Of a stretch of 41,064 nt of DNA, positions 1-41,064 are shown piece by piece. Position numbers and translations under genes: made by a program. Numbering within the stretch: position 1 is the first letter of the stretch; every line of letters starts with the position of its first letter. This DNA is from a bacterium. GTDB taxonomy: Bacteria > Fibrobacterota > Fibrobacteria > UBA11236. The stretch covers positions 1-41,064 of the forward strand of contig OMJM01000063.1 of NCBI GenBank assembly GCA_900299345.1, written 5' to 3'. Under the pieces are notes generated by a model. The model ran no database searches, had not been told where the DNA came from, and saw nothing but the letters and a program-made list of their open reading frames with translations.

Positions 1-1
1 C

Positions 2-541
2 ATGCCCGGCAACGAGCTGTTTCAAATCGTCGATCTCAGTCAGGTCTGGGTCACGGCTCATGTTTACCAGCGCGATCTGGCCTCGGTGCACACGGGCTCC
101 AACGCGCTTCTCCGCTTCGGCAACCTGCCCGGCCGCGAACTCCATGCCACGGTGTTTTTCGTATCTCCGGAAATGGATCCGATGACTCGCACCGCGGAAA
201 TCCGGATGCGTCTCTCGAACACTCCGGCGATGGATTTGCGGCCCGAGATGTTCGCCGAAGTGTCGTTGCAGGGCGAGGTTCGAAACGTCCTGGCCGTGCC
301 CGAGCAATCCGTCATCCATTCCGGAATAAGGGAGATCGCCATCGTCTCGCTCGGCGGGGGCCGTTTCATGCCGCGCGAAATCCACACCGGCCGTACGGCG
401 GATGGTTACACCGAAATCCTCGACGGGTTGTCGGAAGGCGACGAGGTTGTGGTCTCTTCACAATTCCTGATCGATTCGGAAAGCAATCTGCGTACGGCCA
501 TCGAAAACATGAAATCCGCAGGGGAAGAACATGACCTCTGA
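2..541 (+). CDS. cusB: CusB-type RND efflux periplasmic adaptor, C-terminal part (5' truncated by window edge)
   Basis: This is the C-terminal 179 residues of a membrane-fusion protein that links an inner-membrane RND pump to an outer-membrane channel in the periplasm. The frame is open to the left edge, so the ATG at base 2 is internal. The visible part shows the HlyD-like beta-barrel segment (LSQVWVTAHVYQRDL, then a PGRELHATVFFVSPEMDP strand pair), the MTRTAEIRMRL strand typical of CusB, and the C-terminal membrane-proximal domain with VPEQSVIHSG and the closing GLSEGDEVVVSSQFLIDSES. The stop overlaps the start of cusA by 11 bases, which suggests translational coupling. Copper or silver is inferred from the CusA partner, because the N-terminal metal-binding methionines lie outside the window. 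Confidence 0.9.
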   Translation: MPGNELFQIVDLSQVWVTAHVYQRDLASVHTGSNALLRFGNLPGRELHATVFFVSPEMDPMTRTAEIRMRLSNTPAMDLRPEMFAEVSLQGEVRNVLAVPEQSVIHSGIREIAIVSLGGGRFMPREIHTGRTADGYTEILDGLSEGDEVVVSSQFLIDSESNLRTAIENMKSAGEEHDL

Positions 542-3500
542 GCGTCCGGGTTTTCTGGCGAAGGTCATTGCAGCTTCGATTCGCAATCGTGTTCTGATCC
601 TGTTGTTCGGCTTGCTGTTGGCGGGGGCCGGGATTTGGTCCTTGTTCACCACGCCCGTGGATGCCATTCCCGATCTCAGCGATGCGCAGGTGATCGTGTA
701 CACCGAATACAAGGGACAATCCCCACGCACGCTTGAAGATCAAGTCACGTATCCACTCACCACGGCCTTGGTGTCGGTGCCGGGCGCGAAAACCGTGCGG
801 GGTTATTCCTTCTTCGGCTATTCGCTGGTATACATCCTGTTTGAGGATGGCATCGATCCCTATTGGGCGCGCAGCCGCGTGGCGGAATTGTTGAACAGCG
901 CTCAAAAGCGTCTACCCTCGGGCGTCACACCCACATTGGGCCCGGATGGTTCCGGCGTGGGCTGGGTGTTTGAGTATGCGTTGGTGTCGGAAAAGCTTTC
1001 GCTGCAGGAATTGCGATCCCTGCAGGACTGGTACTTGAAATACGGTCTGGCTTCGGTGGAAGGCGTGGCCGAAGTGGCCTCCGTGGGTGGCTATGTGAAA
1101 CAGTATCAGGTACAGGTCGATCCTTCGCGGCTGCGGAGTTTTGGCGTCTCGTTGTCCGACATCGAGATGGCCATTCGCCGCGCCAACGCCGACGCGGGCG
1201 GCGAGGTATTGGAAATGGGCGAGGCGGAATACATGGTGCGTGGCCAGGGATTGCTGCGCGGCCTCGACGATTTGCGCAAGGTTCCGGTGAAATACGATCC
1301 CGCGTCCGGCATCGCCGTGACCTTGGGAGAATTATCCGATCTGACGGAAGGACCCGAGATGCGTCGCGGCCTTGCCGAGCTGGATGGAAAGGGAGAAGTT
1401 GCGGGCGGTGTGGTGGTGATGAGGCAGGGCGGCAACGCACTCCAGGTGATCGAGCGCGTCAAGAAAAAAATCGAGGAACTCCGCGCCGGACTCCCCGAGG
1501 ATGTGCGCATCGTGCCCGTGTACGATCGCTCCGGCCTCATCCTGAGAGCCGTGGACAACCTGCGTGGCAAGCTCATTGAGGAAATGCTAGTGGTGGCGTT
1601 GGTGTGCGGCTTGTTCCTGTTCCATGCGCGCAGCGCGCTGGTGGCGGTGTTCACCTTGCCCGTGGCCATTCTCATGGCCTTTCTGGTCATGCGCCTGCAA
1701 GGACTCCATGCCGACATCATGTCGCTGGGTGGCATCGCCATTGCGATTGGCGCGATGGTGGATGGCGCGGTAATTCTCATCGAGAATCTTCACAAGCATC
1801 TGGAGAAGGAAGCGGAAAAACCGCAGGAATCACGACGCAACCATTGGGACGTGGTGATCGAGGCTGCGTCGGAGGTCGGACCCGCCTTGTTCTGGTCGCT
1901 GCTGGTCATCACGGTGTCCTTTCTTCCCGTGTTTGTGCTGGGGGATCAGGAGGGGAAGCTGTTCAAGCCGCTGGCCTTCACAAAGACCTGGTCCATGGCG
2001 GCCTCGGCAATTCTGGCTGTCACAGTGGTTCCCATTCTGCTCGGTTATTTCGTGCGAGGAGGAATCCGTTCCGAAGAAAGAAATCCCATCAACCGTCTAT
2101 TGAAAAAAATCTACAGACCCGTGGTGGAGTCATCGCTCCGGCGTCCGTGGCAGTGGATCGCGTTTGCAGTTGCACTGATTGCGATCACTGCGATTCCGTT
2201 CAAGAAGTTGGGAACCGAATTCATGCCGCCACTCTTCGAAGGCGACATTCTTTACATGCCCACGACCTTGCCGGGTGTTTCCGTCGCCAAGGCTAAAGAA
2301 CTGTTGCAGAAAACGGATCACATCCTGAAAACCTTTCCCGAGGTCGAACAGGTGTTTGGTAAAATCGGTCGCGCCGAAACGGCCACCGATCCCGCCGGGT
2401 TGGACATGATGGAAACCACGGTGCGTCTCAAGCCCGAGAAAGAATGGCGCACGGGCATGACCGTGGAGAAATTGGTGGCGGAAATGGACGCTGCGTTGCG
2501 GCTGCCGGGGCTGACCAATGCATGGACCTTGCCCATCAAGAACCGCATTGACATGTTGAGTACGGGCATCAAGACGCCAGTGGGGGTCAAGATTTCCGGG
2601 CCGAATCTCGACACGCTGGCGCGCATCGGTCGCGAAGTGGAGACCGCACTGCGCCATGTGCCGGGAACCTCCTCTGCGTTCGCGGAACGTCCGTTGGGCG
2701 GCAATTATCTTGATGTGCGTGTGGATCGCGATCGCGCTGCGCGCTACGGCCTGAATGTGGATGACGTACAATCCGTCATCTCCACCGCCGTGGGCGGCAT
2801 GCCAATCACCACGACTATCGAAGGGCTCGAACGTTATTCCGTGAACCTGCGTTACAACCGCGAGTTACGGGACGATCTTCCCGCATTGCGCCGCGTGGCA
2901 GTTCCGCGTCCCGGCGGGGGAGAGATTCCACTCGAAGAGGTCGCCGACATTCAAATCTCCCGCGGTCCCATGGTGATCCGCAGTGAAGGAACGCGGCCCA
3001 ATTCGTGGGTGTTCATCGATCTCTCCACTTCGGATCTCGGCGGGTACGTCAAGCAGGCTCGTATTGCATTGACAGAAACTGTGCGGTTGCCGCAGGGTTA
3101 CACGTTGACCTTCAGTGGACAGTACGAATACCTCGAACGCGCACAGAAAAAACTGTGGTTGGTCATCCCCATGACGTTGCTGATCATCGTTATCCTCCTG
3201 TACCTCAACACGCGCAGTCTCGCCCGCACCGCCATTGTGTTGTGCGCGGTTCCGTTTTCGTTGGTGGGTGCCATCTGGCTCCTCCATCTGCTCGGTTATA
3301 ATCTCAGCCTCGCGGCGTGGCTGGGCATGATTGCGCTTGCCGGACTGGATGCGGAAACTGGTGTGGTGATGCTGCTCTATCTTGATCGCGCCGTGGAATC
3401 TTTTGCAGTATCGGGGCGTTTGCGCGGCATCACCGATTTGAAAGATGCCATCCGGCACGGAGCCGTGCAGCGCGTGCGTCCCAAGATCATGACGGCCTGC

Positions 3501-3674
3501 GTGATCCTCGCGGGATTGGTTCCGATTCTCTGGAGCCACGGAACCGGCTCGGATGTAATGAAACGCATCGCCGCGCCCATGGTGGGCGGTGTGGTCACTT
3601 CAGTGCTGATAGAACTGGCCGTTTATCCGGCGCTGTACCTGTTGTGGCAGAGAAGAAAATTTTCGGTATCTTAA
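531..3674 (+). CDS. cusA: CusA heavy-metal (Cu/Ag) efflux RND transporter
   Basis: This inner-membrane proton-driven pump of the HME-RND subfamily has 1047 residues, the usual CusA length. Two repeats of six membrane segments are visible, with the first transmembrane segment at residues 14-34 and large periplasmic loops after TM1 and TM7. Methionines corresponding to the copper/silver triad are present at M576 (GDILYMPTTLPG), M626 (AGLDMMETT) and M675 (RIDMLSTGIK). Likely proton-relay residues are D411 (AMVDGAVILIEN), E942 (GLDAETGVVML) and K985 (RVRPKIMT). The start overlaps the adaptor gene. The triad supports Cu(I)/Ag(I) rather than Zn/Co/Ni as substrate. No outer-membrane CusC is seen; it may lie upstream of the window. 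Confidence 0.95.
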   Translation: MTSERPGFLAKVIAASIRNRVLILLFGLLLAGAGIWSLFTTPVDAIPDLSDAQVIVYTEYKGQSPRTLEDQVTYPLTTALVSVPGAKTVRGYSFFGYSLVYILFEDGIDPYWARSRVAELLNSAQKRLPSGVTPTLGPDGSGVGWVFEYALVSEKLSLQELRSLQDWYLKYGLASVEGVAEVASVGGYVKQYQVQVDPSRLRSFGVSLSDIEMAIRRANADAGGEVLEMGEAEYMVRGQGLLRGLDDLRKVPVKYDPASGIAVTLGELSDLTEGPEMRRGLAELDGKGEVAGGVVVMRQGGNALQVIERVKKKIEELRAGLPEDVRIVPVYDRSGLILRAVDNLRGKLIEEMLVVALVCGLFLFHARSALVAVFTLPVAILMAFLVMRLQGLHADIMSLGGIAIAIGAMVDGAVILIENLHKHLEKEAEKPQESRRNHWDVVIEAASEVGPALFWSLLVITVSFLPVFVLGDQEGKLFKPLAFTKTWSMAASAILAVTVVPILLGYFVRGGIRSEERNPINRLLKKIYRPVVESSLRRPWQWIAFAVALIAITAIPFKKLGTEFMPPLFEGDILYMPTTLPGVSVAKAKELLQKTDHILKTFPEVEQVFGKIGRAETATDPAGLDMMETTVRLKPEKEWRTGMTVEKLVAEMDAALRLPGLTNAWTLPIKNRIDMLSTGIKTPVGVKISGPNLDTLARIGREVETALRHVPGTSSAFAERPLGGNYLDVRVDRDRAARYGLNVDDVQSVISTAVGGMPITTTIEGLERYSVNLRYNRELRDDLPALRRVAVPRPGGGEIPLEEVADIQISRGPMVIRSEGTRPNSWVFIDLSTSDLGGYVKQARIALTETVRLPQGYTLTFSGQYEYLERAQKKLWLVIPMTLLIIVILLYLNTRSLARTAIVLCAVPFSLVGAIWLLHLLGYNLSLAAWLGMIALAGLDAETGVVMLLYLDRAVESFAVSGRLRGITDLKDAIRHGAVQRVRPKIMTACVILAGLVPILWSHGTGSDVMKRIAAPMVGGVVTSVLIELAVYPALYLLWQRRKFSVS

Positions 3675-3697
3675 CATTCAACCAAAGGAAACCCAAC

Positions 3698-4213
3698 ATG
3701 AAAACCTTGAATCCACTCTTCGCGTCCCTGCTCGTCGCCTTTGCAATGGCAGGAGCGAAACCGGCAGTAACCGCTGACAAAATGTCGTCCGGGTCCGGGA
3801 AGATCTATGACGGCTATCTCAAGATCCAACAAGCGCTGGCGGGGGATGATTTCCAGAAAGCCGGGAATGCTTCCAAAGCTTTGTTCGACACACTCAAAGC
3901 TGCGTCGCCAAATGCCAGTAAGTCATCCTGGGATAGCGCAGTTGCCAACATCCGCAAATCGGTGGAGCCCTTGGCGGCCGCGAAAAACATTCGTGATTTG
4001 AGAAATGGATTCACCAAGGTCGCAGCTCCGGTGGCGGAGGCCATTGAAAAGTTCGGCATGAAATCCGGCTCTCCGGCGTTTCTCTTTCATTGCCCGATGC
4101 ACGGGCCGCACGGCTCGGACTGGCTGCAGAAGGACAAGAGCACAGCGAATCCGTACTTCGGGTCGGAGATGCCGGAATGTGGATCGCTGGTGCGGGAAGT
4201 GAAGAAGCGCTAA
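3698..4213 (+). CDS. DUF3347-type small periplasmic protein next to cusBA
   Basis: This 171-residue protein has an N-terminal signal peptide (residues 1 to about 23, MKTLNPLFASLLVAFAMAGA) and a helical domain of the DUF3347 type. DUF3347 is a domain often fused or adjacent to CusB-like adaptors. The family hallmark is the C-terminal run HCPMHGPHGSDWLQ, then NPYFGSEMPECGS. The Cys/Met/His-rich HCPMHG and the later MPEC look suited to soft-metal binding, but that is inference. I chose the ATG at 3698 over the upstream in-frame start because it follows AAAGGAA and gives the signal peptide directly. It lies 23 bases after cusA, probably in the same transcript. It could be a periplasmic metal chaperone or sensor for the pump; its function is unproven. 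Confidence 0.75.
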   Translation: MKTLNPLFASLLVAFAMAGAKPAVTADKMSSGSGKIYDGYLKIQQALAGDDFQKAGNASKALFDTLKAASPNASKSSWDSAVANIRKSVEPLAAAKNIRDLRNGFTKVAAPVAEAIEKFGMKSGSPAFLFHCPMHGPHGSDWLQKDKSTANPYFGSEMPECGSLVREVKKR

Positions 4214-4223
4214 GGCTTCTTTT
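4202..4223 (+). terminator. Weak hairpin at the end of the cus operon
   Basis: AAGAAGC (4202-4208) pairs with GCTTCTT (4215-4221) around a 6-base loop that holds the stop codon of the DUF3347 gene, with further T residues after it. It sits between convergent genes and could serve as a short intrinsic terminator. The T-tract is short, so this is tentative. Confidence 0.4.
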
Positions 4224-4647
4224 AAGCTTCCAGCTTTGCGTCCAGCGTAATCTCCGCCTTCAACACCCGCGAAATCGGACAACCGACCTTCGCCGCGTTG
4301 GCTGCGGCATCAAAGGCTTCTTTCGTCGCGCCGGGAACCTTGGCCACGGTTTCCAGATGGATCGCCGTGAGAGTGAATCCCGCATCCGTCTTTTCGAAGT
4401 TCACTGTCGCCGTGGTGGTGATGCTTGCCGGATTCATCCCGGCTTTTCCAAGCTCCGCCGAAAAGGCCATGGAAAAACATCCGGCATGGGCCGCCGCGAT
4501 CAGCTCCTCGGGATTGGTTCCCGTGCCATTCTCAAACCGCGTGCTGAAGGAATATTGCTTTGCCGCCAGTGCGCCGCTTTCGGTGGAAATGGCGCCATTT
4601 CCATCCTTGAGTCCGCCGTTCCAGATTGCCGATGCCTTGCGTTTCAT
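4222..4647 (-). CDS. osmC: OsmC-family hydroperoxide reductase
   Basis: This 141-residue cytosolic peroxidase belongs to the OsmC/Ohr superfamily, which reduces organic hydroperoxides with a peroxidatic and a resolving cysteine. The two conserved cysteines are C57 in [13 protein letters not shown] and C123 in [10 protein letters not shown]. The N-terminal [16 protein letters not shown] strand fits the OsmC branch better than Ohr. The start has a strong upstream GGAGG at good spacing. The gene converges on the cus operon with an 8-base gap. Co-location with copper and arsenic genes fits an oxidative or metal stress role, but no shared regulation is visible. Confidence 0.92.
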
Positions 4648-4756
4648 AATATCCTCCGTGTTGAGGCAGACAATCTACTCCACATACGCAAATTGCGAAA
4701 GCCGTCGAACGCCTCGGAGTGGGGGCGGAATTCAGGGAAAGCTAAAAGAGGGAGGG

Positions 4757-4843
4757 TGGTGCCCAGGGGGAGACTCGAACTCCCACAATCTTGCGATCAC
4801 AAGAACCTGAATCTTGCGTGTCTACCAATTTCACCACCTAGGC
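4757..4843 (-). tRNA. tRNA-Leu (anticodon CAG)
   Basis: On the minus strand this reads as a class II tRNA. The acceptor arm GCCTAGG pairs with CCTGGGC with one G-T wobble. The D-loop contains GAAATTGGTAGAC. The anticodon stem CAAGA/TCTTG encloses loop TTCAGGT with anticodon CAG at 4807-4809. A long variable arm and a T-arm with GTTCGAGTC follow, and the 3' CCA is encoded at 4757-4759. It reads CUG leucine codons. Confidence 0.95.
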
Positions 4844-4857
4844 ACGGCGGGAGGTCA

Positions 4858-4886
4858 AAGATCAAAAGACCCAGGCCGGATGTCAA
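4858..4886 (-). promoter_or_regulatory. Sigma-70-type promoter of tRNA-Leu
   Basis: A perfect -35 TTGACA (4881-4886 on the complement) is followed after 17 bases by GATCTT as a weak -10 (4858-4863). The tRNA begins 14 bases downstream. It lies between the arsC stop and the tRNA. Confidence 0.55.
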
Positions 4887-4893
4887 TAAAACC

Positions 4894-5289
4894 TCACAAC
4901 CGTTCCATCAATTCCTTCACTTTTTGGCCGATTAAATCGCGGACCCTGCGGAAATCAATGGGCGCCATCAGCTTGGGATCAGGGAGGCCCCAGTCCTCAC
5001 GGATGCGACCGGTGACGAATGGGCAGGCGTCGCCACAGCCCATGGTGATCACGGCGTCATACTCGATTTTGGGAATGTCGTCGAGGGACTTCGAGGCGTG
5101 GCCCGAAAGGTCATAGCCCAACTCTTTCATGTATTCGATGGCCTTGGGATTGACCTTCCCCGAGGGTTGGGATCCGGCGCTGAAACTGTCCACCGTATTT
5201 TTACCCAGCATTTTGGCGAAGGCCTCGGCCATCTGGCTGCGATTGCTGTTCTCGATACACACGAATAGGACGGTTTTCTTCTCACGCAT
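4894..5289 (-). CDS. arsC: Arsenate reductase, low-molecular-weight phosphatase fold
   Basis: This 131-residue enzyme reduces arsenate to arsenite in the cytosol. It is of the low-molecular-weight tyrosine-phosphatase type. The P-loop C11-I-E-N-S-N-R-S follows the first strand KKTVLFVC. The redox cysteines are likely C85 and C89 in TMGCGDACP, and the general-acid loop is EDWGLPDPK. I chose the ATG at 5289 because the upstream extension lies inside the aquaporin gene, and the 8-base overlap ATGCGTGA with the aquaporin stop indicates coupling. The product, arsenite, could leave through the adjacent channel, as in the aqpS-arsC arrangement known from Sinorhizobium meliloti. The thiol partner (thioredoxin or another) cannot be read from the sequence. 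Confidence 0.9.
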   Translation of the reverse strand: MREKKTVLFVCIENSNRSQMAEAFAKMLGKNTVDSFSAGSQPSGKVNPKAIEYMKELGYDLSGHASKSLDDIPKIEYDAVITMGCGDACPFVTGRIREDWGLPDPKLMAPIDFRRVRDLIGQKVKELMERL

Positions 5290-5959
5290 GGGAGGCCTCC
5301 TGTCCTTGATCCAGCCATTTGGAAAATACCAAGGCGAGCACCCCTCCCAAAGTCTGGGCCACGACAAATCCGGGAACGTCTTGCAACCGGATTCCAGTGA
5401 ACGTATCCGTGAAAGCGCGCGCCAAAGTGACCGTCGGATTGACGAAGCAGTAGGAGGCGCTGAACCAGATGGCGGCCGTGATATAGGCGGCAATCAGCCA
5501 GGGGATTTGGTTTTTCGGCAGTGAAAACCGACGCAACACCAGCAACATGAGTCCGAATCCGCATATTGCTTCGCTGAACCACTGGGGAAATCCGGTGCGA
5601 ATGTGGCTAGAATGTTGAAGGACGGGCTGACTGAACATGGCATGCGTGGCAAAGACGCCCAGCATGGCTCCGAGAAGCTGGGCCAGAAGATATCCCGTCA
5701 GCCGCGATTTGGGCAAGCGTCCTTCCCAGGTTTCGGCAAGCGATACCAAAGGATTGAAATGCGCATCCGAGAGGGGACCGAACAGTTGGATTAAAACCAC
5801 CAGTGCCGCGCCGATGGCCAAGATATTGGTCATGAGGGCCAATGCCACATTTCCGCCGGATAGTTGCTCGCCTGTAATTCCGGAACCTACCACGGCGATG
5901 AGAAGTAGGCCCGTGCCGAGTAACTCCCCGGCATAGGCCTGCAATGCATTATGCCTCAT
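5282..5959 (-). CDS. aqpS: Aquaglyceroporin of the arsenic operon (AqpS-like)
   Basis: This 225-residue inner-membrane channel of the MIP family has about six hydrophobic segments. The two pore signatures deviate from NPA: NPL at residues 69-71 (DAHFNPLVSLAETW) and NPT at 174-176 (CFVNPTVTLARAFTD). Relaxed motifs of this kind are common in the AqpZ/AqpS-like branch. It lies between arsR and arsC, so export of arsenite down its gradient is the likely role. Its ATG overlaps the TGA of the upstream micro-ORF in an ATGA tetranucleotide, and its own stop overlaps arsC. No ArsB or Acr3 pump is present in the window, so the channel may be the only local exit. Confidence 0.88.
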   Translation of the reverse strand: MRHNALQAYAGELLGTGLLLIAVVGSGITGEQLSGGNVALALMTNILAIGAALVVLIQLFGPLSDAHFNPLVSLAETWEGRLPKSRLTGYLLAQLLGAMLGVFATHAMFSQPVLQHSSHIRTGFPQWFSEAICGFGLMLLVLRRFSLPKNQIPWLIAAYITAAIWFSASYCFVNPTVTLARAFTDTFTGIRLQDVPGFVVAQTLGGVLALVFSKWLDQGQEASHA

Positions 5960-6051
5960 GCGCAGCAGTTTGATGTGCCGCAGCAGCTGGATTGCGTTTC
6001 AGATTTCCAACAGCAGCGAATGCAGCGCAGTAGACGGTTGAGGAATTTCAT
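5956..6051 (-). CDS. 31-residue cysteine-rich micro-ORF in the ars operon
   Basis: This very short reading frame lies between arsR and the aquaporin. It has a strong ribosome-binding site (AAAAGGAG, 6 bases before the ATG at 6051), and its TGA overlaps the aquaporin ATG (ATGA). The product begins MKFLNRLLRC and has seven cysteines in 31 residues: C10, C13, C14, C23, C24, C29 and C30, with three vicinal CC pairs. The N-terminal FLNRLLR is amphipathic. Vicinal cysteines bind As(III) in proteins such as ArsD, so an arsenite-binding or chaperone peptide is a reasonable guess. I recognise no family. The ribosome site and overlap argue against chance, but translation is not proven. It might also act mainly as a leader that couples translation. 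Confidence 0.65.
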   Translation of the reverse strand: MKFLNRLLRCIRCCWKSETQSSCCGTSNCCA

Positions 6052-6076
6052 GGGTTCTCCTTTTGGGTTTTGGTGT

Positions 6077-6409
6077 TCAACAACATTTGGAAAGATCCTG
6101 ATGCAGCCCGTCGACCAATGCGGACAAAGAGCCGCCCAGAGATGACAGGGTCTTGGCATTAACGCAGTAGCAACTCTTGGGGCCTTCCACGGTCCCGGAA
6201 ATCAGGCCGACTTGTTTCAGCGCCTTCAGGTGTTGCGAGACCGTGGATTGCGCCAACGGCAGGCCCTCCACGAGTTCACCGCAAATGCAGGTGCCACGCT
6301 TGGCCAGGGTTCGCAAAATGGCGATACGGGCTGGATGACCCAGAGCCTTGGCGGTATCGGCCAGCCGGCGATCTTCCCTGGTGAAACCTTGTTCCTTGCG
6401 TTGTGCCAT
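6077..6409 (-). CDS. arsR: ArsR-family metalloregulatory repressor
   Basis: This 110-residue winged-helix repressor probably senses arsenite. The DNA-recognition segment is around residues 52-66 ([15 protein letters not shown]). A C41-x-C43 pair (GTCICGELV) lies near the start of that region, roughly where E. coli ArsR carries its inducer-binding cysteines. More cysteines follow at C80, C82 and the terminal C109-C110. It is the first gene of the arsR/micro-ORF/aquaporin/arsC operon. Autoregulation is supported by a perfect 6+6 inverted repeat that includes the -10 region just upstream. The metal could also be antimony, but the operon content favours arsenic. Confidence 0.92.
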
Positions 6410-6415
6410 ATCCTA

Positions 6416-6433
6416 TATCGTGAATATACGATA
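6416..6433 (-). promoter_or_regulatory. Probable ArsR operator (inverted repeat)
   Basis: TATCGT (6416-6421) and ACGATA (6428-6433) form a perfect inverted repeat with a 6-base spacer. It overlaps the -10 of the arsR promoter, as expected for an autorepressor site. The repressor assignment comes from position. Confidence 0.65.
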
Positions 6434-6450
6434 AATGGAGTTTCCGTCAA
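6423..6450 (-). promoter_or_regulatory. arsR operon promoter
   Basis: On the complement, -35 TTGACG (6445-6450) and -10 TATATT (6423-6428) are 16 bases apart. The -10 is only 13 bases from the arsR ATG, so the transcript would have a leader of just a few bases. The inverted repeat covers the -10. Confidence 0.6.
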
Positions 6451-6550
6451 GGGGATGACACAGGCAACATTTCGGCATTCCCTTCGCAACTTTTCAGAAA
6501 CATTCAGCCTGTATTCTATGCGTCAAGAAAAAGGAAGGCAGGGATTTAAC

Positions 6551-7138
6551 ATGGAAACGCCAACCTCCACCGTACACCAAACGGATCCATCGTCAAATGG
6601 GGGAGAGTCGACGCCGGCTTCTTTTCCGCGCCCTAATTTTCCGCCATTCCGCGAGAATGGATTCTATGTGGATGTAAAAGGGGAACCAGATCTCCAGGAA
6701 ATCCTTCGACTGGTTCCGCTTCGTCCTTTTTCAGAATCAGGCCGTGCGCTTCCTCGCTGGGAACTTCAATGCCGTACCGCTTCTGATATGCTGGCCGGCG
6801 GCTGCATCATCGCTTTGCCATTCGGTCGCGGAGACTTTCCGTCACCACGCCAGTTGCCGCATCCTCTTCTCGGAGAATGGATCAGTGCCTTGCGTTACAC
6901 AGGTCTGAAATGGCTGGAATGCGGGCAGATAGCCGTGGCTCCGGGATTTTCGGAAGAAAATGTCTGCGGCATCCTCTTGGAAGGCTTGTCCCGGCTGATG
7001 AAGCGCAATGATGTGACCTTTTTGATTGGAGAGGCGGCTACGGGGTCATTGGTACTCGACATGGCGATTCGACGCGGCGCACGGGTGTTGGAGCCTTTTG
7101 TGCCCTCTCCAGTGCGCTATTTCCTGTACACTGAATGA
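6551..7138 (+). CDS. Unrecognised protein, possibly GNAT/acyltransferase-like
   Basis: This 195-residue protein is probably cytosolic, with no signal peptide or membrane segment. I do not recognise it firmly. The middle and C-terminal parts ([15 protein letters not shown], then [19 protein letters not shown], then [16 protein letters not shown]) are weakly reminiscent of the OlsB/hemolysin-type GNAT acyltransferases, where a strand with E-x-G-x-x-V-x-P precedes a helix and a late I-G-x-A strand. The N-terminal 35 residues are Ser/Pro/Thr-rich and look disordered. I chose the ATG at 6551 over 6518 because AAGGAAGG lies upstream, though the spacing is long. It lies 43 bases before thyA on the same strand and diverges from arsR. 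Confidence 0.5.
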
Positions 7139-7181
7139 TTTTGATCCTTTCCGGTTTTTACCTTGTCGGAACGAGTCCGGC

Positions 7182-7994
7182 ATGAAACAGTACCTGCAAC
7201 TTCTCCGTGAAATTCTGGAAAAAGGCGAGCGCAAAGAAGACCGCACGGGAACGGGCACAATTTCCCTGTTCGGCATGCAGGCCAAGTACGATCTCCGCGA
7301 GGGATTTCCTTTGGTCACCACCAAAAAAGTCCTGTTTGACGCCGTGTTGCGTGAATTGCTCTGGTTCCTGCGTGGCAGCACAAACATCAACGACGATCTG
7401 AAGCAACACACGCCGATTTGGAATGCATGGGCCGATCCGGACGGGGAGCTGGGGCCGATCTACGGGTACCAATGGCGCAAGTGGCCTCGCTATGTGGAGG
7501 AAGAAAACGGGAAGTACCGACGTGAACACGTCGATCAAATCCGGGAGACACTCGATCTCATCCGCAAAAATCCGGATTCGCGCCGCATCATTGTCTCCGC
7601 GTGGAACGTCAGCGACATCCCGCGCATGAAACTGCCGCCCTGTCACGCCTTTTTTCAATTTTATGTCTGCAACGGCCGTTTGGATATGCAGCTTTACCAG
7701 CGCTCCGCCGACATGGCTTTGGGCGTACCGTTCAACATTGCCAGCTATTCGCTGCTATTGCAAATGGTGGCACAGGAATGCGGGCTCACACCGGGGATTT
7801 TCACCCACACGCTCGGTGACGCTCACATTTACCTCAACCATCTGGACGGGATTCAGGAACAGCTGAAACGCGAACCTTTGGCATTGCCACAAGTAAAAAT
7901 CGCCGCCAAGCCATTTTTCGATCTTCGCTTCGAGGATTTTGAATTGGTCGGATATCAGCACCTTCCTTTCATCAAGTTCCCGGTGGCGGTGTAG
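7182..7994 (+). CDS. thyA: Thymidylate synthase
   Basis: This 270-residue cytosolic enzyme converts dUMP to dTMP with methylenetetrahydrofolate, yielding dihydrofolate. The N-terminal [15 protein letters not shown] and the phosphate-binding FPLVTTKK are present. So are the [11 protein letters not shown] motif, the catalytic cysteine C154 in [13 protein letters not shown], the [17 protein letters not shown] nucleotide site and the C-terminal [11 protein letters not shown]. The length matches bacterial ThyA (264-280). The ATG at 7182 gives the standard MKQYLQLL start. The stop is one base before the dihydrofolate reductase start, so the enzyme that makes dihydrofolate is coupled to the one that recycles it. 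Confidence 0.98.
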
Positions 7995-7995
7995 T

Positions 7996-8592
7996 GTGTT
8001 TTCCATTGTCGTTGCCATGGATGCAAACCGGGGGATCGGCGTCAAAGGAAAACTGCCGTGGAAGCTTTCCGGTGACATGAAATTTTTCCGCGAGCTCACC
8101 ACCTGTCCCGATCACGAAGCCGTGGAGCGTCGTTACGGACTAGGTTCTACTTCCGACATGGAATCGTTATTGCCTGTGCCTTCTCCGAATCGCCGCAATG
8201 CCGTGATTATGGGGCGGCACACATGGGAGAGCATCCCGTCCTCATTCAAGCCATTGCCCAATCGGCTCAATTGGGTCCTTTCCCGCCGCGTCGATCCGGA
8301 ACCCGAGGGCACGCATCAGGTTCGCGCTTCATTCCAGGAGGCGATCGACGAGCTTCATCGGGATGAAAGCGTCAGCGAAGTCTTTGTGATAGGTGGTGGG
8401 CAGATTTACGCCCACGCACTGGCCTCCCCCGGTTGCGGACGTATCTATCTCACATCTGTCGAGGGAAGTTTCTCGTGCGATGCGTTCTTTCCAGAAATTC
8501 CTTCTGGCTTTCGCGAGGCCGCAACATCCGATCTGATCGAAGAAGCGGGCATTCGCTACAGGTTTCGCCTGTTGCTGCGGGACATTAAGTAG
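7996..8592 (+). CDS. folA: Dihydrofolate reductase, eukaryote-like in layout
   Basis: This 198-residue enzyme reduces dihydrofolate to tetrahydrofolate with NADPH. The GTG at 7996, one base after the thyA stop, gives FSIVVAMDANRGIG, the expected N-terminal strand. Other motifs are KLPWKLSGDMKFF, NAVIMGRHTWESIP, LPNRLNWVLSR and the cofactor-site VFVIGGGQIYAHAL. Compared with E. coli FolA it has about 25 extra residues between the KFFRELTT helix and the VIMGR strand. The ESIPSSFKPLPNR and SPGCGRIYLTSVEGSFSCDAFFP stretches resemble plant and protist DHFR. The upstream in-frame region overlaps thyA and is not needed. Confidence 0.93.
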   Translation: MFSIVVAMDANRGIGVKGKLPWKLSGDMKFFRELTTCPDHEAVERRYGLGSTSDMESLLPVPSPNRRNAVIMGRHTWESIPSSFKPLPNRLNWVLSRRVDPEPEGTHQVRASFQEAIDELHRDESVSEVFVIGGGQIYAHALASPGCGRIYLTSVEGSFSCDAFFPEIPSGFREAATSDLIEEAGIRYRFRLLLRDIK

Positions 8593-8653
8593 TTTTTCAA
8601 CTTCATTCGCGCGCCGTGGAATGGGCCGCGGCGCGAGCCTTTCGGGAATTCCC

Positions 8654-10051
8654 ATGGCCTTCCGTAAGCTTGAAACACAGTTGCTTTATCCTGAACTCGA
8701 ACAGGCCGTCGAGAATGGGGATGCGGAAGCGCTGGAAATCCTCTGCGAACAACTCGCGCTGGAAGACGTCGCCGAGTTGGTCGGAGAGCTGGCGCCGGAT
8801 CGTCGCGCCGGATTTTTCGAAAAGATTCCCCTCCAGATTGCTACCGATGTGTTTCAACAGCTCGACGTCGCGGTGCAGCGCGACGTGCTTGACATCCTGC
8901 CCGCGCAGCGCGAAGCCGAGATCATCAACGAGATGGATCCCGACGACCGCACCGCGCTGCTGGAAACGTTGCCCGTCCACGACACCAAGCAGTTGCTGAG
9001 TTTTCTCAAGCCGCGTGAAAGGGCGTTGGCGCAGAAGCTGCTGGAATTTCCCGAAGACAGCGTGGCGCGCCTCATGACGCCGGATTTTCTCGCCATCCCG
9101 CGGGGATGGACGGTGGCGCGCGCGCTGGAATTCATCCGCGCGAACGGTGAGGACAAGGAAACTCTGAATAACATCTACGTCGTGGATGAAAAGGGCCGTT
9201 TGATCGACGACATCCGCATCCGCGAATTTCTGCTGTCGCCCCTGTCCCGTTCCATCGAGGAAATCATGGATGGTCAGGTCACGCTGCTGAACGCGGTGGA
9301 CACGAAAGAAGAGGCTATTCAAGCTTTCCGCAAGTACAACACCTTCACGGCGCTGCCGGTGGTGGACGAGGATGGCATCCTGCTCGGCATCGTGACCATC
9401 GACGATATCCGTGTTCTGGAAGAAAAGGAAACCACCGAAGACATCCAGAAAATCGGTGGCGTGGCCGCGCTGGAAGAATCTTATCTGGAGGCTCCGTTCT
9501 GGAGTGTGCTACGCAAGCGTGTGGGATGGCTCACCGTTCTGTTCATCGGTGAGATGTTCACGGCCACAGCCATGAGTTTTTACGAGATCGAAATCAGCAA
9601 GGCCGTGGTGTTGGCTTTGTTCATCCCGCTCATCATTAGTAGCGGCGGCAATTCCGGTTCGCAGGCTGCCACGTTGGTCATCCGCGCCATTGCGCTTGGC
9701 GAAGTCTCCTTCGCCGACGCGTGGAAGGTGTTGCGCCGCGAACTCGTGATGGGTCTCGGCCTAGGTTGCATCCTGGCCTTCATCGGTTTTTTACGTGTGT
9801 TGATCTGGGGCGCGGCCTTCCACACATATGGCGAGCATTTCATGATCGTCGGCGTGGCTATCGGCATCGCGCTGGTGGGCGTGGTGGCGTGGGGAACTCT
9901 CGTGGGAGCCATGCTGCCGCTTGCGCTGCGGCGACTCGGTCTCGATCCCGCCACCTCTTCGGCGCCTTTCGTGGCCACCTTCATTGACGTCACCGGTATC
10001 GTCCTCTATTTCAACATCGCCATGTGGGTGATGGGTGGAAAATTGTTTTAG
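8654..10051 (+). CDS. mgtE: Magnesium transporter MgtE
   Basis: This 465-residue inner-membrane Mg2+ channel is gated by cytosolic magnesium. Residues 1 to about 130 form the N-terminal superhelical domain with repeats such as LALEDVAELVGELAPDRRA and the MDPDDRTALLE signature. Two CBS domains follow (about 135-258; VARLMTPDFLAIPRGWTV and FTALPVVDEDGILLGIVTIDD). The membrane domain covers about 290-465 with the hallmark SSGGNSGSQAATLVIRAI and PFVATFIDVTG, whose aspartate lines the pore in the family. The ATG at 8654 was preferred over 8621 because the longer start adds an unusual GRGASLSGIP tail. The leader is only about 60 bases, with no room for an M-box. Confidence 0.95.
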   Translation: MAFRKLETQLLYPELEQAVENGDAEALEILCEQLALEDVAELVGELAPDRRAGFFEKIPLQIATDVFQQLDVAVQRDVLDILPAQREAEIINEMDPDDRTALLETLPVHDTKQLLSFLKPRERALAQKLLEFPEDSVARLMTPDFLAIPRGWTVARALEFIRANGEDKETLNNIYVVDEKGRLIDDIRIREFLLSPLSRSIEEIMDGQVTLLNAVDTKEEAIQAFRKYNTFTALPVVDEDGILLGIVTIDDIRVLEEKETTEDIQKIGGVAALEESYLEAPFWSVLRKRVGWLTVLFIGEMFTATAMSFYEIEISKAVVLALFIPLIISSGGNSGSQAATLVIRAIALGEVSFADAWKVLRRELVMGLGLGCILAFIGFLRVLIWGAAFHTYGEHFMIVGVAIGIALVGVVAWGTLVGAMLPLALRRLGLDPATSSAPFVATFIDVTGIVLYFNIAMWVMGGKLF

Positions 10052-10054
10052 GGG

Positions 10055-10540
10055 ATGGGATTACTCTTAGATGCCGGATGTGGCACGGGCCGTAATCTTG
10101 CCGGCTTTCTGGAATCCGGTCACCGTGTCGTTGCGGTGGACATGGATTTAGACGCGCTGACTACTGCCAAATCACTGTTGATTGAAGAAGACGGATCCGA
10201 CGCAATTTATTTCGCGGTCGTGGATCTCGAAAGCCTGTCCTTTCCGGATGGTTTATTCGATGAAGTTCACTTTGACGACGTGTTGCATTGGGCCAAGGAT
10301 CAAAAACATTTCGAGGCCATGTGGTACGAATGCTGGCGCATTCTCAAACCGGGCGGAATTTTCTCCGCAAGTTTTCGTTGTGTCGTGGAAACCAAACGTT
10401 TGGACGAACCATGGTTTCTTGCGGATCGCGCATTGATTGAGGATATGGTCGTGTCGTTGCGAGCGAAATGGTTGATGCCGCTGGAAATAAAAACGGCGGC
10501 GGATTTCTCCGTCGCCGTTTTACAAATCAGCAAGCTCTGA
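10055..10540 (+). CDS. Short class I SAM-dependent methyltransferase
   Basis: This 161-residue Rossmann-fold methyltransferase begins almost directly at motif I (LLLDAGCGTGRNLAGFLESG). The acidic residue ending strand 2 lies in VVAVDMDLDAL, the motif II-like region is VVDLESLSFPDGLFDEV, and motif IV/post-I is RILKPGGIFSASFR. It lacks the N-terminal helices usually found before motif I, and the C-terminal region is short, so substrate specificity cannot be guessed. The ATG is 3 bases after the mgtE stop with GGGG between. The last roughly 50 bases of coding sequence contain a strong hairpin that probably terminates the convergent gene. It may be a reduced or truncated member of the family. Confidence 0.8.
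   Translation: MGLLLDAGCGTGRNLAGFLESGHRVVAVDMDLDALTTAKSLLIEEDGSDAIYFAVVDLESLSFPDGLFDEVHFDDVLHWAKDQKHFEAMWYECWRILKPGGIFSASFRCVVETKRLDEPWFLADRALIEDMVVSLRAKWLMPLEIKTAADFSVAVLQISKL
10490..10521 (-). terminator. Strong hairpin, terminator of the convergent DUF6588-like gene
   Basis: AAAACGGCGGCGGA (10490-10503) pairs with TCCGTCGCCGTTTT (10508-10521) with one G-T wobble and a 4-base loop. On the minus strand it is followed by TTTTTATTT, a proper U-tract, 19 bases after the minus-strand stop. It lies inside the 3' end of the methyltransferase coding sequence on the other strand. Confidence 0.75.
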
Positions 10541-11680
10541 TTAAAGTGCGAACATCACTCCGCCGCTGAACGAGTTGTACTGCGCGAAATTGTAGTCGGC
10601 GTTGATGTTCAAGACCAGGAAGCGAAGGCTGACGCCCACCGTGGCGCGGTAGGAATTGTCGCCATCAAGGTCGAACTTGACCGGGACGGTTTTGGTGGTC
10701 ACGTTACCGGCAGCATCCTTCTCGGTCGACGTGAAGTCATAGTGGAAAGACATCGTGGAGGATTCCAGTTGCAATCCGGCATAGGGCGTGATGTTCAGGA
10801 TTCTCCAACCGAGTTGCTTGCTCACGTCGACACCGTAGGCATTGGTGCTGGCGTCGAACAAATCACCCACGGTAAGATTCTGATGGAAATAGCCGACGCA
10901 CACATCGACGGGCAGTGATTTATTCAACCAGACCGCGGGATTGTGCTGGATGCCGAAACCGAAGAAGTCGAAATCTCCAATCTTTGGAATCGCCATAGTC
11001 GGCAACCAGCGGACGGTAAGATTGGTACCGTAGATGGTGCCCACGGTGATCTGCGGGGCGACAAGTGGCAGAATCAACGGTGAAAAATCGCCCAGCACCC
11101 CTTGCGAACCTTTGATGGCAATCGTGGTGTCGGGAATGGAATCGCTTCTTGTAACAGGAATATTGTTAACCGTAGTGGTCACGGAGAATCTTTTTCCCTT
11201 GAATCCAATGTGAATATTGCTGTCCGTGGACCCGATGACAGTGGGGCCGTTGAGCCGCATATTGAAATCCTGAGAGCGGAGGGTATCGATCAAAGCTTTT
11301 CGAGCCTGCTTTGCCGCTTGCTGCTGTTGGGTGGTGCCTGAAGTCGTATCAATGCGGTTTCCGATAAGGTCGCTGGCTTGCGCGCTGTCAAGCCGGAAGG
11401 CTTGATTGACGTCAAACGTCTTTTTTCCACCACTGAGCAACGTACCCATGGCAATTGCGCCTGCTTCGAAAGAAAAGCCGAATTTTTTTGGCGGCGGTGT
11501 TTTGTGATACCAGCCGGCATTGAGGTTCGCGCCGAAACCGGAAACGATGGGCAACACATACTGTTGCGCAGCCTCACCGGTCAATTGTTGCACCGCTTCG
11601 TCAAGCGTGGTTGCATTGGCCGCAGAAAATGCACCGAGCAGCGCGAACGCACAAAGACGGGAAAACTTCGATTTGATCAT
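10541..11680 (-). CDS. DUF6588-like outer-membrane protein
   Basis: This 379-residue secreted protein has a clear signal peptide (residues 1 to about 22, MIKSKFSRLCAFALLGAFSA, cleavage near ANA-T). The mature N-terminus, QYVLPIVSGFGANLNAGWY followed by FGFSFEAGAIAMG, matches the pattern I associate with the DUF6588 family of FCB outer-membrane proteins. The rest alternates like beta-barrel strands and ends YNSFSGGVMFAL. Residues about 110-125 are Gln/Ala-rich. I chose the ATG at 11680 because AAAGGAG sits 8 bases upstream and the signal peptide then starts properly. Function is unknown. It converges on the methyltransferase with the two stops abutting, and diverges from the PfkB kinase. Confidence 0.7.
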   Translation of the reverse strand: MIKSKFSRLCAFALLGAFSAANATTLDEAVQQLTGEAAQQYVLPIVSGFGANLNAGWYHKTPPPKKFGFSFEAGAIAMGTLLSGGKKTFDVNQAFRLDSAQASDLIGNRIDTTSGTTQQQQAAKQARKALIDTLRSQDFNMRLNGPTVIGSTDSNIHIGFKGKRFSVTTTVNNIPVTRSDSIPDTTIAIKGSQGVLGDFSPLILPLVAPQITVGTIYGTNLTVRWLPTMAIPKIGDFDFFGFGIQHNPAVWLNKSLPVDVCVGYFHQNLTVGDLFDASTNAYGVDVSKQLGWRILNITPYAGLQLESSTMSFHYDFTSTEKDAAGNVTTKTVPVKFDLDGDNSYRATVGVSLRFLVLNINADYNFAQYNSFSGGVMFAL

Positions 11681-11783
11681 AACAGGGCTCCTTTGGTTTT
11701 CAAACAACGGCAACGAACAGCCAGAGGACAGCAATTAGGCAGGGTTTTCTAGAATTAGCCGCCCATTCCTTTGGAGAGACAAA

Positions 11784-12773
11784 ATGTCCCATTCCCCCTT
11801 GACGGTCGGCGTCGGAGCCGCGCTGGTTGATTTGCTCCTCGAAGAGAAGGATGAATTCTTGAAAGATTTCGGCGAAAAAGGTGGAATGACCTTGGTCGAA
11901 AGGGAATTGATTGAGAAAGCTTTGTCGCGTGCATCATCGGATGTCAAGATGGTTCCCGGCGGTTCCGCGTGCAACACCTTGGTGGGCATCGGCAATCTCG
12001 GAGGCCGCGCCCGTATGATCGGCCGGGTGGGACAGGACGAACTTGCGGAGCATTTCCGTTCCGGATTGAAGGCCGCCAAGGTGGAAGAACGCTTGCGCGT
12101 CTCCGGTGATGCTGCGACGGGCCGTGTGCTGTCCGTGGTGACTCCCGATGCGCAGCGCACCATGTTCACGTTTCTCGGCGCATCTTCCGGGCTTAATCCG
12201 AGTGATGTGGACGAGAAGGACTTTCAGGATGCAGCTCTTGTGCATCTCGAAGGCTATTTGTTGTTCAACCGTCCCGTGGTGGATCGCGTCCTGGAGTTGG
12301 CGCGGAAACACCACGCCAAGGTGGCGTTGGACATGGGTTCGTTTCAGGTGGTGCAGATTTGCCGGGAACTGATCGACGAGTTGTTCGCCCGTAATCTCGT
12401 GGACATTCTATTGGCCAACGAGGATGAAGCGCAAGCATACACGGGACTCGGGGATACCGACTCTCTGGAAGTGTTCGCCCAAAAAGTGGGCACCGCTGTT
12501 GTGAAAGTCGGCAAGGATGGCGCGTTGGTGGCACGGGGTTCGGAACGTCTGGATGTCGATGCGCATCTCGTCGAAGCGCTTGACACCACCGGTGCCGGCG
12601 ATCTTTGGGCCTCAGGGTTTTTGTACGGATTGAATCACGGATTGACGCTGGAAAGTTCCGCGAACCTCGGCTGCAAGGTCGGTTCCGAAGTGGTTCAGGT
12701 GATAGGCGCGGTCATACCAAATGAAGGTTGGGATCGCATTCACAAATACCGTCAGGGATTGATGACCCGGTAG
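11784..12773 (+). CDS. PfkB-family carbohydrate/nucleoside kinase
   Basis: This 329-residue cytosolic ribokinase-fold enzyme phosphorylates a sugar or nucleoside with ATP. Features are the GGSACNTLVGIGNLGG N-terminal signature, GRVGQDELAEHFR, the lid region ATGRVLSVVTPDAQRTMFTFLG, and the PfkB signature 2 with catalytic Asp and anion hole DTTGAGDLWASGFLYG. NEDEAQAYTGL is the usual ADP/substrate helix. Adenosine kinase-like members of this branch share the RTMFTFLGAS segment, so adenosine or a related nucleoside is plausible, but the substrate is not decided. A GGAGAG site lies 8 bases before the ATG. The stop codon lies inside a long perfect hairpin shared with the convergent tsaC. Confidence 0.88.
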   Translation: MSHSPLTVGVGAALVDLLLEEKDEFLKDFGEKGGMTLVERELIEKALSRASSDVKMVPGGSACNTLVGIGNLGGRARMIGRVGQDELAEHFRSGLKAAKVEERLRVSGDAATGRVLSVVTPDAQRTMFTFLGASSGLNPSDVDEKDFQDAALVHLEGYLLFNRPVVDRVLELARKHHAKVALDMGSFQVVQICRELIDELFARNLVDILLANEDEAQAYTGLGDTDSLEVFAQKVGTAVVKVGKDGALVARGSERLDVDAHLVEALDTTGAGDLWASGFLYGLNHGLTLESSANLGCKVGSEVVQVIGAVIPNEGWDRIHKYRQGLMTR

Positions 12774-12805
12774 GGGCGGGACAATCCCGCCCCTACCGGG
12801 TCATC
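12761..12805. repeat. Perfect 21-bp inverted repeat between convergent genes
   Basis: Bases 12761-12781 and 12785-12805 are exact reverse complements around a CAA loop. The core is GTAGGGGCGGGA/TCCCGCCCCTAC. It includes the stop codon of the kinase gene and ends 6 bases before the tsaC stop. There is no T-tract. It may act as a bidirectional transcription or mRNA-end barrier, or be a palindromic repeat element. Confidence 0.8.
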
Positions 12806-12811
12806 GCCCTG

Positions 12812-13774
12812 TTAACCCGATGTGTGTGCAGCGGCCTTCCGCAGTCGGTCGTTGATCGCCCGTCCCAATCCCTTTTCAGGCAAAAGACGCACGTAGATGC
12901 GTGACAACCCGGCCTCGTCGAGGCGGTGTAATGCCGCGAAAAGATTTGTGGCCGCTTCGCGCGGGTCTCCGGTAGCAGAAAGATTTTCCGTGAGGGCAAA
13001 TCCTTCCGGAGGCTTTTTGACGCCGAACCAGAGCAGTCCTGCAGTGGGTGACACATCCGCCTTTTCCGCGCCGAGCAATACAAGCGGTGTACGCGGTGCA
13101 TAGTGCGATGGCAAATTTCCAGGAGACAGGATTGAAGTCCCCGTCTTGACGGACACGGGACGGCGAAGCGCCTCTTCGATCGCCTCCATCGCGATGCCGC
13201 CCGCCCGGAGAATGCGCAGCTTTCCTTCTTCCCATCCTACGACCGTGGATTCCACGCCCACTTCGCAGGGGCCACCGTCGAGGATGATGGCGATGCCAGA
13301 ATCGAAATCGGCCGCAACGTGTTCCGCACGTGTGGGACTGAGTCGGCCAAATGGATTGGCACTGGGAGCGGCAAGCGGAATGCCGGCTTCCTTCAGCAGT
13401 TCTCTCGCCACGGGATGCGAGGGCATTCGAATCGCCACCGTGTCCAAGCCGGACGTTGCAAGATCGGGAACAGTGTTTTGTTTGGGCAAGACCAAGGTCA
13501 ACGGTCCGGGCCAGAAGCGATCCATCAAAGTGTGAGCCTCTTTGGGGATTTCGCGGCAAAGTTTTTCCACGTCATTTCGATCCGCGATATGCACGATAAG
13601 CGGATCGAAGAACGGGCGCTGCTTGACCTCGAAGATTTTCGCCAGCGCCTTGGGATTCAACGCGTCACCCGCCAGTCCGTAAACCGTTTCGGTGGGCATG
13701 GCCACCAGTTCGCCATTGCGCAATGCTTCGGCGGCACGGTGGATATTTTCAGAGGTGGCGGAGTCAACCTTCAA
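12812..13774 (-). CDS. tsaC: L-threonylcarbamoyladenylate synthase (TsaC/Sua5)
   Basis: This 320-residue enzyme makes threonylcarbamoyl-AMP from threonine, bicarbonate and ATP, the first step of t6A37 modification of ANN-decoding tRNAs. The YrdC fold is visible in residues 1 to about 200: MPTETVYGLAGDALN, FEVKQRPFFDPLIVH, FWPGPLTLVL, IPLAAPSANPFGRLSPT and STVVGWEEGKLRILRAGGI. The extra C-terminal Sua5 domain follows, joined by a linker with SPGNLPSHYAPRTPLVLL. It needs the TTG at 13774 as start, because the next methionine is in the active-site motif. That start overlaps cysW by 11 bases and has AAGGA upstream. The link to sulfate uptake is positional only. Confidence 0.93.
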   Translation of the reverse strand: MKVDSATSENIHRAAEALRNGELVAMPTETVYGLAGDALNPKALAKIFEVKQRPFFDPLIVHIADRNDVEKLCREIPKEAHTLMDRFWPGPLTLVLPKQNTVPDLATSGLDTVAIRMPSHPVARELLKEAGIPLAAPSANPFGRLSPTRAEHVAADFDSGIAIILDGGPCEVGVESTVVGWEEGKLRILRAGGIAMEAIEEALRRPVSVKTGTSILSPGNLPSHYAPRTPLVLLGAEKADVSPTAGLLWFGVKKPPEGFALTENLSATGDPREAATNLFAALHRLDEAGLSRIYVRLLPEKGLGRAINDRLRKAAAHTSG

Positions 13775-14624
13775 AAGTCCGTTCCTTTTTCATGCGCCGC
13801 TCCACAATGGCCTTGACGATCAAGGTCAGAAACGCGAGAAAGCAGAGCAAGGACGAAGCGGAAAAGGCGGAAACGAAGTTGTACTCGTTGTAGAGGATTT
13901 CCACCTGCAGCGGAAGAGTCGTCGTCATGCCGCGAATATGACCGGACACGACTGACACGGCCCCGAATTCACCCATGGCGCGCGCATTGGTGAGAATGAC
14001 ACCGTATACCACACCCCACTTGATGTTGGGAAGCGTCACCCGCCAGAAAGTCTGCCAGCCGCTGGCGCCCAACGTGATGGCGGCTTCCTCTTCCTGATTT
14101 CCCTGCTCCTGCATGAGCGGGATCAATTCGCGCGCCACCATGGGGAAGGTGACGAAGATCGTGGCCAGCACAATGCCCGGCACCGCGAAGATAAGTTTGA
14201 TGTCGTGTGCGTCCAACCACGGGCCGAGCCAGCCCTGCTTGCCGAACAGCAGCACGTAGATCAATCCCGCCACCACCGGCGACACCGCGAAAGGGAGATC
14301 GATCAAGGTGGTCAAAAGATTCTTTCCGCGGAAATCGAATTTGGCGATGGCCCACGAAGCGGCCACGCCGAACGTGAGATTCAACGGCACTGCAATGGCC
14401 GCGATGAGCAAGGTCAGGCGGATGGAGAACAAGGTGTCTGCATCGGCGAAAGAATGGAAATAAGCCTGTACGCCTTTTTGAAAAGCATTGACGAACACCG
14501 ATGCCAACGGGAGCAGCAGCAAAAACGCGAGATAGCCCACGGCGATTGCAATGAGCAGCCATTGGAACCAGCGCGGCTCTGTTACCGCGTTTTTATTGGT
14601 GTTGGATTCGCGGCCGGAATTCAT
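13764..14624 (-). CDS. cysW: Sulfate ABC transporter permease CysW
   Basis: This 286-residue inner-membrane permease has about six membrane segments (first at residues 19-43). The EAA loop that contacts the ATPase is [18 protein letters not shown]. The end [18 protein letters not shown] is typical of CysW. I chose the ATG at 14624 because it forms an ATGA overlap with the cysT stop. An in-frame start at 14651 would lie inside cysT. It pairs with CysT in a heterodimeric permease fed by the upstream binding protein. The partner ATPase gene cysA is not next to it; tsaC follows instead. Confidence 0.93.
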
Positions 14625-15472
14625 CGAATGGGCGCCCTGCTTCCCACCCATTTTTGGAGCAGGTTGATGGAGAGCAACAAGGTAAAGGACAACACCAACA
14701 TGGCGGAAGCCACAGCCGTCGCGCCAGCGTAGTCGTATTGTTCCAGCTTGCTGACGATGATGAGAGGAACGATCTCCGTCTTCATCGGCATGTTTCCGGA
14801 GATGAAAATCACTGAGCCGTACTCACCCAGCACGCGGGCAAAGGCCAAAGAGCCGCCGGTGAACAGGGGAGGGAGCAAAGCAGGGAAGATCACTTTGGAA
14901 AAAGTCTGCCAGCGGCTTGCTCCGAGCGATGCGGCCGCCTCCTCCACCTCGTGATCCAAATCTTCGATGACGGGCTGAAGCGTGCGGACGACGAAAGGAA
15001 GTCCGATGAAGATCAAGGCCACAGTAATGCCCAACGGTGTGTAGGCGACTTGGATGCCGAAGCGATCCAGAATCGATCCCACCCAACCGGTTGAGGCATA
15101 GATTTCTGTGAGCGCGATGCCGGCCACCGCCGTGGGCAAGGCGAAAGGGAGATCCACCATTGAGTCCAACAGGCCTCTTCCGGGAAAGCGGTAGCGGACC
15201 AAGACCCAAGCCACGAGCAGGCCGAAGAACACATTGACCAGCGCAGCTTCGGCAGCGGAAACGAAACTCAGGCGGAACGCCAGCAGCACCTGCCGGTCCG
15301 TGAAAATTTCCCTAAGCTGCGGCCATGTAAGATGTGCCGCCTTGAAGAAGGTGGCGGAGAGCGGAATGAGCACCAACAGGCTCAGGTAGAGCACCGTGAA
15401 GCCCAAGGTCAATCCGAACCCCGGGATGATGGAAGCGGATTTTTTCCGCTTCTTCTCCGCCACGCCTGTCAC
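14621..15472 (-). CDS. cysT: Sulfate ABC transporter permease CysT
   Basis: This 283-residue inner-membrane permease is the CysT/CysU type. The first membrane segment is about residues 18-40, the characteristic sequence [20 protein letters not shown] is present, and the EAA loop is [21 protein letters not shown]. The later [22 protein letters not shown] is diagnostic for CysT. The start is GTG at 15472, one base after the binding-protein stop. It is probably translated from the same message as the porin, binding protein and CysW. Confidence 0.94.
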
Positions 15473-15473
15473 C

Positions 15474-16490
15474 TTATCTGCCTTCCTTCACGATCTGATC
15501 GTACACGCCGCCGTCGGCGAAATGCGTCTTTTGTGCCTTCTGCCAGCCGCCAAAAGTGTCGGTAATGGTAAAAAGACTCAGCTTGGGAAAGATCGATGCG
15601 TATTTGTCTGCAGCCTTCTGTGAAACCGGACGGTAGAAGTTGCGAGCTACCACATCTTGTCCCTCATCCGAATACAGATACTCGAGGTAGGCCTTCGCCG
15701 CTTTTGCGGTTCCATGCTTGGAAGCCACGCGATCCACCACGGCCACCGGAGGTTCGGCGAGAATGCTGATGGAAGGCGTCACCAGTTCCACCTTGTCTTT
15801 ACCGAGTTCCTTGATGGCGAGCAAGGCTTCGTTCTCCCACGCGATCAGAACATCGCCGATGCGGCGTTGCACGAAGGTCGTGGTTGCGCCACGCGCGCCC
15901 GCGTCCAACACCGGAACGTTTTGATAGAGATGCTTTACGAAGTCGCGTGCCTTGGCTTCATCGTTGTTGTTCTTCTTGAGTGCGTAGCCCCACGCTGCGA
16001 GATAGTTCCAGCGTGCGCCGCCGGAGGTTTTCGGGTTGGGTGTGATGACACCGATCCCCGGTTTTACCAGATCATCCCAGTCCTTGATCTTTTTGGGATT
16101 TCCCTTGCGGACGAGGAAGACGATGGTCGAGGTGTACGGAGTACTGTTGTGTGGCAACACGCCCTGCCAGTTTTTGGGGAGCAGCTGCGCTTTTTCCGAG
16201 ATAGCGTCGATGTCGTAAGCCAGCGCCAGCGTCACCACATCGGCGTCGAGCCCGTCGATCACAGAGCGCGCCTGCTTGCCCGAACCGCCGTGCGACTGGG
16301 AGATCGTCACGTCGTCGCCGGTCTTGGTCTTCCAGTACTTGGCGAACACGGGGTTGTAATCCTCGTACAGTTCGCGTGTGGGATCGTAGGACACGTTGAG
16401 CAACTTGACCGACCCGGCATGCGCGGTGGCTGTAAGAGCCGTTCCCAAGGCGATCGAATTCAGGAATTTGAAGTTTGCAAAGAGTTTCAT
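15474..16490 (-). CDS. sbp: Sulfate-binding periplasmic protein (Sbp/CysP)
   Basis: This 338-residue periplasmic substrate-binding protein has a signal peptide at residues 1-25 (ending TAHA-G). Family motifs are [83 protein letters not shown] and [23 protein letters not shown]. These line the sulfate/thiosulfate site. It has AGGAA 7 bases before the ATG. It lies directly after the porin gene, so the path would be outer-membrane porin, periplasmic binding, then the CysTW permease. Molybdate and phosphate binding proteins lack this motif set. The choice between sulfate and thiosulfate is open. Confidence 0.94.
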
Positions 16491-16514
16491 AGTATGTTCC
16501 TGTGGTAGTAAAGT

Positions 16515-18035
16515 TTAAAAGTTGATTTGCAGGCGTGTGGTGATGACCTGTTCGTCGTCGCGGTTCTTGATCTTGCCAGCCCAGTCCTTGGCGCCCTGTT
16601 CGAACTTCGTGAATTCGTAATCGAGCACCCATTTTACGGCGCGGTTGAAATACCAGTTCACCCCGCCACCGAAAGATGTGGCTTTCCGGACGCTGGCCAG
16701 GGTGTCCGCATACAGATTGCTCACGAACGTGCCGTCTTCCGGGAGGAATTGGCCGGCGCGCGCCACCAGTTCAATCGCCCCGATGCCGGAGAGATCCGGA
16801 GTCAACGGGTGCCGCGGTTTCACGGCCTTGTACGAAGTGGGTTCACCCGTCACAATCCAAGAAGCAGAAACTCCCCACGACTTGTTCTTCAAGGTGCGAA
16901 TGTCGCGTTCCTGAAGGGTTTTTACGCCGCCGGTGGTGTCGCGCACGGGTTTGCTACGTGCCACTTTTTGCGAGGAGATAATGTATTCCCCGAACAGGCT
17001 AAACGGGCCGACGTACCAGTATCCTTGAGGATTTAATCGCCAGTGTTCGCCCGCTGCGCGCACGGTGTTGGAGTCGAGCACTGTGGTGGTCGGACGGTTG
17101 GTACGATACGAGAAGATCGTGTTTTGTCCGGAGGATCGGATCGTGGATAAACCCGTGTTGACACTGTCGCCCCAGGACTCGCCCCAGCTTCCCGCTACAC
17201 CGAGACCCAATCCACCGAGAAAATTCACGTTCGTGTTTTTAAATGGGAGCGCGAAAATGCGTCCGGTAAAATCCTTGTGATTGGTCAGATCGTTGTCTTT
17301 GTTGACCCCATCTTCGGCGCCGTTGAAATAACCAGCGGCGTAGTTCACGGATTCGCCAAACAAATCTCCGGAGAGTTGCACACCGATATCGCGATTGGGT
17401 ATCAGTGAAGAGGGGTAGTTGAACTCGACGAAATTATTGTCCTCCGAAGCCTGCAGTCTTTCCAGTCCGATCGGTGGTTTGAATTTGCCGACGCGCAGTC
17501 TCAATTCCGGCCGGAAGTTCACGTCGCCGTAGGCATCCATCAATGCCGTGGTTCCGCCACCGAAGTCGGGTGTCACGCGGAAGGTGTAGTACTTGTAGAG
17601 TGTGACGTCGAAAACCGGTCGCACCTTGCGCAACAGGAAGGTGTTGACCAGCCTGGGGCTTTTCCGGAGATAATCATTCGGATCCGAGTAGCTGCTATCC
17701 TTGAATACCTTGGCGTCGTTGTAGTTGGTGTCGCCGAGGAACGCGCGGTAGTCCGTCTGCAGAAGCCCACGGAATTTCACCGCGAAGTTTCCATCCGCCG
17801 ATTTCAGGCTGAAACCGTCTTCGCCGGCAACCGGAACTGGCGCAGGAGGTTTGGATGCAGCCGTTTCCTCGGCTACTTCTAGCTTCCGTTCCAGAATCCG
17901 GAGTTTTTGATCCAGATCCTCAAGAGACGTTTCGGAAGAATCCTGCGCCGTCGTAGCGTGAGGTAACGTCAGCAACGCCACTGCAACAGCTTGGTAAAAC
18001 GTACCGTGAAGAGGAGCGATGTTTTTGGTTTTCAC
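16515..18035 (-). CDS. OprP/OprO-family anion-selective porin
   Basis: This 506-residue outer-membrane porin has a signal peptide (residues 1-30, ending TTA-Q). A short coiled coil (about 33-58, LEDLDQKLRILERKLEVAEE) and a Pro/Ala linker come before a beta-barrel domain of the phosphate-selective porin O/P family. DGNFAVKFRGLLQTDYRAF, LRLRVGKFKPPIGLERLQAS and IPNRDIGVQLSG are typical, and the protein ends in an aromatic-terminal strand (RLQINF). Its place directly before sulfate-uptake genes suggests it passes sulfate rather than phosphate. The start is GTG at 18035 with AGGA upstream. A 24-base motif shared with the regulator gene ends on that start codon. Confidence 0.85.
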   Translation of the reverse strand: MKTKNIAPLHGTFYQAVAVALLTLPHATTAQDSSETSLEDLDQKLRILERKLEVAEETAASKPPAPVPVAGEDGFSLKSADGNFAVKFRGLLQTDYRAFLGDTNYNDAKVFKDSSYSDPNDYLRKSPRLVNTFLLRKVRPVFDVTLYKYYTFRVTPDFGGGTTALMDAYGDVNFRPELRLRVGKFKPPIGLERLQASEDNNFVEFNYPSSLIPNRDIGVQLSGDLFGESVNYAAGYFNGAEDGVNKDNDLTNHKDFTGRIFALPFKNTNVNFLGGLGLGVAGSWGESWGDSVNTGLSTIRSSGQNTIFSYRTNRPTTTVLDSNTVRAAGEHWRLNPQGYWYVGPFSLFGEYIISSQKVARSKPVRDTTGGVKTLQERDIRTLKNKSWGVSASWIVTGEPTSYKAVKPRHPLTPDLSGIGAIELVARAGQFLPEDGTFVSNLYADTLASVRKATSFGGGVNWYFNRAVKWVLDYEFTKFEQGAKDWAGKIKNRDDEQVITTRLQINF

Positions 18036-18058
18036 AAATTTTTCCTATGGGTTTAGTA
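18035..18058 (-). promoter_or_regulatory. Putative Rrf2 operator before the porin
   Basis: On the complement this is a 24-base segment (TACTAAACCCATAGGA, then AAAATTTG) matching 18 of 24 positions with a segment before the Rrf2 gene. It overlaps the ribosome-binding site and its last base is the first base of the porin GTG. No good -35/-10 pair accompanies it here, so its role is less certain than that of the other copy. Confidence 0.4.
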
Positions 18059-18075
18059 GGTTGAAGGCCAAAAAA

Positions 18076-18531
18076 TTAGATGGCGAACATCAAGGCCGCC
18101 TCGTCAGACTCGGAGAATTCCATGGCCACCAAGGTTTCCAGGCTGGCGCCGTCGAGGATTTCAGCGGTGATGTCGCGGACTTTTTTCATTACGCGGCGGA
18201 TGCCGCAGTTCTCAAAGTCCAGGCACTCTTCGCATTTCTCAAATGCCGTGGCGCTGACGCAGGGCACAAGAGCGAGGGGGCCGTTGAAAGTGCGGACAAT
18301 TTTTCCAATGGCGATTTTCTTGGGGTCCTGTCCGAGGTAGTAGCCCCCGTTTTTTCCGCGCCGGCTTTTCAGGATTTTCATGTTCTTCAACTCCAGCAGA
18401 ATTTGCTCGAGGAACTTGCGCGGCAACTTCTGTGACTCCGCAATCTCTCCGATCAATACGGGGCCCCGATCCTTGGTTTTGGCCAGGTAGATCAGTGCTT
18501 TCAAGGCGTATTTTGTCCTCATCGAAATCAT
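18076..18531 (-). CDS. Rrf2-family transcriptional regulator (CymR/IscR-like)
   Basis: This 151-residue DNA-binding protein has the Rrf2 winged helix at residues 4-80 (MRTKYALKALIYLA, IGEIAESQKLPRKFLEQILL, LKSRRGKNGGYYL). A cysteine cluster at C91, C100, C103 and C109 is of the sort that binds an Fe-S cluster in IscR or NsrR. The spacing differs from IscR, and cluster binding is inferred. It lies 40 bases upstream of the porin and sulfate genes on the same strand, which fits a sulfur-status regulator such as CymR/CysR. The start could be ATG 18531 or ATG 18522. Self-regulation is supported by a motif overlapping its -10. Confidence 0.9.
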   Translation of the reverse strand: MISMRTKYALKALIYLAKTKDRGPVLIGEIAESQKLPRKFLEQILLELKNMKILKSRRGKNGGYYLGQDPKKIAIGKIVRTFNGPLALVPCVSATAFEKCEECLDFENCGIRRVMKKVRDITAEILDGASLETLVAMEFSESDEAALMFAI

Positions 18532-18533
18532 AA

Positions 18534-18557
18534 CATATTAATCCTATATGTTTAATA
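18534..18557 (-). promoter_or_regulatory. Putative Rrf2 operator at its own promoter
   Basis: On the complement this is a 24-base segment TATTAAACATATAGGA, then TTAATATG. It contains the inverted repeats ATTAA/TTAAT and ACATAT/ATATGT (on the plus strand). It covers the end of the -10 and the likely transcription start, and resembles the segment before the porin. Confidence 0.5.
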
Positions 18558-18583
18558 ATAAATCAATGAAAGTTTGTTGTCAA
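18555..18583 (-). promoter_or_regulatory. Promoter of the Rrf2 gene / sulfate operon
   Basis: On the complement, a consensus -35 TTGACA (18578-18583) is followed after 17 bases by -10 TATTAT (18555-18560). The transcript would start near 18548, about 17 bases before the ATG, and could run on into the porin and cys genes. Confidence 0.65.
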
Positions 18584-18626
18584 ACCTTTTCTCATGTGTA
18601 ATGAAACGAAGTGCCGGTTAATACGG

Positions 18627-18632
18627 TATAAT
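18627..18632 (+). promoter_or_regulatory. Possible -10 box of the DUF2341/Ig surface protein gene
   Basis: A perfect TATAAT lies 29 bases before the ATG. No recognisable -35 is found at 16-18 bases upstream, so it is only a candidate. Confidence 0.3.
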
Positions 18633-18660
18633 TGAGATGATATCCGCAGAGGGGGAGTTC

Positions 18661-20745
18661 ATGTTCGATAAAAAAGCGTTTTTGGGCGTATTGGCTCTGG
18701 CGGGGCTTGTTTGTGCACAGGAAAATTATGCGACGTGGCCCCGTTATAAAAACCTGACCATCAACACCACATCATCCGGAGCAAATGTCCCGGGTGTCGT
18801 GACGAATTTTCCCATCCTTGTCAGGCTGACTTCTTCGACTGACATGAACGGGATATCTCCGACGGGAGCGGATCTTCGTTTTACGAAACTGGACGGTGTG
18901 ACTCGCTTGAAACACCAAATCGAAAGATTCGATACGGCGGCTCACGCTGCAGAGATATGGGTACTTGTCGATACTGTCAAGGGCAATGACAGCACGCTCA
19001 TTCGTGTGTACTGGGGAAAAGGTGGAGTTGCCGACAGTTCGAGTGGACCACAGGTATTCTCGCCTTCGAACGGTTTTGAAGCGGTGTATCACCTCGCTGA
19101 AAAGGGCATTATTGCCGGAGGCACTTCCGCGGATGCCACAGGCAACGGACACATTGCCACTGCGGCCATCAACGGAACAGGCACGGGGGCCACGCCTCCG
19201 GGCGATCCCACGGATGGGATTGGTGTGGGTAAATCTTTCAACGGCAACAATACCACCACCACAGCGAACGGCGGCATTGGCGCGTACTTCACATTGACGG
19301 ACACAAACACTGCCTACGCAGGGCTCAATCTGAACACCAAGAACGGTCCGTGGACGGTATCGGCCTGGGTGAAGCCGACAGCCTGCACCTTTACCACCAA
19401 CAGCACCACTTCCGGGCGTTACGCCATCGTGTCCAAGTACGATGCCAATGCGGGCAACAAGCAATGGGTGCTACAGGCCAACAACGTGGCCAATCAGTGG
19501 AAGGCAAATTATATCCCGTCCAACTTGACCGGCGGGGCCACTGGCAGTGAAATGTCCAGTGCGACGGGAAATGTGTGCACGGCGAACACCTGGCAGTTTT
19601 TGACCGTGTCATATTACTCGGCCACCGATCCGGTTTTGGGGACGGCTCCAACTGCGACTCAGTTTGCCGTCACGCACAACGGTGTTGCGGCCTCCGCTCC
19701 CGTCACGGGCACGAATACTTTCGGAAACACAGCTGCGGTGCGTATCGGTGCGAGCAACGACCTGGTGCGCATGATGAACGGTAGCATCGATGAAGTGGTC
19801 ATTTCACTTGTACAACGCTCACCCGACTGGCTCAAGCTGAGCTACGAAACCCAGAAACCCGGAGCCACGGCGGTTGTCTTCGGCACGACGCTCTCCACCA
19901 GCGGTGCGCCATCCATCGGGCTTCACCCTCAAAGCCAGAATGTGCTTGTTGGCGCCCGGGTCGTCTTTAAAGTCGCCGTCTCAGGAACAGCGCCCTTCAC
20001 CTACAAATGGGTGCGCCGCAATACCGACACGGTTGGAACCAATGCCGATAGCCTCGTGATTGCCACTGCCGCGATCTCCGACACAGGTGGCTATAAGGTG
20101 GTCGTCCGCAACGATTCCGGACAGACTGTGAGTAACACGGCACAACTCGGGGTTACCGCTCCGGTGGCTGTGTCAGTCACTCAACAGCCTTCCGATCGAA
20201 ATGCAACAGTGGGCAGCGCGGTCTTGTTTTCCGTGGGCGTTTCCGGTACTCCGCCTTTCACCTATAAATGGGTGAAGAACAATACGGACACCGTTCGCAA
20301 CACGACCGCGATGAGTTCGGTCAATCCCAACTCAACGACGGATTCTCTCGCATTGTCCAGTGTCCAGTTTGCGGATAGTGGCAACTACAAATGCGTGGTG
20401 AAGAATTCCGTGAATCAAGTTATCAGCAACACCGTCCGTCTTACCGTAGCGCCGGTATCCATTCTGCCCGGTATCTCAAGGGGAGGCTCGGTAACCGCCG
20501 AACTTTCAGGCAATACGATTGTGTTCCGCGTGCCCGAAGGGCTCTCCGATGTCCGTCTTTCGGTGATGGATGTCTGGGGACGCACGCTCTGGTCAAGCAT
20601 CATTGCTGCCGGGCATCGTGATGCCTCGTGGAACACAAAGACGAACGGAGGTTCTCTTGCCGGAGGAGTTTACCTGATTCGTCTCACGGATCGGCGTCAA
20701 TCCTCCCGGGTTTTTGCAGAGTCCCGCATGACCTTCACGCCGTGA
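18661..20745 (+). CDS. Secreted DUF2341/LamG-like/Ig-like protein with Por-style C-terminal domain
   Basis: This 694-residue secreted protein starts with a signal peptide (residues 1-19, ending VCA-Q). A DUF2341-like domain follows at about 40-120 (NFPILVRL, ADLRFTKLDG, AEIWVLVDTV, IRVYWGKGG). A concanavalin/LamG-like domain covers about 145-390 (GPWTVSAWVKP, RIGASNDLVRMMNGSIDEV). Two Ig-like repeats follow, each with P(F)TYKWV and a D-(T/S)-G-x-Y-K-x-V-V signature. The last 80 residues (VRLSVMDVWGRTLW, then LAGGVYLIRLTD) form a FlgD/Por-type C-terminal domain common in Fibrobacterota and Bacteroidota secreted proteins. No catalytic residues are evident, so adhesion or glycan binding is likely. 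GGGGGAG lies just before the ATG at 18661. Confidence 0.82.
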   Translation: MFDKKAFLGVLALAGLVCAQENYATWPRYKNLTINTTSSGANVPGVVTNFPILVRLTSSTDMNGISPTGADLRFTKLDGVTRLKHQIERFDTAAHAAEIWVLVDTVKGNDSTLIRVYWGKGGVADSSSGPQVFSPSNGFEAVYHLAEKGIIAGGTSADATGNGHIATAAINGTGTGATPPGDPTDGIGVGKSFNGNNTTTTANGGIGAYFTLTDTNTAYAGLNLNTKNGPWTVSAWVKPTACTFTTNSTTSGRYAIVSKYDANAGNKQWVLQANNVANQWKANYIPSNLTGGATGSEMSSATGNVCTANTWQFLTVSYYSATDPVLGTAPTATQFAVTHNGVAASAPVTGTNTFGNTAAVRIGASNDLVRMMNGSIDEVVISLVQRSPDWLKLSYETQKPGATAVVFGTTLSTSGAPSIGLHPQSQNVLVGARVVFKVAVSGTAPFTYKWVRRNTDTVGTNADSLVIATAAISDTGGYKVVVRNDSGQTVSNTAQLGVTAPVAVSVTQQPSDRNATVGSAVLFSVGVSGTPPFTYKWVKNNTDTVRNTTAMSSVNPNSTTDSLALSSVQFADSGNYKCVVKNSVNQVISNTVRLTVAPVSILPGISRGGSVTAELSGNTIVFRVPEGLSDVRLSVMDVWGRTLWSSIIAAGHRDASWNTKTNGGSLAGGVYLIRLTDRRQSSRVFAESRMTFTP

Positions 20746-20763
20746 GACGCCATGCTTGATTTT

Positions 20764-20796
20764 AAAAGCCCCCGAAGTTCTTCGGGGGCTTTTTTA
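20764..20796 (+). terminator. Intrinsic terminator after the surface protein gene
   Basis: AGCCCCCGAA pairs perfectly with TTCGGGGGCT around loop GTTC, flanked by an A-run and a T-run (20764-20795). It is a textbook Rho-independent terminator with some bidirectional character. Confidence 0.93.
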
Positions 20797-20841
20797 TTGC
20801 GCAGTTCGCAATTTTGGCAAAAAAGAGATTGAGACTGAATC

Positions 20842-20870
20842 TTGACTTCGAGCCGTGCTATGTGTAAATT
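20842..20870 (+). promoter_or_regulatory. feoAB promoter
   Basis: -35 TTGACT (20842-20847), a 17-base spacer and -10 TAAATT (20865-20870). The feoA ATG is only 8 bases after the -10, so the message would be nearly leaderless if this is the true promoter. I found no clear Fur box nearby. Confidence 0.5.
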
Positions 20871-20878
20871 GAGGAACG

Positions 20879-21103
20879 ATGGCCACTTTGGACCAATTGA
20901 ATGCTCATGACGAAGCGGTGGTGACCGGGCTGGAGGGAACTCCGGCCCAGCGGCGTCGGCTTTTGGAAGCGGGTTTTGTGACCGGCAGCCGGGTGCGGTT
21001 TCTCATGGCCACGCCTTTTGGCGATCCGCTGGTGTACTCCCTGCGCGGTGCTTCCATTGCCCTGCGCAAGAGCGAAGCCCGACACGTCCTGGTGCAGTCT
21101 TGA
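20879..21103 (+). CDS. feoA: FeoA ferrous iron transport accessory protein
   Basis: This 74-residue cytosolic SH3-like protein works with FeoB in Fe(II) uptake. The FeoA pattern is clear: a start LDQLNAHDEAVVTGLEG, the RRRLLEAGFVTGSRVRFL helix-turn-strand, PFGDPLVYSLRGASIALRK, and a closing ARHVLV strand. GAGGA precedes the ATG. The TGA overlaps the feoB TTG start (TTGA), so translation is coupled. Confidence 0.94.
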   Translation: MATLDQLNAHDEAVVTGLEGTPAQRRRLLEAGFVTGSRVRFLMATPFGDPLVYSLRGASIALRKSEARHVLVQS

Positions 21104-23058
21104 GCTCCGCTACTTCTTCTGCCGACACGCTGCCGCTTCTGGCCTTGGTAGGTGCGGCCAACTCCGGTAAAACCACCCTCTTCAATTCCCTGACCGGGTC
21201 GCACTACAACACGGTCAACTATCCCGGTGCGACTGTGGAATATGCGATCGGCGCATCGCGACATCTGCCGGATTTCTCCTGTCGTGTGATGGACACGCCA
21301 GGAATCGTCAGTTTGATCCCATCCTCTCCGGATGAAAAGGTCACAGTGGACGCGTTGTTCGCCCCTGCGAGTCATCCGGATGTGGTGTTGGCAGTGGCCG
21401 ACGCCAATCAGCTTTCCCGCCATCTCTATCTCGTTCGACAGCTGCAGGAAGTCGGATTTCCCGTCATGGTCGTTGTGACGATGGAAGATCAATTGCGCCG
21501 AAGGGGAAGGACGTTGGATGAGAAGCGGCTGTCCGAGCTGCTCGATTGCCCGGTAATGGTAATGGATCCTCGCACGCAGGAGCGTCTTCCCGAACTTTCC
21601 GTCGCATTGCAGAAAATGCGTGAGAGCTCGTTGCACGATCCCCGGGCGACGTCTGCCCGCTATCAAACCTTTGCTGCGAATGTTGATGAATCGAAAATCG
21701 CCATTGTGTTCAAACTGCTGGACGAGGTTGAAAAACTCGTGTTGCGACCTTTGGAGGAATATGTTCCGGAGGATCCAAAAAATGTCCGGACGCAACTTGG
21801 GGCGGATTGGATTTTGTTGCACCCGGTGTGGGGGTTGCTGATTTTTCTCGCAGTGATGTGCGGCATCTTCACAGCCATCTTCTGGGCGGCGGCTCCGTTG
21901 ATGGATGGCATCGACTGGATGTTCGGGCATTGGGTGGAATGGACCAAGCATGTGTTTCCCGGCTCGTGGATCACGGATCTTATTGCAGATGGCATGATCG
22001 GCGGAGTGGGTGCGGTGATGGTATTCCTGCCGCAAATCATCATTCTCTTCTTCGCCATGGGTTATCTCGAGGATTCGGGATATCTCGCTCGCGGCGCCGC
22101 ATTGGTGGATCGCCCCCTGTCCAAAATCGGGTTGAATGGAAAATCCTTTGTGCCGTTGCTCTCCGGTTATGCCTGCGCCATCCCCGCCATGTTGGCGGCT
22201 CGGACCATTCCCAACCGCTTCGAGCGCAATCTCACCTTGCTGATCATCCCTTTGATGAGTTGCAGTGCGCGTCTTCCGGTATACACGCTGTTGCTGGCTT
22301 TTCTCATTCCGCGCGATCGTCCCTGGCTGGGCGGCATGGCGTTGACCGGTCTTTACGTGGCCGGACTTGTGATTGGATCCGTACTGTCCACCATCATCAG
22401 CCGTTTCCTCAAGCGCAGCGAGCCGTCGGGATTCATGCTGGAACTGCCGATGTTGCGTGCGCCATTGATGAAGGTTGTGGCGGTCTCGACCTGGCACAAA
22501 TCAGCACAATACCTGATCAAAGCGGGGCCGACCATTCTTCTGATCTCGCTCGGACTATGGGTATTGACGCACACACCCATCCAGACTGTTGCGGCGGGAG
22601 ACGCATCCGATCGCGAGTATGTGGCGGTGGCCCACTCCTACGCGGCCTCGCTAGGTCACGTCATCGAACCGGTCACCAAACCGATGGGCTTGGATTGGCG
22701 CGGAGGCGTTGCCTTGATGTGCGGTTTCGCGGCGCGCGAAGTGTTCGTCGGTTCACTGGCGCTCGTGTATCGGGTGCAGGAGGCGCACAACGATGCGGGG
22801 TTGGCGGGAAAACTTTTGGGACGATTGTCGGAGCTTCGCTTCGAAGCCACGGGTGAACGCATCTTCACGGTGTCCACCTGCCTCGGCATTCTGGTGTTCT
22901 ACCTCATTGCCTTGCAATGTTTCCCCACCGTTGCCGTGGCGCGCAAGGAAATGGGCTCGTGGAAACCCGCCTTGGTCCAGCTCGCCGCTTTTACCGGCGG
23001 CGCCTATGCCCTTGCCGTGATCGTGGTGCAGGGGTTGAGAATGCTCGGAATCGCCTAG
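21100..23058 (+). CDS. feoB: FeoB ferrous iron transporter, with altered G4 motif
   Basis: This 652-residue inner-membrane Fe(II) transporter has an N-terminal G-protein domain. G1 is GAANSGKTTLFNSLTG (about 14-29), the G2 region is NYPGATVEY and G3 is DTPG (about 66-69). The G4 position reads T127-M-E-D rather than N-x-x-D. The membrane domain starts near residue 245 and holds two Gate regions, with SGYACAIPAMLAARTIPNRFER and LMCGFAAREVFVGSLALVY, corresponding to the conserved cysteine-containing and G-x-x-(A/K)RE elements. It starts with TTG at 21100 overlapping the feoA stop. It is shorter than E. coli FeoB (773). A downstream FeoC is absent. Confidence 0.95.
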   Translation: MSSATSSADTLPLLALVGAANSGKTTLFNSLTGSHYNTVNYPGATVEYAIGASRHLPDFSCRVMDTPGIVSLIPSSPDEKVTVDALFAPASHPDVVLAVADANQLSRHLYLVRQLQEVGFPVMVVVTMEDQLRRRGRTLDEKRLSELLDCPVMVMDPRTQERLPELSVALQKMRESSLHDPRATSARYQTFAANVDESKIAIVFKLLDEVEKLVLRPLEEYVPEDPKNVRTQLGADWILLHPVWGLLIFLAVMCGIFTAIFWAAAPLMDGIDWMFGHWVEWTKHVFPGSWITDLIADGMIGGVGAVMVFLPQIIILFFAMGYLEDSGYLARGAALVDRPLSKIGLNGKSFVPLLSGYACAIPAMLAARTIPNRFERNLTLLIIPLMSCSARLPVYTLLLAFLIPRDRPWLGGMALTGLYVAGLVIGSVLSTIISRFLKRSEPSGFMLELPMLRAPLMKVVAVSTWHKSAQYLIKAGPTILLISLGLWVLTHTPIQTVAAGDASDREYVAVAHSYAASLGHVIEPVTKPMGLDWRGGVALMCGFAAREVFVGSLALVYRVQEAHNDAGLAGKLLGRLSELRFEATGERIFTVSTCLGILVFYLIALQCFPTVAVARKEMGSWKPALVQLAAFTGGAYALAVIVVQGLRMLGIA

Positions 23059-23084
23059 GTAAGATTTTTAAACTTCTCCAGCCC

Positions 23085-23450
23085 ATGAAATCCTCCGTCG
23101 TCAAATCCTTCACCTTCGAAGCCGCGCACTTTCTCCCGAATCTAAAGCCGGGGCACAAGTGCGGCCGGGTTCATGGTCACAGTTTCCGCTGTGAGGTCGT
23201 CGTCACTGGCGAGGTGGACTCGATCACGGGCTTTGTGATCGATTTCGGGGATATTTCTGCTGTTTGTCGTCCGTTACATGATCTTCTGGATCATCGCTTC
23301 CTGAACAACGACGTCCCAGGTCTCGAAAATCCGACTTCGGAAGTGATCTGTGGATGGATTTGGGAACGATTGAAACCCGCGTTGCCGGGCCTTAGCAAAG
23401 TCATCCTCCACGAAACCTGTACGGCGCGGTGCGAATACGAGGGCGGGTAA
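23085..23450 (+). CDS. queD: 6-carboxytetrahydropterin synthase QueD
   Basis: This 121-residue cytosolic enzyme belongs to the 6-pyruvoyltetrahydropterin synthase family and converts dihydroneopterin triphosphate to 6-carboxytetrahydropterin for queuosine/7-deazaguanine synthesis. Zinc ligands are H15 (FEAAHFL), H30 and H32 (GRVHGHSF). The catalytic cysteine is C26 in GHKCGRVHGH. DFGDISA and LDHRFLND-like HRFLNNDVP follow, and the PTSEVICGWIWERL and VILHETCTARCEY segments complete the fold. The length equals E. coli QueD. I chose the ATG at 23085, after the feoB stop. No other queuosine genes are in the window. Confidence 0.93.
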   Translation: MKSSVVKSFTFEAAHFLPNLKPGHKCGRVHGHSFRCEVVVTGEVDSITGFVIDFGDISAVCRPLHDLLDHRFLNNDVPGLENPTSEVICGWIWERLKPALPGLSKVILHETCTARCEYEGG

Positions 23451-23483
23451 CTGTAGGGGAGCCACCCCTGCAATTATCCGCCC
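23441..23483. repeat. Imperfect palindrome between convergent queD and aminopeptidase genes
   Basis: GGGCGGGTAACTGTAGGGG (23441-23459) pairs with CCCCTGCAATTATCCGCCC (23465-23483), with one mismatch and two G-T pairs. Both gene stops (TAA 23448-23450 and complement TTA 23474-23476) lie inside it. It shares the GTAGGGG core and gene-end location with the repeat at 12761. Confidence 0.7.
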
Positions 23484-24763
23484 AAATAAAATGCCTTCAA
23501 CACTGAAATCATCTGGCCGTGATCGCCAGCTCCGCACATTTCGCGGGCGCTGTGCATGGACAGCATCGGTGTGCCTGCATCCACGGTGGGAATGCCGAGC
23601 TGTGCGCTGAGGCCCGGACCCACGGTAGTGCCGCAGCCGAGATCGGTGCGGTTGATGAATCGCTGTGTTTCCACCCCGGCGCGGCGCGCCCAGCCCAGAA
23701 ACCGCGCGGAAGAAAATCCGTCGCTGGCATAACGCAACCCGGCATTGGACTTGAGCACCACGCCCTTGTTCAGCTGGGGGAAATGATCCGGCTCGTGCCT
23801 GTCCGGATAATTGGGATGGATTCCGTGCGCCATGTCCGCTGAAACGATGAAGGAACGCGGCAGCAGGGACAGCCAGGCTTCGCGCGTCAGTCCAAGGGAC
23901 AGCGCAATCCGTTCCAGAAACGTCACGAGAAGGTTCGACTCCGCACCCTGCGCCGACACGCTGCCGATTTCTTCGTGGTCGAACAACACCATCACTTGAA
24001 TCGCATCGCCTGCTGGCGCGTCGACGAAAGCTGCAAGCGCGGCGTGGCACATGGCTTGATTATCAAGCCGTCCCGAATAAATGAATTCGTCGCACGTGCC
24101 TCCGTAACACGCCGGTGTGCGATCGTACAGGCAAAGATCGAAAGCGAGTTCGGTGAAGGGCGCGCCCGCTGCATTTTCCAGCAGAGACTCCAGCGAAGGT
24201 CCGCTCGACTGTCCCGTAATCGGAACCAGATGTTTCTGGGGATTCAGGATCAGACCCTGTTCATTCACCGTGCGTTCGAGATGAATGGCGAGTTGCGGAA
24301 TCCGGATTGGATGATCTTCCATCCGGATCAGCTTGGCTGTGCCGGGAGATGAACCCACGCGATGGACGCGGCCCGCGATTCCGAGATCCCGATCCAGCCA
24401 GGAATTGAACAGCGCGCCACCATAGACTTCGACACCCCATTGGCGGTACCCGTGCGTGGACTCGGCGGGCCGCGCCTTGAGACGCAGACAGGGACTGTCG
24501 GTGTGTGCGACGGCGATGTGAAAGGGCAGAGGGCGTTCCGCGGAGAAGCCTGTTGGAATTCGCACCGCTGCGATGGAACCACCACCCCGAACGATGAAGG
24601 CGCTGCCTCCGGGTTTTAAAGAAGACCAGGCCGGCGAGGATTCGTCCAGCTGTTGCGCGCCACCTTCCAGAAGATGGTATGAAGCGGTTTCCGCCGCGTG
24701 GTACGGAGAAGGACTCCGGTTGAGAAAGGAAATGAGGTTGTCGCCTGAAGTGTTCCGAGTCAT
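23474..24763 (-). CDS. apeB: M18-family aspartyl aminopeptidase
   Basis: This 429-residue cytosolic dizinc aminopeptidase releases N-terminal acidic residues. The zinc and catalytic motifs are in order: HTDSPCLRLKARP (H87), VEVYGGALFNSWLDRDLGIAG, SGRLDNQAMCHAAL, LFDHEEIGSVSAQGAES, ADMAHGIHPNYPDRHEPDHFP and, near the end, TPMLSMHSAREMCGAGD. These cover the ligands expected for M18 (His, Asp, Glu, Glu, Asp, His). The length matches PepC/ApeB (about 430). It is a single-gene unit converging on queD. Confidence 0.94.
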   Translation of the reverse strand: MTRNTSGDNLISFLNRSPSPYHAAETASYHLLEGGAQQLDESSPAWSSLKPGGSAFIVRGGGSIAAVRIPTGFSAERPLPFHIAVAHTDSPCLRLKARPAESTHGYRQWGVEVYGGALFNSWLDRDLGIAGRVHRVGSSPGTAKLIRMEDHPIRIPQLAIHLERTVNEQGLILNPQKHLVPITGQSSGPSLESLLENAAGAPFTELAFDLCLYDRTPACYGGTCDEFIYSGRLDNQAMCHAALAAFVDAPAGDAIQVMVLFDHEEIGSVSAQGAESNLLVTFLERIALSLGLTREAWLSLLPRSFIVSADMAHGIHPNYPDRHEPDHFPQLNKGVVLKSNAGLRYASDGFSSARFLGWARRAGVETQRFINRTDLGCGTTVGPGLSAQLGIPTVDAGTPMLSMHSAREMCGAGDHGQMISVLKAFYLGG

Positions 24764-24935
24764 TGGACCTGCCGATTTTTCAAAAATTTAAACCCTGATT
24801 CACGCAAAAGTCCCCACCCGGATTTCCAAATACGCCAACCTCAAGCGTCGTTATCGGGATAAATTTCCACAATATTTCCCGGAAATGCCCGTAAGAAACC
24901 ATATTTTGACCTCCCCTCGGAAAAGGACACCCCTT

Positions 24936-26738
24936 ATGTCACGGATTCATTCTCGATACATGATCGGCATTTTGGCCCTTATCGGCGGGCTGACATGTAT
25001 CCCCTCCCGCGCGGATATTATGAGCGAAGACGGGGGGGCGGGTGTGTTCCGGCTTCAGTCGGCCAAGCTTCCGGAGGAAACCGTCATTGGCGTCGGACTT
25101 TACAGCCGCCTGTTGAATCTCAACACCAGTTTTGATCCGTTCAATAGCCTGATCCAGAACGATCAACTTGTCACCCGGCAAGGAACACCGCTTGTGGAGC
25201 CCACCAAGCTATTGGCCTTGAGCCATGTGCTGGCGGCCAGCGTGTCCACCAACCGTTTCATCGAGGCCCACGTCGCGTTGCCGTTGTACACCCAATATCT
25301 GAATTACAAGGTGGGGCACACCAATTCGCCCGCGAGCATCGGTGATGTCAGGCTCGGGCTGAAACTGGCCATGCCCATGGATGAAAAGAAGTTCCCTATT
25401 GCATTCGCATTGCTGGCCGGCGGGAGCGCGCCCACGGCTGAACTGGGAACCGCTCCTATTCCCACTCGTCTTGAATATTTCACGGCAAATCCCACGGTGG
25501 AAGCGGGTAAGTCGCACGCCACCGGCACTCACCGCGACGACTGGCACCTCGGTGTGGCCGCCACGGTGGATTTCCAGAATAGTTTGGACATACCGCTGGA
25601 ATGGCACTTCAACGTCGGTGCGCGCAAGACCAGCGGGCTCAAGGACGATAAGGATTTCTACGACATCATCACAGCCGGGACAGGCTTCGAAGGCAAGTTC
25701 AACAAGTATGTGTCCCTCGTGGGCGAATACTGGCATGAAAACCACATGGAAGAGCGGACCGGAAATCCCCGCGTCGACGACATTTCGCTGGGTCTAGTGT
25801 TTAATACCCCCGTCGGCCTTTCTTTTCTGGTGGGCGGCTCTATCGGCCTCAAGAACGACGAGGCGGATTCCGTGCACTACTACGATCAAAAAGGCAAGCA
25901 TCAGTATGACATGAACGTCCGCAGTTCGGCGGATGCACAAGTCATCGCGGCCGTCACCTATGCCTATCACTTCAAGCCCGGAGATGCAGATCGCGATGGC
26001 ATCCTGGACAAGCTCGACAAGTGCCCGAATCAATCCGAGGACAAGGATGGATTTGAGGATGACGACGGTTGCCCGGATCCCGACAACGACAAGGATGGCA
26101 TTCCTGATCGCATCGACAACTGCCCCAATGAAGCTGAGGACGTGGACGGCTTTGAGGATCTCGACGGGTGCCCGGATCCCGACAACGATCAGGACGGTGT
26201 GGCGGATGCCATGGACAAGTGCCCGGATGAAGCACAGGGTCTGAACGGCAAGGACGGCTGCGCGTCGCATGACGGCGATGGCGATGGCATTCCGGACGAT
26301 CTAGACAAGTGCCCGAACCAGCCCGAGGCCTTCAACGGCTATCAGGATGACGACGGTTGCCCCGATTCTCCGCCGCAACAGCAGCTGGCAGTGGAGCAGA
26401 AGACCTTGATCCTCAAGGGCGTGGCTTTCGAAACCGGCAAGGCCGTGCTGACCGCGGATTCCTACGCGGCGCTGGACGATATCGCACGCCAGTTGTCCAC
26501 GGCCAAGGACGTGGTGCTCGAGGTTTCGGGTCACACGGATGATCGCGGCGCCGCCGAATTGAACATGAAGCTGTCGAAGGCCCGCGCGCAGTCGGTGGCC
26601 AACTACCTGATGAAGGCCGGGGTCGCCCCGAGCCGCCTGCAGGTGGTCGGTTACGGTTCGACGAAGCCGATTGCGTCGAACAAGACGGCGGAAGGCCGGT
26701 CGCAGAACCGCCGCGTTGAGTTCAACCGTCTGAAATAA
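24936..26738 (+). CDS. OmpA-family protein with thrombospondin type 3 repeats
   Basis: This 600-residue outer-membrane protein has a signal peptide (residues 1 to about 27, ending SRA-D) and a long beta-rich region (about 35-345, likely a barrel). Tandem calcium-binding TSP3 repeats cover about 349-485 (units such as DGIPDRIDNCPNEAEDVDG spaced by 33 residues). The C-terminal OmpA peptidoglycan-binding domain covers about 490-600 (FETGKAVLTADSYAALDDIA, VSGHTDDRGAAELN, LSKARAQSVANYL, GRSQNRRVEF). It anchors the outer membrane to the wall, with the stiff Ca-binding stalk as spacer. I chose the ATG at 24936 because AAGGA lies upstream and the signal peptide then fits. The repeats also show at DNA level with a 99-base period. 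Confidence 0.92.
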   Translation: MSRIHSRYMIGILALIGGLTCIPSRADIMSEDGGAGVFRLQSAKLPEETVIGVGLYSRLLNLNTSFDPFNSLIQNDQLVTRQGTPLVEPTKLLALSHVLAASVSTNRFIEAHVALPLYTQYLNYKVGHTNSPASIGDVRLGLKLAMPMDEKKFPIAFALLAGGSAPTAELGTAPIPTRLEYFTANPTVEAGKSHATGTHRDDWHLGVAATVDFQNSLDIPLEWHFNVGARKTSGLKDDKDFYDIITAGTGFEGKFNKYVSLVGEYWHENHMEERTGNPRVDDISLGLVFNTPVGLSFLVGGSIGLKNDEADSVHYYDQKGKHQYDMNVRSSADAQVIAAVTYAYHFKPGDADRDGILDKLDKCPNQSEDKDGFEDDDGCPDPDNDKDGIPDRIDNCPNEAEDVDGFEDLDGCPDPDNDQDGVADAMDKCPDEAQGLNGKDGCASHDGDGDGIPDDLDKCPNQPEAFNGYQDDDGCPDSPPQQQLAVEQKTLILKGVAFETGKAVLTADSYAALDDIARQLSTAKDVVLEVSGHTDDRGAAELNMKLSKARAQSVANYLMKAGVAPSRLQVVGYGSTKPIASNKTAEGRSQNRRVEFNRLK

Positions 26739-26791
26739 TCATGCACTCGTAGGGACGGATGGCGTCCGTCTCGCGAAGCACAGACAATGAA

Positions 26792-26817
26792 GCCCTGCCG
26801 AAAGGCGGGGCTTTTTT
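26792..26817 (+). terminator. Intrinsic terminator after the OmpA-TSP3 gene
   Basis: GCCCTGCC (26792-26799) pairs with GGCGGGGC (26804-26811) around a GAAA loop and is followed by six T (26812-26817). A smaller hairpin GACGGA/TCCGTC (26754-26770), preceded by GTAGG, lies between the stop codon and this terminator. Confidence 0.92.
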
Positions 26818-26846
26818 GTTAGGGTTATGATGAAATTGGAGTTGTT

Positions 26847-27458
26847 ATGAAGAAAACAATCGCCATTCTTGCTGCTCTCTTAATCTGGGCCTGCAACCAA
26901 ACCAGCACCAACATTCCCGATGAACCGGGATCGGGAGACAAAGGGACGTTCGTGTATTCCGGGAAGATTGGAAATCAAAACACGGTTCATACGTTGGACA
27001 CGATGTCTATCCGTCCCAAAGCCTTGAATGCCACGAAATATTGTTTTGATTTCTATTCGCAACACGGGGCAGATACGACGACAATTTATACCGTCACCTA
27101 TACGTCATCAACATTTAAGCCTGTTGAACCGTACTGCGGGGGGACTTTTTCCACTTCGAGTCCGGTGACAGAATTCAAGTCCATGTTGAACAGCGGTCCG
27201 ATTACGTTGAACTACAAGATGACCGCGATCATCGTAGACACCATCGCGGTTCATTACAAGTTCTTTTATGTGCCGACACCAACTCTCGCGGCAACTTCCA
27301 CGGTGAATTCCCAATGTCAGGGCGCTAGCGATACCACACAATGGTTCCCGGATTCGGTCTTCTCCGCCATTCCCGATTCCGGCATCGTAAAGCTTTACCC
27401 ATTCTCCAAGGGCTGTCAGTTTGGTGGTGGGTATCGGGTGACCGTGGTGAATCCATGA
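26847..27458 (+). CDS. Putative lipoprotein of unknown function
   Basis: This 203-residue exported protein has a lipoprotein-type signal: residues 1-15 MKKTIAILAALLIWA followed by C16, with W-A in front of the cysteine as an acceptable lipobox. The mature part is Thr/Ser-rich and beta-like, with cysteines at about 67, 97, 155 and 188 that could form two disulfides. I recognise no domain. It follows the OmpA terminator by 29 bases and is probably a separate unit. Its base composition is somewhat more AT-rich than the neighbours. Confidence 0.65.
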   Translation: MKKTIAILAALLIWACNQTSTNIPDEPGSGDKGTFVYSGKIGNQNTVHTLDTMSIRPKALNATKYCFDFYSQHGADTTTIYTVTYTSSTFKPVEPYCGGTFSTSSPVTEFKSMLNSGPITLNYKMTAIIVDTIAVHYKFFYVPTPTLAATSTVNSQCQGASDTTQWFPDSVFSAIPDSGIVKLYPFSKGCQFGGGYRVTVVNP

Positions 27459-27498
27459 GGGAATAAATCAACGGATTATAACCACCACGCTGATTTCG

Positions 27499-27975
27499 TT
27501 ATACTGCTGGGGTGCTTTCGAATTTCGTATCCACAACCTTCCGTAAATTCCTCTCAACCACCGTCGCGACAGCGGCGACAACGATGGAACCGAAGGTGAT
27601 GAGGATACCCATAAAAACCCCGCCTGCGCGATCATCACTGTCATACGACATGATGAATATTTCTCCCACCACAACAAAACCAATGACGGAGATCGCGCAA
27701 TATCTGATGATCCGCAAAGCCTTCACGGCTTCCGGTGAGCGCAGCTTGTCGTGTCCGGCATATCTCAAAACTTTGAATGCCTGATAGAGCCCTGCAAAGA
27801 ACGGGATGGAAGCGATATAGGCATACGCCAGAAATGGATCCTTGAAATAGATCTCGAACACCGAGGCGTGGATATTTCTGCCTTCAACGTGAGGTTCCCA
27901 AAGCAAAAAGGCAAGAGCGCCGATGCCCAGAGCCACAACTACTGTCTGAAGAAATACCGCCGAGGTTTTTTTCAT
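27499..27975 (-). CDS. DUF2975 family membrane protein
   Basis: This 158-residue inner-membrane protein has four predicted membrane segments (about 7-27, 46-66, 92-112 and 120-142). The pattern DPFLAYAYIASIPFFAGLYQAF, YAGHDKLRSPEAVKALRIIR and VVERNLR fits DUF2975, a small family of bacterial four-helix proteins. The function is unknown. It starts 5 bases after the stop of the large barrel gene and is probably cotranscribed with it. Confidence 0.75.
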   Translation of the reverse strand: MKKTSAVFLQTVVVALGIGALAFLLWEPHVEGRNIHASVFEIYFKDPFLAYAYIASIPFFAGLYQAFKVLRYAGHDKLRSPEAVKALRIIRYCAISVIGFVVVGEIFIMSYDSDDRAGGVFMGILITFGSIVVAAVATVVERNLRKVVDTKFESTPAV

Positions 27976-27980
27976 TACGG

Positions 27981-30035
27981 CTAGTTAAACAATCTCCAAT
28001 CAATTCCAAATCTGAAATTGACCCCCGGAGGATGAACGCCGGCCTCGGTGGCATAACGATCATGCCACAAGTTCATCGCCCGGAAGTAGAGCATGAAGGT
28101 TTTGATTTCCATCCTCGCCGTAAAATCCAACGCCAGGTATTCGTCCAGCTTGACTGGGCGTGAGGCGCCGTCGAGATCGGCCGCCCAGGCGCTCCGTGCG
28201 GCGAACCATTCCCAATCCCACTGTGTCTGCACGCCCAGCTTGCGGTCGAGCAGCGTCCGCCGCCACAACAGGCGTCCCTTGTAGATGCGGTTCGGCAACA
28301 GGGTGTTCTTCTCCGTAAAACCCAGCCGGGGATCCTTCACCGAATTTCCGATCAGGTAGGTGTGCAGCAGCGAAAGTTCCCAATGTCCCAGACGCAGCAA
28401 CATGGACAGGTGAACCAGATCGCGAAGCTCCTCGTGGTAGTTCACGAGCGCCAGTGCCAGTGAATCCGGCATGCGACCCGTGCGCGGCCCGGTGTCGGGA
28501 CAGAGCGGCTCGCGCTCTGTCGGAAAGCGAGTCGAATCGGTATGTAGGCAGATGTTGTTCTCCGGCAGGATGCGCGGCAGCCAGTTGTCGCCGTAGGCGT
28601 GCCTTTCCCACGAAGCGCCGAGGCCGAAGTCCACGGGCCAATGGGTTTCCCATTCACCACCGGCTTGCAGATGGAGATCCGTGCGGGGCTTCAGATTCAG
28701 ATTCGGATACAGGCCCATCGCTGGTTGCAACCGAAACAGGGTATCGTCACCTGCGCCTTCCTTTTTCCATCCCGCGCCCGCAGTCGCAGAAAAACCGTAG
28801 GGGAGATCAGTCTTCAAATCTCCGTCAGCACCTCCGAGCCATTCCAATTTGTCGCCGGGACGCTGGCGTCGCGTGGCATTTCCTTCGAGTTGCAAACCGA
28901 TCATGTTCCATGTGGGCCGTGAATGGATGGCAAGGGCCTCTGTATTTCCCTTGCCATACTCATGGGAATCCATTTCTGCGTTGGCGTCGAAGGAAAGTTT
29001 TCCGGGAAGCGACAGGGGGGACCACAACGCCTCGATGCGTTCACGGGTGCCGGTGGCGTTTTCCACGTATCGCGCCGCGCTGTCTCCGTGAGGGGCGAGA
29101 TCCCTTTCCCATTCCGAATGCGTGAGTGACAAGCGCATTTGATGAGCAGCTGTGGCGCGCGCCGCCACAGCACCCAGGGTCCAAGCTGAAAACGAGGCGG
29201 GATACAACAGCTGCGCCGAATCACTGGCGTTCCGGTTTCCCGGATTGGTAAGGGAAGAAGTATTGTCGAGCCAGTCGGAGAAGATTTCCACCACCGTGTG
29301 ATTATCCAGCCAGAAGCCGAGGCGTGGCCGTAGTTCCGAAGCGTGCACGGAATGCGACGTGTCGTTGATGACAAGCGCCGAGCTGTCGCGGCGGAGCGGA
29401 GGAATGCCCCAGCCACTCAGATAGGGCTGGTGCACGTTGAACGAGTATTCGTAGAACTTGGATTCGGACTTGTCGCTGTGCATCTGGAACCCGAGGTAGG
29501 CACGCTTGCCCACCATGCGGCGCAGGTTCAAAGTGAATTGGTTCATGTAGAACGCACCGCGGGTCCAGTGCAAAGAAGTGACCGGAGTATCCACCGGCAG
29601 CACGGGCGACCAGACCTCAGTAATTCCTTCTCTCTCGTCGACGCGATCGAATGGAATGAATCCACCCGTTCCGTAGGGTGACAATGACAGCGTGGGTTGG
29701 AAGAACGACTGCACTCCGGCGGGCTCGAACGAAGAAAGCGACAGCGTTCTGGAACGGGTTCCGGGAAATCCGATTTCCTGTCCGGCCCAGCGGGTCGAAT
29801 GCCGCCAGCAATCCACGGCGCTTTCCAAGGGTTCTCGGCACACGGTTTCGGAGGAATCCGCAGGCCACTGGTAGATCACCTTGACCGGAACCTTTTTCGC
29901 CGTGGTGTCTTTTACGCTGGAAGACTTTGTGGTGGAATCCGTGGCTGTCGAGTCGGGCAGGGAAGAGGCGGCGGTTTGTCGGGCACTGATCAGCGCGAAA
30001 ATCAAAAAAACGCCTGCAACTCCAACTCGGAACAT
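27981..30035 (-). CDS. Large predicted outer-membrane beta-barrel, unrecognised
   Basis: This 684-residue exported protein has a signal peptide (residues 1 to about 23) and a Ser/Thr-rich linker with many STTKSSS-like residues. A long stretch of alternating hydrophobic residues and aromatic strand ends follows (GAFYMNQFTLNLRRM, RAYLGFQMHSDKSES, LSLLHTYLIGN). It closes with FRAMNLWHDRYATEAG, PPGVNFRFGIDWRLFN, which resembles the last strands of TonB-dependent receptors. No plug or TonB box was recognised. The region after the linker contains two cysteines (CREPLESAVDCW) that may pair. It may be a receptor-like barrel that lost its plug, or a transport barrel of a FCB-specific family. It diverges from mnmA with a 31-base gap. 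Confidence 0.6.
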   Translation of the reverse strand: MFRVGVAGVFLIFALISARQTAASSLPDSTATDSTTKSSSVKDTTAKKVPVKVIYQWPADSSETVCREPLESAVDCWRHSTRWAGQEIGFPGTRSRTLSLSSFEPAGVQSFFQPTLSLSPYGTGGFIPFDRVDEREGITEVWSPVLPVDTPVTSLHWTRGAFYMNQFTLNLRRMVGKRAYLGFQMHSDKSESKFYEYSFNVHQPYLSGWGIPPLRRDSSALVINDTSHSVHASELRPRLGFWLDNHTVVEIFSDWLDNTSSLTNPGNRNASDSAQLLYPASFSAWTLGAVAARATAAHQMRLSLTHSEWERDLAPHGDSAARYVENATGTRERIEALWSPLSLPGKLSFDANAEMDSHEYGKGNTEALAIHSRPTWNMIGLQLEGNATRRQRPGDKLEWLGGADGDLKTDLPYGFSATAGAGWKKEGAGDDTLFRLQPAMGLYPNLNLKPRTDLHLQAGGEWETHWPVDFGLGASWERHAYGDNWLPRILPENNICLHTDSTRFPTEREPLCPDTGPRTGRMPDSLALALVNYHEELRDLVHLSMLLRLGHWELSLLHTYLIGNSVKDPRLGFTEKNTLLPNRIYKGRLLWRRTLLDRKLGVQTQWDWEWFAARSAWAADLDGASRPVKLDEYLALDFTARMEIKTFMLYFRAMNLWHDRYATEAGVHPPGVNFRFGIDWRLFN

Positions 30036-30066
30036 GCGAGGGCAAGGTAGCTACCTTTACCCCCCG

Positions 30067-31182
30067 ATGTCTCAAGAGCCCAAACCCCAGGACACGCTGA
30101 TCGCGGTTGCCATGAGCGGCGGCGTGGATTCCTCCGTGGCCGCCTTGTTGTTGCAAAGGGCGGGATATCGGGTCGTGGGTTTGACCATGAAGCTGTGGAG
30201 TCCGCCGGTCTCTTCGTGCGCGACGGACGACACCGACAAGACCTGTTGCACCGTGGACTCGGCCATGGACGCCAAGCGCGTCTGCGATCAGCTCGGTATT
30301 CCACATTACACGCTCGACATGCAAAAGGATTTCGAGGATCGGGTCATGGAGCCGTTTTACGACTCCTATCGGCGTGGCGAGACGCCCAATCCCTGCGTGA
30401 ACTGCAACAGCTTTGTGAAGTGGGACGCTTTGTGGCAGCGCGCGCGTGCCATCGGAGCGCAGTATATCGCCACGGGTCACTACGCGGCCGTGGATCGGGA
30501 TGAGCAGGGGTTTGCCTATATCTTGCGCGGCGACGATCCGAAAAAGGATCAGAGCTATTTCCTGTGGGGCATTCCCCCGGAGTCCTTGCGGCAGACGTTG
30601 TTTCCGTTGGGCAATCTTTCCAAGCCTGAAGTGCGCAAGTTGGCGGCTGAAGCCGGATTGCGTACGGCGAACAAGAGCGAAAGTCAGGACATTTGCTTCA
30701 TCCCGCGTGGGAATTACCGTGAGTTTATCGCGGAACGCGCCGGAGATCGAGGTGATGCGATTGAGGTTGGGACGTTGCGTGGCCCGGACGGCGTGGAACT
30801 GGGTGAGCATCGTGGCTTGCCGTATTACACCATTGGACAGCGCAAGGGGTTGGGAGTCGCGACCGGCGAACCGATGTTCGTGCGCAAGCTGGAACCCGAA
30901 ACCAACACCGTGGTGTTGGGTCGCAAGGAAGAGCTCTACTGCACCGCCTTTGTCGCGGATCGCTTCAACGGCTTTGGCCCGGATTGGGAAGATCGCGAGT
31001 GTCTGGTGCAGTATCGCTATCGCTCCCCCGTTAAACCCGCCTTGGTGGAGCGGGATGCTGATGGTCGCGTCCGCATCTCGTTGCGTGAACCGGGCTATTG
31101 TGTTTCGCCCGGCCAGAGCGTCGTGTTCTACGACGGCGATCGCCTGCTCGGCGGCGCGCGCATTCGCGAAATCCTCGATTAA
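30067..31182 (+). CDS. mnmA: tRNA 2-thiouridylase MnmA
   Basis: This 371-residue cytosolic enzyme thiolates U34 of tRNA-Lys, Glu and Gln using a persulfide sulfur donor and ATP. The PP-loop AMSGGVDSSVAALLL is at about residues 15-29. The catalytic cysteines are C110 (TPNPCVNCNSFVKW) and C210 (SQDICFIPRGNY). DDPKKDQSYFLW, RGLPYYTIGQRKGLG and the C-terminal barrel follow. The extra TCCTVDSAMDAKRVCDQLGI near residue 59 is found in many MnmA proteins outside enterobacteria. I chose the ATG at 30067, giving the motif shortly after the start. No good ribosome-binding site is visible. Confidence 0.95.
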   Translation: MSQEPKPQDTLIAVAMSGGVDSSVAALLLQRAGYRVVGLTMKLWSPPVSSCATDDTDKTCCTVDSAMDAKRVCDQLGIPHYTLDMQKDFEDRVMEPFYDSYRRGETPNPCVNCNSFVKWDALWQRARAIGAQYIATGHYAAVDRDEQGFAYILRGDDPKKDQSYFLWGIPPESLRQTLFPLGNLSKPEVRKLAAEAGLRTANKSESQDICFIPRGNYREFIAERAGDRGDAIEVGTLRGPDGVELGEHRGLPYYTIGQRKGLGVATGEPMFVRKLEPETNTVVLGRKEELYCTAFVADRFNGFGPDWEDRECLVQYRYRSPVKPALVERDADGRVRISLREPGYCVSPGQSVVFYDGDRLLGGARIREILD

Positions 31183-31250
31183 TCGCCTTCCGCGTGACAG
31201 CGGTCACGTGTAGAGTTTCCATGGCGGCAGTCGTTGCGTCTTAGCGCGCG

Positions 31251-32288
31251 ATGAGACACTACAACGATTCCCTCCGACTCCTGCCGCTGCTTGCGGTTTC
31301 CATTTCCCTGCTTCACGGCGCCACCACGCCGCTGCGTTTTGAAGGACGGCCACTGGTTGAACGCTTTCCCGACGGCGCACTGGAGTGGAATGCGGTGATT
31401 CCATGTTCTGATCCACTGGCGTTGTCGGGAGCGCGCATCACATTCGCGCTCGATTTCGATCTCGACGGTTCAGCGGAGAACAAAGACTCGGTTGTTCTTT
31501 CCTCGGCGGATTGTGAAAACGAAGAAGCACACCCGCGTAAGACTTTGTTCCCGTCGAATCCCGGAATCATGACGGCGCGGTTGCGGCAGGGGAGTACGGT
31601 TTCAGACAGCCAGACGACTTTCGTGGGCTCCATCGGCAGCGTGTTGTCCATGCGTCGTTTCTGCGCGCGGCCTTCAAATGGTGAACCGGAGTGGATCGAA
31701 ATCCGTAACGCATCTTCTTTGCCAGTGACTCTCACCAAAGTCCGTGTGGAAGGACATGTGCTGCATGGAGCCTTGGATCCCGGCGCCGCCGTGGTGGTGG
31801 GAAAGGATTCCGGTGAGATCAGTGAATGGCAGCCCGGTGCGGAAATCATGTCCACCACTTCATGGTCCTATCTGCGCAACAGCGGCGACACCTTGCGTGT
31901 CAACTGGGACAACAAAGTGGTATTGGACAGTCTCATCTATGGCGCGGCTGCAGAACCGCATGAAGCTTGCGCCAGTTCAGGAAGCGATGAGAATGCCGCT
32001 TCCGCATCCGGATATGCGTTGGAGCTTTCCTCCAAGCATTGGCATTACTCTGCTGAACCATTGGAAATCAGCGTGCAAGCTCCAAGTACCGGAGCTTACG
32101 ATCTCCTCCTTTACGATCTGGATGGTTTTGAAATATGCGCCCCGCTCCGCAACAACATCGGTCCCGTCAAGTTTCAGGTTTCCGTGAACGATTGCCCCAT
32201 GCTGCTGCGCCGTTCCGGTTCCATGTTGTTGCAGTTGAAACCAAAAAGTTCGACACCCGTGCGCAAACTACTGCGCGTGGATCGCTGA
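31251..32288 (+). CDS. Secreted lamin-tail-domain-like protein
   Basis: This 345-residue exported protein has a signal peptide (residues 1-23, ending LHG-A). The centre (about residues 130-235) fits the lamin-tail domain pattern: EPEWIEIRNASSLPVTLTKV, a loop with ALDPGAAVVVGKDSGE, then SWSYLRNSGDTLRV and KVVLDSLIYG. The tail (YDLLLYDLDGFEIC, then SMLLQLKPKSSTPVRKLL) looks like a degenerate Por/FlgD-type C-terminal domain. Bacterial LTD proteins are often surface or nuclease-associated. No nuclease motif is visible here. Its stop lies 11 bases before an outer-membrane barrel gene with a strong ribosome site, so the two are probably made together. Confidence 0.68.
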   Translation: MRHYNDSLRLLPLLAVSISLLHGATTPLRFEGRPLVERFPDGALEWNAVIPCSDPLALSGARITFALDFDLDGSAENKDSVVLSSADCENEEAHPRKTLFPSNPGIMTARLRQGSTVSDSQTTFVGSIGSVLSMRRFCARPSNGEPEWIEIRNASSLPVTLTKVRVEGHVLHGALDPGAAVVVGKDSGEISEWQPGAEIMSTTSWSYLRNSGDTLRVNWDNKVVLDSLIYGAAAEPHEACASSGSDENAASASGYALELSSKHWHYSAEPLEISVQAPSTGAYDLLLYDLDGFEICAPLRNNIGPVKFQVSVNDCPMLLRRSGSMLLQLKPKSSTPVRKLLRVDR

Positions 32289-32299
32289 AGGAGGATGTC

Positions 32300-33103
32300 A
32301 TGTCATTTCGAAACCAACTGTCTACGTGGATGTTTCTGTTGCCGTTCGTCGCCTTCGCTGCATTGCCGCGCATTCCGTTTTCCGGTGCGTTTGGAGCGAC
32401 CGATGGCGCAGGCGCCGTGGTGGGATGGGAACGACAAGGATTGGGCATCAACCCGGCGGCAGGAGATCCGAATACGATGGGGGTTTCCTTTTCCGGTTAC
32501 TCGCCTTTCGGCATCGAGGATATCAAGGTGACGGAAGCTTCGGCATCTTGGGATGCTGCGCATTGGGGAGCCTCGCTGGCGTATCGTGGAATGTTTTCGT
32601 CCGAGGTTGGTTCTGCTTATGCATGGGAGGCGCAAAGCTCGGTCCGGCCGGGCTGGGGAATCGCTGCGGGCCTTTCAGGACAGTATCAGAACGATGAAGA
32701 CGTATCCACATTCGGAGGTGGAGCCGGACTTTTGTGGAGCCGGTTTTCATTTCTGACGTTGGGTGGTAAAGCAGAAATCCTTACCTCAGAACGGGGTGAT
32801 GAGTTCAAATCGGGATGTGGCGGAGATGTCGGTGGAAATTTTGCTGAAGGTTACGGATTGAGATTGAGCGCCGAGGGGTATTACAGTACGCTCGATCCTT
32901 TGGAGCTTCGCTTCGGGGCACTGCTAAGGCTTCACTCGTTGCTTTCAGTTTACAGCGGTTGGACGCCTCAAGCCCAGACGGTGGCGTTGGGAATTCGCTT
33001 CGGCATGGGGAACTGGGAAGGATTCTCAGCATTGCGACGCCATGCGGTTTTGGGAACTACTCCGGTTCAAGGGTTGCGTTGGCGACGAAAAATCGGATCC
33101 TGA
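32300..33103 (+). CDS. PorV/FadL-like outer-membrane barrel, uncertain family
   Basis: This 267-residue exported protein has a signal peptide (about 1-21, ending FAA-L) and a beta-barrel pattern throughout. The segment AVVGWERQGLGINPAAGDP recalls the N-terminal NPAA region of PorV/PorQ/FadL-type barrels. The strands GWGIAAGLSGQYQ, GGAGLLWSRFSFLTLGGKAE and LELRFGALLRLHSLLSV continue it. I chose the ATG at 32300 for its AAGGAGG site. It follows the lamin-tail-domain gene by 11 bases. In type IX secretion PorV-like barrels act with C-terminal-domain cargo, so a secretion or attachment partner role for the upstream protein is possible but unproven. Confidence 0.6.
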   Translation: MSFRNQLSTWMFLLPFVAFAALPRIPFSGAFGATDGAGAVVGWERQGLGINPAAGDPNTMGVSFSGYSPFGIEDIKVTEASASWDAAHWGASLAYRGMFSSEVGSAYAWEAQSSVRPGWGIAAGLSGQYQNDEDVSTFGGGAGLLWSRFSFLTLGGKAEILTSERGDEFKSGCGGDVGGNFAEGYGLRLSAEGYYSTLDPLELRFGALLRLHSLLSVYSGWTPQAQTVALGIRFGMGNWEGFSALRRHAVLGTTPVQGLRWRRKIGS

Positions 33104-33146
33104 TGAAATTGGTTTGAAATAAACAATTGCCTGCTCCAAAAAGATG

Positions 33147-33175
33147 TTGCGCGACTTTGCGGTCGGGCGTATCTT
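33147..33175 (+). promoter_or_regulatory. Promoter of the DUF1761 gene
   Basis: -35 TTGCGC (33147-33152), a 17-base spacer and -10 TATCTT (33170-33175). The gene start lies 52 bases downstream. Confidence 0.45.
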
Positions 33176-33227
33176 GAATCAATTCCGGTCACGGGAAGCT
33201 TCGAAACACCACCCTCAGGAGGTTTCA

Positions 33228-33665
33228 ATGGTTCAAGTCAATAATGCGGCAATTCTCATCGCGGTTGTCGTGAATTTCGTGCTTGGTTGAGTTTGGTATG
33301 GCCCCTTGTTCGGCAAGGCATGGGCCAAGGAAATGGGCATGTCCATGGATCAGAAACCCGCCGCCGGGGTGATGATCAAGGGTATGATCATCATGGTCAT
33401 CGGTTGTTATCTGACCGCGATGGTGCTGGCGCATAATGCGGCCGCGTGGAGCATGGTTCCGGGTATGAGTCTCAGCGATATATCCGCGGTGAAGTTTGGC
33501 TTCATGGGCGGTTTCTTCACGTGGCTGGGATTCTATGTGCCGCAGCATTTGAGCGGTGTGGCTTGGGAAAACAAGTCCTGGAAGCTGTTCGCCATCAACG
33601 TGGCCTACGCTTTTGTGGCCTTGCAGGTCGTGAGCCAGATTCTCTCGCACATGATGCCGAAATAA
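33228..33665 (+). pseudogene. DUF1761 membrane protein with an in-frame TGA at codon 21
   Basis: Read from the ATG at 33228 (AGGAGG lies 6 bases upstream) this frame encodes MVQVNNAAILIAVVVNFVLG, then TGA (33288-33290), then VWYGPLFGKAWAKEMG to the stop at 33665. The joined 145-codon product has the DUF1761 pattern: a first helix ending L-G-x-x-W-Y-x-P-L-F-G-K-x-W, then three more membrane segments (about 46-66, 85-103, 120-140). Family members have a small residue or tryptophan where the TGA stands, so a TGG-to-TGA change would explain it. Promoter, ribosome site and terminator are intact. Alternatives are readthrough, recoding, or a sequence error. Functions of DUF1761 are unknown. Confidence 0.75.
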
Positions 33666-33673
33666 GTCCGTTG

Positions 33674-33707
33674 AATCCCCGGTTTCGTATGGCCGAAGCC
33701 GGGGATT
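33674..33707 (+). terminator. Hairpin after the DUF1761 gene
   Basis: AATCCCCGGTTTCG (33674-33687) pairs with CGAAGCCGGGGATT (33694-33707), with one G-T pair and a 6-base loop. The following T-tract is weak (TATCTTG). It lies directly upstream of the recombinase start. Confidence 0.65.
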
Positions 33708-33713
33708 TATCTT

Positions 33714-34604
33714 GTGGATGTGACGCTCTTTTCCGCTGTTGAATCCTTTCTCGATCACCTCCGCGCAGAGCGTGCGGCGTCAGTGCATACGATTGCAGCT
33801 TATCGCCGGGATTTGCAAAAGCTTCTCGATCACCTCAAGTCGGATATTCCCGCTGCGTCCCTGGACAAGCCGCGTCTGCAGATTTTTCTGATTGATCTGG
33901 TGAAAACGGGATTGAAGCCGTCGAGCCAATCGCGTTGCGTGGCATGCCTCAAAAGTTTCGGGAAATTTCTCGCTTCGCATGGGATGGCGGAAAAAAATCC
34001 AGCGCAGGGCTTGCGGTTTCCCAAGAAGGAGCAACAGTTGTTCGCGGTCGCTGGCGAGGAGCTGCTGACGGCGTCTTTGGAACCATCATCCGATATGGAT
34101 CCGTTCATCGACCAGCGTGATCGATTGTGCATGGAACTTTGCTACGGCTCCGGTTTGCGTCTCGCGGAACTGATCGGACTCAAGTGGGGGGATTTCATCC
34201 AGGGTGGATCCATGGTGCGTGTGTTGGGCAAAGGCAACAAGACCCGTGTCGTTCCTGTGACGCGCGGTTCCCGCGATGCCCTGGATTCCTACCGCAAGGT
34301 CTGTTCGGATCGCGGTTTTTCGCCACGGGGCCCGCTGCTGTTGAATCACAAGGGTATGCCGCTCGGGCGCCGCACCGTACAACGCGCCGTCGAGGCTCGA
34401 TTACAAGCACAGGGCCGGAAAGGGAAATCTTCCCCGCACGTGCTGCGGCATTCCTTCGCCACGCACCTTCTCGATCACGGCGCGGATTTGCTGGCGGTAA
34501 AGGAGATGCTGGGCCATTCGTCATTGTCGACCACACAGAAGTACACGCACGTTTCCGTGAAACGGCTGAAGGAAATCATCTCGGTAAAACACCCGAGGGG
34601 ATGA
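33714..34604 (+). CDS. xerC: Tyrosine recombinase XerC/XerD
   Basis: This 296-residue cytosolic site-specific recombinase has the usual Xer length. The N-terminal SAM-like core-binding domain is residues 1 to about 95 (FLDHLRAERAASVHTIAAYR). The catalytic residues are R149 (GSGLRLAELIGL), K173 (LGKGNKTRVVP), H242 and R245 (PHVLRHSFATHLL), H268 (MLGHSSLSTTQ) and Y277 (KYTHV). It most likely resolves chromosome dimers at dif. The start is GTG at 33714, or GTG at 33720. XerC and XerD cannot be separated from the sequence alone. No phage or integron features flank it, so it is a housekeeping recombinase. Confidence 0.92.
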   Translation: MDVTLFSAVESFLDHLRAERAASVHTIAAYRRDLQKLLDHLKSDIPAASLDKPRLQIFLIDLVKTGLKPSSQSRCVACLKSFGKFLASHGMAEKNPAQGLRFPKKEQQLFAVAGEELLTASLEPSSDMDPFIDQRDRLCMELCYGSGLRLAELIGLKWGDFIQGGSMVRVLGKGNKTRVVPVTRGSRDALDSYRKVCSDRGFSPRGPLLLNHKGMPLGRRTVQRAVEARLQAQGRKGKSSPHVLRHSFATHLLDHGADLLAVKEMLGHSSLSTTQKYTHVSVKRLKEIISVKHPRG

Positions 34605-34614
34605 GAAGAGGAAT

Positions 34615-36126
34615 ATGCGGATTAAAGGCATGGTCATGGCGGCAGCACTCGCAGCTTTCCCTGTGGGAGCTCAGGTTTCATCCGGAGCATACAACGGATA
34701 CCTGCTCTACAGCGTCAGCACCACCAAGACGACCTATCTGCGGAACAACAATGGCGATGTGCTGCACTCCTGGACCCACACCACGGGATCCGGGTATTCC
34801 TCGAAACTTCTGGCCGACGGAACCTTGATTCGCGGGGCGGTGTCCACGGCGACAGGCATCACGGGTGCGGGCGCTACCGGCGTGATCGAAGCTGTAGGAA
34901 AAACGGGCAATATCCTCTGGCAGTTTCCTTACAAGAGTTCCAACTACGTCCTGCATCATTATATCGAAGTGATGCCCAATGGCCATGTGCTGGGAATCGC
35001 TTGGGAGGTGAAGACGCGGACGCAGGCGCTGGTGGCCGGCGTCAACTCCAGCGGCAACATCTGGCCGGATGAAATCATCGAGGTGGCGGGTCCTGATAAA
35101 TCTTCGTCATCGGCGCGTATTGTTTGGGAATGGCATGCCTGGGATCACCTGGTGCCTGCTGCGCAGGCCGCAGCCAATCCACAGCGCTTCAGCGTGGCAC
35201 TGCGTGCCAGCGGCACCGCAGCGAACGCCGCCATAACCGGTGATTGGATGCATCTCAACGGCATCAGCTATGATCCCGTCCGCGATGAGATTGCCTTCAG
35301 CTCCCATTCGTTCAACGAGATCTATGTGATCGATCACAGCACCACCACCGCAGAGGCCGCAGGACGAACCGGGGGCCGGCGTGGCAAGGGCGGGGATCTG
35401 CTGTATCGCTGGGGGGCTCCTTCCAATTACGGCGCGCCCGGCAAAACTTTCTTCGATATCGTGCACGAACCGGCCTTTGTGCCCGACGGTCTTCCCGGCG
35501 CTGGCCACATCGTGGTCATCAACAACGGCGTGACGGCCCAGCAGAGTCGCTGTGTCGAGATCGCCTTGCCGCGCGATTCCGCCGGCAATTTTTCGCGCAT
35601 TCCGGATTCTGCCTTTGGGCCGGCCGCTCCATCGTGGGCTTTCACGACGGCGGGTTACTATAACCCGCACACGGGAAGCGCACAACGCCTGCCCAATGGG
35701 AACACGCTGTGCGTGGAATCAGAGGACTCCGGAAAGGTTTGGGAGATCACACCCGCCGGTGCAGTCGCTTGGCTGTACAGAACCTCAACGACGACAGCCG
35801 GACAGAATACGATGACCGGCAGCGCGTACAAGTATGCTCCCGACGACCCGGCGATTGTGGCGTTGATTGGCGCCACGGCTATTCGGAATCCGTTGCTCCA
35901 TGGGATCTCGCCCGGAGAAGCGCGTCGAACACGGCGCTTCATCGAGTTTCGCGGCGTGACGGGTACCCGGATTGAAGTGTATTCCACGGAAGGAAGGAGA
36001 CGCTTCTCCACTATCCCGACGACGGACGATTTCCGCTGGCCTGTCGCATCACCACGCGAATATTATCTCGTGCGGATCATTCGTGACGGAAAAGTGCGAA
36101 CCACGGGATTGGCGCCGTCGCTCTAA
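34615..36126 (+). CDS. Arylsulfotransferase (ASST)-family secreted protein
   Basis: This 503-residue exported protein has a signal peptide at residues 1-19 (ending VGA-Q). It carries the ASST beta-propeller pattern: repeats such as YLLYSVSTTKTTYLRNNNG, VIEAVGKTGNILWQFPY, HHYIEVMPNGHVLGIAWE, DWMHLNGISYDPVRDEIAFS, ILV-like GHIVVINNG, and SAQRLPNGNTLCVESEDSGK. Family enzymes transfer sulfate between phenols in the periplasm through a histidine intermediate, but I cannot assign the catalytic histidine here. After residue 430 the sequence RFIEFRGVTGTRIEVYSTEGR resembles a Por/FlgD-type C-terminal domain, so it may be surface-bound. It lies 10 bases after the recombinase gene. Confidence 0.8.
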   Translation: MRIKGMVMAAALAAFPVGAQVSSGAYNGYLLYSVSTTKTTYLRNNNGDVLHSWTHTTGSGYSSKLLADGTLIRGAVSTATGITGAGATGVIEAVGKTGNILWQFPYKSSNYVLHHYIEVMPNGHVLGIAWEVKTRTQALVAGVNSSGNIWPDEIIEVAGPDKSSSSARIVWEWHAWDHLVPAAQAAANPQRFSVALRASGTAANAAITGDWMHLNGISYDPVRDEIAFSSHSFNEIYVIDHSTTTAEAAGRTGGRRGKGGDLLYRWGAPSNYGAPGKTFFDIVHEPAFVPDGLPGAGHIVVINNGVTAQQSRCVEIALPRDSAGNFSRIPDSAFGPAAPSWAFTTAGYYNPHTGSAQRLPNGNTLCVESEDSGKVWEITPAGAVAWLYRTSTTTAGQNTMTGSAYKYAPDDPAIVALIGATAIRNPLLHGISPGEARRTRRFIEFRGVTGTRIEVYSTEGRRRFSTIPTTDDFRWPVASPREYYLVRIIRDGKVRTTGLAPSL

Positions 36127-36132
36127 GCATGT

Positions 36133-37260
36133 CTAGAGTACCGATTTCAGTTCCTGTAAGAAAAACCGGTTCTGTTCCGCCGTGCCGATGGTGACGCGGC
36201 ACCAGTCAGGCAGGCCGAAGCTTTTCAGCGGTCGCATAATCATCCCGCGCTTCATCAAGTCCTCGCACAGTTCCACCGCCGGGCGTGGCACGCGGAAGCA
36301 GATGAAATTCGCTTCGGTAGGAAGAAAGAACAGCCCCAGTTTTTTAAACCCGGCTTCGAGCTGCTTTTTGCCTTTCTGATTCACGGAGAGTGAGCGACGG
36401 ACGAAGGCTTTGTCCTTCAGGGCTGTCAACGCCGCAGTTTGCACCAGCAGGTTCAGGTTGAAAGGTGTTTTCACGCGTAGTGTTTCGCGGATGATGGCTG
36501 CATCACCGATGCCGTATCCGAGTCGCAGTCCAGCCAGCCCGTACAACTTGCTGAAGGTGCGTGACACGATCAGGTTGGGATACCGCTTCATCAATTCCAG
36601 GCAGTGTGGAAAATCCTTTGCCGTCGAATAATCGGCATAGGCTTCGTCCACGACGACAAGGCATTGGCGCGGGGCTTTGCGCAATAGCGATTCAAGTTCC
36701 TTGTGCGTGAAATGATTGCCTGTGGGATTGTTGGGGTTGCACAGGAACATCATCTTGGGTTTGAGTTTTAAAGTCTTTTCAAATCCCGTGAGGTCATAGC
36801 GGAAATTCCGTAGAGGAACCTTGACGATTTTTCCGTCCAGCACGCGCCCGGAGAATTCATATTCTGAAAAAGTGTTTTCCGACACGATGACCCGTTCGCC
36901 GGGTTTGACGAACGCCAGCGCCAGCATCAGCAGCACTTCATCGGAACCGTTGCCGACCATGACTTGTTCGGGGTTGACCTTGTAGGCTGCCGCGAGAGCC
37001 TTGCGTACTTCGCGGTTCGATCCGTCCGGGTAAAGCGAAACACGCGGCATGGCCTTAGCGACGGCCTTGAGCACGTTGGGGTTTGCCCCAAGCGGATTTT
37101 CATTGGAGCCGAGCTTCACAATGCGCTTGGGATTGTATTGCGCGCGCACGTCCTCGATGGATCGGCCAGGGACATAGGGCTTGAGCGCCTGAATGCCGGG
37201 GCGGGCGAGCCGGAGTATTTCGGCGTCGGTGAAAGCTTGGGAGGGTTTGGAGACAGGCAT
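36133..37260 (-). CDS. hisC: Histidinol-phosphate aminotransferase
   Basis: This 375-residue fold-type I PLP enzyme of histidine biosynthesis converts imidazole acetol phosphate to histidinol phosphate. Motifs are LGSNENPLGANP (about 50-61), SLYPDGSNREVRKALA, GNGSDEVL, FLCNPNNPTGNHF, VVVDEAYADY, and the PLP lysine K238 in VSRTFSKLYGLAGLRLGYG. The ATG at 37260 gives the usual N-terminus with ALKPYVPGRSIEDV. The longer frame runs into thrS and is not credible. It diverges from thrS with 43 bases between. No other his genes are in the window. Confidence 0.93.
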   Translation of the reverse strand: MPVSKPSQAFTDAEILRLARPGIQALKPYVPGRSIEDVRAQYNPKRIVKLGSNENPLGANPNVLKAVAKAMPRVSLYPDGSNREVRKALAAAYKVNPEQVMVGNGSDEVLLMLALAFVKPGERVIVSENTFSEYEFSGRVLDGKIVKVPLRNFRYDLTGFEKTLKLKPKMMFLCNPNNPTGNHFTHKELESLLRKAPRQCLVVVDEAYADYSTAKDFPHCLELMKRYPNLIVSRTFSKLYGLAGLRLGYGIGDAAIIRETLRVKTPFNLNLLVQTAALTALKDKAFVRRSLSVNQKGKKQLEAGFKKLGLFFLPTEANFICFRVPRPAVELCEDLMKRGMIMRPLKSFGLPDWCRVTIGTAEQNRFFLQELKSVL

Positions 37261-37303
37261 TTCAGCCAAAATATTACCTTCTCCCCCTCTGAGAGAGGCA
37301 TTT

Positions 37304-39238
37304 GTGGAGAAGATTTCCATTACCCTTCCGGACGGAAAGGCGCTTGAGGCTGAAGCCGGTGCGCCGTTGTCCGACACGATCAAATCCATCGGCATGGGCC
37401 TGTTCCGCGATTCCATCGCCGCCATGTGGAACGGCGTGCAGGTGGATCTGTCCTATCAACCCGCCGAGTCCGGTGCGTTGAAGGTGATCACCTCCAAAAG
37501 CCCGGAAGCGGTAGAGATCATCCGTCACTCGACCGCGCATCTCATGGCGCAGGCGGTCACCGAATTGTTTCCGGGAACCTTGCTCACCATCGGTCCCGTG
37601 ATCGACAATGGATTCTATTACGACTTCGACTCCAAGCACGCCTTCTCGCCCGAGGATTTCGAAGTCATCGAAAAACGCATGGCCGTGCTGGCCGCGCAGG
37701 ATATTCCCGTGGTGCGCAGCGAGAAACCTCGTCTCGAAGCCATCCAGTATTTCAAGGAAGCCGCGCACGCCGAACCCTACAAGGTCGAACTGCTCGAAGG
37801 TTGGGACAGCGCGAGCGTGAGCTTTTATACGCAAGGCTCCTTTTCGGATCTCTGCCGCGGCCCGCACGTGCCTTCGACCGGCAAGCTCAAGCATTTCAAG
37901 TTGCTCTCCGTGGCCGGCGCCTATTGGCGTGGCGATGTGAAGCGTCCCATGTTGCAGCGCGTCTATGCCACGGCGTTCACCAGCAAGGAACAGCTCGAAG
38001 CGCATCTCTTCCAGATCGAGGAAGCCAAGCGCCGCGATCACCGCAAGCTGGGCCGCGAGCTGGATTACTTCCACTTCGACGAGAATTCTCCGGGCATGAT
38101 TTTCTGGCATGCGCGTGGCTGGGGACTGTACCAGAACCTGATGAACTACGTCCGCGCAAAGCTGAGTCGCAACGGGTACATCGAGGTGCGTACTCCCGAA
38201 GTCGTGGACATCGGTTTGTTCACCAAGTCTGGACACGTGGGGAACTATTCCCACAACATGTTCTTCACGGAAAGCGAAAACCGCAAGTATGTGATCAAGC
38301 CCATGAACTGCCCATGTCACATCGAGGTGTTCAATCAGGGCCTCAAGAGTTTCCGTGATTTGCCTTTGCGCATCGCGGAGTTTGGCAAGTGTCACCGCAA
38401 TGAGCTGGCTGGAACCATGCACGGCCTCATGCGCGTACGCGGGTTCACGCAGGATGATGCGCACATCTTCTGCGCCGAAGATCAGATTGCGTCCGAAGTC
38501 GCCGCGTTCTGCAAGCTGTTGCAGGAAGTGTATGCCGACTTCGGCTTCCACGACATCGTGGTGAAGTTGTCGGATCGTCCGCCTCAGCGCGTGGGCGACG
38601 ATGCGGTGTGGGACAAGGCCGAAGAAGCTTTGCGCCAAGCTTGCGCAGCTGCAGGGATGACTTACGAGTTGAATCCAGGCGAGGGAGCTTTTTACGGTCC
38701 CAAGCTGGAATTCACCTTACGCGACAGCCTGGGCCGCGAATGGCAGTGTGGCACCATTCAGGTCGACTTCAACCTGCCGCGGCTGTTGGGGGCCGAGTAC
38801 GTCGGCTCCGACTCGGGTCGGCATCATCCGGTCATGCTGCACCGGGCCATTCTGGGGTCCTTGGAACGATTCATCGGCATCCTGATCGAGCATTTCGCCG
38901 GGGATCTGCCCATGTGGGTCAATCCCCAACAAGTGCGCATTTTGCCCGTTTCCGAGAAATATCTGGATATTTGCCGTGAAATCGAAGGGAAAATTCGGGA
39001 CGCCGGGTTTGCCTGCGAGGTGGACGGACGCAACGAAAAGATCGGTTTCAAGATTCGGGAAGGGGAGAAAGACAAGGTTCCTTATCTCTTCATCGTGGGG
39101 GAAAAAGAGGCCGGATCGGGTCAGGTTTCCGTGCGCAAGCGCAAGGACGGCGACCTTGGCAGCTTTGCTTTAGACGCGATTTTGGAAAAATTTAGATTTG
39201 AGGTTTCACGCAAGGGCCGCACAGACGCGGCTGCGTGA
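37304..39238 (+). CDS. thrS: Threonyl-tRNA synthetase
   Basis: This 644-residue class II aminoacyl-tRNA synthetase charges tRNA-Thr. The TGS domain covers about 1-65 (ITLPDGKALEAEAGAPLSD). The editing domain contains H75-x-x-x-H79 (HSTAHLMAQAV) and C184 in DLCRGPHVPSTG. The catalytic core holds GMIFWHARGWGLYQ, the zinc cysteine C336 in MNCPCHIEVF, motif 2 with RIAEFGKCHRNE and RGFTQDDAHIFC, and motif 3 with HPVMLHRAILGSLERFIGIL. The anticodon-binding domain covers about 545-640. The start is GTG at 37304 with GAGAGAGG upstream. It heads the thrS-infC-rpmI-rplT-pheS cluster. Confidence 0.97.
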   Translation: MEKISITLPDGKALEAEAGAPLSDTIKSIGMGLFRDSIAAMWNGVQVDLSYQPAESGALKVITSKSPEAVEIIRHSTAHLMAQAVTELFPGTLLTIGPVIDNGFYYDFDSKHAFSPEDFEVIEKRMAVLAAQDIPVVRSEKPRLEAIQYFKEAAHAEPYKVELLEGWDSASVSFYTQGSFSDLCRGPHVPSTGKLKHFKLLSVAGAYWRGDVKRPMLQRVYATAFTSKEQLEAHLFQIEEAKRRDHRKLGRELDYFHFDENSPGMIFWHARGWGLYQNLMNYVRAKLSRNGYIEVRTPEVVDIGLFTKSGHVGNYSHNMFFTESENRKYVIKPMNCPCHIEVFNQGLKSFRDLPLRIAEFGKCHRNELAGTMHGLMRVRGFTQDDAHIFCAEDQIASEVAAFCKLLQEVYADFGFHDIVVKLSDRPPQRVGDDAVWDKAEEALRQACAAAGMTYELNPGEGAFYGPKLEFTLRDSLGREWQCGTIQVDFNLPRLLGAEYVGSDSGRHHPVMLHRAILGSLERFIGILIEHFAGDLPMWVNPQQVRILPVSEKYLDICREIEGKIRDAGFACEVDGRNEKIGFKIREGEKDKVPYLFIVGEKEAGSGQVSVRKRKDGDLGSFALDAILEKFRFEVSRKGRTDAAA

Positions 39239-39263
39239 AGGTTTAACACAGGAAAGGCCCAGA

Positions 39264-39887
39264 TTGCTTAAACGACGTCCGTTTTTTATTCCCCCTAAAG
39301 AAACCATCCGCATTAACGAACATATCCGAGTTTCAGAAGTCCGGGTTGTCGACCACGACGGCGGCCAGCTGGGCGTTCTCCCCACGTATATCGCCGTAGA
39401 AAAAGCCAAGGAACGCGGTCTGGATTTGGTGGAAGTCTCCCCGAATTCCGCGCCTCCGGTGTGCCGAATCATGGATTTTGGCAAGTACAAATTCGAAATC
39501 GCGAAAAAACAAAAGGCTTCCAAAGCCAAACAGCATGTCATCAAGGTCAAAGAGCTCAAATTTCACCCTAAGACCGGTGAAAATGACTACAATTACCGCC
39601 TCGTTCAGGCCAAAGAGTTCCTGGAAAAAGGCTATAAGGTCAAGGCAACCGTCGTGTTCCGCGGCCGTGAAATGGCCCACATGGAATACGGAGCTCGCTG
39701 GCTGAAGAAGATGACAAGCGACCTCGAAGGGGTTGGCGTGGCCGAGACGAATACCATCGTCGAAGGCCGGAACGTCATGGTGATCTTTGCTCCGTCCAAG
39801 ACGGGAAGCAAGCCCAAGAAACCCGAGGTCAAGCCGGAAACCGCTCCGGCATCGGCGCCACAAGCACCGGCACCCGCGGCGGAGTGA
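39264..39887 (+). CDS. infC: Translation initiation factor IF-3
   Basis: This 207-residue factor keeps ribosomal subunits apart and checks start-codon fidelity. The N-domain is RINEHIRVSEVRVVD to LVEVSPNSAPPVCRIMDFGKYKFE. A Lys-rich linker follows (KKQKASKAKQH), and the C-domain has ELKFHPKTGENDYNYRL, VVFRGREMAH and NVMVIFAPSK. A Pro/Ala/Lys tail of about 28 residues extends beyond typical IF-3. The best start is TTG at 39264, with GGAAAGG 5 bases upstream. A rare start codon is the norm for infC and lets IF-3 repress its own translation. It starts 25 bases after thrS. Confidence 0.95.
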   Translation: MLKRRPFFIPPKETIRINEHIRVSEVRVVDHDGGQLGVLPTYIAVEKAKERGLDLVEVSPNSAPPVCRIMDFGKYKFEIAKKQKASKAKQHVIKVKELKFHPKTGENDYNYRLVQAKEFLEKGYKVKATVVFRGREMAHMEYGARWLKKMTSDLEGVGVAETNTIVEGRNVMVIFAPSKTGSKPKKPEVKPETAPASAPQAPAPAAE

Positions 39888-39903
39888 AGAGAGGAAACGT
39901 TTT

Positions 39904-40098
39904 ATGCCGAAGATGAAAACCCACAGCGGAGCCAAGAAGCGGTTTCGCGTCACGGCCTCCGGGAAGTTGAAGTACCGCGGCGCCAACCTGAATCACATCA
40001 ACGCCAAGAAGAAGCCGGAACGCAAGAACCGCATCGGTGGCGCGCACTACGTTGATCCGTCGATGGAAGCCAACATCAAGCGCCTGCTGCGCATCTAA
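39904..40098 (+). CDS. rpmI: Ribosomal protein L35
   Basis: This is a 64-residue large-subunit protein of usual length. It begins MPKMKTHSGAKKRFRVTASG and contains the LNHINAKKKPERKNRI basic region. GAGAGGAAA precedes the ATG. It lies between infC and rplT, as in nearly all bacteria with this operon. Confidence 0.97.
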   Translation: MPKMKTHSGAKKRFRVTASGKLKYRGANLNHINAKKKPERKNRIGGAHYVDPSMEANIKRLLRI

Positions 40099-40140
40099 AG
40101 GTTCCATCCGGTCCCGCACAAGCAATAAGGAAAGTCTGCC

Positions 40141-40491
40141 ATGCCAAGAAGTACATACCGGGTTCCTGCACGGGCCCGCAGAAAGAAAGTTCTCAAGGCC
40201 GCCAAGGGTTACTTCGGTCGCCGCAAGTCGAACTTCAAGCTCGCCAAGGAGGCGGTCGATCACGCGCGCCAGTATGCCTATGCGCACCGCAAGGATAAGA
40301 AGGCGGTCTTCCGCTCCCTGTGGATGGTTCGCATCAACGCCGCGGCCCGCGAGCTGGGCATCAGCTATTCGCGCTTCATCGCCGGACTCAAGAAGGCGCA
40401 GGTCGAACTCGATCGCAAGATCCTTGCGGATCTCGCGCTCTCCGACGCCGGCGCATTTTCGAAGCTGGTAGAAGTCGCCAAAGCGGCATAA
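40141..40491 (+). CDS. rplT: Ribosomal protein L20
   Basis: This 116-residue large-subunit assembly protein binds 23S rRNA and, in well-studied bacteria, also represses the rpmI-rplT message. The basic N-terminal extension ([20 protein letters not shown]), [40 protein letters not shown] and the C-terminal [11 protein letters not shown] match the family. A ribosome site AAGGAAA lies upstream. No L20-binding leader could be assigned by eye. Confidence 0.97.
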
Positions 40492-40516
40492 ACCGCGCTT
40501 CTGGACACTTTGTTTG

Positions 40517-40552
40517 CCCCTCTTCCGTCAACGGGAGAGGGGTAATTTTTTT
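40517..40552 (+). terminator. Intrinsic terminator or attenuator between rplT and pheS
   Basis: CCCCTCTTCCG pairs with CGGGAGAGGGG (one T-G pair, loop TCAA; 40517-40542), followed by TAA and a seven-T run (40546-40552). It could end the infC-rpmI-rplT message or attenuate pheS. I see no leader peptide rich in phenylalanine. Confidence 0.9.
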
Positions 40553-40572
40553 ACCCTTCCATCAACTTGATT

Positions 40573-41064
40573 ATGGATTCCGCAAAAGATCTCGAAGAAC
40601 TGAAAACGCGGCTGCTGGCCGACTTGGGAAGTGTTTCCGCAGCGTCCTCTCTTCAGGATTTGAAGGTCAAATACCTCGGTAAAAAAGGCGAGATCTACGG
40701 CTTGATGCGCGGCATGGGCGCTTTGCCCGCCGAGCAGCGCCCTGCCTTCGGGCAAAAGGTGAATGAACTCCGCGATTTGGCGGAAGCCGAGTTTGCGAAA
40801 CTGGAAGCGAAGGCAGAAGAACAGGCTATCGCCGCGAAGCTGTCACAAAGCACGCTCGACCCGACCTTGCCCGGCATCCGCACGGAAATGGGCCATCTGC
40901 ACCCGTTGTCGCAGGTACGCGAGGACACGATCCGGTTTTTCCAGAACCTGGGATTCGAATTGGCCGAAGCACAGGAAGTGGATCACGAGTGGTACAACTT
41001 CGAGGCGCTCAACATTCCGCCGGAGCATCCTTCGCGCGACATGCACGACACGTTCTATGTGGAC
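40573..41064 (+). CDS. pheS: Phenylalanyl-tRNA synthetase alpha subunit, N-terminal part (3' truncated by window edge)
   Basis: The first 164 codons run off the right edge. The product starts MDSAKDLEELKTRLL and shows the N-terminal coiled-coil region with VKYLGKKGEIYGLMRGMG. The start of the catalytic core follows (GHLHPLSQVREDTIRFF, NLGFELAEAQEVDHEWYNF, ALNIPPEHPSRDMHDTFYV), which contains class II motif 1. The gene charges tRNA-Phe together with PheT, expected just downstream. It lies 20 bases after the T-run of the terminator, so it may have its own promoter or depend on attenuation. Confidence 0.95.
   Translation, partial: MDSAKDLEELKTRLLADLGSVSAASSLQDLKVKYLGKKGEIYGLMRGMGALPAEQRPAFGQKVNELRDLAEAEFAKLEAKAEEQAIAAKLSQSTLDPTLPGIRTEMGHLHPLSQVREDTIRFFQNLGFELAEAQEVDHEWYNFEALNIPPEHPSRDMHDTFYVD

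Follow-up and report, generated by a model that had tools for sequence, protein, structure and literature searches.

Bacterial metallothioneins of the SmtA type are small, cysteine-rich and stress-induced proteins whose sequences are rich in CXC and CXXC motifs. The 31-residue peptide described here, encoded by an arsenic resistance (ars) operon, resembles them in these general properties, in its size and composition (7 of 31 residues are cysteines, i.e. the peptide is short and contains more than 15% cysteine) and in its proposed buffering role. However, its cysteines form CC pairs and its gene belongs to an ArsR regulon. Furthermore, neither this peptide nor its counterparts in other genomes have any Pfam, NCBIfam, PHROGs or PDB match in family scans, and the curated metallothionein families did not match the peptide either. 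The Pfam and NCBIfam scans bear out an earlier note on this DNA, which knew of no named family with such a pattern.

The metallochaperone ArsD (NF033727) is likewise encoded by ars operons and harbors vicinal cysteine pairs. Its As(III) ligands, C12-C13-C18, display a CC-x4-C spacing and those of AfArsR are C95-C96-C102 (PMC12607644). In the peptide studied here, C23-C24-x4-C29, a vicinal pair with a third cysteine at +5, has the ArsD spacing; the AfArsR spacing corresponds to CC-x5-C (PMC12607644). However, ArsD comprises about 100-120 residues and works with ArsA, whereas the peptide has 31 residues, does not match the ArsD domain model (NF033727), which recognizes the ArsD of a related genome (G163), and has no ArsA ATPase partner in its operon. 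Modules resembling CCxPGxxCC are also found in the CC tails of ArsM (NF008823) and in the C-terminal CC of ArArsR-type ArsR; for instance, CCETNSGCC of a Bacteroidota peptide compares with CCEPGSGCC of an ArsM tail (shuffle p = 0.0015). There, the module caps enzymes or repressors, whereas the microprotein consists of the module alone. Lastly, polycysteine leader ORFs have been described (Canestrari 2020, as cited in PMC9094748). These mycobacterial leaders are also short, cysteine-rich ORFs that precede or overlap operon genes, but they act in cis through their codons, whereas counterparts of the present peptide are found as the last or only gene of their transcript, with conserved amino acids.

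According to a 2025 paper, no intracellular arsenic sequestration genes were found within ars operons (PMC12093948), and our literature search among open-licence papers returned no description of such peptides. Small thiol-rich metal binders are a known kind of protein, while an ArsR-controlled form with CC pairs, encoded in ars operons, seems to be new.

The micro-gene and its operon

The window, i.e. the whole stretch of 41,064 nt that was analysed, carries an operon in the order arsR, microprotein gene, aqpS-like aquaporin gene and arsC (Table 1). The microprotein gene starts 25 nt after the arsR stop codon, and its own stop codon shares an ATGA (5959-5956) with the start of the aquaporin gene, which has no Shine-Dalgarno (SD) sequence of its own; in the window, an additional effect through translational coupling of the micro-ORF to aqpS is likely. 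The start of arsC overlaps the end of the aquaporin gene by 8 nt. The earlier note had placed at 5956-6051 a micro-gene with a strong SD, an ATGA overlap with the aquaporin and seven cysteines including three CC pairs; all of this is seen in the window, on the minus strand, which the note had left out. The cysteines of MKFLNRLLRCIRCCWKSETQSSCCGTSNCCA are C10, C13-C14, C23-C24 and C29-C30. In order-1 Markov copies of the window, ORFs of this class (18-70 aa, at least two CC pairs and at least 15% cysteine) are expected about 0.05 times per 41-kb strand, and chance is not expected to place one bearing an SD exactly inside an intra-operon gap of about 120 nt. The 31-aa ORF is very probably a real gene, which would be translated.

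Table 1. Features of the ars operon and its surroundings in the window
Feature	Position	Strand	Remarks
arsR, ArArsR-type repressor	6077..6409	minus	family models; Cys41, Cys80, Cys82; C-terminal CC
31-aa Cys-rich microprotein gene	5956..6051	minus	MKFLNRLLRCIRCCWKSETQSSCCGTSNCCA; ATG at 6051, TGA at 5958-5956
aqpS-like aquaporin, MIP family (PF00230)	5282..5959	minus	family models; start overlaps microprotein stop
arsC, LMW-PTPase-type arsenate reductase	4894..5289	minus	family models
Shine-Dalgarno core AAAAGGAGA	about 6056..6064	minus	~5 nt 5' of microprotein ATG
ArsR operator ATCGTGAATATACGAT	6417..6432	.	1 mismatch to ATCGTANNNNTACGAT; ArArsR footprint core
sigma-70-like promoter TTGACG-16-TATATT	6423..6450	minus	overlaps operator; upstream of arsR
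tRNA-Leu (CAG)	4757..4843	minus	just 3' of arsC

In ArArsR from Arsenicibacter rosenii, Cys41, Cys80 and Cys82 are the three As(III) ligands and the footprint is TTTTATCGTAATATTGCGATCACAATC (PMC11868830). These cysteines are invariant in the ArsR alignment of the family, window ArsR included, and the core of this footprint (PMC11868830) is identical to the core of the operators seen here. The window ArsR therefore combines both features of the ArArsR type, i.e. the three cysteines and an operator of the ATCGTA..CGAT type. The exact operator ATCGTANNNNTACGAT occurs 13 times in nine of the ten genomes of the family, every time at an ars locus, and the reversed control pattern gave no match in these ten genomes. 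Elsewhere in the phylum, which judging from the relatives is probably Fibrobacterota, it is found about 0.14 times per genome (158 genomes); since these sites mostly have GC-rich spacers and are not adjoined by any ars-type CC micro-ORF, they were taken as background. The promoter-like site is seen once for 1.2 expected by chance, its position being its main support.

Residues 4 to 13 of the peptide are predicted to form a helix with a hydrophobic moment of 0.80 (shuffle p = 0.001), the structure model being a single-sequence one of modest confidence (mean pLDDT 76). Given this high hydrophobic moment, the N-terminus may lie on the membrane, a property not strongly shared by its counterpart in the congeneric genome G162. 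Judging from their spacing, the cysteines (C23-C24-x4-C29-C30, C10 and C13-C14) would suffice for one or two three-thiolate sites able to bind As(III). Since peptides with cysteine pairs also bind Cd, Zn, Hg and Cu, only the regulation and position of the gene point to arsenite in particular.

Counterparts in the family and in other ars loci

In G162, which belongs to the same genus, the slot between arsR and aqpS encodes a 31-aa peptide, MKSLFSWLKSRATKNETACCAPSTNKTCCGI, with two CC pairs and a modest similarity to the window peptide (shuffle p = 0.03). Another congener, G161, encodes a 27-aa Cys-rich peptide, MKPIQSLWNRLTACNCGSGCGCGGGCC, upstream of arsR. The latter forms a unit with an exact ArsR operator, an SD, the ORF and a terminator hairpin with a T tract (dG -27.9, z -4.3), arsR having a separate operator with one mismatch; the operator of this counterpart supports the proposed ArsR control. 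In the sister genus, the arsR-aqpS slot encodes proteins of 89 aa (G159) and 61 aa (G157) that contain CCGPDCC or CCLPECC as well as additional Cys groups. At the arsR-aqpS junctions L004/L045 and L010/L044, the 89-aa and 61-aa proteins, unnamed longer cousins, display CCxPxCC together with CGC..CC and CRCACC.

Two genomes of the family, G163 and G155, have no standalone CC peptide. In G155, a 310-aa ArsM is encoded directly behind an ArsR operator and carries an N-terminal MKFFEKQKEGACCEPGCC module beyond the ArsM profile; a comparable N-terminal extension, MKIFGIDIGEKKSQASGACCGPDYC, is found in the ArsM of G156. The ArsM proteins encoded at L038 (472-1404) and L020 (1841 onward) show an N-terminal extension of about 40 residues, MK[FI]F...CC.P..C, outside the ArsM profile. 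G163 encodes an ArsD (NF033727 match at 9e-39), followed by an ArsA-like gene, and the C-terminal SGCCSGSSCC of this ArsD lies beyond the NCBIfam ArsD core.

Searches for Acr3 and ArsB, positive in control genomes, gave no match in any of the ten family genomes. ArsM was found above the cut-off in G155, G156, G157 and G160 and is frame-split in G158, where arsM (L047, 3607-4357) is either a decaying gene or the result of an assembly error. The window genome has no ArsM above the cut-off. Five genomes have no ArsM (G000, G161, G162, G163 and G159); in this small sample, four possess a standalone CC peptide and the fifth, G163, has the ArsD mentioned above.

The family counterparts are strongly divergent, with lengths of 27-89 aa and poor sequence conservation even within the genus, and pairwise similarity among the pieces is weak to moderate (shuffle p from 0.0005 to 0.06). 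Because of this divergence, descent from one ancestor is not claimed for all of them. Judging from these comparisons, the pieces have an architecture in common, common ancestry being likely for some pairs and repeated independent origin possible. The earlier note had made its proposal depend on related operons keeping the frame or the CC pairs, and positional counterparts do retain CC pairs.

Furthermore, a scan with an ArsR alignment yielded 80 arsR loci, mainly from Bacteroidota and Ignavibacteria. In these loci, 10 CC-rich short ORFs follow arsR on its strand at a distance of up to 2 kb, against two elsewhere in five times more sequence and a Markov expectation of 0.07. About seven of them are separate ORFs, while no fewer than two are tails of ArsM read from internal ATGs; L087, L088 and L062 were rejected as separate peptides, being ArsM or ArsR C-termini that start at internal ATGs. 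Five ORFs, e.g. MNTNQKDPGCCETNSGCCGLTDWGCC and MNTSIKKDPTCCDSDSGCCTITDWGCC, belong to one unnamed family of 26-31 aa (KDPxCCx5CCx6CC) from Bacteroidota ars operons. Besides the seed, a profile search revealed new members in G210, G755, G791 and G803, all of them adjoining ars genes (arsR and/or arsM). In G210 (L139), which belongs to a phylum other than that of the window, the order is arsR, microprotein gene, a further ORF, aquaporin and arsC. Most Bacteroidota copies have arsM or arsC as a neighbor and no channel gene next to them.

Pairwise pN/pS values among KDPxCC members range from 0.20 to 0.63, their Cys codons alternate between TGT and TGC, and KDP and TDWG residues are conserved besides the cysteines; as read from these substitutions, the family is under purifying selection. 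A hairpin or terminator lies 3' of every member, directly after the stop codon in the Bacteroidota copies, and at L142 the peptide gene is the last of its operon, its neighbor being on the opposite strand. The window peptide falls outside this family, defined by KDP...CCx5CCx6CC and a DWG-like core: it has three CC pairs without the KDP/TDWG core, and no common ancestry is claimed. Among 396 evenly sampled Bacteroidota genomes, only two KDPxCC matches were obtained, one of them the seed; hence, this is a narrow family and not one that characterizes Bacteroidota in general. A tblastn search of the peptides in plasmids gave nothing significant, and a weak match in Adhaeribacter (E = 7), located inside an ArsM gene, was discarded.

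Locus L126 encodes a 34-aa peptide that has three CC pairs and a hydrophobic stretch at its N-terminus. Its ORF lies 55 nt after an operator of its own, ATCGTAATATTACGAT, and occupies the slot that in many relatives holds arsM, preceded by a second operator. In many Bacteroidota ars loci (L076, L077, L084, L102, L110, L119, L123 and L126), a second ArsR-operator-like site is located some 330-350 nt past the start of arsR and ahead of arsM or a small unknown gene. Since this site comes right after arsR, what lies downstream may have an induction of its own.

Proposed role and alternatives

The best explanation, which we regard as probable, is that the peptide is induced by arsenite and buffers As(III) through its CC pairs, by which it would protect thiols while As(III) leaks out via AqpS. 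The 31-aa peptide would be intracellular, ArsR-controlled and As(III)-binding. Reduction of arsenate by ArsC would raise free As(III) and release ArsR from its operator, and the peptide would then be co-produced with AqpS and ArsC. Its short N-terminal amphipathic helix may sit on the inner face of the membrane, while C13-C14, C23-C24, C29-C30 and C10 in a flexible tail would offer three-thiolate As(III) sites, e.g. C23-C24-x4-C29. It would thus be a small metallothionein-like buffer holding As(III) during drainage through AqpS. Since this passive channel is the only exit route found, lowering free As(III) is the simplest role.

The earlier note had suggested two roles, of which buffering fits the evidence and the hand-off of As(III) to the channel lacks specific support. 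That the peptide is a chaperone delivering As(III) to AqpS, as ArsD does to ArsA, is unlikely. Its gene adjoins the channel gene with an ATGA coupling, the amphipathic N-terminus could put it at the membrane and the gene order is kept in another phylum (G210, L139). However, a passive AqpS-type channel works without a donor, the G161 copy stands apart as a unit of its own and a channel gene does not adjoin most of the Bacteroidota copies; counterparts in operons without a neighboring channel are those of G161, L060, L068 and L126.

It is quite unlikely that the ORF is a cis-acting leader, whose Cys codons would halt ribosomes once arsenite has lowered the cysteine supply and thereby tune aqpS, or a mere device for translational coupling. 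A cysteine-codon attenuator fails for G161 and L142, since the peptide gene is monocistronic or last in the operon: the G161 ORF lies between an operator and a terminator of its own, arsR, which comes next, likewise having a separate operator, while the gene following the L142 ORF is on the opposite strand. The conservation of KDP and TDWG residues besides the cysteines, at the pN/pS values given above, also argues against it. On the other side stand the position of the ORF upstream of aqpS in the window, where a cis effect may occur, the ATGA overlap with a gene devoid of SD, the terminators just 3' of the stop in Bacteroidota copies and the precedent of the mycobacterial polycysteine attenuators, as referred to in PMC9094748.

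A role as thiol donor or partner of ArsC or ArsM, in which the peptide would reduce the ArsC disulfide or present As(III) to the next enzyme without storing it, would be in keeping with the CC modules fused to ArsM termini and with the presence of ArsC in the operon. It is nevertheless very unlikely: the CXXC of thioredoxin-like donors is missing in most counterparts (the window peptide has only C10-I-R-C13), and counterparts also occur in ars loci without arsM and in no fixed order next to arsC. A general buffer of soft metals or methylarsenite, not specific to inorganic As(III), is highly improbable. CC pairs bind many soft metals, two thiols are enough for MAs(III), and ArArsR-type repressors also respond to MAs(III) (PMC11868830), but every placed KDPxCC member lies in an ars locus and the window genome has no above-cut-off ArsM to make MAs(III). 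Lastly, although the ORF is very short and poorly conserved within the genus, the probability that it arose by chance and has no function is negligible given its SD, its overlap, its same-slot counterparts and the enrichment downstream of arsR, in agreement with the micro-gene that the earlier note saw in the ars operon.

The earlier note considered a single operon; the pattern is wider, with standalone peptides in two phyla and CC modules attached to ArsM and ArsD. The recurrence of tiny paired-Cys proteins under arsenic control in related bacteria suggests that an arsenite-binding peptide is among the products of some ars operons. We find the case evenly balanced for a portable CC-pair arsenite-binding module, consisting of free ArsR-induced microproteins (19-89 aa) and of ArsM and ArsD tails, as an overlooked buffering layer in at least two FCB-group phyla. 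If true, this module would represent the first case of a bacterial operon encoding a peptide that sequesters arsenite. Few resistance operons have been studied as well as ars operons, whose sequestration gap would be filled by short, unannotated, ArsR-controlled CC peptides. Such peptides would also account for the way in which bacteria that have no arsenite pump manage during the drainage of As(III) via a passive channel. In addition, they would be compact natural arsenic binders of use in sensors and clean-up, and would exemplify a gene class missed by standard annotation owing to its length.

At L119 (1240-1437, Segetibacter koreensis), a 65-aa ORF with four CC pairs may encode another soft-metal binding peptide; it was left out of the set since it lies upstream of arsR and of the ars operon, behind a sigma-factor-like gene. 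Moreover, the large ars island of G157 (L043, 12667-13745) carries two adjoining ArsI-like genes (glyoxalase fold) with Cys-rich N- and C-terminal tails.

Follow-up and report, generated by a model that had tools for sequence, protein, structure and literature searches.

An in-frame TGA at codon 21 interrupts an otherwise whole DUF1761 membrane-protein gene in a Fibrobacterota-like bacterium, and comparison with related sequences suggests that it is probably a recent point nonsense mutation. The gene was examined within a window (the whole stretch of DNA analysed) of 41,064 nucleotides. This reading follows from a TGG at the corresponding codon of the syntenic sister gene, from the use of TGA as a normal stop, and from the lack of detected genes for selenocysteine insertion or for a UGA-reading tRNA. 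By the mechanism we propose, a single-base substitution in the lineage or strain represented by the window would have turned tryptophan codon 21 into a TGA stop; ribosomes would then halt after 20 residues, leaving the protein absent or present in trace amounts via chance readthrough, and the change would be so recent that the remaining gene still appears to be under purifying selection. We infer both that cells do carry the mutation and that it silences the gene.

Translation of positions 33228-33665 (forward strand) yields a frame of 145 codons that ends in TAA and contains a single internal stop, the TGA at 33288-33290. The PF08570 profile (cut-off 31 bits) spans this TGA at a score of 93.8 bits, which assigns the frame to the DUF1761 family, and the segment 3' of the TGA alone scores 65.5 bits; the initial annotation, made from the letters of the DNA, had described a TGA at codon 21 of an intact DUF1761 gene in these terms. 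The AGGAGG ribosome-binding site that it also noted is present at 33217-33222 (forward strand), 5 bases 5' of the ATG, and AGGAGG likewise occurs upstream of the sister gene. The promoter and terminator that it named find weak support: a 15-bp stem-loop with a weak T tract follows the TAA at 33673-33708 (forward strand) and is a possible terminator, yet a consensus scan of 33050-33780, which missed this stem-loop, returned no promoter-like and no terminator-like sites. An internal restart at a TTG (open reading frame 33306-33665) is possible, and its product would be without the first membrane helix. The interrupted gene is flanked by a 322-codon frame that matches no Pfam family and by a gene of the phage-integrase (tyrosine recombinase) family. 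Farther along, an arylsulfotransferase-like gene (PF05935, 34615-36126, forward strand) stands between the integrase gene and an aminotransferase gene; in the sister these two genes are ~90 bases apart with no PF05935 gene between them, so that, by sequence comparison, either the window's genome gained the PF05935 gene by insertion or the sister lost it by deletion.

The protein was matched in 8 of 167 genomes of the phylum, giving 11 matches, and the stop occurs only in the window's own copy, none of the 10 others having an internal stop. The closest relative (G002) belongs to the same genus, is 84% identical and is syntenic across most of the window; codon 21 of its gene is TGG, the codon that a point nonsense mutation predicts for a close relative, where the initial annotation had proposed to look. 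The ortholog thus keeps a whole frame with a sense codon, and the stop is confined to the window genome. In an alignment of the window gene with 23 relative rows, 2 of them gapped at this column, the 21 remaining rows carry F (10), G (4), W (3) and L, Y, S and M (1 each); cysteine, the residue sought in homologues of a selenoprotein, is found in none of these 21. Another genome of the same genus (G001) has two DUF1761 copies almost head to tail (L007:1052-1468 and 1498-1815), the second of which matches from about residue 33 onward only and seemingly lacks the first membrane helix.

Window genes were compared with those of the sister over 36 aligned stretches (11,156 codons), in which the sole internal stop is the TGA of the interrupted gene; the count is taken from the window-side listing, and the reverse listing, which shows many stops but is unfiltered for spurious frames on the opposite strand or out of phase, did not enter it. 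At the 187 tryptophan positions of the sister, the window retains tryptophan at 158 and has a stop at 1. Gene ends agree with the sister in 33 of 34 matched window genes (the interrupted gene being counted among the 34 as its post-TGA fragment), and TGA terminates 12 of these 33, of which 6 have TAA at that end in the sister; TGA thus serves as a normal stop here. The tRNA model found 45 tRNA genes in the window's own genome, all 45 with ordinary anticodons, including a single tRNA-Trp (CCA) and none with the UGA-reading anticodon TCA. A reassigned code in which TGA specifies tryptophan is rejected on the use of TGA as a stop, the one stop against 158 retained tryptophans and the lack of a tRNA with a TCA anticodon. 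A suppressor tRNA is rejected as well, since none of the 45 tRNAs has a TCA anticodon and the tRNA-Trp looks wild type: read directly, its letters show G at position 24, and it is not the Hirsh-type suppressor known from E. coli.

Near-cognate reading of UGA by tRNA-Trp inserts tryptophan. Leaky or programmed readthrough of this kind would restore the native residue and yield some full-length protein, in keeping with the identity of the lost residue, which is tryptophan, and with the constraint on the downstream frame; indeed, the whole remaining frame is expected under translation by readthrough too and to that extent counts against a nonsense mutation. We nevertheless consider readthrough improbable, its one sign here being the whole remaining frame, because TGA functions as a stop in this genome, the only tRNA-Trp has the CCA anticodon and the G at position 24 just described, and a TGA at codon 21 is absent from every relative found. 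Still more improbable is the extension of this idea in which tRNA-Trp would read UGA at a useful rate and keep the gene working at low dose, so that the stop would act as a natural brake on the dosage of a membrane protein.

The TGA is followed by a hairpin at 33299-33327 (forward strand), inside the coding sequence, and for this the idea of selenocysteine insertion directed by a downstream element has to be weighed. The initial annotation had placed the hairpin at these positions, 8 bases after the TGA, and the minimum-energy fold agrees, but with a lower stem of 6 bp and an upper stem of 5 bp in place of two 5-bp stems. Its energy is -13.8 kcal/mol, and 19 nt separate the TGA from a 3-nt loop. 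The published bacterial SECIS model (PMC13188914; rules were drawn likewise from PMC1088965) calls for a guanine at position 1 or 2 of the apical loop, for 16-37 nt between the UGA and the element, and for an energy no higher than -7.5, and some SECIS elements are said there to deviate from it. Measured against these rules, the hairpin satisfies distance and energy, which is the point in favour of selenocysteine, and violates the guanine rule: neither of the first two loop positions is G, as the initial annotation had remarked. The fold is also no better than chance (z of -0.37 against shuffles, 59 of 200 shuffles folding at least equally well).

How often such hairpins follow codons in general was gauged on 164 TGG codons in 28 of the 34 matched window genes, the six left out being the interrupted gene and five whose frames were judged by eye to be short, over-extended or doubtful. 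A hairpin of the same geometry and energy follows 57 of the 164 without the guanine rule and 27 with it; at codons taken at every fifth place (n=2123) the corresponding numbers are 749 and 306. Hairpins of this class are so common after window codons that the pairing of TGA and hairpin is uninformative here.

Nor was the machinery for selenocysteine insertion detected. The initial annotation had suggested a search for selA, selB and selC, and in the window's own genome, which is listed as 100% complete, the selA model had no match. Across 13 genomes it gave two 18-bit matches, both in genomes of another family, and one of 14 control genomes scored above its cut-off. Neither selB nor selD exceeded its cut-off in any of the 13 genomes: the own genome contributes 8 sub-threshold matches to the selB model, the best of them EF-Tu (746 bits, against 189 for selB), and a single selD match of 27 bits. 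For tRNA-Sec, the selC product, searches were above cut-off in 0 of 4, and all nine own-genome matches (best 45.9 bits, gathering score 47) fall on Ser, Leu, Arg or Trp tRNAs. The genes expected alongside a bacterial selenoprotein are thus represented in this genome by no selA match and by nothing above cut-off for selB, selD or tRNA-Sec. A literature search on DUF1761, at the level of titles, returned no paper about recoding. The sel gene searches, the loop rule, the hairpin control (57 of 164 TGG codons pass equal limits once the guanine rule is waived) and the lack of cysteine at the codon 21 column all stand against selenocysteine, which we regard as excluded insofar as the assembly is complete and to which we would give next to no credence. 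The initial annotation, which had taken a point nonsense mutation as the simplest reading and doubted a SECIS element, is borne out by the TGG of the sister, by the sel searches and by the chance-level hairpin.

The 121 codons that follow the TGA show a dN of 0.094 and a dS of 1.035 against the sister, for an omega of 0.091, and nine other gene pairs, hand-picked from the window, range between 0.043 and 0.124. Twenty-two amino acids differ from the sister; when each is polarised by the residue commoner among 11 outgroup rows, 10 of the changes fall on the window side and 9 on the sister side, with 3 ties. The window gene also retains every one of the 27 residues that do not vary among 12 relatives. 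An old pseudogene is rejected for this lack of decay. As constraint persists, the stop either arose very recently or does not exist in the cells.

The latter alternative, in which the cells carry tryptophan and the assembly acquired its TGA through a sequencing error, a consensus error or the mixing of strains, is the less likely of the two, though it merits real consideration. A consensus error accounts for the absence of decay, the balanced changes and the low omega equally well, which must temper the case for a nonsense mutation; the assembly comprises 91 contigs, and the sister, going by its title, was assembled from a metagenome. The lack of any other stop in the 11,156 aligned codons is compatible with an isolated slip, yet it also means that no second error of such a kind is seen in the aligned genes, and the gene lies well within the 41-kb window. 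Whichever applies, the stop comes down to an ordinary point mutation or a slip in the assembly, and the finding by itself is of little consequence. What it offers is a caution: hairpins at SECIS-like distances are common by chance in such sequence, as among the TGG codons of the tested window genes, and where a TGA and a hairpin are paired, sel genes and cysteine homologues are needed before recoding is called. Should the nonsense mutation be real, its effect may be softened by a second, divergent DUF1761 gene, uninterrupted, elsewhere in the same genome (G000:C62:59541-59906).

Three known systems invite comparison. With young pseudogenes that arose by point nonsense mutation, the window gene shares the one stop, the whole remaining frame and the whole ortholog in a sister; it differs in having undergone no further decay so far, and its silence is presumed. 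With bacterial selenoprotein genes that carry a SECIS element it shares an in-frame TGA and, at an allowed distance behind it, a stem-loop, but unlike them it is without the loop guanine, without cysteine homologues and without detected sel genes. Finally, the DUF1761 family (PF08570) comprises small membrane proteins of unknown function, to whose profile the window gene matches straight through its TGA, keeping 27 of 27 positions invariant across 12 relatives; the premature TGA at codon 21 is its own, the other matches found being without internal stop.
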